A stretch of 37,706 nucleotides of DNA from Planctomycetaceae bacterium (lineage in GTDB: Bacteria > Planctomycetota > Planctomycetia > Pirellulales > UBA1268), in NCBI GenBank assembly GCA_027486095.1, contig JAIXPT010000321.1, positions 1 to 37,706 on the forward strand, given 5' to 3'. The notes beneath the pieces are model-generated. The model searched no databases, had not been told where the DNA came from, and saw nothing but the letters and a program-made list of their open reading frames with translations. Shown here piece by piece: positions 1 to 37,706 of this stretch. Positions within the stretch are counted from its first letter, which is position 1; every line of letters begins with the position of its first letter. The position numbers and the translations under genes are program-made.

Positions 1-150
1 CGGCAGGCTTTCTCGGAAGAGAATCGCCTTTCGAAGTCCAGGATTGTCCGGGGATAATCCTCTGCCACTCCCAAACACTACAGGTTGTGGTCGGTGGAGT
101 CAATCGGATAGCCCAGACCTGCGTACCCTATGGAGCGTCAAGCAATCGCC

Positions 151-1449
151 TTACGTCATCAGCTCTTCGACGATCCCTGTGCTGTCGCCGTGGCGATCGA
201 CGTTCACGCCGATGCCGCGGAGCATCGTCAGCCACACGTTGCAGAGCGGCGTCTTGTCGGGCAGCACGATCTGCTGGCCGAGCTTGATGCCGGCCCCGCC
301 GCCCGCGAGCAAGGTCGGGCAGTTCAAGAGTGTGTGGCCGTGCGAGATGTTCGACCCGAAGCAGAGGATCGTGTGGTCGAAGAGGCTCGACCCGTCGGGC
401 TCCTTCGCGGCCAGAAGGCTGTCGATGAGGCCGGCGAGCAGCTCGCTTTGCATCTCGTCGCGGCGTTGCGACGCCTCCATCCGTTCGCCGGGGTTGTAGT
501 GGCTCATGTCGTGGGGGCCGACCTTGATGCCGAGGCTCGTGAGCAGGTGCTTGATCGGCTGGCGAAACGTGACCACCCGCGTGCTGTCGGTCTGCAGGGC
601 CGCTACGATCAGGTCGTACATCAGCCGTACCTCGTCCTTTCCCTCGATGCCGACGGCCGGCTCGCCAACGGGAGCCTTCGGCTTGGGCACCTCGAGCCAC
701 TGCTTTTCTCGAGCGAGCCGCCCCTCGATGCCGCGAATGCTCTCGAAGTATTCGTCCAGCTTGCGCCGATCGGTGGTGCTCACGTGTCGCTGCATGTCGC
801 GGGCATCCTCGAGCACCGCATCGAGCACGCTCTCGCCGCGGGCGATCGCCGCGTGCCGGGCCGCGAGCGGTTGGGAATCCTCGGCGAACAGCCGCTGAAA
901 CGCGATCACGGGCGTGTTGAACGCGGCCATCGGCCGGCCGCCGGCATCCCATGAGAGCGACAGCCCCGGGCCGTGCCCCGGGCCGTCCATCTGCGGTTCG
1001 CTGCCGCTCAACTGGATCGAGGCATACCGCGTGTCGCCGCCGATTGCTGCAGCTGCCACCTGGTCAGCCGAAATTGAATTGGAAAACGTCTGCCCAGGCT
1101 GGGCGTAGCGATTGGCGCCGGTGAGCCAGAATGTGCTTCCTGAATGCGGGTCGATCGAAAACTTGTGGCTAGCCCCCTGCACGATGGAAAAATGCTGCCG
1201 GTGCCGTTCGAGCGGGGCGAGGCCCGGCGGCAGCGCGTAGTCGGGGCCTGCCTGCTTTGGGTCGGGAAACCACGTTTCTTCGGTGACACCAAAGCCAATG
1301 CCGAGATAGATGATTCGCTTCGGCCGGGTCGCGGCCGCTCCGGCTACCGACGCCATGCCCGTGAGCGACTCGAGCGCGGGCAACCCCATCATCGTCCCGG
1401 CGGCACGGAAGCAGTCGCGGCGGCTAAGCGTGGAAGAAAAGCGCGGCAT
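151..1449 (-). CDS. DUF1552 family exported protein
   Basis: This 432-residue protein matches the DUF1552 family, which is abundant in planctomycetes and is usually encoded next to a DUF1592 haem protein. Its biochemical function is unknown. The N-terminus reads SRRDCFRAAGTMMGLPALESL-like, with the Arg pair at residues 10-11, which is a plausible Tat-type export signal. Family-typical stretches are FGVTEETWFPD near residue 52, GASHKFSIDPHSGS near residue 90 and GPHDMSHYN near residue 310. The length is normal for the family. The gene starts 49 bases after the DUF1592 gene on the same strand, so the two are probably co-transcribed and co-exported. The stop is TAA. I see no sign of damage. Confidence 0.9.
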   Translation of the reverse strand: MPRFSSTLSRRDCFRAAGTMMGLPALESLTGMASVAGAAATRPKRIIYLGIGFGVTEETWFPDPKQAGPDYALPPGLAPLERHRQHFSIVQGASHKFSIDPHSGSTFWLTGANRYAQPGQTFSNSISADQVAAAAIGGDTRYASIQLSGSEPQMDGPGHGPGLSLSWDAGGRPMAAFNTPVIAFQRLFAEDSQPLAARHAAIARGESVLDAVLEDARDMQRHVSTTDRRKLDEYFESIRGIEGRLAREKQWLEVPKPKAPVGEPAVGIEGKDEVRLMYDLIVAALQTDSTRVVTFRQPIKHLLTSLGIKVGPHDMSHYNPGERMEASQRRDEMQSELLAGLIDSLLAAKEPDGSSLFDHTILCFGSNISHGHTLLNCPTLLAGGGAGIKLGQQIVLPDKTPLCNVWLTMLRGIGVNVDRHGDSTGIVEELMT

Positions 1450-1498
1450 GGAGGCGGCTCCTGGTTGGCGATCGAGCGGTTGGAGACGGGCTGGTTGG

Positions 1499-4207
1499 CT
1501 ACTTCGTGTGAAACGTCTTGCTCATCACGAGCGTGTAGATGAAGTCCGAGGCGCGGTAGTTCACACCGGCCGCGTGCTGGACCATGGTTTCCACTAGCTC
1601 TTCGTCGGCGAAGCTGATCGGCCGGCCCATGGCATACGCCACGAGGGCGGAGGCGAATCCCCGGGCAAACCGCTCCGGCTGGGCCGCGATCAGGCCGCGC
1701 AACTGTTCGTAGTCGGCGAAGGCGGGGCCATTGTGGAAGGCCCCGGCCGGATCGATCTTCGCCTTCTCGGGCGGCAGACCAGGCTGCAGGTCTTCGGTAC
1801 GCCACTGCCCGACTGCGTCGAAGTTCTCGAGGCCGAAGCCGATCGGGTCGATCTTGCGGTGGCACTGGGCGCACTGCGGCTCCTCCTGGTGCATCCGCAG
1901 GCGTTCGCGGGCCGTCATGCCCTTGGAGATCCGCTTGAGTTCCGGCACGTTGGGGGGCGCGGGTGGCGGCGGATCGTTGAGGAGCTTCCTCAGCACCCAG
2001 GCGCCCCGCTCCACCGGGCTCGAATCGCTGCCGTCGCTGCCCATCGCCATGATCGCGGCCATGCCGAGCAGGCCGCCACGGGGCGATCCGGCCGGCAGCG
2101 GTACTTCCCGAAAGGCATCGCCGCTCACCCCGTCGAGGCCGTAGTAGCTGGCGAGCAATGCGTCAACGTGCACGGTGTCGCTCACGAGCAGCCGCGTGAG
2201 GCTGCCGCCGCTCGTGAGCAGGTGGAAGAACGTCTCAGTCACTTCGCCGCGGGCCGATTCCTTCATGCTCGCGTCGAATCGGGGAAATCGCTGCTGGTTG
2301 AACTGGAAGAAGTCGAGTCTCGCGAGATTGAGCCACTGGTGAACGAACGACGCAGCAAAGTCCCGGGCCCGCGGGTTGGCGAGCATTCGCTCCACCTCCG
2401 CAGTGAGCACCACAGGATCGTGTAGCCGGCCGCTCGCCGCCAGAGCCACAAGCGCATCGTCCGGCGGCCCGCCCCAGAGGAACGACGCGAGCCTCGTCGC
2501 AAGTTCATGATCGGAGAGTGTCCGCGGTGCCTGGTCGGTCGCGGGCTCGTAGAGATAGAGGAACCGCGGCGACGTGAGCACCACGGCCAGCGGCTCCTTG
2601 ACCGCTTCGGCGGCCTGTTCCCCGGCCCGGCGGCGAGCCTCGTAGAGTCCGACGAGCTTGTCGAGGAAGCTCTTGCTCGGCGGATGACCCCGAAATGCAT
2701 CGCGGGCAAACCGCTCGACGATCCGGCGCACGACGGCGGCTTCCGCGGGGGCATCCGTGGCCGTTGCGTCGCCCTCTTTGGGCTCGAATGGCGTGAGTTC
2801 GTCGAGGATTGCCCGCACCCGGGCAACTGCGTCTGCAGTTTCGCTCGTCACAACCGGGCCTTCCACCTCGATCCAGTCGATCCAGAGGACATAATCGGGC
2901 CCCACGCCGTTGCGTTTGAACGCCGCATCGTAGAAGCCGCGGGGATTGCCGTTGTTTTCGTGCAAAAGAAACACGTGCGGGCTCGTCTTCGTCTTGCGGA
3001 CGTGAATCTGAATCTCCTGCGGCTCCTTCACCGTTCCAGCCACATGGTGTGCGCTGATGTGCGAATGAGCATCGGCGGCGCTGGTAGCTGCGGCCGAAAA
3101 CGCGATGAACCGGCGTTCCGGCGGAGCCGCATCCGTCGCCCCCGCGCGGACTTTCACCCGATACGTGCCTGTCGGCCACCACTTTTCGATCAGCACACGT
3201 TGCTCCACATTGCGTACGCTGCTGTACAGGCCGAAGTAGGCGCCGGTCTTCACGTCCGGCAGGCTCAGGTAATGAGCTCCCTGCGTGATGATCGTCTCCC
3301 ACAGCCGATCTCCGTGGTAGGCGTCCAAGGCGTCCTGAAAGCCATAGGATTGCGGGGAGGGGGCTTCCTCAAATTTGTCCCAATGCCAGTAAAACTCCCA
3401 CCAATTGGCTCCAGCTTTCTCTTTTAGCTCTTTCACCACGGCGGCATACTGTGGCTTTGCGGCGGCGGCATCCACTGCCGACATCCACGACTTGTTGCGT
3501 CGTCGCCAGTCAACCGCTTCGCCCAGTTGCCTGATGATTTCGTCGGTCTTTTGCTCCGCCTCGATGTGGTTCTTCTGTGGCTTTGCGAGGGCTCGTACCT
3601 GCTCGAAGGCGGCATTGATCGCGTCGCGGCCGAGCTGCTGGTAAAGCATTGCCTGCTCACTCGACATGAAAAGGGCCCCGCCGGTGGTATCGAATCCCCC
3701 GGCCACGTCATCGGAGGGCAGCGGCCGCACGTCCAATTCGACGCCGAGTAGGGCGAGAATCGTGTTGCTGTACTCGCGGCGATTGAGCCGCCGCATCGTG
3801 AGTGCGCCGCCGCCGTCGGCGAGCCGCGTGCGTGCGGTTGCAAGCACGGTGGAGAGGGCGTCGAGCAATTCGATCTTCGCCGCGGCCTCCGGCTGCTTGG
3901 CATCGTCCGGCGGCATGTCGCCCGAGTTGAGCTGGTTGAGCACCCGCTGCCAGCGTTCCGCCGCCTCGATCGTGTCGATCGCGAGCGGGATGTCGTCGAG
4001 CCGCATGCCCCCCTCTTGCTTCGCGGCCGAATGGCATTCGAGGCAGTAGGTGGCAAGGAAGGCCCGATGCGACTCGGCCATCGCCGCGGGCCGCTCCGAT
4101 GAGGCCGCACATGCAGCCGCCTGGGGCAGCATCAAAGCGCAGCACAGTGCCGCTGCCGTGAGAACACCGCGACGATACCGCCGTGTGAGACTTATCCAGC
4201 GTGTCAT
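1499..4207 (-). CDS. DUF1592-type exported c-type haem protein (PSCyt1/PSD family)
   Basis: This 902-residue planctomycete-type protein carries an N-terminal cytochrome-like motif CLECH at residues 55-59 (PSCyt1 region) and a second CxxCH, CAQCH, at residues 779-783 inside the segment reading HRKIDPIGFGLENFDAVG, which is diagnostic of DUF1588. Between them lie DUF1587, DUF1595 and DUF1592 regions, and DUF1585 ends the protein. It is probably a periplasmic redox protein, but its substrate is unknown. I chose the ATG at 4207 because the following residues (MTRWISLTRRYRRGVL, then a hydrophobic stretch ending AAACA) form a good signal peptide. An in-frame start at 4285 would place about 26 polar residues before it. 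It heads the pair with the DUF1552 gene 49 bases downstream. Confidence 0.9.
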   Translation of the reverse strand: MTRWISLTRRYRRGVLTAAALCCALMLPQAAACAASSERPAAMAESHRAFLATYCLECHSAAKQEGGMRLDDIPLAIDTIEAAERWQRVLNQLNSGDMPPDDAKQPEAAAKIELLDALSTVLATARTRLADGGGALTMRRLNRREYSNTILALLGVELDVRPLPSDDVAGGFDTTGGALFMSSEQAMLYQQLGRDAINAAFEQVRALAKPQKNHIEAEQKTDEIIRQLGEAVDWRRRNKSWMSAVDAAAAKPQYAAVVKELKEKAGANWWEFYWHWDKFEEAPSPQSYGFQDALDAYHGDRLWETIITQGAHYLSLPDVKTGAYFGLYSSVRNVEQRVLIEKWWPTGTYRVKVRAGATDAAPPERRFIAFSAAATSAADAHSHISAHHVAGTVKEPQEIQIHVRKTKTSPHVFLLHENNGNPRGFYDAAFKRNGVGPDYVLWIDWIEVEGPVVTSETADAVARVRAILDELTPFEPKEGDATATDAPAEAAVVRRIVERFARDAFRGHPPSKSFLDKLVGLYEARRRAGEQAAEAVKEPLAVVLTSPRFLYLYEPATDQAPRTLSDHELATRLASFLWGGPPDDALVALAASGRLHDPVVLTAEVERMLANPRARDFAASFVHQWLNLARLDFFQFNQQRFPRFDASMKESARGEVTETFFHLLTSGGSLTRLLVSDTVHVDALLASYYGLDGVSGDAFREVPLPAGSPRGGLLGMAAIMAMGSDGSDSSPVERGAWVLRKLLNDPPPPAPPNVPELKRISKGMTARERLRMHQEEPQCAQCHRKIDPIGFGLENFDAVGQWRTEDLQPGLPPEKAKIDPAGAFHNGPAFADYEQLRGLIAAQPERFARGFASALVAYAMGRPISFADEELVETMVQHAAGVNYRASDFIYTLVMSKTFHTK

Positions 4208-4337
4208 GAAAAGGTGTTGCCGATTGAACGGGATCTCTTGGCGACGGACACCATCCGGCCAAGAAGTTGCTCCGCGAGAGGGCAATTTTTGCCGCGATCC
4301 CAGGCCGTGACACGAATTTGTGGGTGTTTGGTGCTAC

Positions 4338-4715
4338 CTACGGTGCCAGGGCGGCGGCTTTTTCGGCGAGGCTCGCCACGCCGTCCATCACGGCGGCGGC
4401 CGTCGGCTTGTCGCCCCACGAGGCTCTGGTCTCCTGAACCGCGGCGAGGAACGCCACGAACGGTGGGCCGTAATGGGCAGCCATCGGCTCGAGAAATTCG
4501 ATCACGAGGGCAAGTATCTGCGGACCGCCGGCAGGATTTGCCACGAGCGCTTCCCGCTGCATGTCGAAAAACTCGCGTGCCTGGGCGATCGCTTCGGCCC
4601 TCGTCGGGACCTCGGCCGTTTCGGGTCGTGACGAACAGGATGTACCCATCAACGCGAAAAAAATCGTCGCCCAAGCAGCCACATGGTGATGAAAGGATCG
4701 ATTTGATATTTTCAT
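4338..4715 (-). CDS. small hypothetical lipoprotein
   Basis: This 125-residue protein has a short basic N-terminus, a hydrophobic segment and a lipobox-like LMGTSC, with Cys27 as the likely lipidated residue, so it is probably anchored in a membrane. The rest is Ala-rich and looks helical (for example AIAQAREFFDMQREALV). I recognise no named domain. It begins 12 bases after the stop of the DUF1559 gene, which suggests one transcript. A comparable lipoprotein sits beside the partial DUF1559 gene at the other end of the window, although the two lipoproteins do not look alike in sequence. A 130-base gap separates it from the DUF1592 gene downstream. Confidence 0.72.
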   Translation of the reverse strand: MKISNRSFHHHVAAWATIFFALMGTSCSSRPETAEVPTRAEAIAQAREFFDMQREALVANPAGGPQILALVIEFLEPMAAHYGPPFVAFLAAVQETRASWGDKPTAAAVMDGVASLAEKAAALAP

Positions 4716-4727
4716 GGCCCTCGAGCC

Positions 4728-5789
4728 TCAAAACCCGCCGACGACGTTGCCATCTGCGATTGCGAGCAGCCGCACGTACGTGGTGGGATCGATCGAGTCG
4801 GTAAGAAAATGCTGCGAGCCGTCGGCGAACACGAAGTTGCAGCCACCCGAGTGAAAACTGCGTGCCGCAGTGCCACCGCCGGCACTCGAATCACCGCCGC
4901 CCCGAAAGCCGAAAATCGGATTTGTCATGTCGTTGTTGGAATACGCCATCCAATCAACTTGGGCGAGAGTATTCGGCGTCAGAATGATCGTTGTTCCAGG
5001 CCCACGGCCGCAGAAGGTCGAGCCCCCCGGCCAGCCCCAGGCGCCTCGCTGATCTCCGTTGCCACCCGTGAGCACGTTCACGATCTCGCTGGCGACGATC
5101 ACGTTACTTGAACCGTCGCTCACGGCAGCAGGCGGTGCGCCATACATGGCCGCCACGCTGAAGGGTCCTTTAAAGGCGGCATTGGTCGAATCGGAGAAGA
5201 GCTGCATCTTGTTCGCCCCGACGTTGACGGCGTAATTCGCTTTTTCAAAGCCCACGAATCCCGCCGATGACGGCAATGGCGGGGAGTAGTCGCCGCGCGG
5301 CGACGAGTACATATCGAGTGGCTGCGTCAGCAGGCTCGAGCCCGGCCTCACGAAGGGGTGGGCCGGGCAAATGAGCGCTGGCACGCGGGTTTTCGTGATG
5401 GCGTTGTTCGCCCCGCTCACAGCCAGCCGCGAGTGGTCGTAAGCGTCATTCAGCGTTTTCTGTTCGAGGAAGGGCAGGATGAAGACGGCCCAGCTGGCTC
5501 CCGCCCAGGCCATGCGGTTGGCCGGGTTTGTATCTCCATCGCGCTCGGTCATCTGGGTGGCCGCCGGATTGACGCTCACTCCGGCCGCGGGGAGCCGCCC
5601 CTTCACCGACTGGAATTGATGCAGCGCGAGCCCCACCTGCCGGAGCCGCGATGCGCAGTCGGAGCGACGGGCACTCTCGCGGGCTGCCTGCACCGCGGGC
5701 AGCAGCAGCCCCACGAGCACGCCGATGATCGCGATCACGACCAGCAGTTCGACGAGAGTCATGCCGCGGCGGAGCGTGGTGTCATGCAT
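4728..5789 (-). CDS. DUF1559 prepilin-like protein with H-X9-DG C-terminus
   Basis: This 353-residue protein has a type IV pilin-like N-terminus: RRGMTLVELLVVIAIIGVLV, with cleavage and methylation expected between Gly and Met just before the conserved Glu at +5. The C-terminus carries the H-X9-DG signature (His313, then DG after nine residues, in HSGGCNFVFADG) typical of planctomycete DUF1559 proteins. These occur in large paralogous families, and their role is thought to be pseudopilin-like or in surface assembly. I chose the ATG at 5789 because it puts the prepilin leader at the very N-terminus; an in-frame ATG at 5861 would add 24 residues and overlap the upstream gene. It follows the PEP-CTERM gene by 68 bases and precedes a lipoprotein gene by 12. 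Confidence 0.9.
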   Translation of the reverse strand: MHDTTLRRGMTLVELLVVIAIIGVLVGLLLPAVQAARESARRSDCASRLRQVGLALHQFQSVKGRLPAAGVSVNPAATQMTERDGDTNPANRMAWAGASWAVFILPFLEQKTLNDAYDHSRLAVSGANNAITKTRVPALICPAHPFVRPGSSLLTQPLDMYSSPRGDYSPPLPSSAGFVGFEKANYAVNVGANKMQLFSDSTNAAFKGPFSVAAMYGAPPAAVSDGSSNVIVASEIVNVLTGGNGDQRGAWGWPGGSTFCGRGPGTTIILTPNTLAQVDWMAYSNNDMTNPIFGFRGGGDSSAGGGTAARSFHSGGCNFVFADGSQHFLTDSIDPTTYVRLLAIADGNVVGGF

Positions 5790-5857
5790 GGTGTTCACCC
5801 GCAGGATGCCCGGCTGTGCGGTCTCAAGCGAGAGCGGTGCAGATCTCCAATCTGCCC

Positions 5858-8800
5858 TCATCGCCGGCGGCGTGCCAGCCAGCCGACGAGGCTGATGCCG
5901 ACTGCGGCCAGAGCGAGGGCCCCCGGCTCGGGCACCACGACCACGTTGGCGTTGATCGTGAGATTGCGGCGAGCGGAAGCGCCAGAGAGGTTTTGGTTGT
6001 CGAAGAACGACAGCGTGAACTGCTTGCTGAAGGCGCCCTGCCCCGACGGTGTGAACGAAAATGTGAACAGGCTGCTCGTGCCGCCAGCGGCAAGATTGTT
6101 GAAAGTCGAGAGGCCCGAGGCGAAGCCGCCGCCGTCAAGCGTCACGCCAGTGAAATCAAGCCCGGCGGTCTGGCCGGCGCCATACGTCTGGCTGGCAAGA
6201 TTCAGCAGGCTGTAGGTGAAGTTTTGCGTGCCAGATGACTCGTCGATCGACCCGAAATTGATTGTGAGCGCGTCCTGCGCGTAGGCATCGGTGATGCCAC
6301 TCGCGAGGAAGCCCGGCAGCGCATGATCGAGCACGTTCACGCTCACTGTGCCTGTGGCCGAGGTCACGCCGAAAGCGGTCGGGGCGTTCACGGTGAACGT
6401 GCCCTGCTGGGTGGCGCCGACCGACGTGCCGGTGAAGACGAGGCCGGAGATCGCGCCGCTCGGGCCGCCCGCGGCGGCCGTGCCGCTGCTCGTGCCGGCC
6501 AGGCTCGCCGAGAGCGAGCCCGAAGAGAAGCCAAGATTGGCACCGCCCGAGAGGGCGGAGTTGGCCACCGTGTAGGTGAAGGCTGCCGAGCCGCCGGTGA
6601 TGATCGAGACCGCGGGATTGGTCACGGTCACCGCGCCGAGGACGGCCCGCTGCTGGTAGTCGATCGACGTGGCAGAGGAAATCACCTGATAGGCGGCGCT
6701 CGTGCCAGTGATGCTCGCGAACGAGCCGGAGATCGACTGGGCCGAGAGCACGCGGTAAAGGCCGGCGGTCGAGCCGCTGCCGGCGAGGTCGAGCGTACCG
6801 TTGGTGAGCGTCATCGTGCCGGTGGCGGCCGTCAACACCGGGGCCGAGGTGCTCGTGGCCGCCAGCCGCAGCGTGCCGCCGGCGGAGCCGAAAGCCAGGC
6901 CGCCGATCGCGCCGGTGTAGCCACTCATGGCCAGCGTGCCCTGCGACGTGGCGTTGCCGAGGTTCACGACGGAGTTCGACGGGATCGCATTGGTGATGCC
7001 GTAGGCGAGCGTGCTCGACTCGATCACAAACGTGGGGCCGTTGTAGGTGTTGGCGGCCGAGAGCGTGACGCTCGACGTGCCGTCCACCAGGAGATCGCTC
7101 GCGCCCACGGTCGCGCCGCTGATCGTGCCGGTGACATTGAATGAGCCGCCGGTGAGCCGCAACACGGAGTTGTCTTTCGAGAGGTTGCCTGAGAGCGTGA
7201 GCAGGCCGCCGCCCGGGTTGCGGATGGTGCCCGTGCCGCTGCCGGCGGTGACGGTGATGTTCTTGCCGAAGGTGGCGGCGCCGCCGGTGTAGGTGAGTCC
7301 CGCCCCGCCGGCGATCGTCACGCCCGACGTCCCCTGCAGCGCGCTCGCGCCGCCAAACGAGAGAACGCCAGCGGTGATCGTCGTTGCGCCCGTAAACGTG
7401 TTAGTGCCGGAGAGGGCGAGCGTGCCAGACGTGGTCTTCACGAGATCGGCGCCGCCATTGATCTGATTGACGTTCCGCAGGCCGCCCGACTGGAAGTTGA
7501 CCGCGGCGATGCGGTTCGAGCCGCCGATGTTCTTGCCGCCCATGTCGAGCGTGCCGCCGTTGAGCGTGAGCGTGCTGTTGACGGTGCCAACGGTGGAGCT
7601 GATCGTGATGTCGCCGGCGAGCGTGACCGTACCGCCGTTGATGGTGAGCGACCCGGTGGAGGTGCCGCCTGCCGCCGAGGCGCCGGCCAGCACGAGGGAA
7701 GCGATGTTGACGGTGGTGGCGTTGCCGGCAATCGTGAGCGAGCCGGTGATGCCGCCGCCGGTTCCCGCCATCTGCGCCATTTGCACCACGCCGAGCGACG
7801 CGGTGTTTGCGAAGTTGCCGGTGCCGCTGCCGATCGTGACCGTGGCGGTCGGCACTGCGGCATTCGCTCCGCCCGTGCGGGTGCCGATCCTGAATGTGCC
7901 AGACTGGAGGGTCCCGGTGTCGAAGTTGAAGGCCGCAGAATAGTTGCTCCCTGGACCGCTGACATTGATCATGTCGATCGTCGAAAAGAGAAGGTCAGCG
8001 GAGTGGCCGGTGACGTCGAAGACGTTCGGTGACGTCACGGCACCAGTGGCGGGACCGTTCATCATGCTCAATCCGACGGCGCTGGCCCCGTCGGCACCGC
8101 GGATCCTGACGGTGCCGTTCGGCGTGTTGGCATTGAACTGCAGCACCCCCGAACTCCGCTGAGAACTGCCAATCTGAATCACGTTCGTATTGATCGTCTG
8201 CACTCCGTTACCGAGGATCAAACTACTCGTGCCGGAAACGCCGGAGCTATCGCCGATCGCGAGCATGCCCGCAGTCATCGTGCTCGTCGGGGCAAGGAAG
8301 AACGTGTTTGCCCGGCCGCTGCCATTAAAACCGAAACCTTCCGTCGAACCCACGCGGATGACACCCGTCGTACCGACGTTCACTGAAAACGTGCCGAGCC
8401 CACTCGTATCAAGTGTTGATTGGCCTGGGTCTTGCGAGTTGGTGTAGGTCGAACCTTGCCAGCCCACCTGGAAGGTACCGCCGCTCCTGCTCACATTCCA
8501 CGCGCCCCCCGTGCCGGACACCGTGAGACCCACGTTTTCAAAAACGAGCTGTGGCCCGATCACTACATCGCCGTTGGTCGTGAGCGTCCGGCCGTTGCCG
8601 ATCGTGATCGAGTTCGCAGTGCTGAGGCCATTCTGTGCAGTGAGCCCGCCGAACGTGACGCTCGAATTGGTGAGGTCGAGTGTGCGCAGGGTGCCGCCCG
8701 CGTTCGCACCAAAACCGACCGCGCCCGCAAGCGACGCGCCGTCTGGTAATACGAGCGTGCCCTGGTCGATCACGGTTCTGCCGGTGTAGTTGTTGGCCGT

Positions 8801-10600
8801 CGAACTGGTCACGCCCGTGAGCGAAAGGGTGCCGGAACCGAGCTTCACGACGCCGATCGCGCCGCCGCCGGAGCCGGTCGAGTCGGTGATCGTGTCTGTG
8901 ACAGAGAACGTGCTGCCCGTGTTCGTGGTGTCGAAGCCGATCGCGGACCCGGCTAACAGGCCGCCCGTCGTCACGGAGCCACCGAGGCCGCCAAGATTCG
9001 TGAGCAGCGTCGTGACATTGGCCACTGAGAACCCGCTGGCCCCGCCCACCCGGACGGCGAACGTCGCCCCGGAGGCTGCGGAGATGTTGGCGGCAGTCCA
9101 GTTGGCGGAGGTGCCGTCGTAGAGCGAGCTCGGCGCGGCGAATGTCAGGACGCCGTTGTTGATCGCGGTCGGGCCGGTGTAGAGGCCACGGCCTGAGAGC
9201 ACGAGCCCTCCAAAGCCCGATTTCGTCAGGCCCGTCGCGGAGGTGTTGTCGGCGATTGCCGATGCAATCTCGAAGCTTCTCTTCCAATTGGCTTGGGTGA
9301 CGACGAGGTCACCGCCGCTCGAACCGGCGATGGTGCCGCCGGTGATCAGGTTCGTCGAGCCTGACACGTTGTTCGTCACAAGGATTCCACCCGAGGCGAT
9401 CGTGTTGGAATTCACTAGCGTGAGCGTGATGGGGTTCGCGGTGTTAAACCGCAGGCTGTTGGGCGCGATCGCTGCCGACGGCGTGGCCGAGGCGTTCACG
9501 TCTACGTTGGCAGATGCATACCGCGACGCAACCGTGGAGGCGGTGCTGGAGAGCACAAACGTGGCCAGGCCGGTGATGGGGCTTGCCCCGTTCGCAACGG
9601 CCCAGGTGGTGGGTGCGAAGCCAGGGATTCGGGTTTGCCAGCCAAGGCTTGTATCACCGCCGAACGTGATGCCGCCGCTGAGAATGCCGTTGGTGTTGGC
9701 GGAGGAGGTGATGAACGTGCCAGAGGACTGGATCGTGAGCGTGGCGCCGCGGCTGCGCGTGATCGCGCCGAAGTTCATCGTTGTACGTGTGCCAGCGTTC
9801 ACCCCTTCCGATGCTGGGTTGCCCAGGGCGGCCACATAGGCCGCCCCGCCGGTAAGCGTGGTGCTGGCAAACGCCTGCGACACCGCGTCGGTTCGCTGAA
9901 TGAACAGGCTGCCGTTGCCGATCGACAGGGCGCTGGCCGGATTGATGGCTCCGGCAGTGGCATTGTCGCCGATCACCAGCGTGCCGCCCGTGATCGTCGT
10001 CGCGCCGGTGTAGGAACTCGAGCCGGTGAGAGCGACCAGGCCAAGGCCGGCCTTTGTGAGCCCCCTCGCCCCGCCCGTCTCGCTGATCACGCCAGAGATC
10101 GTCAGTGAGTTTGGAGAGCGGTTGGTGATCGTCAGATTATCAGCGAGCGTGAACGGGGCGGAGATCGTGTTTGCGGCGCTCGTCGCGACCTGCGAGATGC
10201 TCGCACCGCTACCACTGTTGTTGAACGTGAGCGTGCCGCCGGTGGTCGTGGCGAGCGTGAACGAGTGCGAGGCGTTCGTGTCGCCGATGGTCAGCGTGCC
10301 GAGCGTGACGTTTGTGTTGATCGTCACCGTGGCGCTGGTCGTGATGTTGTTGACGAGGCCGACCACGTCGCCGGCGGCGGTGCCGGGAACGGCGGCCGGC
10401 GTCCAATTGCTAGCCGTATTCCAACTGCCATTGCCGTTGGCGATCCACGAGCCATTCGCTGCGAGTGCTCGCTCTGATCCGCAAAGAATCGCGAGCGCTA
10501 ACGCGAGTGACGCAGTCAGCGAAGCGGCGACCGAATGCCCCCGAAGCCGTCGGGTGTCATGACAGTGTGCGGGATCGAGATGGCGGTTTGCAGCGGTCAT
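5858..10600 (-). CDS. giant PEP-CTERM protein with autotransporter-type beta-strand repeats
   Basis: This 1580-residue surface or secreted protein has an N-terminal signal (ASLTASLALALAILCGSERALA). It is followed by many Gly/Thr/Ser/Asn-rich repeats of the autotransporter-associated beta-strand type, such as SSYTGATTITGGTLVIGD and NTFTGATTITAGVLSFGG, which predict a long beta-helix. The C-terminal domain contains NFGSIDESSGTQNFTYSLLNL, and the protein ends with VPEPG near residue 1556, a hydrophobic helix and RRRR. That is a PEP-CTERM sorting signal, recognised by an exosortase not encoded here. There is no outer-membrane barrel, so this is not a classical autotransporter. The ATG at 10600 is supported by GAGGAG seven bases upstream; in-frame codons up to 10792 lack a signal peptide. 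It is divergent from the ECF sigma gene. Confidence 0.9.
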   Translation of the reverse strand: MTAANRHLDPAHCHDTRRLRGHSVAASLTASLALALAILCGSERALAANGSWIANGNGSWNTASNWTPAAVPGTAAGDVVGLVNNITTSATVTINTNVTLGTLTIGDTNASHSFTLATTTGGTLTFNNSGSGASISQVATSAANTISAPFTLADNLTITNRSPNSLTISGVISETGGARGLTKAGLGLVALTGSSSYTGATTITGGTLVIGDNATAGAINPASALSIGNGSLFIQRTDAVSQAFASTTLTGGAAYVAALGNPASEGVNAGTRTTMNFGAITRSRGATLTIQSSGTFITSSANTNGILSGGITFGGDTSLGWQTRIPGFAPTTWAVANGASPITGLATFVLSSTASTVASRYASANVDVNASATPSAAIAPNSLRFNTANPITLTLVNSNTIASGGILVTNNVSGSTNLITGGTIAGSSGGDLVVTQANWKRSFEIASAIADNTSATGLTKSGFGGLVLSGRGLYTGPTAINNGVLTFAAPSSLYDGTSANWTAANISAASGATFAVRVGGASGFSVANVTTLLTNLGGLGGSVTTGGLLAGSAIGFDTTNTGSTFSVTDTITDSTGSGGGAIGVVKLGSGTLSLTGVTSSTANNYTGRTVIDQGTLVLPDGASLAGAVGFGANAGGTLRTLDLTNSSVTFGGLTAQNGLSTANSITIGNGRTLTTNGDVVIGPQLVFENVGLTVSGTGGAWNVSRSGGTFQVGWQGSTYTNSQDPGQSTLDTSGLGTFSVNVGTTGVIRVGSTEGFGFNGSGRANTFFLAPTSTMTAGMLAIGDSSGVSGTSSLILGNGVQTINTNVIQIGSSQRSSGVLQFNANTPNGTVRIRGADGASAVGLSMMNGPATGAVTSPNVFDVTGHSADLLFSTIDMINVSGPGSNYSAAFNFDTGTLQSGTFRIGTRTGGANAAVPTATVTIGSGTGNFANTASLGVVQMAQMAGTGGGITGSLTIAGNATTVNIASLVLAGASAAGGTSTGSLTINGGTVTLAGDITISSTVGTVNSTLTLNGGTLDMGGKNIGGSNRIAAVNFQSGGLRNVNQINGGADLVKTTSGTLALSGTNTFTGATTITAGVLSFGGASALQGTSGVTIAGGAGLTYTGGAATFGKNITVTAGSGTGTIRNPGGGLLTLSGNLSKDNSVLRLTGGSFNVTGTISGATVGASDLLVDGTSSVTLSAANTYNGPTFVIESSTLAYGITNAIPSNSVVNLGNATSQGTLAMSGYTGAIGGLAFGSAGGTLRLAATSTSAPVLTAATGTMTLTNGTLDLAGSGSTAGLYRVLSAQSISGSFASITGTSAAYQVISSATSIDYQQRAVLGAVTVTNPAVSIITGGSAAFTYTVANSALSGGANLGFSSGSLSASLAGTSSGTAAAGGPSGAISGLVFTGTSVGATQQGTFTVNAPTAFGVTSATGTVSVNVLDHALPGFLASGITDAYAQDALTINFGSIDESSGTQNFTYSLLNLASQTYGAGQTAGLDFTGVTLDGGGFASGLSTFNNLAAGGTSSLFTFSFTPSGQGAFSKQFTLSFFDNQNLSGASARRNLTINANVVVVPEPGALALAAVGISLVGWLARRRR

Positions 10601-10790
10601 GATTCGCTCCTCAATAGTCATCAGCCCGGCGGGGACGTACGGAATGTGTTCCCGACCCACTAGCGAGAAGGGTAGCTGCGGATACGGTTTCCTGGAATCG
10701 TCGGTCTGCCGACTCATCAAAATTACGATGCCGCGCCTGGGAGGTCCGGTCGTGTGGTATTGATGGAAGCGACTTCCGGGGCTGGTGCAC

Positions 10791-11315
10791 ATGGCGAAGG
10801 CCGACCGCGATCATCACGACGAATTCCTCCGGCTCTTCATGGCCCATGAGGCCGGACTGCGCGGTTTTCTCCGCAGCCTTCTCTTCTCCCACGAGGAGGT
10901 GCGCGAGGTGCTCCAGGACACGGCCGTGGTGCTGTGGCGAAAATACGAGCCGGGGATGACGCACGACGCCTTCGGCCGCTGGGCTTTCGGCGTAGCGCGG
11001 ATGGAGACGCTCGCCTTCAGGCGGGATCGGGCCCGCGACCGCCATGTGTTCGGCGACGACATTCACGAGCTGCTGGAGCAGGCTGCCGTGGCCCGGGCGC
11101 CGGCAGACGACGACCGGCGGACCGCCCTCGAGGCCTGCCTCCAGAAACTTCCGCCCGACAAGCTCCAGCTCGTGATGGCGGCTTACGCGCCCGACGCCCG
11201 CATCGACGAAGTGGCCAAGAGCCTCGGCCGCACGGCCATGGCCGTCTACAAATCGCTGCACCGCATTCGCATGGGGCTCGCCGAGTGCATCGAGAAGACG
11301 ATGGCCGCGTCCTGA
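10791..11315 (+). CDS. ECF-type RNA polymerase sigma factor
   Basis: This 174-residue protein matches small extracytoplasmic-function sigma factors. Sigma region 2 covers roughly residues 8-78, with the motif EEVREVLQDTAVVLWRKY and then WAFGVARMETLAFRRD. Sigma region 4 covers roughly residues 105-165, with LPPDKLQLVMAAYAPDARIDEVAKSLGRTAMAVYKSLHRIR. This resembles the planctomycete/verrucomicrobial ECF group usually encoded before a FecR-like anti-sigma gene. Such a gene lies downstream here, but a toxin-antitoxin pair separates them. The ATG at 10791 is preferred; a GTG at 10785 in the same frame adds two residues. No clear Shine-Dalgarno site precedes it. The gene is divergent from the PEP-CTERM gene with 190 bases between them, so it may regulate that gene, which is inference. 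Confidence 0.88.
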   Translation: MAKADRDHHDEFLRLFMAHEAGLRGFLRSLLFSHEEVREVLQDTAVVLWRKYEPGMTHDAFGRWAFGVARMETLAFRRDRARDRHVFGDDIHELLEQAAVARAPADDDRRTALEACLQKLPPDKLQLVMAAYAPDARIDEVAKSLGRTAMAVYKSLHRIRMGLAECIEKTMAAS

Positions 11316-11331
11316 CGCTGCGAGGGGCGGT

Positions 11332-11631
11332 TCACCTACGCCGGCGCCAGTAGCCCGGCCGGCGACGGGCGTGGGCCAAGGCCACCACGACGATCCGCTC
11401 GGGAGATTGCTCGCGGAACACGAGAATGTAGGGGAATCCCCTCACGCGGGCCCACCGATAGGGGCCGATGAGCAGCGCGAGGGATTCAGGTGACTGCTCG
11501 ATCCGGCCAACGGCATCACCAACCGCCGCGGAAAAGCGTTGACCCACGCTCGTAGATCTCGACGTGTACCACTCTTTCGCGAGGCGGTATTCCCGGGCCG
11601 CGAGCCTGTGAAAGATGGCCGATCCTGCCAT
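11332..11631 (-). CDS. ParE/RelE-family toxin of a type II toxin-antitoxin pair
   Basis: This 99-residue basic protein fits the RelE/ParE fold. It has an N-terminal helix with AAREYRLAKEWYTSRS, then RFSAAVGDAVGRIEQSPESLALL, and the C-terminal strands VRGFPYILVFREQ and IVVVALAHARRRPGYW. The pattern of FPY followed by an ILVFRE strand and a late AHARRRPGYW is typical of ParE-like toxins found in planctomycetes and cyanobacteria. Such toxins act on gyrase (ParE) or on translating ribosomes (RelE), and the sequence does not decide which. Its ATG overlaps the antitoxin stop as TGATG, so translation is coupled. It reads against the flanking sigma and anti-sigma genes. Confidence 0.87.
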   Translation of the reverse strand: MAGSAIFHRLAAREYRLAKEWYTSRSTSVGQRFSAAVGDAVGRIEQSPESLALLIGPYRWARVRGFPYILVFREQSPERIVVVALAHARRRPGYWRRRR

Positions 11632-11843
11632 CAGCCTTCAGACTCGAGCTCTGCCCACGTGACTTCCCCTTCGCGGTCGGCGTACCGCCGCTCAAGTTCC
11701 TGGAGGAGGTTCGCGTCATCATCGACCGTCAGGCCGATGGCCTGATCCGGTGTGGTATCCAGGAGGCGACCGACGAGGGCCATCCGCTCGTCGAACGGGA
11801 GTTGCATCGCGGCGTCGAACAGTCGTTCAGCACCAGGGCTCAT
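11631..11843 (-). CDS. antitoxin, addiction-module helix protein
   Basis: This 70-residue acidic protein, MSPGAERLFDAAMQLPFDERMALVGRLLDT onward in sense, resembles the short addiction-module antitoxins (DUF2281/ParD-like type) with a helical N-terminus and a C-terminal tail that wraps the toxin (WAELESEG end). I chose the ATG at 11843 because AAAGGAG lies eight bases upstream and the family starts with a helix near this position; an in-frame ATG at 11897 would begin inside the promoter. The stop overlaps the toxin start by one base. The pair probably autoregulates from the promoter just upstream, as is usual for type II modules. Confidence 0.84.
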   Translation of the reverse strand: MSPGAERLFDAAMQLPFDERMALVGRLLDTTPDQAIGLTVDDDANLLQELERRYADREGEVTWAELESEG

Positions 11844-11880
11844 GACGTGGCTCCTTTGTAATTCCTGCCGTCTTTCAGAA

Positions 11881-11908
11881 AGTATACGGACGTACATTCG
11901 CTCGTCAA
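11881..11908 (-). promoter_or_regulatory. sigma70-like promoter of the toxin-antitoxin pair
   Basis: Read on the minus strand there is a -35 hexamer TTGACG (11903-11908), a 16-base spacer and a -10 hexamer TATACT (11881-11886), each one base from the vegetative consensus. The -10 lies 37 bases before the antitoxin ATG, with AAAGGAG in between. It is the best promoter match I found in the window. It shows that the module has its own transcription start independent of the sigma/anti-sigma genes. Confidence 0.6.
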
Positions 11909-12084
11909 GGCCTGTTCTTCGGAGCCGATCGTGACCAGGGGCATGGCGTCACCTCGATCGATGTCATGAGCGCATGACGAAACAGCAATCGATCCCTTGT
12001 GGGGCGGAAGGCGGGAAAAATCGTGAGAAAGCCGCAGTATCGCTGCTTTTGGCAAATCGAACGCGGACGCGGAGCAGTTCTTCC

Positions 12085-13059
12085 ATGGGGTTCACCGATA
12101 GCGCCGACGCAGACGATCTCCTTGCCCGCTGCCTTGACGGGCGGGCCACCGATGCGGATCGTGCTGCGCTCGCCGATCGGCTGCGGAGCGACGCCGGGTT
12201 TCGGGACCGGTGGCTGGAACTGGCGACGATCGACGCCCGACTGGCCCAGCTTGGCGAATCCGCATCGGCCACCCTGGAAACGTGGCTGCCGCCGAAGCCC
12301 GCCAGGGAGCCGCGGAGATCCTGGCTTCCCTTCGGAGTCCGTACCGCTGCGGCCAGCGTGGCAAGTTTGCTGATCGGCGGCGTGTGCGCGTCGGCCGTGT
12401 GGGCGATGGTGGGGGTGCTGCCGGCGCACGTCACGCGACTGTTCTCCGAGAGTTTCGAGCGTGGCGACCCGCCGTGTGTCACCGGTGCGCCGTCGAGCCC
12501 GGGCGTGTGGTGCGGGGATTACTCGGAGGTCGTCGGCCGCAAGGATAGCATCGCCCCGTTTGAGGGAACGCGGATGCTGCGGTTTCTCCGCGGCGACTTC
12601 GCAGGCAAGCCGGTGGACGAGGGGGATCACTGCAACGTGCAGCGGCTCATCGACCTGCGGCCGTTTCGGCAGCAGATTGCCAAAGGTAATGCTGTCGTGC
12701 GGATGTCGGCCCGGTTCAATGGCCAGCCCTCCGCCGTCGATCCGGCAGAGCGATGCATCGTAGCCGTACATGCACTCGGCGCTGATGCCGCCGGCGAGCG
12801 CACGCTGCGAGCAAACAATCAACTGCTGAAACGCGCGTTGGCGTACAGTTTTTCACGCAACGTGGGCCTGGACGGCGATGCAGCCACGTGGCAACTCGCG
12901 GTGTGCGAACTGCGGATTCCTCCCAACGCTGATTTTCTGCTGGTGAGCTTGGCGATGGCGGCCGGGCCGGATTGGACTCCCGGCCGGCTCTCTGTGTTCC
13001 GCGGGCACTATTGCGACGGCGTGCGGGTGTCGCTTCTGGAAATCCCAGTCGCGCCCTGA
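12085..13059 (+). CDS. membrane-anchored anti-sigma-like (FecR-type) protein
   Basis: This 324-residue protein has an acidic helical N-terminus (DADDLLARCLDGRATDADRAALADRL and FRDRWLELATIDARL) of the kind seen in planctomycete FecR-like anti-sigma partners. One transmembrane segment lies at about residues 86-112 (AAASVASLLIGGVCASAVWAMVG). A periplasmic domain of about 210 residues begins SFERGDPPCVTGAPSSPGVWCGD and looks like a beta-sandwich, possibly concanavalin-like. A full FecR motif is not evident. The topology suggests it holds the ECF sigma factor at the membrane. I chose the ATG at 12085, preceded by GGAG ten bases upstream; the frame stays open back to 11974 but that extension looks non-coding. 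It leads a likely operon with the LuxR-type gene 19 bases downstream. Confidence 0.75.
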   Translation: MGFTDSADADDLLARCLDGRATDADRAALADRLRSDAGFRDRWLELATIDARLAQLGESASATLETWLPPKPAREPRRSWLPFGVRTAAASVASLLIGGVCASAVWAMVGVLPAHVTRLFSESFERGDPPCVTGAPSSPGVWCGDYSEVVGRKDSIAPFEGTRMLRFLRGDFAGKPVDEGDHCNVQRLIDLRPFRQQIAKGNAVVRMSARFNGQPSAVDPAERCIVAVHALGADAAGERTLRANNQLLKRALAYSFSRNVGLDGDAATWQLAVCELRIPPNADFLLVSLAMAAGPDWTPGRLSVFRGHYCDGVRVSLLEIPVAP

Positions 13060-13078
13060 AGGATCGAGGCAGGTTCAC

Positions 13079-13714
13079 ATGGCCACTGTCGAGCAGGACT
13101 CTTCGATCCGCGTGGCCGTGATTGCCGCCGACCCGGTCCTGCGCCGCTCCTGCATTGACCTTTTCGACACCACACCCGATTGCCGGCTCGTCGTGCTCGT
13201 CCACTCAGTGGATGACGCGGTGCTGGGGCTGCCGCCCTTGGAGCCAGACGTCGTGGTGATGCATGTTGGCGGCCGCGGCGGGGCCGATGGCGGTCGCGCT
13301 CACGAGCCGGCGCTCGACTGCATCGCCGCACCGGTCGTGATCTTCACGACCGACGGCTTGGTGCGGCAGCCTGCGAGCCGGGTTTCCCGTACGCCTGACG
13401 AACTGCTCCACGCCGTGCGGTCGTGCGGGCAGCGGAGCTTTTCAGCCCGGGGTGCCGCGACTGCCGACGGCCATCTGGCCGGCGCAGCAAAACTGACCGT
13501 GCGAGAGCGGGAAGTCGTGGAGATGATCGCGCAGGCGTATTCCTACAAGGACATTGCCAAACAGCTCGGCGTGGGCGTCTCGACGATCGGCACGCACATG
13601 CATCACATCTATGAGAAGCTGGGCGTCAACAGCCGCAGGGAGGTCGTCGAGGCGTTCCGGCGCCCCGCCGGTGCGATCGCGGCTTTTGATCGCGTCTCGA
13701 ACCGGCTGCGGTGA
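13079..13714 (+). CDS. LuxR/NarL-type regulator with degenerate receiver domain
   Basis: This 211-residue protein has a response-regulator layout. A receiver-like domain covers about residues 9-115, and a LuxR-type helix-turn-helix covers about 138-195 (LTVREREVVEMIAQAYSYKDIAKQLGVGVSTIGTHMHHIYEKL in pieces), which is well conserved and should bind DNA. In the receiver the segment EPDVVVMHV aligns with the usual EPDxxLxD, so the phospho-acceptor Asp is His62, and the conserved Lys near residue 104 is also missing. Phosphorylation control is therefore unlikely. The start at 13079 has GAGGC/CAGG upstream. It lies between the anti-sigma-like gene and a broken esterase gene whose ATG begins two bases after its stop, so the three are probably one transcript. 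Confidence 0.85.
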   Translation: MATVEQDSSIRVAVIAADPVLRRSCIDLFDTTPDCRLVVLVHSVDDAVLGLPPLEPDVVVMHVGGRGGADGGRAHEPALDCIAAPVVIFTTDGLVRQPASRVSRTPDELLHAVRSCGQRSFSARGAATADGHLAGAAKLTVREREVVEMIAQAYSYKDIAKQLGVGVSTIGTHMHHIYEKLGVNSRREVVEAFRRPAGAIAAFDRVSNRLR

Positions 13715-13715
13715 C

Positions 13716-15937
13716 ATGAGAAACCGGGTGCCGCTCTTTGCGCTGCTCCTCGTCGCAGCGACACCGGCCCTGGCTGTCGAACTCCGCCTGACGGCTCCCG
13801 CCGATTATCAAGTTGTCCAACGCATTACCCCGGGCACAGGGGTCGTGCGGATTGCCGGCGAATTGTCGGAGCCGGCGCCGGCAGAGGCCACGGTCGAGGC
13901 ACGCGTGCTCGATGGTCGATCGGAGCCGGTGTGGCGGGCGATCGGTGTCGTGGCCGATCGGAAGGTTTCCGGGGCGATCACAGTGCCTGCCGGAGGATGG
14001 TGGACGCTCGACGTGCGCGTGGTGCACGACCGCGTGGAGCTTGCCCGCAGCACGGTCGCACACATCGGCGTGGGCGAGGTGTTTGTCGTCGCGGGGCAGT
14101 CGAACTCAGCGAATCATGGCGCGGATCGGCAGTCGACCCGCACGCGGCGGGTGGCGGCATTCGACGGAACGGCCTGGCGGCTGGCCGATGATCCGCAGCC
14201 GGGCGCGAGCGGAAGCGGAGGTAGCTTCATGCCGCCGCTCGGCGACGCGCTCGTGGAGCAACTCGGCGTTCCCGTGGGGTTCATCCCGTGTGGCATCGGG
14301 GCCACGAGCGCGCGGGAGTGGCTGCCCAAGGGCACGGCGTTTCCCGCCCCGCCCACAATCGAGAGCCGCGTGACGCGCACGGCAGCGGGTGGCTGAGCGA
14401 GCAACGGCGATGCATACGGCCAGTTCGTAGCCCGCATGAAAGCGGTCGGGCCGCGAGGGTTTCGCGCCGTGCTCTGGCACCAAGGGGAAAGCGATGCGAA
14501 TCAGCAGGATGCGTCGCGCACGCTGCCGGGCGAGCTCTACAGCCGCTACCTCACCCAAGTGATTCATGACTCTCGGCGCGACATTGGCTGGGGCGTTCCC
14601 TGGTTTGTCGCGCAGGCGAGCTACCACGGGCCGGACGACCGCGGCAGCGACGACATCCGGGCGGCCCAGGCCTCGCTCTGGAAAAATGGCATCGCCCTCG
14701 AAGGGCCCGACACCGACGCCCTCGGCCCGGAGTTTCGTGAGCAGGACGGGCGGGGAGTGCACTTCAGCGGCGCGGGCTTGCGGGCCCACGCCGTGGCCTG
14801 GGCGAAGAAGATCGCCCCGTGGATTGCGGCCCAGTTCACCGCTCCGCGGAAGCGCGACGGCGGCACGGAGTGGTCGCGGTTCGAGCAGTTGCCCGAATGC
14901 CATGCCATTGGATGGGTGCGCAGGAACGTGGCGTCGAGTGGGACCGGCCGCTGGGACGGCGTGCTCGACGAGGCGAAGCGGGGCACGCCGTCGCCGCAGC
15001 AGGCCGTGGAGCGAAACTGGGCGTTGGATATTTCTGATGATATGTGGCGGGCCACCGTCGAGAAGCAGGGCGAGGGGCTGCGCGAGGAAGTGGCGTTTGA
15101 ACTGTGGGTGCCCGACGGGGCCGATGTGCTGCGAGGGATCGTGGTGATGTCGGGCCACGGCAGCGGCGGCGGGCTATTCAAGCGGCAGGATCTGCGGGCG
15201 CTCGCCCGCGAGCTTCGGCTCGCGCTCTTCGTGTTCAATGGCAACCCGATGCAGCGTGGGTTTTGGCCGCGGAGCCTGCTCTTCGAGCAGCTGAAGGCGT
15301 TTGGCGCCATTTCCGGCCACCCCGAGCTTGCGCACGCGCTGCTCTTTCTCTACGGCCACTCCAACGGCACCGGGTTTTCGGCGGTGTTTGCGGCGGGCGC
15401 CCCGGAGCGGGTGTGGGGATGGTTGTCGATGCGGCCGGGGATCACGTTTCAGGTGTATCAGCCCGGGGCCGCCCGCGTGCCGGGGCTCGTGATCTTCGGT
15501 GTGAACGACGTTTTTTTGCCCGGCCGTCGCGAGAGGAAAACCTCGCCGTCGTGCCGGCGATGCGGAAGCAACACGAGGCCGTCTGGAACATGGCCGTCGA
15601 GGCCGACACGGGGCACGGCCCGGGAGAGAAAACCTGGCCGCTCGTCTTTTCGTTTTTGCGACACACGTTCGCCGCGCGGGTGCCCGCCGATGCCGATCCG
15701 CGGCAGGAGCCGGTGACGCTCACCACGCTCGCGGCCGATCGCGGCTTCCTCGGCCAGAACTGGGACGTGGCGAAGGGTGGCCATCAAACGCTCATGGTAT
15801 CGCCGTTCGCCGAGTTCACCGGCGACAAGTCGGCCGCCTCGTGGCTCGTGAATGCCGCCTACGCCGCCGACTGGCAGGCCTTTCAGCGCAACGGCGAGAT
15901 CGCTTCTCCAGCGAGGGCTGCATCTGCGGCCCGCTGA
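13716..15937 (+). pseudogene. two-domain exported esterase, disrupted by in-frame TGA and -1 frameshift
   Basis: The reconstructed product is about 740 residues. After a signal peptide (FALLLVAATPALA) comes a sialate O-acetylesterase-like SGNH domain with block-I motif VVAGQSNSANHG (Ser129) and, after the break, AVLWHQGESDA. The C-terminal half is an alpha/beta-hydrolase-like domain with nucleophile elbow GHSNGTG (Ser549). Two lesions are visible. TGA at 14394-14396 (codon 227) interrupts the frame, and the same frame resumes with family-like sequence (ASNGDAYGQFVARMKAVG); relatives often have Trp near here. At the run of seven T at 15511-15517 the homologous sequence moves to the -1 frame (FFARPSREENLAVVP onward) and continues to a TGA at 15935. 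Pseudogene is the simplest reading; assembly error or recoding are alternatives. Confidence 0.8.
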
Positions 15938-15965
15938 CACCGTTCCGTAATGCTTGGTACGCTCG

Positions 15966-16940
15966 TCATACCCAGCGGTAGGCCGCGCGGGAGGTGTCGG
16001 TGAACAACCAACGCTCGGCTTCCGGGCCGTGGGATCGTGCGAAGGCCGCCACGATGGCGTGCACTGTCGCATAGTCGGCTGCGCGGTCCGACACCGGCCA
16101 GTTGCTGCCATACATGAGCCGCTCAGGGCCGAACGCCTTCCATACGGCCGCCAGCCACGGCTCGAAGAACGCGGGATCACGAGGGGCCTGGGCGGGCTTC
16201 ATCGACTGGGCCGTGCTCTCCACGAGCCCCGATGCTTTCATGAACACATTCGGGAGCCGGGCGACTCGCTCGATGGCGGCCAGCCATTCGGGCAGCGGCC
16301 CATCCTTGGAAATCGGCGTGTTGCCCATGTGGTCGAGCGCGATGCGGAGCGCGGGAAACCGCGCGGCCACGGCTTCGGCGGCGGCGAACGCTCGGCCGCC
16401 GTTGATGTCGAGCGCGAGGCCGTGATCAGCCAGGCGAGCGACGCGGGAGCGATAGTCGATGTCGTCGAGGCCGGTGAGAAGTTTGTCGCCGTTGACCCGG
16501 ATGCCTCGAAACAGCCTGTGCTTTGCGAATCGGTCGATGAGTGTGGCTGCCCTCTCGTCTTCGAGCGGCAGGTTGCCCACAACGCCCACGATCCCTGGCA
16601 TCGCTCGAAACTGCGCGGCATACCGGTCGGCGAGATCAAGGAGCCACTGGTTGTCTTCCACCCAGGGGCTCGCCTCGACGACGATGGCCCCGGCGGGGCC
16701 AAGTGGCGCCACGAGCTGCTGCCATTCGCTCGGCAGCGCGCGGCGATACAGAACCTCATCCGTCTTGGCAGGCCAGGGCACGCCCTCGGGCCGCGTGGGA
16801 TCGTAGAAATGGACATGCGTGTCGATGAACGGCACGACAGGCACGTCGGCTGCCTGAGATGGATTCGCCAAGGTCGTGGCGGACACGAGCCCGAGCGTGT
16901 GCTTGAGAACATCGCGTCGTGGGCAAGGGGAACGGATCAT
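15966..16940 (-). CDS. Tat-exported amidohydrolase (lactonase-like, Amidohydro_2)
   Basis: This 324-residue TIM-barrel metal hydrolase belongs to the amidohydrolase-2 family, which includes L-fuconolactonase and 2-pyrone-4,6-dicarboxylate lactonase. Visible motifs are the metal-binding HxH in IDTHVHFYDP (His42, His44), a HMGN motif near residue 199 (ALDHMGNTP) and a late GSNWP motif (RLMYGSNWPVSD), all typical of the family. The N-terminus CPRRDVLKHTLGLVSATTLA resembles a Tat signal. I chose the ATG at 16940; the open frame continues far upstream but that part is antisense to the dehydratase gene. It is divergent from that dehydratase across a 90-base gap holding a perfect dyad. Lactone hydrolysis feeding the dehydratase is the likely role, which is inference. 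Confidence 0.83.
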   Translation of the reverse strand: MIRSPCPRRDVLKHTLGLVSATTLANPSQAADVPVVPFIDTHVHFYDPTRPEGVPWPAKTDEVLYRRALPSEWQQLVAPLGPAGAIVVEASPWVEDNQWLLDLADRYAAQFRAMPGIVGVVGNLPLEDERAATLIDRFAKHRLFRGIRVNGDKLLTGLDDIDYRSRVARLADHGLALDINGGRAFAAAEAVAARFPALRIALDHMGNTPISKDGPLPEWLAAIERVARLPNVFMKASGLVESTAQSMKPAQAPRDPAFFEPWLAAVWKAFGPERLMYGSNWPVSDRAADYATVHAIVAAFARSHGPEAERWLFTDTSRAAYRWV

Positions 16941-16981
16941 AGAAGCAGCTGTTCCTGTGCGGAGACTCTGGCGATTAGTAT

Positions 16982-16995
16982 ACTGTTCGAACAGT
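16982..16995. promoter_or_regulatory. candidate operator dyad CTGT-N4-ACAG (copy 1)
   Basis: ACTGTTCGAACAGT is a perfect 14-base palindrome in the 90-base gap between the divergent amidohydrolase and dehydratase genes. Its left edge overlaps TATACT (16979-16984), a possible -10 for the rightward gene, so a bound protein would block transcription. A second site with the same arms lies before the GntR gene. Assignment to that regulator is inference. Confidence 0.5.
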
Positions 16996-17030
16996 TTCAG
17001 AAGCAGTTGCCCGCTCGCGAGGATCGCCCC

Positions 17031-18131
17031 GTGCCGCTCATCACAGCCATGAACACCGTGCTCGTGGATGTGCCGCTCGGGCAGCGGACGATCACCGACA
17101 GCCAGTCGAGCGTCGATTCGGTCGAGTTCGTGCAGGTGTCGATCGAGACGGATGCAGGCGTCACGGGCCACGGCTTCAACTGGAACTATTCCAAGGGGCT
17201 CAAGGCCGCGAAGGTGATGATCGACGAGTGCTATGCGCCGGCGATCATGGGCCGGCCCGCGCTCGACCGCCACGCCCTCATGCATGCCATGCACTCCACC
17301 ACGCACTTCATCGGCCGCGTGGGCGTGGCCCGCGTGGGCCTGTGTGCGATGAACCTCGCCCTTTGGGACATCCAGCTCAAGCTCGAGGGCCAGCCGCTTT
17401 GGCGGCACCTCGGTCCCTGCAAGGATCGCGTGAAGGCCTACAACACCGACGGCGGCTGGCTGACGTGGAGCACCGACGAGCTCGTGGCCGACATGCAGCG
17501 GATCTTGGATCGCGGTTTTGATGCCGTGAAAATGAAATTGGGCCGGCCCGATCCTCGGGAAGACTACGAGCGGGTGAAGGCGGTGCGGAAGGCAATCGGC
17601 GACAAGCCGAAGCTCATGGTGGACGTGAACACCGTCTGGGATCTGAAGACGGCGATGGTGTGGGGCCGAAGGCTCGAGGAATTCGATATCGCCTGGCTCG
17701 AGGAGCCGATGCATCCCTTCGACGTGCAGGCCCACGGCGACCTCGCCCAGGCGCTCGACCTGCCGATCGCGGTGGGGGAGACGGTCTACACGCTCCACGC
17801 GTTCCGCGACTATGTGGACTGCAAAGGCGCCGACATTCTTCAGGCCGACGTCACGAAGCTCTCCGGCATCGAGGAATGGCTCGACGTGGCGGCGCTCGGC
17901 CGGGCCCACGGGCTCACCGTGATCCCGCATACGAACGTGCAGCACAACGTGCATGCCCAGCTCGCCGCGGCCACGCCCAACACGCCGATGATCGAATGCT
18001 GCTACGAGTCGCTGTTTGACATCTGGGAGAATCCGATCCGCGTGGTGGATGGCTTCTATACGCTCCCGGAAGTTCCCGGCGTGGGCGGCAAGCTCACCGC
18101 CGCCGTGCTCACGAAACACCGCGTGGCGTGA
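17031..18131 (+). CDS. enolase-superfamily sugar-acid dehydratase (mandelate racemase group)
   Basis: This 366-residue protein has the full active site of the mandelate racemase/muconate-lactonizing enzyme family. It shows catalytic KMK at residues 167-169, metal ligands Asp198 (MVDVN), Glu224 (WLEEP) and Glu250 (AVGET), and the Asp273/His300 dyad (QADVTK and VIPHTN). The Asp-His dyad places it with acid-sugar dehydratases, which convert aldonates or uronate-derived acids to 2-keto-3-deoxy acids; the exact substrate cannot be read from the sequence. I chose the GTG at 17031 because GAGG lies eight bases before it; an ATG at 17049 is the alternative. It is divergent from the lactonase-like gene, and an aldolase and a regulator of matching type lie downstream. 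Confidence 0.9.
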   Translation: MPLITAMNTVLVDVPLGQRTITDSQSSVDSVEFVQVSIETDAGVTGHGFNWNYSKGLKAAKVMIDECYAPAIMGRPALDRHALMHAMHSTTHFIGRVGVARVGLCAMNLALWDIQLKLEGQPLWRHLGPCKDRVKAYNTDGGWLTWSTDELVADMQRILDRGFDAVKMKLGRPDPREDYERVKAVRKAIGDKPKLMVDVNTVWDLKTAMVWGRRLEEFDIAWLEEPMHPFDVQAHGDLAQALDLPIAVGETVYTLHAFRDYVDCKGADILQADVTKLSGIEEWLDVAALGRAHGLTVIPHTNVQHNVHAQLAAATPNTPMIECCYESLFDIWENPIRVVDGFYTLPEVPGVGGKLTAAVLTKHRVA

Positions 18132-18133
18132 GC

Positions 18134-18155
18134 AGGGCTCGAGGAGCCTCCCTGC
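18134..18155 (+). terminator. possible hairpin terminator after the dehydratase
   Basis: Just after the dehydratase stop the sequence GGCTC-GAG-GAGCC can fold into a five-pair stem with a three-base loop. It is extended by CAG and CTG flanks across a small bulge. No T-tract follows, so termination strength is uncertain. Confidence 0.3.
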
Positions 18156-18272
18156 GGAGCATCCGCGCAAGCTCTCGGGTCAGTCGCAAAAAGCGGTCTG
18201 CCGGCATCTGGCGTTGCGAGACGTGCTGATTTACGATGTCGAAATTGGAAGCCATGCAGGGGTGGTCACGTG

Positions 18273-19964
18273 ATGCGAGCGGCGTTGCTGCGCGGCCGGT
18301 TGTTCATGGTGGCGTGCGCTTTCTGGGCCGTCGCGGCCCGGGCGGAGCCTGATGCGGAGGTCGATGTCGCCATCTATGGCGGCACGAGCGCGGCGGTGAC
18401 CGCGGCGGTGCAGGCCGGGGCGATGGGCGCGCGGGTGGTGATCGTGTCGCCCGATCGTCACCTCGGCGGCCTGTCCGCCGGCGGGCTCGGCTACACCGAC
18501 AGTGGCAACACGCAGTCGATCGGCGGCCTCGCCCGGGAGTTTTATCGCCGCGTCTTTCGGCACTACGCCGCAGACGAAGCGTGGCGGTGGCAGCCGCGCG
18601 CGGCCTTCCGGGACCGCGGACAGGGCGTCGGCAAGGAGGAGGATGGGCAGCAGACGATGTGGCTGTTCGAGCCGCACGTGGCCGAGCGGATCTTCGACGA
18701 ATGGATCGCCGAGGCGAATGTGACGGTGGTGCGGGGCGCGCTGCTCGACCGCGAGTCGGGGGTTGCCGTCGAGCGGCTGCCGGGCGGTCCACGGATCACA
18801 TCGTTCACCACGCTCGCGCGAGACGGCGCGGCAGCTCGAACGATTCGCGGGAAGGTGTTCATCGACGCGACCTACGAAGGCGACCTGATGGCCGCCGCCG
18901 GAGTGGCCTATCACGTGGGCCGCGAGAGCAACGCCACCTACGGCGAGCGGCACAACGGCAACCAGGTGGGCGTGCTGCACCATAGCCACCATTTCGGCAC
19001 CGCGGTGGTCGATCCCTATCGCGTGGCAGGGCAGCCCGAGAGCGGGCTGCTGCCGCGCATCTCCGCCGACCCGCCGGGCGTTCGCGGCGAGGGTGATCGC
19101 CGCGTGCAGGCCTACTGTTTTCGGATGTGCCTCACGAACGTGCCGACTAATCGCGTGCCGTTTCCCAAGCCCGAGGGCTACGACGCATCCGACTACGAGC
19201 TCCTCGCCCGGACGTTCGCCGCCGGCTTGGATGACGACGTGTTCGGGAAGTTCGACGCCATCCCCAACGGGAAGACCGATACCAACAACCAAGGCCCGTT
19301 CAGCACCGACAACATCGGGATGAACTACGACTACCCCGATGCCTCACACGAGCGACGCCGCGAGATCATCCGCGAGCACGAACGCTATCAGCAGGGGCTG
19401 ATGTGGTTTCTCTGCCATGATGCGCGGGTGCCCGAGGCGATTCGCGAAAAGATGAACACCTGGGGGCTGCCCCGGGATGAGTTCATCGACAACGGCCACT
19501 GGCCGCACCAGCTTTACATTCGCGAGGCGCGGCGGATGATCGGCGAGGACGTGATGACGGAGAACCACGTGCTGGCCAAACAGGCCATGCAGCGGCCGGT
19601 CGGGATGGGGTCGTACACGCTCGATTCCCACAACGTGCGCCGCTACGTGATCCCGGCTGCAGGCGGCAAGCCCGCCCGCGTGCAAAACGAAGGCGACATC
19701 GGGGTTCACGTGCCGAAGCCCTATGGCATCGGCTACGGCTGCCTCGTGCCGAAGCGTGAGCAGTGCACAAATCTGCTCGTGCCGGTGTGTGTGTCGGCAA
19801 GCCATATCGCATATGGCAGCATCCGGATGGAGCCGGTGTTCATGCTGCTCGGCCAGAGTGCGGCCACGGCGGCGGTGATGGCCGTGCAGGAGGGCATCGC
19901 CGTGCAAGACGTGCCGTACGAACGCCTGCGGGAGCGGTTGCTGGCCGATGGGCAGCGGTTATAG
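18273..19964 (+). CDS. exported FAD-dependent oxidoreductase (FAD_oxidored family)
   Basis: This 563-residue protein begins with a signal peptide (LFMVACAFWAVAARA), followed by the Rossmann motif VDVAIYGGTSAAVTAAVQAG near residues 30-49. Next come GGLSAGGLGYTD and, later, KVFIDATYEGDLMAAAG, the FAD-binding signatures of the PF12831 family common in planctomycetes and Bacteroidetes. The C-terminus has YGSIRMEPVFMLLGQSAATAA, typical of the closing FAD-contact segment. Family members are presumed oxidoreductases acting on carbohydrates or related alcohols, but few are characterised. I chose the ATG at 18273; a GTG at 18270 is immediately adjacent in frame, and AGGGG lies about nine bases upstream. 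It sits between the dehydratase and the GntR gene, so an oxidation step in the same pathway is plausible. Confidence 0.87.
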   Translation: MRAALLRGRLFMVACAFWAVAARAEPDAEVDVAIYGGTSAAVTAAVQAGAMGARVVIVSPDRHLGGLSAGGLGYTDSGNTQSIGGLAREFYRRVFRHYAADEAWRWQPRAAFRDRGQGVGKEEDGQQTMWLFEPHVAERIFDEWIAEANVTVVRGALLDRESGVAVERLPGGPRITSFTTLARDGAAARTIRGKVFIDATYEGDLMAAAGVAYHVGRESNATYGERHNGNQVGVLHHSHHFGTAVVDPYRVAGQPESGLLPRISADPPGVRGEGDRRVQAYCFRMCLTNVPTNRVPFPKPEGYDASDYELLARTFAAGLDDDVFGKFDAIPNGKTDTNNQGPFSTDNIGMNYDYPDASHERRREIIREHERYQQGLMWFLCHDARVPEAIREKMNTWGLPRDEFIDNGHWPHQLYIREARRMIGEDVMTENHVLAKQAMQRPVGMGSYTLDSHNVRRYVIPAAGGKPARVQNEGDIGVHVPKPYGIGYGCLVPKREQCTNLLVPVCVSASHIAYGSIRMEPVFMLLGQSAATAAVMAVQEGIAVQDVPYERLRERLLADGQRL

Positions 19965-19970
19965 GTGACG

Positions 19971-19999
19971 CCAGCCGCCGGTCGTGCGGCGCCTGCTGG
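19971..19999 (+). terminator. possible hairpin terminator after the FAD oxidoreductase
   Basis: CCAGC (19971-19975) pairs with GCTGG (19995-19999), and CGCC pairs with GGCG inside, around an eight-base loop and a three-base bulge. It lies seven bases after the stop codon. There is no T-tract, so this is only a candidate. Confidence 0.33.
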
Positions 20000-20011
20000 C
20001 CCGCCGCGCCC

Positions 20012-20025
20012 GCTGTCAGTACAGT
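20012..20025. promoter_or_regulatory. candidate operator dyad CTGT-N4-ACAG (copy 2)
   Basis: GCTGTCAGTACAGT has the same CTGT and ACAGT arms with the same four-base centre spacing as the perfect palindrome at 16982-16995. It lies 52 bases before the GntR start, where an autoregulatory site would be expected. The arms alone are short, so chance cannot be excluded. Confidence 0.42.
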
Positions 20026-20077
20026 AGCGGCATGCCAGGTGGCCGCTCACCCATCCTTCAGAAGAGACTGCGATCCC

Positions 20078-20791
20078 GTGGCTCCTGCCCGCAGCCGCCC
20101 CCGTGCCGTTGATTCGAAGGCCGATGCCTATAAACAGCTGCGCACGCTCCTGCTTGGCGGGGAGGTGCGGCCGGGGCAGCGGCTTTCGCATCGCTCGCTC
20201 GCCAAGGATCTCGGGCTCTCGCGAAGCCCGGTGCGGGAGGCTCTCTTGGCCCTCGAGGCCGAGGGGCTGATCGAGCATCGGCCGCAGTCGGGCGTGTATC
20301 TGCGGGACGTGAGCCCGCAGGAGCTCGAGGAGCTCTACGACATGCGGGAGCGGATCGAGCCCTACGCAGCCGAGCGGGCGGCCCGCATGGCCGACACGGC
20401 GCAGCTCGCCCACCTGCGGCATGTATGCGACGAATTCGCCGAGCTTGTGAAGCGGCGGGATTTCGAACGCTGGCTCGACGCGCCGGAGAACCGCCGCCGG
20501 CTCTCCACACTCGACCGCGAGTTTCACACGACGATCCTCGCCGCCTCGAAAAACCGCGTGGCGAGAAGGTTTTTTGAGAATGCCCAGATCCTCTCGCTGG
20601 TGGTCTCGTGGAACTTCATGAAGACCGATTCGGCCACGCTGGCGGCTCGGGCGATCCCCACGGCGAAGCAGCACCGCGAGATCTACGAGGCGATCCGCAA
20701 GCGTGATGCCGCCAAGGCCGCGAAGCTCATGCGGGCCCATGTCGGCGGCATGAAAGACCGCGTGCTCGACAGCATTCATCGGCCTGTGTGA
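20078..20791 (+). CDS. GntR-family transcriptional regulator, FCD subfamily
   Basis: This 237-residue regulator has an N-terminal winged helix at about residues 14-78 ([59 protein letters not shown] in pieces), the classical GntR pattern with SRSPVREAL and GLIEHRP. A helical FCD ligand-binding domain follows at about 85-225, with the metal/ligand residues expected around REFHTTIL and [14 protein letters not shown] members typically sense sugar acids or other carboxylates and repress catabolic genes. The start is GTG at 20078 because the codons before it are not GntR-like and no ATG is available. It precedes a dihydrodipicolinate-synthase-family gene by 101 bases, and a candidate operator lies 52 bases upstream. 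Confidence 0.92.
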
Positions 20792-20818
20792 GCTTTGAAT
20801 ACCCCCCCGTTTCGAAGG

Positions 20819-20883
20819 TCCCGTCGCTTCCGCTTTGGGATTCTTGTGGGACAGGCCCCGTCGCTTCCGCACCAGGCTTTTTG
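20819..20883. repeat. interspersed short repeat, two copies in tandem
   Basis: The element CCCCGTCGCTTCCGC occurs at 20856-20870, and a copy differing at one end base occurs at 20819-20833. The second copy continues as ACCA then GGCTTTTTGG. The same block in reverse complement, with TCCG in place of ACCA, lies at 24487-24515. It sits between the GntR and aldolase genes and ends next to the aldolase ribosome-binding site. Confidence 0.7.
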
Positions 20884-20892
20884 GAGAGTACG

Positions 20893-21831
20893 ATGACATC
20901 GCACGCCCCGCCGCTTTCCGGCATTCTTGTGCCGCACATGGTCCCGCTCGATGGCCGGGGGCGGATCAACGAGGAAGAGCTCGCCCGCTACGTCTCCTGG
21001 CTCGTCGATCGCGGTGTGCACGGGCTCTATCCCAATGGCTCGACCGGCGAGTTCACGCGGTTCACGGTCGAAGAGCGGCGGCAGATCACGAGCATCGTCT
21101 GCGAGGCGGCGGCGGGGCGTGTGCCCGTGGTGGCCGGCGCGGCGGAGGCGAACGTAGCCGAGACGATCCAAGCCTGCGAGCACGCGCTCGCAGCCGGGGC
21201 CCGGGCGGTGGCGATCGTGGCGCCCTTCTATTTCAAGCTCTCGCCGGAGAGCGTGTATGCGTATTTCCGGGAGATCGCCCGCGAAAGCCCGATCGATGTC
21301 ACGCTCTACAGCATTCCGATGCTCGCCTCGCCGATCGACGTGGCCACCGTGCGGCGGCTCTCCGAAGAGTTCCCGCGCGTGATCGGGATCAAGGATTCGA
21401 GCGGCGACATCTCGCACATGCAGCGGTTGATCGCCGCGGTGCGGCCGGTGCGGCCCGAGTTCGCGTTTTTCACCGGCTGGGACGCGGCGCTCGTGCCGAT
21501 GCTGCTGGCGGGCTGCAATGGCGGCGTGCATGCCACAGCCGGCATCGTGCCGGAGACGACGCGGGCGATCTACGACGACGTGCAGGCCGGGCGGATCGAC
21601 GCGGCGTTTGCCCGCCAGCGGCAGATCACCGACCTCCTCGACATCGCGTTTCTCGGGGCCGACTTTCCCGAGGGCTTTCGGATCGCGGCGGGCCTGCGCG
21701 GCTTCGCGATGGGCGAGTCGCGGCAGCCGGCGACCGACGGCCAGCGGGCCGAGCGCCGGGTGCTCGCCGACAGAATCAAGGCCGCGATCGACCGCTGCAC
21801 TGGGCAGGCCTCGCCGGCGGCGGCACGTTGA
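20893..21831 (+). CDS. dihydrodipicolinate synthase/N-acetylneuraminate lyase-family aldolase
   Basis: This 312-residue class I aldolase has the TIM-barrel signatures of the DapA/NanA family. It shows YPNGSTGEF at residues 46-54, Tyr139 in LYSIPM (the proton-relay Tyr) and the Schiff-base Lys167 in GIKDSSGD. Other features are [21 protein letters not shown] and normal length. The pathway context (lactonase-like hydrolase, acid-sugar dehydratase, FCD regulator) favours a 2-keto-3-deoxy-sugar-acid aldolase or dehydratase giving pyruvate, rather than lysine biosynthesis; this is inference. The ATG at 20893 is supported by GGAGAG six bases upstream. A longer frame from 20788 overlaps the GntR end and reads through a repeat, so I rejected it. 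Confidence 0.9.
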
Positions 21832-21864
21832 CCGGTGCCTATACCGCCGTATATCATCCGCGAC

Positions 21865-22479
21865 ATGTCCACCGCCGCCAAGCGCCGCCTGACTCCCGCC
21901 GAATACCTCGCCCTGGAGGTGGCATCGGAATGTCGCCACGAGTTCTTCGACGGCGAGATGTTCGCGATGAGCGGCGGGTCGTATTGGCACAATCTCGTCA
22001 AGGACAATCTGGCGCATGCGGTGCGTAACGGCCTCACGGGCCGCGGCTGTACCGTGCTCACGAGCGATCAGCGCGTGAAGGTCGATGCCACAGGCCTCTA
22101 CACCTATCCCGACATCGTCGTCTTCTGCGGCAAGCCTGTGTTTGAAGACGGCGTGCACTTCACGGCCGTGAATCCGCTGGTCGTTGCCGAAGTGCTCTCC
22201 GACTCGACCGAGAAGTACGACCGCGGCGTGAAGTTCGGCCACTACCGGCGGCTGCCAAGCGTGCAGGAGTATCTCCTGCTCTGCCAAGATCGCGTGTCGG
22301 TCGAATGCTATCGCCGGCAGGCAGAAAACGATCCGGGCTCGTGGCTGCTCACCGCCGTCACCGATCCGTCCGGCGTCGTGGAGATCGCGTCGCTCGGCAT
22401 CTCGGTGCCCGTGGCCGAGATCTACGCAAACGTGGAGTTTCCACCAGCCTCGCGCCCCCAGTCTCCCGCAGCGCCGTAG
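21865..22479 (+). CDS. Uma2 (DUF820) family endonuclease-like protein
   Basis: This 204-residue protein matches Uma2/DUF820, a family with a PD-(D/E)xK nuclease fold that is expanded in cyanobacteria and planctomycetes. The core reads RHEFFDGEMFAMSGGS near residues 24-39, then YPDIVVFC with Asp83 and VVAEVLSDSTEKYDRGVKFGHY with Glu109 and a downstream Lys123. That arrangement suits a nuclease active site. Cellular role and target are unknown, although members are often mobile or multi-copy. I chose the ATG at 21865, as the in-frame one at 21835 overlaps the likely leader. It starts 33 bases after the aldolase stop, but it is not an obvious pathway member. Confidence 0.86.
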   Translation: MSTAAKRRLTPAEYLALEVASECRHEFFDGEMFAMSGGSYWHNLVKDNLAHAVRNGLTGRGCTVLTSDQRVKVDATGLYTYPDIVVFCGKPVFEDGVHFTAVNPLVVAEVLSDSTEKYDRGVKFGHYRRLPSVQEYLLLCQDRVSVECYRRQAENDPGSWLLTAVTDPSGVVEIASLGISVPVAEIYANVEFPPASRPQSPAAP

Positions 22480-22526
22480 CTATCCATGTGCCCGGAGCAA
22501 AACAGGTGGGGGGAGCGGAAGCAACG

Positions 22527-24479
22527 ATGGTGAAAGCACGGGCGGTCTGTGGAGTGATGTGTCCCGCAGTGTCTCGCTTTTGTTCTCTCTGCATCGGCAT
22601 GCTTTTCTTGCTGGCCCCAGTGGCTGCTGTCGAGACCAATTACGACGAGTCGGCCGTCGTGGCCTACACGCTGCCCGACGTTCTGGCAGGGCCCGACGGC
22701 CGGCCGGCTGGCTCGCCCGAGGACTGGAAGACCCGGTGCCGGCCGCACCAGTTCGGCCTGCTCGAGGCGCATGTATATGGGCAGCGCCTGCCGGATGCCG
22801 CGGTGTTTCCCGTCGGCGAGCCGGAAAAGTCGAGCGTGACGCTCGCCGGCGGCGTGCGGGCGACGCGCCTGCAGGCACGGCTGCGGCTCGGCGACGGTGC
22901 ACAGGCTCCCGTCGTGGAGGTGCTTCTCTATCTGCCTGAGTCAGACAAGCCCGTGCCCGTGTTTCTGAATCTCAACTTCACGGGCAATCAGGCGGAGCAT
23001 GCCGACCCGGCCATCCGCATGTGTGAGGCCTGGCTGCCAAACGACGAGAAGAGCGGTGTCAGAGACAACCGAGCCACCGAGGCGTCGCGGGGTGCGAATG
23101 CGCGTCGCTGGCCGGTGGAGGCGATGCTTGCCCGCGGCTACGGAATGGCGACGGCCTGCTACGGCGACATCTTTCCCGACAAGCCCGACGGTCGGGCCGA
23201 GGGGGCGATCGCGGCCTGGGCGTGGGGATTGTCGCGCATCCTCGACTGGCTCGTGCGGCAGCCGGAGATCGACGCCACCCGCGTGATCGTGGTGGGCCAC
23301 TCGCGCAACGGCAAGGCGGCGCTCTGGGCCGGCGCCTGCGACGAGCGATTTGCGATGGTCGTGTCGAACGAGTCGGGCTGCGGCGGGGCCGCGCTCGAGC
23401 GGCGGAATTTCGGCGAGACCACCGCCGACATCACCCAGAAGTTTCCGCACTGGTTCTGCCCGAAATATGCGACGTATGCCGGCCGCGCGGCCGAACTGCC
23501 GACCGACCAGCACGCCCTGCTTGCGATGGTGGCGCCGCGGCCGCTCTACGTGGCAAGCGCCATCGACGATCGCTGGGCCGATCCGCGCGGCGAGTTTCTC
23601 GGGGCCGTGGCGGCCGAGCCCGTGTGGAAGCTCTTCGGGCTCGATGGGCTGGGCACGGTCGAGTGGCCGCCTGTCGATGCGCCCGTCGGCACCGGGCGAA
23701 TCGGCTATCACGTGCGGTCGGGCAAGCACGACCTGCTCGAATACGACTGGCAGCGGTTCGCCGACTTCGCCGATCGACATCTGCCGGTGGTCGAGCCGGC
23801 GGCTGAAGCGGGCGATTTTCGTCCCGTGCAGCAGTCGCTTCCGGTGGCGCCGCCGCCCGGGGCGATCGTGCTCTTCGGCGATGGCAGCGAGCCCGCCCAA
23901 TTCACGAGCATGGCCGGCGGCCCGATCGACTGGAAGGTGAAAGACGGCACGCTCGTCGTCGCCACCACCACGGGCCATGCCAATCACATCGTCTCGAAGG
24001 CGATGTTTCAGGATGCCGACATTCATGCCGAGTTCATGGTCGATCCCACGGCTCACGGCAACAGCGGCCTCTATCTCCACGGCCACTATGAGATGCAGAT
24101 CTACGATTCGTTCGGCATCGAGCCGCCGACGGAGCAAGACGAGGGGGCGGTCTATCGATTCGGTGCACCGCGCGTGAATGCCGCGCGGAAGCCGGGCGAG
24201 TGGCAGGTGTACGACATTCGCTTCATCGCGCCGCGCCGCGATGCGAGCGGTCGGATCGTGAAGGCGGGCAGCGTGACGGCCTGGCTCAACGGCAAGCTCG
24301 TGCAGGATGGGCTCACGTTCACCGAGCCGCGGTCGCCGTTCATCCCGTACCGGCATGGCGTCACGGACTATCTGCGCGGCGTCGAGAAGGAGTTGCGTGC
24401 GTCGGGCCGTGGGCCGCTGTTTCTGCAGGATCACGGCAGCCCCACGCGGTTTCGCAACGTGTGGGTGCGGGAGTTGTAA
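22527..24479 (+). CDS. CE15-like glucuronoyl esterase fused to a DUF1080 domain
   Basis: This 650-residue exported protein has a signal peptide (CSLCIGMLFLLAPVAAV). Residues about 40-425 form an alpha/beta-hydrolase like carbohydrate esterase family 15: the nucleophile elbow is GHSRNGKAALWAGA (Ser259), the acid is probably Glu282 in SNESGCGG, and the His is His401 in SGKHDLLEYDW. CE15 enzymes cleave esters between glucuronate on xylan and lignin or methyl groups. Residues about 436-650 form a DUF1080 (3-keto-disaccharide hydrolase/concanavalin-like) domain with GNSGLYLHGHYEMQIYDSFG. The ATG at 22527 has a GGGGGGAGCGGAAG stretch upstream; ATG 22557 is an alternative. It is convergent with a three-domain DUF1080 gene. 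Confidence 0.85.
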   Translation: MVKARAVCGVMCPAVSRFCSLCIGMLFLLAPVAAVETNYDESAVVAYTLPDVLAGPDGRPAGSPEDWKTRCRPHQFGLLEAHVYGQRLPDAAVFPVGEPEKSSVTLAGGVRATRLQARLRLGDGAQAPVVEVLLYLPESDKPVPVFLNLNFTGNQAEHADPAIRMCEAWLPNDEKSGVRDNRATEASRGANARRWPVEAMLARGYGMATACYGDIFPDKPDGRAEGAIAAWAWGLSRILDWLVRQPEIDATRVIVVGHSRNGKAALWAGACDERFAMVVSNESGCGGAALERRNFGETTADITQKFPHWFCPKYATYAGRAAELPTDQHALLAMVAPRPLYVASAIDDRWADPRGEFLGAVAAEPVWKLFGLDGLGTVEWPPVDAPVGTGRIGYHVRSGKHDLLEYDWQRFADFADRHLPVVEPAAEAGDFRPVQQSLPVAPPPGAIVLFGDGSEPAQFTSMAGGPIDWKVKDGTLVVATTTGHANHIVSKAMFQDADIHAEFMVDPTAHGNSGLYLHGHYEMQIYDSFGIEPPTEQDEGAVYRFGAPRVNAARKPGEWQVYDIRFIAPRRDASGRIVKAGSVTAWLNGKLVQDGLTFTEPRSPFIPYRHGVTDYLRGVEKELRASGRGPLFLQDHGSPTRFRNVWVREL

Positions 24480-24486
24480 ACCGTCA

Positions 24487-24648
24487 TCAAAAAGCCCGGA
24501 GCGGAAGCGACGGGGCACCGGGTGGCGAAGAGTCTCGTTTGCCATGCCACATGGAGATCGCTTTCCGCACCCACGCGGAGTCCCCGGGCTGCCGCCCGGG
24601 GCTTCTTGGCCACGGGGCATGCTTTCGGCTAAGTCTCGGGCTTTTTGA
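24487..24648. repeat. inverted repeat and interspersed-repeat block in a convergent intergenic region
   Basis: TCAAAAAGCCCG (24487-24498) and its exact reverse complement (24637-24648) flank 138 bases between the convergent CE15-DUF1080 and triple-DUF1080 genes. The left arm continues as GAGCGGAAGCGACGGGG, the reverse complement of the repeat found at 20856-20870. The structure could mark a transposed or recombined repeat element or act as a two-way transcription end. Confidence 0.65.
24582..24601. terminator. GC-rich hairpin between convergent genes
   Basis: CCCCGGGC (24582-24589) and GCCCGGGG (24594-24601) form a perfect eight-pair stem with a TGCC loop. It is placed between two converging genes, where a bidirectional terminator would be expected. 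No T-tract follows, so intrinsic termination is not proven. Confidence 0.45.
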
Positions 24649-24669
24649 AACAAACCGGCGGTGTGACGA

Positions 24670-26580
24670 TTACAGCCGCTTCACGCGGATGCTGCGGAAG
24701 TGGACTTCGTCGTGGTGGCCGGCGAAGCCGATGTGGCCCTGTGTGCGGGTGAGGCCGGGGTGGGGCTTGCCGTCGGGTGTGGCCTGGCCGTCGCGAAAGG
24801 GAGCCACGTCGGCATCGAGGATCGTCTTGCCATTGACCGCGACCTTGATCGTCGTGCCCTGTACGGTCACTTCTTCAGAGTTCCACTGGCCCGCGGGCTT
24901 CAGGCATTTTCCGCGCTCGGCCGCGACCACGCCGTAGATCGAGCCGTGGGCCTGCCAGGGCTGGAGGTCTTTGTATTTCTCGTGGCCGTCGTCGAGGATC
25001 TGGAGCTCGATGCCGTCGAAGGCGGCGTTGCCCTGGGCGGGAGCCCGGATCACGAGGCCGTTGTTCGCCCCGGGCGTGAGCTTGAAGTCGAAGCGGAGCA
25101 CGAAGTCGCCGAATTCCTCGGCGGTGAGCAGATTGCCACCGACGCCCGGCTTGCTGCGGAGTTCCCCGTTCACCGCCACGTAGCCCGCGGTGTCTCCCTG
25201 CCAGCCGGAAAGATCCCGGCCGTTGAAGAGCGGCAGGAAGCCCATGCGGGCGTCGGGCAGTTCGCGGATCCGCAGCCGGCGAAACTCGACGGGAGCTCCC
25301 TCTGATTCGAGGCACATGAAGCCCGTGGCGGGAAAACAGTCCGTGCCGCCCGACACCTCGTGGCCGTTCACCCACAGCCGCACCTCACCGTCGATCGCCC
25401 GCACGTAGTAATGGTTCCACTCAGGCGTGCCGCGGGAATGCCGTGACGACGGAAAGCCGCGCTTGCCATCAGGTGATGTCGGTGCAAAGGGCTTCATGTC
25501 GGACGAGCCGACGGGGAACACGTCGCCGTCGGTGCGGAACCAGTCGGCTTTCTTGCCGGTCTGCTTCTCGTACTGCTCGGTGTAGCCGTGGTCGAGCACC
25601 TGCACCTCGATGCCGCCGGGGGGCAGTTTGCTCGGAGGCAGGTTCTCGAACACCTGCGGCGGGGCCCAGAGGAAGATGCCGGAGTTGCCGGCTTTCTGCA
25701 GGTGCCGCCACTCGGCCGAGAGTTCGAAGTTTGTGAGGGGCTTGGTCGAGCGGATCACGCCCACCGGCGTTCCAGTGCAGCGGGCCGTGCCGTTCTTCCA
25801 GGCCCAGGTGTCGGCCGCACAGTTCACGTTTTCGAAGTCGGCTTCGCCAAGGTCGCGCCAGCCGGGGCCCGAGCCATCGAGCGTGCCGAGCTCACGGATG
25901 AACACGTTGCGCACGTGCATCGGGGCGCCGTGCGTCTGGATCTGGATCGGCCCGCGCTCGGGCAGCGGCGTCGTGCCCTTCGTGAAATAGTTTGGCAACG
26001 GCTGGTTGTCCACCACGAGCTGATCGTTGAGGACGACGGTCACGCGGTCGCCCTGGATCCTGATGCGCGTCGTGTTCCACTCGCCGATCGGCTTGTCCGC
26101 CTTCACGAGCGGGTCTTTGCCTTCTGCGCCGGCGGGGCTATTCCACAGGCCGCCCGAGCCCTTCTGGCAGCCGTGCTTGACGTCGCGCTCGCAGGCCGGA
26201 TCCCAGAGCTGTACCTGCGGATTTCCACGCAGATAGATGCCGCTGTCGCCACAGGGCTCGGGAAACATCCAGTCGAGCTGCAGCTCGAAGTCGGCATAGT
26301 CGCGGGCGGTCGTGAGGAACACGCCCTGGCCGTCGCTTACGATCACGCCGTTCTCCACCTTCCAGTGGGCGGCCATGTCGGCGTTCCACTCGGCCTGCCG
26401 CGTGGCTTGCTCCTCGGGCGTGCCCTCGGCGTCTTTCGCGGGGTCGAAGTGCGGCCGGCCCCGCCATCCGGCAAAGTCGCGGCCATTGAAGAGCGGCGTG
26501 AAGCCGGCCGGCAGTTCGGTGGCGGTGGCGGTGGCCGCACAGAGAGCCAGCAGGCCGATGGCCAACGACAAGCGATGCAC
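24670..26580 (-). CDS. exported protein with three tandem DUF1080 domains
   Basis: This 636-residue protein has a signal peptide (LSLAIGLLALCAATATAT). Three DUF1080 concanavalin-like units follow: about residues 24-255 (starts PLFNGRDFAGWRG), about 258-445 (contains NSGIFLWAPPQVFEN) and 446-636 (starts PLFNGRDLSGWQGD). DUF1080 is also called 3-keto-disaccharide hydrolase, after members that cleave 3-keto-glycosides, though many members are uncharacterised. I chose the GTG at 26580 because GGAGGAG lies eight bases upstream and the signal peptide follows at once; the frame stays open further up but runs through REP-like repeats. The upstream neighbour on the same strand is a Gfo/Idh/MocA dehydrogenase, a pairing seen with 3-keto-sugar metabolism. 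Confidence 0.88.
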   Translation of the reverse strand: MHRLSLAIGLLALCAATATATELPAGFTPLFNGRDFAGWRGRPHFDPAKDAEGTPEEQATRQAEWNADMAAHWKVENGVIVSDGQGVFLTTARDYADFELQLDWMFPEPCGDSGIYLRGNPQVQLWDPACERDVKHGCQKGSGGLWNSPAGAEGKDPLVKADKPIGEWNTTRIRIQGDRVTVVLNDQLVVDNQPLPNYFTKGTTPLPERGPIQIQTHGAPMHVRNVFIRELGTLDGSGPGWRDLGEADFENVNCAADTWAWKNGTARCTGTPVGVIRSTKPLTNFELSAEWRHLQKAGNSGIFLWAPPQVFENLPPSKLPPGGIEVQVLDHGYTEQYEKQTGKKADWFRTDGDVFPVGSSDMKPFAPTSPDGKRGFPSSRHSRGTPEWNHYYVRAIDGEVRLWVNGHEVSGGTDCFPATGFMCLESEGAPVEFRRLRIRELPDARMGFLPLFNGRDLSGWQGDTAGYVAVNGELRSKPGVGGNLLTAEEFGDFVLRFDFKLTPGANNGLVIRAPAQGNAAFDGIELQILDDGHEKYKDLQPWQAHGSIYGVVAAERGKCLKPAGQWNSEEVTVQGTTIKVAVNGKTILDADVAPFRDGQATPDGKPHPGLTRTQGHIGFAGHHDEVHFRSIRVKRL

Positions 26581-26601
26581 GACACACTCCTCCGAAAGTA
26601 G

Positions 26602-26657
26602 CGACGGATCTCCAGGTCTGTCGGGGCTAATGTAGCGACAGACCTCCAGGTCTGTCG
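26602..26657. repeat. pair of REP-like palindromes
   Basis: Two 22-base palindromes at 26602-26623 and 26636-26657 lie in direct orientation, each preceded by GTAG. The second has perfect ten-base arms, CGACAGACCT and AGGTCTGTCG, around CC; the first differs by three bases in its left arm. They lie between the Gfo/Idh gene and the triple-DUF1080 gene on the same strand. The family recurs at 29384-29550. Confidence 0.8.
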
Positions 26658-26680
26658 GGGCAGGGCCTGGACGCCCGCCG

Positions 26681-27730
26681 CTACGTCGCAATCCTCACGG
26701 GCACGCCGCCCTGGGCGGCGCTCTTGTCGGCAGCAAAGATCACGTCGAACGTCTTCTTGGCTTCCTTGAAACTGGTCAGCGGCATGTCCTGCCCCTTGTC
26801 GAGGGCGTCGAAGAACGCCTGGAACTGGGCCTGATACGGATGGTCGCTCACGTCGCCGGAGTCGAGCATCTTCATCGAGAGCTTGCTCCAGTGCCCTTTG
26901 TCGGCCTTGAGTTTCAGCGAGTGAAACCTGTCGTCGAGCAGGCTGCCCTCGCTGCCCACGAGATGCGTGTGGAAGTAGTAGGGCTGGAGGCAATCGACGA
27001 TGGCGGCCGTCTTACCGATCGCACCGTTTTTGAAGTGTAGGAGCGTGACGCTCGATGTGTCGTATTCGTAGGGCTTGAAGATCGGGCTCGCCGACTTCGC
27101 GCTCAGGCTCGTCACGCTCGCCACGTCGCCGCCCATCAGCATCAGGAGCGCGTCGAGCGCGTGGCAGCCGGCCGTGAGCAGGGCGCTGCCGCCATCCTTC
27201 TTGCCCGTGTTCCAGCGAAACTGGCCGTACCACGGGCCGATGCCGTGGTAATAGTCCACCTCGCCGTAGTGCAGCTTCCCCAGAAGCCCCTCGTCGAGCA
27301 GGGCCTTCGTCACCTGAAACTGGTTTGAAAACCGGCACTCAAAGCACACGCAGCCTTTCACGCCCGCCTTCTCTGCAGCAGCGGCGATCTCCGTCACTTC
27401 CTCTGGCGAGTTGGCCATCGGCTTCTCGAGGATGATGTGCTTCTTGGCCTTTGCGGCGGCCACGGCCTGGTCGCGATGCAGGCTCGGCAGCCCCGTGATG
27501 TCCACGACGTCGATCGCCGGGTCGGCGAGCATGTCCTCGACGCGCTGGTACACCTTGATCGGGTTGCCATGTTTCGCCGAGAGCTCCGCAGCATCGAGCG
27601 GTCGCGACGAGCAGACGGCCGTCACGCGGCCGCGGGTGGTCGCGTTGATGGCGGCGATATGGGCCGTGGCGGCCCAGCCGTAGCCGATCACGCCGACGTG
27701 GAAACGAGAAGAGGGAGAAGTCATGTGCAT
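26681..27730 (-). CDS. Gfo/Idh/MocA-family NAD(P)-dependent oxidoreductase
   Basis: This 349-residue cytoplasmic dehydrogenase begins with a Rossmann fold (VGVIGYGWAATAHIAAI, residues 12-28). The conserved catalytic Lys is in EKPMANS (Lys103), and the substrate-binding C-terminal domain contains AGCHALDALLML (His190, Asp193), where the family has its GxHxxD pattern. No signal peptide is visible, unlike many exported planctomycete relatives. Family members oxidise sugars or inositols, often at C3, which fits the adjacent DUF1080 genes. I chose the ATG at 27730; an ATG at 27724 is two codons later and equally possible, with no clear ribosome-binding site for either. It is divergent from the MFS transporter gene across about 70 bases. 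Confidence 0.9.
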   Translation of the reverse strand: MHMTSPSSRFHVGVIGYGWAATAHIAAINATTRGRVTAVCSSRPLDAAELSAKHGNPIKVYQRVEDMLADPAIDVVDITGLPSLHRDQAVAAAKAKKHIILEKPMANSPEEVTEIAAAAEKAGVKGCVCFECRFSNQFQVTKALLDEGLLGKLHYGEVDYYHGIGPWYGQFRWNTGKKDGGSALLTAGCHALDALLMLMGGDVASVTSLSAKSASPIFKPYEYDTSSVTLLHFKNGAIGKTAAIVDCLQPYYFHTHLVGSEGSLLDDRFHSLKLKADKGHWSKLSMKMLDSGDVSDHPYQAQFQAFFDALDKGQDMPLTSFKEAKKTFDVIFAADKSAAQGGVPVRIAT

Positions 27731-27801
27731 GGGGCGAATGTAGTCCCCAATGCCGTGCCGGCCAACTGGCCGTATGGGCAGTCGGCCGGTAAAACGTGGG
27801 C

Positions 27802-29319
27802 ATGGTAGCCAGTGAGTTACGCCCCGGGGCCGTTTCGTCATTCGGCCGGAATGCGGCGCTCGTGGCGGCCGTGCTCGGCTGGCTCTTCGATGGCTTCGAG
27901 ATGGGGCTCTTTCCGCTCATCGGCGGGCCGGCGATCAAAGATTTGCTCGGGGCCGACGCCCTGCCCGGCGCCGCCGACAAGTGGTTTGGCGCGATCATCG
28001 CCGTGTTTCTCGTGGGCGCGGCCACGGGGGGCGTGCTGTTCGGCTGGCTCGGCGACGTGATCGGCCGTGTGCGGGCGATGTCGCTGAGCATCTTCACGTA
28101 TGCGGTGTTCACCGGCCTCTGCGGGTTTGCGACAGAGGCCTGGCACGTGGCGGCGCTGCGGTTCATCGCGTCGCTGGGCATGGGCGGGGAGTGGTCGCTC
28201 GGCGTGGCGCTCGTCAACGAGATCTGGCCGGGGAAGTCGCGGGCCGTCACCGCGGGGCTCATCGGCGCCGCGGCGAACGTCGGCTTCCTGCTTGTGGCGC
28301 TCCTCAGCCTGGGGCTCGGCGGGGTGATCGACGGGGCGCGTGGCATGCTGCTTGGCCTCGGCCTGCCCGAGGCGACGGTGACAATGCTGCTCGCCAATTC
28401 GGCGTGGCGGCTGCTGATGATCTCCGGCGCCCTGCCGGCCCTGCTCATTTTCCTGATCCGTATGGGCGTGCCCGAGTCGGAGAAGTGGCAGGCCGAGAGC
28501 GATCGCGGGGCGACGTCGCACTGGATGAAGGTGGATCTCGTCGGCGTGCTCGTGGGCGGCCTCGCCGCGCTCTCGATCATCTGGGCCTGGTCGCCTGCGG
28601 GCCTGGCGTCGGGGCCCGCGGCGATCGTCACCGCGGTCGGCCTCGTGGTGGCGGCGGCAGGCTATCTCTACCCCGTGCTCCGCTACCTCGGCCGGGCCGA
28701 GGCGGCGGGCACGCTGGCGACGGGCTCCGGCCGCCATGTGGTGGCGATGATGCTCTTCGGGGCGGGGCTCGCCGGAGTCACGCTGCTCGGCACGTGGGGC
28801 TCGATCCAGTGGATTCCGCGCTGGGCGATGCAGCTCGGGGGCACGGCGGCGCCGCACGCGAAGGAATATTCGCAGATCGCGACAGCGCTCGGGGCGATCA
28901 TCGCGACCTTCGCCACGGCCCTGATTGCCGATCGGATCGGTCGCCGGCCGACCTTCGCGATGCTCTGCCTGGCGACGATCGTCGCGGCGCTCTGGCTCTA
29001 CCAGGGGCACGATGCCTTCGGGCCCTCGTTCCTCGCGGCGGCGTTTCTGGCCGGGGGCATCAGCGCGTCGTTCTACGGATTCTTCCCGCTCTATTTTCCC
29101 GAGCTGTTTCCCACGGCCGTGCGGGCGACGGGCCAGGGGTTTTCCTTCAACTTCGGGCGGATCATCGCCGCGATTGGCGGCCTGCAGACGGCGACGCTCA
29201 TGGGCTACTTCGGCGGCAGCTTTCCGAAGGCAGGCTCCGTGCTCGTGGCGATCTACCTCGTGGGCGCCATGATCGTGTGGCTCGGACCCGAAACGAAGGG
29301 CCGGCCGCTGCCGGACTAG
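27802..29319 (+). CDS. MFS transporter, sugar/organic-acid type
   Basis: This 505-residue integral membrane protein has about twelve hydrophobic segments and the major-facilitator signatures. These are WLFDGFEMGLFPLIGGPA in the first helix region, GWLGDVIGRVRAM between helices 2 and 3 (the conserved cytoplasmic loop), and DRIGRRPTFAML for the equivalent loop in the second half. The pattern resembles sugar-acid and aromatic-acid proton symporters. A central insertion (residues about 175-200) with GARGMLLGLGLPEAT adds length. I chose the ATG at 27802; a GTG at 27796 lies two codons upstream. The placement, divergent from a dehydrogenase, suggests import of that enzyme's substrate. An inverted repeat CGGCC-AACT-GGCCG lies at 27759-27772 in the shared gap. 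Confidence 0.88.
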   Translation: MVASELRPGAVSSFGRNAALVAAVLGWLFDGFEMGLFPLIGGPAIKDLLGADALPGAADKWFGAIIAVFLVGAATGGVLFGWLGDVIGRVRAMSLSIFTYAVFTGLCGFATEAWHVAALRFIASLGMGGEWSLGVALVNEIWPGKSRAVTAGLIGAAANVGFLLVALLSLGLGGVIDGARGMLLGLGLPEATVTMLLANSAWRLLMISGALPALLIFLIRMGVPESEKWQAESDRGATSHWMKVDLVGVLVGGLAALSIIWAWSPAGLASGPAAIVTAVGLVVAAAGYLYPVLRYLGRAEAAGTLATGSGRHVVAMMLFGAGLAGVTLLGTWGSIQWIPRWAMQLGGTAAPHAKEYSQIATALGAIIATFATALIADRIGRRPTFAMLCLATIVAALWLYQGHDAFGPSFLAAAFLAGGISASFYGFFPLYFPELFPTAVRATGQGFSFNFGRIIAAIGGLQTATLMGYFGGSFPKAGSVLVAIYLVGAMIVWLGPETKGRPLPD

Positions 29320-29349
29320 CGCGGTGAGGGGGCACGAGCCGCGCGTCCG

Positions 29350-29603
29350 GCATCCTCTCGGCTTACGCCTCGGGCTTTTGTGGCGACGGAGCTCCAGCTC
29401 TGTCGAATCCGGGCGGCATTCGACAGGCCTGGAGGCCTGTCGCTACGAGGGTGCAGGGCATCCTCTCGGCTTACGCCTCGGGCTTTTGTGGCGACGGAGC
29501 TCCAGCTCTGTCGAATCCGGGCGGCATTCGACAGGCCTGGAGGCCTATCGCTACGAGGGTGCAGGGCATCCTCTCGGCTCACGCCTCGGGCTTTTGTGGG
29601 CGG
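29350..29603. repeat. 108-bp tandem repeat (2.35 copies) with REP-like palindromes
   Basis: Copies start at 29350, 29458 and 29566 with an exact 108-base period; the third stops after about 35 bases. Each full copy holds GCATCCTCTCGGCTTACGCC, then CTCGGGCTTTTGTGG, then two 22-base palindromes. In copy 1 these lie at 29384-29405 and 29421-29442; the second has perfect arms CGACAGGCCT and AGGCCTGTCG around GG. A nine-base inverted repeat (CTGTCGAAT with ATTCGACAG) joins the two. Copy 2 has one change in its last palindrome. Copy 3 has a T-to-C change at 29580 and overlaps the 3' end of the NagB-LmbE gene. Confidence 0.93.
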
Positions 29604-31603
29604 CGTCCGCCGCGGTGGAGCACGAAGCCTTCGATCGCCTCGTATTCCGGGAGGCCGAGCTTGTCGTAGAGCCTGGCCGTGTCGCGGTTGCGATCCTCGG
29701 CCCGCTGCCAGAACTCGCGCGGATCGCTCGGGCCGGGAAAGAGCGCGCGGTCTTTCTGGCTCTCGTGCTTGAAGATCGCCATCCGCTTGCGCTCGACTTC
29801 GTCGGGCGAGAGGGGCACGGCCATGTCGATCTCGTGCGGCTCCCACTCCTGCCAGGCGCCGCGGTAGAGCCAGAGCTCGCACTGCTTCGCCCACTCGCGG
29901 CTCTTCACCTCGTCGAGGGCCCGTGTGATCGCGGCCAGGCACACGCGATGCGTGCCGTGCGGGTCGGAGAGATCGCCGGCGGCATACACCTGGTGGGGCT
30001 TCACACGCTCGAGCAGATCGACCGTGATCGCGATGTCGTCGGGGCCGATCGGCTTCTTGCGCACGGTGCCGGTTTCATAGAAGGGAAGGTCGAGGAAGTG
30101 AATGTGCTCAGGCTTCACGCCCGAGTAGCGGGCGCCCGCGCGGGCCTCGGTGCGGCGGATGAGGCCCTTCACGGCCTGCAGTTCGGGCAGATCGACGGCT
30201 CCGGCGTGCTTCGTCTTCAAAAACGCGCGGATCTTCTCAGCGACGGCTTCCGCCTGTTCGCCCACACCGAAGGCCCGGCAAAATTCCTCCACGAAATCGA
30301 CGTGCCGATCGGCCGATTCGTCCCACACGGCGATGTTGCCGCTCGTCTGGTAGGCCACATGCACCTCGTGCCCCTGCTCACAGAGGCGGATGAACGTGCC
30401 TCCCATGCTGATCACGTCGTCGTCGGGGTGCGGGCTGAACACGATCACCCGCTTGGGGAATTCCGCGGCCTTCTGCACCTCGGCCGCCGCATTGATGCCG
30501 CGGATGCGCCGGGGCGTGCCCGGCTTGCCGCCGGGCCAGCCGGTGATCGTGTCTTGCATCGCCTTGAACACGTCGATGTTCGTGTCGTAGGCCCGGCCGC
30601 GCTTCGAGAGCAGATCCTGGAGGGCGTGCTCGTTGTAGTCTTCGTCGGTGAGCTTGAGGATCGGCTTGCCGAGCTTGAGCGCCAGCCAGATGACGGCCTT
30701 GCGCACGAGGGCGTCGGTCCATTCAAGGCCCATCGAGTCGAGCGGGCCCACCTGCCAGGGCGATTCAAAGCGCGTGAGCCGGGCGGCTGCAGCCCGATCG
30801 AGCACGAACTTCGCATCGGCGTGCTGCTGCAGCGCGCTTGCCGAGACATGGCTGCACGGCGGCTCCTCGACGGCCTTGCGCACGATCGGGGCCTTGTGCT
30901 CGCCGAAGGCCAGGAGCACGATCCGCCGGGCGTCGAGGATCGAGCCCACGCCCATCGTGATCGCCTGCCGCGGCACGTTCCACTCGCCGAAGAAGTCGCT
31001 GGCGGCGTCGCCCCGCGTCACGCTGTCGAGCGTGATCAGGCGGGTGCGGCTGTCGGCGGCGCTGCCCGGCTCGTTGAAGCCGATGTGGCCGGTGCGGCCG
31101 ATGCCGAGAATCTGGAGGTCGATGCCGCCCGCGGCCCGGATCGCCTCTTCATAGCGGGCGCACGCGGCCGACACGTCGGCGCGCGCGAGCATGCCGTCGG
31201 GAATGTGGATGTTGGCCGCGGGAATGTCGAGGTGGTCGAAGAGGTGCTCCCGCATGAAGCGGTGGTAGCTCTGCAGGGCGTCGGGCTGCATCGGCCAGTA
31301 TTCGTCGAGGTTGAACGTGACGACCGTCTTGAACGACACGCCCTCTTCCCGGTGGAGGCGAATGAGCTCGTCATAGACGCCCACGGGCGTGGAGCCCGTG
31401 GCGAGGCCGAGCACGGTGGTCTGGCCGGCCGCGGCACGGCTCTGCACGAGATCGGCGATCTCGCGGGCGATCGCGCGGCTGGCATCGCCGGGCTGGTCAT
31501 AGACGGTGACAGGCAGCCGCTCGACGGCGTGCACGTGGGGCAGGGGGCCGCGGTAGATCGGCAGCGAAGGAGAGACGGCGGGGGAGCGAGGTGAGACAGC
31601 CAT
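29579..31603 (-). CDS. NagB-LmbE fusion (glucosamine-6-phosphate deaminase-like plus PIG-L deacetylase-like)
   Basis: This 674-residue protein has two domains. The first (about residues 30-270) is glucosamine-6-phosphate isomerase/deaminase-like, with GLATGSTPVGVYDEL at 66-80, FNLDEYW (Asp100, the E. coli Asp72 equivalent) and GIGRTGHIGFNEPGS at 167-181. In that loop the usual Asp141 is Thr171, whereas His173 and Glu178 are kept. The second domain (about 380-660) is LmbE/PIG-L-like with the zinc motif PHPDDD at 391-396, a family that deacetylates N-acetylglucosamine conjugates. The same fusion occurs in Bacteroidetes and planctomycetes. I chose the ATG at 31603, without a clear ribosome-binding site. 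The last six codons and the stop lie in a repeat unit. Confidence 0.88.
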   Translation of the reverse strand: MAVSPRSPAVSPSLPIYRGPLPHVHAVERLPVTVYDQPGDASRAIAREIADLVQSRAAAGQTTVLGLATGSTPVGVYDELIRLHREEGVSFKTVVTFNLDEYWPMQPDALQSYHRFMREHLFDHLDIPAANIHIPDGMLARADVSAACARYEEAIRAAGGIDLQILGIGRTGHIGFNEPGSAADSRTRLITLDSVTRGDAASDFFGEWNVPRQAITMGVGSILDARRIVLLAFGEHKAPIVRKAVEEPPCSHVSASALQQHADAKFVLDRAAAARLTRFESPWQVGPLDSMGLEWTDALVRKAVIWLALKLGKPILKLTDEDYNEHALQDLLSKRGRAYDTNIDVFKAMQDTITGWPGGKPGTPRRIRGINAAAEVQKAAEFPKRVIVFSPHPDDDVISMGGTFIRLCEQGHEVHVAYQTSGNIAVWDESADRHVDFVEEFCRAFGVGEQAEAVAEKIRAFLKTKHAGAVDLPELQAVKGLIRRTEARAGARYSGVKPEHIHFLDLPFYETGTVRKKPIGPDDIAITVDLLERVKPHQVYAAGDLSDPHGTHRVCLAAITRALDEVKSREWAKQCELWLYRGAWQEWEPHEIDMAVPLSPDEVERKRMAIFKHESQKDRALFPGPSDPREFWQRAEDRNRDTARLYDKLGLPEYEAIEGFVLHRGGRRPQKPEA

Positions 31604-31687
31604 GGCGGGGTGCAGCGTCCTGGGCGGATCTGGCTCGGCGAGCGGCCTAACCGACTGCGACCACACTCTCGCGAAGCCTAGCTCCGT

Positions 31688-34237
31688 TCAATCATACATA
31701 AAGATCGCGGTGGCCTGGCAGGCGGCATCAGCCCGGAGCCGCACCCACTGGGCGAGGAATCCCGGCGGAAATTCGCTGGTGACGGTTTTTCCGGCGGGTA
31801 CGTCGAGCGTGGCGTATGCAAACCACTCGCCGTCACCGGTGGGGTCGATCTCGATGGTGATCTGCGCGGTGCGCCCGGAGTCGTGCGACAGCTCGACTCG
31901 TTTCCGGTCGTACCCACCCATGAGATAGGGATCGCTCGGCACGCCAGGCTCGACGACTGTGCCGTGCCACGGCCCGCCGCGGCCGGTTGGCTTCGGCAGC
32001 TTCCAGAGTTCGTCGATGTCGCCCACCCACACAGCCGGGCCATGTGAACTGTTTCCAGTCGTGTCCGTGCTGCCGATCACGCGCGAGACGGCGTTCGCGC
32101 TCGCAGCCGGGTTGGCCGTCGCTGCCTGTCGCACGCCGCCGAGCACGAGGAGCCCGCGCCACGAGCAAAAATCGGTGATCCGCTTGCCGTGGCTGCACAC
32201 GGGCTGGATCTTCGCCGCGCCGCCGCTCGTCACGCGCGGCACGACGTAGAAGGTGCCCGCTGCATTGAGAAGACTGCGCTCCGTCACCACTTCGCGCAGC
32301 CCGCGCGGCCAGCCCGTTGCGAATGGCTGTTCGTAGGCCGTCGCGACCTTCGCATCAAGCGGCTTGGGCAGCCGGAATCGCTTCGGGCCCTCGGTGAGGA
32401 TCACGCTGGCTGCATCGAACGAGACGTCGGGCGACGTTGGGACGGCCTTGTCGCGCAGCATCGTCGCCACGGGATCGTCGTCGGAGCGAGCCTCCGGCGA
32501 CCGCTCGATGGCGACCCGCCACGCCCGGGCATCGGCGGCGCGGCCACCGGCGACCTCGGTGGCAAGGACGTCGAGCGGAAGCGACTCGCCGTCGCCGCTC
32601 CGCACGATCGCGCCGATCCAGGGCTCCTCCGAATCGACATCGGCAAGCGCCGCGAAGAGGTCTGGATCGGCTGCCATCCCGCCACGCGTGCCGTAGCGGA
32701 AGATGGCCGTTGCGCCGGCGGTGTCGCTGCCGGCTCTCACCCGCACCCAGTCGCCGGCCACGTCATCGGGCAGCACATGGAAGGCGTAGCCGTGCGCCGG
32801 CACGGCCACGGTGGCGATCGGCTTCCACGCGTCTTGTGCGCCCGCTTCGAGCGTGAACTCGACGGCGGCGTCGGATGCATGCGAGAGGTGCACCATGCGG
32901 TGGCCGTAGTCGCTGCCGCCCGCGAGCAGCATCGGATCGGAGGGGGTGCCGGCCCGGATATCCTCACGCTGCCACACCGCGCCGACGCCGGCGGGCCGCC
33001 CGAGCTGCGAGAGCCCGGCCCAGGTGGTGAACCAGAGGTTTGAGTTTGACCGGCCGTTGAGGTCATTGCGGGCGTTTTGAAATTCACTCTTAAACCCGCT
33101 CTTCGCCGTGTCGTCGCAGCCAAACACGATCGCCGGCCTGCCGTCGAGCAGCCACGGCGCCACGTCGCCCGTGATCTTGAGATGCGAACAGAGCGGGCGG
33201 ATGCCTCCGGTGGACTCCGCGGAAAACGTGCCGGGAAAGTCATACCACCCGCCGTGCATCGTGAGGAGAAACTTCGCTGGCATGCCGTCCGCGGCCGGCA
33301 CGACCTCGCGGATTCGCGGCCATTCGGTGTGCCAGCCGTGGTCGCCGTCAAAACTGCTGCAGGCCTTCGGCAGGCGGAATGTGTGCCACGGCTCCCTGCC
33401 GGCAGCCGCGTCGGCGGCGCTCCGCACCAAGAGGAGCACGCTCTTGTCGTCCCAGCCGATCGCCCACAGCGGGGAGTCGGAAGTAGGCGGGCCGTGGAGA
33501 CCGCCGGGGCCGGTGACGTCGGTGAACTGTCGCCGCCGGATGAGTCGCCACGCCTTTTCGCCGGCGGCCGGCGTCCACTCGGCGAGGACGCCCGCCTCGG
33601 CCTTCGAAGCCCGCGTGTTGGGGATCGCATACAAAAACGGCTCAAACGCCTGCAGTCCCGCAGAGTGCTCGCCGTTGTTGGCCACCACCACGACGCCCTG
33701 GCCGGAGTACATCCCCTTGCCGTGCCACCCGGGGGCGGCCCGAGCAACGAGGAGCTTCGGCGCGCGCGTCTGCATGTCGAGTTCATAGAGCAGGCCTTCC
33801 ATGTCATAGACGAGCACCTTGCCGGCCGGATCGGTGGGATGCCGTGCCGCTGCCGAAAGCCGGCCCTCCATCTTCTTGGGCGACACCGCGTGGACCGCGC
33901 CGTCGCGGGCGATCACGTAGGGCCCGATCACGAGCTGGCCTGTCGGGTCGTGGATGAATCGCGCGGCCGGCGTGCCCCCCACGCTTTCCGGCCGGGCCAC
34001 GATCCGCAGCTGCTCGTCGATCTCGTAGAGCTTGTCGTCGCTCCCCTGCCTGGCGTGCGGCGCGTAGGTGACCACCCACAGCCTGCCCGCCCACGGCACG
34101 ACCGCGCCGATGCCGCACTCGCCCGACGAGTTGCTCATCGCGAGCTGCGGAAACCGGCCGCCGAAGGAGGGGGCGGGCTCGGCTGCACCCGCGGCGCAGG
34201 CAGTCGTGAGCAAGGCGAAAACAATCGTGTATTTCAT
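31688..34237 (-). CDS. secreted protein with internal duplication, function unknown
   Basis: This 849-residue protein has a signal peptide (MKYTIVFALLTTACAAGAA). I do not recognise a named family. It carries a clear internal duplication: residues about 288-516 and 622-849 share an opening RLPK, a WPR...REVV segment, GTF...GG...I[RQ]P[LV]CSH, [GV][TV]PSDP[MY]L(x)GG and an ending WVR[VL]RA...ATAIF(M/R)Y. The N-terminal part (RLWVVTYAPHA, VYDMEGLLYELD) suggests beta-propeller-like blades. Short GxP and WxxxW motifs suggest beta-rich lobes that could bind a polymer. GGAG lies nine bases before the ATG. It follows the NagB-LmbE gene upstream on the same strand by 84 bases, and a secreted carbohydrate-related role is possible. 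Confidence 0.72.
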   Translation of the reverse strand: MKYTIVFALLTTACAAGAAEPAPSFGGRFPQLAMSNSSGECGIGAVVPWAGRLWVVTYAPHARQGSDDKLYEIDEQLRIVARPESVGGTPAARFIHDPTGQLVIGPYVIARDGAVHAVSPKKMEGRLSAAARHPTDPAGKVLVYDMEGLLYELDMQTRAPKLLVARAAPGWHGKGMYSGQGVVVVANNGEHSAGLQAFEPFLYAIPNTRASKAEAGVLAEWTPAAGEKAWRLIRRRQFTDVTGPGGLHGPPTSDSPLWAIGWDDKSVLLLVRSAADAAAGREPWHTFRLPKACSSFDGDHGWHTEWPRIREVVPAADGMPAKFLLTMHGGWYDFPGTFSAESTGGIRPLCSHLKITGDVAPWLLDGRPAIVFGCDDTAKSGFKSEFQNARNDLNGRSNSNLWFTTWAGLSQLGRPAGVGAVWQREDIRAGTPSDPMLLAGGSDYGHRMVHLSHASDAAVEFTLEAGAQDAWKPIATVAVPAHGYAFHVLPDDVAGDWVRVRAGSDTAGATAIFRYGTRGGMAADPDLFAALADVDSEEPWIGAIVRSGDGESLPLDVLATEVAGGRAADARAWRVAIERSPEARSDDDPVATMLRDKAVPTSPDVSFDAASVILTEGPKRFRLPKPLDAKVATAYEQPFATGWPRGLREVVTERSLLNAAGTFYVVPRVTSGGAAKIQPVCSHGKRITDFCSWRGLLVLGGVRQAATANPAASANAVSRVIGSTDTTGNSSHGPAVWVGDIDELWKLPKPTGRGGPWHGTVVEPGVPSDPYLMGGYDRKRVELSHDSGRTAQITIEIDPTGDGEWFAYATLDVPAGKTVTSEFPPGFLAQWVRLRADAACQATAIFMYD

Positions 34238-34462
34238 CGGTCGAAACTCCGGGCGGGAGGTTGACGAAACTGCGAAACCATCTGCCGCGATCGTAGCCGA
34301 GGAGCCAAAAAAACCCGGCCCATTTTGCCGGAAGCGTCAGTATCGGGCGGATGAGACCGGACGTAATTTAGCCATTGGGGTGGGTGAGGATTTTAAAACT
34401 CTTACGCCCCGCGGGCAATCGTGCGTCGCCAGTGGTTTCTCCGGCTTCAGGGGTATTCGCCA

Positions 34463-37087
34463 ATGATACGCGGGCCATTCATCCGGCCCTGGGTCGCCGC
34501 TCTTGTGTGCATTGCCGCCTTCTTGGGAAGTGTTGACCCCGCGCGGGCCGCGAATTCCACGTGGAGCCTCAACAACACGGGCACGTTTTCCGTCGTGGGG
34601 AATTGGAACGCCGGCGTTCCGGGGGCATCCGCGGGAACGACGAATACCGACCTCGCGACGTTTCAGCGGTCCGTAATCACCACGTCTCGAACGGTCGTCT
34701 TCGATGCCTCGACAAACCTGGGCGGCGTCTTGTTCGACAACAATTCGGCGGGGGCGAATGTCTTCAGCCTCACGGGCACGGCTGGCGGGGCGGCGACTTC
34801 CGGCACGCTCACGCTGTCGAGTGGCTGGCTGATCGCGAACAGCGGAACCGGCACTGGCAGCGGGGCGAATCTCATCGACGTGGCCACGTTGCTGATGGGA
34901 AGCGGCACGGTCCGCAATGACTTCGGGAGCAGTGTTTTCAATCTGGGGGTGAGCGCCGGCTCGAGCGCGAATGTCATCACCACGGGTTCAAATCTCGGTG
35001 CCATCGACCTCGTGCTCAGCGGGTCGAGCACCGGATCCAACCTGCAGGCGATGCGCATCAACCAGGCCGTGGGCACGACGCTTCGACTCGTCAAGGATGG
35101 GCCCGGTTTCTGGCAGTTGAATGGTCCCTCGTCTGGGGCGTCTGGGCTGACGGGCGGATTCCTGATGCGATCCGGCGCGGTGAGCATCGGGCGAAGCAGC
35201 GGCGCATCGCTCGGCACGGGGCCTGTCGTCATCGGTGATGCAGACAGCCCCGCAGGCGACCTGCGAATGGCGTTCGGCTCGAGTGTCACCATGTCGAACA
35301 ACGTGACGATTGCAGCCTCACCCGCCGCCAACGTGATCATCGAGCGGGGGGGCGGCAGCGGCGGCGGCACGCTCTCGGGCACGGTCACGCTCGCCCGCGA
35401 TCTCACCCTCAGGCAGGGCACTGCGGCGACGCAAACGCTCGCGCTGAGCGCGGCCAGCCTCGTCACGGGCGCCGGAAACCTGATCATCGGCGGCACGTTC
35501 GCCTCGCCCGGGGCCATCAACCTTCAGGGCCGAGTCAACATGACGGGCACCTTGAGCAATCAAAGCACGAACGCGACGGGGGTTGTGACCGTTTCGGGCA
35601 CGATCGGCAGCAACGTGACGGGCCTCGTACAGAACAGCCTGCGATCGAGGATGGTGCTTCAGTCGGCCAACACCTACGCCGGCCCCACGGTGATCCGCAG
35701 CGGCACGCTCGCGCTCGACGTGAATGGCGGTTTCGCATCCAGCCCCTCGATCATCGTCGGTGATGCCGGGTCATCGGGAGCGGTCCTCGACCTGACGGCG
35801 AAGACGGGCACATTTTCACTCGGCGCCGGCCAGACCGTGGGCGGCATCGGCACGGTCAACATCGGGGCGGGCAAGACTGTGTCATCCGTCGGCATCTGGG
35901 CCCCGGGCAACTCGATCGGGTCCAACACGGTCACCGGGAATCTCACACTCTCCGGAACGAGCCTTTTCGAACTTGGCACGCCGGGCAGTTCGACGACGAG
36001 CCCAGGCTCCTCCGACTTCACCTCCGTGTCGGAAGGATTGATCCTCGGCGGCAACCTCACCCTGCTCGATAATGCCGGCGCCAACTCGCAGGGGAGTTAT
36101 GGAGCCGGCTCCTATCGGCTGTTCACCGCCCCCACGCTGACCGGCACGTTTGCGACCGTGACGGCACCCGCTGGTGCCACGACCACCCGAGTCGCCATGG
36201 TCTACACGGCGGGCACCGCCTCGGGCCAGGGTGTCTTTGCCAATGTCTACAACCTCGCCGCGGCAAACACGATCTCGGGCACGATCGACTTCGGCACGGT
36301 GCTCGCGGGCACGCCTCTCTCGCACTCTGTCTCGATCGTGAACACCGCCCCGGCCGGCAGTTTCACCGAGAATCTCGATGCTGCGTTCGGCGCGCTCGCG
36401 GGCAACGCGACGACGAACAGCGGCTCTGTCAGCCTGCTTGCGGCCGGCGGCACGAGCGCTGCGATGAGCGTGGGGCTCGACAGTGCCGTCGCGGGTGGCA
36501 AGTCGGGCTCCGTGCAGGTGGACTTCGCGTCGAACGGCGACGGCACGAGCGGGCTGGGCGTTCTCAGCCTCGCTGCGCAGACGGTGAGCCTCACGGGCAC
36601 CGTGCTCGATCCGGCGTCGCCCAGCTGGACGAGCGGCTCGGCTTCGGCGGCAAGCCTGCTCATCGACCTCGGAGAGCACAATCAAAGCATCGGCACGTTC
36701 GGTCAGGGCTTCAGTATCTGGAACCTCGTCCAGACGGCCGGGTATACGGCGAATCTCGACCTCCTCACCATCACGTCGGGCACAGCCAACTCCGCCGCCA
36801 TCACCACCGATTTGGCCACATTCGCCGGCCTCGCGTCGGGCAGTTCGAATGGATTCAACGCCTCGCTCGCACTGGACACCGCAGGAATCTTCACGAACAC
36901 CTACACGCTCGCCTTCCGCAGCTCGAGCGGTGGCACGCAGTTCAACGACACTCCTCAGGACCTCACACTCACGGTGACGGGCGCGGTCATCGTTCCCGAG
37001 CCGGGTGCGATCGCGTTGGCCGGGCTGGGCATCGCGGGGGCCGGATGGTCCGCGTGGCGCAGGCGCCGGGTCATCAACCGCCGGTGA
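34463..37087 (+). CDS. second PEP-CTERM protein with autotransporter-type repeats
   Basis: This 874-residue protein has a signal peptide (WVAALVCIAAFLGSVDPARAA). After it come NSTWSLNNTGTFSVVGNWNAGVPG and repeated beta-strand units such as NTYAGPTVIRSGTLALDVNGG, the autotransporter-associated pattern. A late domain (LLIDLGEHNQSIGTFGQGFSIWNLVQ) matches the matching domain of the 1580-residue protein near its end. The protein closes with VPEPGAIALAGLGIAGAGW and RRRR, a PEP-CTERM signal near residue 844. There is no outer-membrane barrel, and attachment is presumably through an exosortase elsewhere. I chose the ATG at 34463, with AGGGG about ten bases upstream; GTG 34421 is an alternative that would delay the signal peptide. 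The upstream 225-base gap is divergent, and I see no confident promoter in it. Confidence 0.88.
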   Translation: MIRGPFIRPWVAALVCIAAFLGSVDPARAANSTWSLNNTGTFSVVGNWNAGVPGASAGTTNTDLATFQRSVITTSRTVVFDASTNLGGVLFDNNSAGANVFSLTGTAGGAATSGTLTLSSGWLIANSGTGTGSGANLIDVATLLMGSGTVRNDFGSSVFNLGVSAGSSANVITTGSNLGAIDLVLSGSSTGSNLQAMRINQAVGTTLRLVKDGPGFWQLNGPSSGASGLTGGFLMRSGAVSIGRSSGASLGTGPVVIGDADSPAGDLRMAFGSSVTMSNNVTIAASPAANVIIERGGGSGGGTLSGTVTLARDLTLRQGTAATQTLALSAASLVTGAGNLIIGGTFASPGAINLQGRVNMTGTLSNQSTNATGVVTVSGTIGSNVTGLVQNSLRSRMVLQSANTYAGPTVIRSGTLALDVNGGFASSPSIIVGDAGSSGAVLDLTAKTGTFSLGAGQTVGGIGTVNIGAGKTVSSVGIWAPGNSIGSNTVTGNLTLSGTSLFELGTPGSSTTSPGSSDFTSVSEGLILGGNLTLLDNAGANSQGSYGAGSYRLFTAPTLTGTFATVTAPAGATTTRVAMVYTAGTASGQGVFANVYNLAAANTISGTIDFGTVLAGTPLSHSVSIVNTAPAGSFTENLDAAFGALAGNATTNSGSVSLLAAGGTSAAMSVGLDSAVAGGKSGSVQVDFASNGDGTSGLGVLSLAAQTVSLTGTVLDPASPSWTSGSASAASLLIDLGEHNQSIGTFGQGFSIWNLVQTAGYTANLDLLTITSGTANSAAITTDLATFAGLASGSSNGFNASLALDTAGIFTNTYTLAFRSSSGGTQFNDTPQDLTLTVTGAVIVPEPGAIALAGLGIAGAGWSAWRRRRVINRR

Positions 37088-37099
37088 GCGGCCCGGCCG

Positions 37100-37528
37100 T
37101 CAGGGCACCGGATCAAGGGCCACTGCGGCGGCAGCCTTCGCAGGCACGTCGATATCGAGCATGATCACGGGCGCCCGCTCGAGGTCGCGTTTGCACGAGT
37201 ACGTGAAGACCCGGCTCTGTGACTGGTCCGGATATCCCGTCACCTCGACGACCATCGGGCCGCCGTCGATGCCGGGGGCCCGTGAGCCCTGCGTGTCGAA
37301 CTTTCCATCCTTGATCACGGCGATCCCCTCGGGGCCGGTGTTTTTCTTTTCACCATCAGGAATCAGGAGGATCTCGCCCGAGGCCACCGGCTTTCCGCCG
37401 TAGGTGATGGTGCCTGTGACCCGATGACGGACGCGTGTGTCGCGGGGGCTACATCCGGCCACTCCCAGCCCTATCAGCCCCACCACGAACCACCGACGGT
37501 AAAACCAGAGCGACCTGCAGGTAGACAT
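37100..37528 (-). CDS. lipoprotein with carboxypeptidase-regulatory-like fold
   Basis: This 142-residue protein has a hydrophobic signal and a lipobox GLGVAGC, with Cys26 as the likely lipid site. The mature part begins RHRVTGTITYGGKPVASGEILLIPDG, a pattern of the carboxypeptidase regulatory-like/transthyretin-like beta-sandwich seen in planctomycete lipoproteins. I chose the ATG at 37528 with GGAG eight bases upstream; in-frame ATGs further up to 37690 overlap the neighbouring gene. It ends 12 bases from the PEP-CTERM stop on the opposite strand and starts 53 bases after the partial DUF1559 gene. Confidence 0.82.
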   Translation of the reverse strand: MSTCRSLWFYRRWFVVGLIGLGVAGCSPRDTRVRHRVTGTITYGGKPVASGEILLIPDGEKKNTGPEGIAVIKDGKFDTQGSRAPGIDGGPMVVEVTGYPDQSQSRVFTYSCKRDLERAPVIMLDIDVPAKAAAAVALDPVP

Positions 37529-37580
37529 GGCGCGTCTCCGAGGGGACGATGAAAATGGTCTGGGAGGCCTGTCTAGCAGC

Positions 37581-37706
37581 CTAATAACGGTCGCCGTTGA
37601 CCGTCTCCCCGCCAGCCCGACTGGCGAGTGGAATGAGCACGGAATTGGTGTCTGCCATCTCCGAAAGGAAGCGGACGCTCCCATCGGCAAACGCGACCGA
37701 GCATCC
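37581..37706 (-). CDS. DUF1559 protein, C-terminal fragment (window edge)
   Basis: The window ends inside this gene. Only 41 residues and the TAG stop are present, read from the window edge: GCSVAFADGSVRFLSEM and then a tail to the stop. The CSVAFADG block matches the last part of the H-X9-DG motif of DUF1559 proteins, with the His lying outside the window. It is probably co-transcribed with the lipoprotein gene that follows 53 bases downstream, mirroring the arrangement at 4338-5789. The N-terminal prepilin signal cannot be checked here. Confidence 0.8.
   Translation of the reverse strand, partial: GCSVAFADGSVRFLSEMADTNSVLIPLASRAGGETVNGDRY

Follow-up and report, generated by a model that had tools for sequence, protein, structure and literature searches.

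Organization of the esterase locus

The window, i.e. the whole stretch of 37,706 nucleotides from an uncultured planctomycete that was analysed, carries a SASA-type esterase gene on its forward strand (13716-15937), the reading frame of which is unbroken apart from the lesions listed in Table 1. The start of the 5' part resembles a signal peptide when judged by eye, and this part also encodes the SASA domain up to its middle, with the GQSNS motif (Ser129). The middle part contains the remainder of this domain with the motifs WHQGESD and VHFSG as well as the onset of an alpha/beta-hydrolase-like domain with the motif GHSNGT, and shares about 57-67% protein identity with full-length homologs. 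For the 3' part, the identity with homologs is 66-77%.

Table 1. Parts and lesions of the esterase gene and its neighbour gene
Feature	Position	Strand	Basis
Broken esterase gene, 5' part	13716..14393	+	Translation; Pfam SASA profile 2-104; motif position
In-frame TGA at residue 227; family residue TGG (Trp)	14394..14396	+	Homolog alignment
Middle part, same frame as 5' part	14397..15510	+	Pfam SASA profile 102-185; homolog identity; motif conservation
T7 run where the second lesion probably lies (frameshift by net loss of one base)	15511..15517	+	Homolog alignment
3' part in shifted frame, ARPSREENLAVV... to TGA stop	15518..15937	+	Homolog identity
Intact Amidohydro_2 neighbour gene	15966..16940	-	Pfam PF04909, full length

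Judged from its sequence, the gene encoded a presumably secreted member of a protein family with a length of about 740 residues, in which a SASA-type SGNH esterase domain is followed by an alpha/beta-hydrolase-like domain. As in the SASA family (PF03629), which consists of sialate O-acetylesterase-like carbohydrate esterases, GQSNS, WHQGESD, and the His of VHFSG are conserved in the first domain, which matches across the break. In contrast to this family, the window gene is cut by the TGA in mid-domain and is fused to a second, hydrolase-like domain. Intact two-domain SASA/hydrolase proteins from Verrucomicrobia and Planctomycetes (e.g. L032, L086, and L056) have the same domain order and about 57-67% identity over the full length, but their reading frames are uninterrupted, whereas the window copy has two lesions. 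A literature search for this two-domain family returned nothing specific to it, and an NCBIfam search yielded no useful match.

The second domain is classified as probably alpha/beta-hydrolase-like from its conserved motifs GHSNGT and TGHGPG. Since a Pfam search revealed no model for it at an E-value of 0.001, this domain may represent an unnamed family. Matches to the second domain without a SASA domain are found in many Verrucomicrobia (L063, L065, L066, and others).

The amidohydrolase gene downstream of the esterase gene was used as a synteny marker and as a control for selection. Together, the esterase (13917-15903) and the amidohydrolase (15953-16940) are closest to genome G079, which belongs to another genus, with 86-89% identity. 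The window's genus includes five other genomes, in which neither gene has a good match, apart from an 83-residue piece in G002 with 60% identity to the amidohydrolase; for the esterase, the matches in these genomes are weak and confined to the second domain. The gene pair may be a shared accessory island, or this distribution may reflect horizontal transfer or an effect of binning. Elsewhere in the window, an autotransporter-like repeat protein of 1644 residues is encoded at 5858-10792, with a C-terminus that appears PEP-CTERM-like by eye (VVPEPGALALAAVGISLVGWLARRRR), and a PEP-CTERM/PATR protein encoded at 34421-37087 resembles it.

The in-frame TGA

In the frame starting at 13716, the sequence ends with RVTRTAAGG before the TGA and continues with ASNGDAYGQFVARMKAVG after it. 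The SASA profile PF03629 is matched on both sides, with E-values of 7e-6 upstream and 3e-10 downstream. Because these matches cover adjoining profile positions, the sequence flanking the TGA is a single domain cut mid-way, which rules out a chance reading frame.

Homologs were gathered by scanning the contigs of the genome and related genomes. The codon aligned to the TGA is TGG in 60 of 66 homologs and a Phe codon (TTT or TTC) in three; the remaining three, with other codons, are distant or misaligned. Eight further homologs have a gap in this column and are not part of the 66. The TGA is a substitution within a non-repetitive stretch. All 30 full-length homologs, drawn from Verrucomicrobia and Planctomycetes, are read in one frame of about 700-740 codons with neither a stop nor a frameshift, and thus no homolog terminates at the position of the TGA. 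A natural end of the protein at residue 227 was rejected on these grounds. Three homologous loci (L007-L009) were flagged as having a TGA inside; their matches extend to about residue 378, which is near the ends of single-domain SASA homologs.

These results agree with the preliminary description of this DNA, which had proposed that the TGA interrupts a two-domain exported esterase with family-like sequence in the same frame on both sides and that it perhaps originated from TGG. The proposed comparison with homologs, including the search for natural ends at this point, found the homologs intact.

The frameshift in the hydrolase domain

According to the homolog alignment, the family frame follows that of 13716 up to about 15511-15527, beyond which it coincides with the frame of 15104. 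One base has been lost on balance at or close to the T7 run, which shifts the frame within the hydrolase domain. All 56 homologs displayed for this site continue in one frame with the sequence IFGEDDxFLARPSxEENLAV or a variant of it, and a T7-like run is present in none of them.

Broken and intact copies in related genomes

The nearest relative, L060 in genome G079, lies at the same locus. It shares 89% DNA identity with the window over 14444-15271, and the downstream amidohydrolase gene is 87% identical without gaps. Large deletions and several frameshifts have disrupted the esterase copy of L060. Missing from it are the counterpart of about 14005-14443 and the greater part of 15272-15669; it has additional single-base indels, and an isolated piece of the hydrolase domain is located 1.5 kb away. 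The segment that would bear the TGA is among those deleted, so L060 holds no record of whether the TGA was shared with the window. In a further copy within the same family, L003 in G023, the frame is shifted near residue 425, and similarity is lost beyond about residue 500. Judged by these alignments, the esterase gene appears to have been broken repeatedly and independently in three planctomycete genomes that belong to a single family.

In L060, about 1.5 kb without a match in the window (6084-7564) separate the esterase remnant from the amidohydrolase gene. This segment contains a long open frame on the minus strand (GPRQVGKST..., LVLDEIQKV), which by eye has the look of an AAA_14/DUF4143-type ATPase.

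An intact copy, L132, is found in another genus of the family to which the window genome belongs. In this family, the copies in G083 and G070 (apparently identical to L056 and L054) and in G091 are also open across both lesion sites. A contig scan of the window genome revealed no second copy of the esterase.

Selection and age of the probable decay

The differences between the window and L060 are distributed over the three codon positions as 25/24/85, each of 397 positions. In the same comparison, the NG86 method gives a dN/dS ratio of about 0.17 in the esterase block, as compared with 0.23 in the intact neighbour gene. Most of this divergence would thus have built up under selection, with the lesions arising later in each lineage; the decay is regarded as recent because the differences still cluster at third codon positions. 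Where at least 96% of the other homologs agree at a site, the window copy deviates 21 times, compared with at most 10 times in any intact homolog. Thirteen of the departures can be compared with L060, and 11 of these are common to both copies. The bias toward third positions is still present although two Trp residues that are otherwise invariant in the family, Trp 422 and Trp 437, have been lost, in the window copy only. This loss may be a weak sign of relaxed selection, and its combination with the persisting bias would fit a recent loss of the gene.

Probable pseudogene formation and alternative explanations

The esterase gene is most probably a recently inactivated pseudogene, an ordinary dead gene resulting from a TGG-to-TGA mutation and an indel (probability about 0.86). 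Homology to an intact family is found on each side of the lesions, the TGA and the frameshift are missing from all 30 full-length homologs, and two independent lesions lie within one gene. In the proposed course of events, a point mutation would have turned the conserved Trp codon at residue 227 into TGA, where RF2 would end translation. The resulting fragment of 226 residues would retain the block with the catalytic Ser and lack both the WHQGESD block and the catalytic His. Readthrough of the TGA would not rescue the hydrolase domain, since the separate loss of one base near the T7 run would still inactivate it. The gene shares the common traits of bacterial pseudogenes formed by nonsense mutation and indel, namely lesions of recent origin, homologs that are intact, and relatives in which the decay is independent, and shows no notable difference from them.

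The main rival to the pseudogene is an error in the assembly or consensus, or a mixture of strains, in this metagenome-assembled genome, so that the living gene would be intact at one or both sites. The genome consists of 456 contigs with 77% completeness and 3.2% contamination, and the second lesion is located at a homopolymer. The window-L060 substitution pattern, which is still that of a selected gene, weighs against a pseudogene, and taken alone it would also fit a sequencing error. Such an error is nevertheless unlikely. The TGA is a substitution outside any repeat, and two errors would be needed in one gene whose nearest ortholog is broken too. Real decay is favoured because of these two lesions and because the neighbouring genes with Pfam matches encode full-length or near-full-length domains and appear intact. 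We infer that the lesions belong to the living genome rather than to the assembly and that the gene yields no functional product. It is considerably less probable still that the gene has been split into two separately translated, functional fragments (13716-14396 and 14436 onward). An ATG is present at 14436, and stand-alone second domains are known elsewhere (e.g. L063 and L066), but the break separates the catalytic blocks within the SASA domain from each other, and the second fragment is frameshifted and, by eye, without a signal peptide.

Programmed recoding, with readthrough of the TGA and slippage of the ribosome or polymerase on the T7 run, would restore the full protein. The family frame would be regained if the -1 slip took place on T TTT TTG, and family-like sequence flanks the TGA on both sides. 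Two separate events would be required, and both the TGA and the T run are missing from the homologs. The structure of the RNA is ordinary at both the TGA and the T7 site (z of 1.23 and 0.24, respectively). A programmed -1 frameshift was rejected, as the slippery site is not conserved (0 of 56 homologs). SelB remained below the cut-off (best match 167 bits versus 242), and the only tRNA-Sec match above threshold is a tRNA-Ser(UGA) according to ARAGORN; neither component was found in the genome, which at 77% completeness is no proof of their absence. A selenoprotein was rejected on the basis of these searches and of the aligned residue, which is Trp in 60 of 66 homologs and not Cys or Sec. A genetic code with TGA for Trp, as in table 4, was rejected as well, since RF2 is encoded in the genome and TGA is the commonest stop, ending 13 of the 19 window genes checked. 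Recoding is therefore highly improbable, and there is hardly any chance of a doubly recoded esterase that reads the TGA as an amino acid, slips by -1 on the T7 run, and yields a low level of full-length protein. The second downstream lesion that the preliminary description had noted is real, and its preference for decay over recoding is upheld by the independent wreckage of the nearest ortholog and by the positive evidence against recoding.

Consequences for annotation and function

In annotations, the esterase gene should be listed as a pseudogene rather than as a pair of short esterases. Its breakage in three genomes of one family suggests that its function is dispensable there, with intact copies being present elsewhere in the same family.
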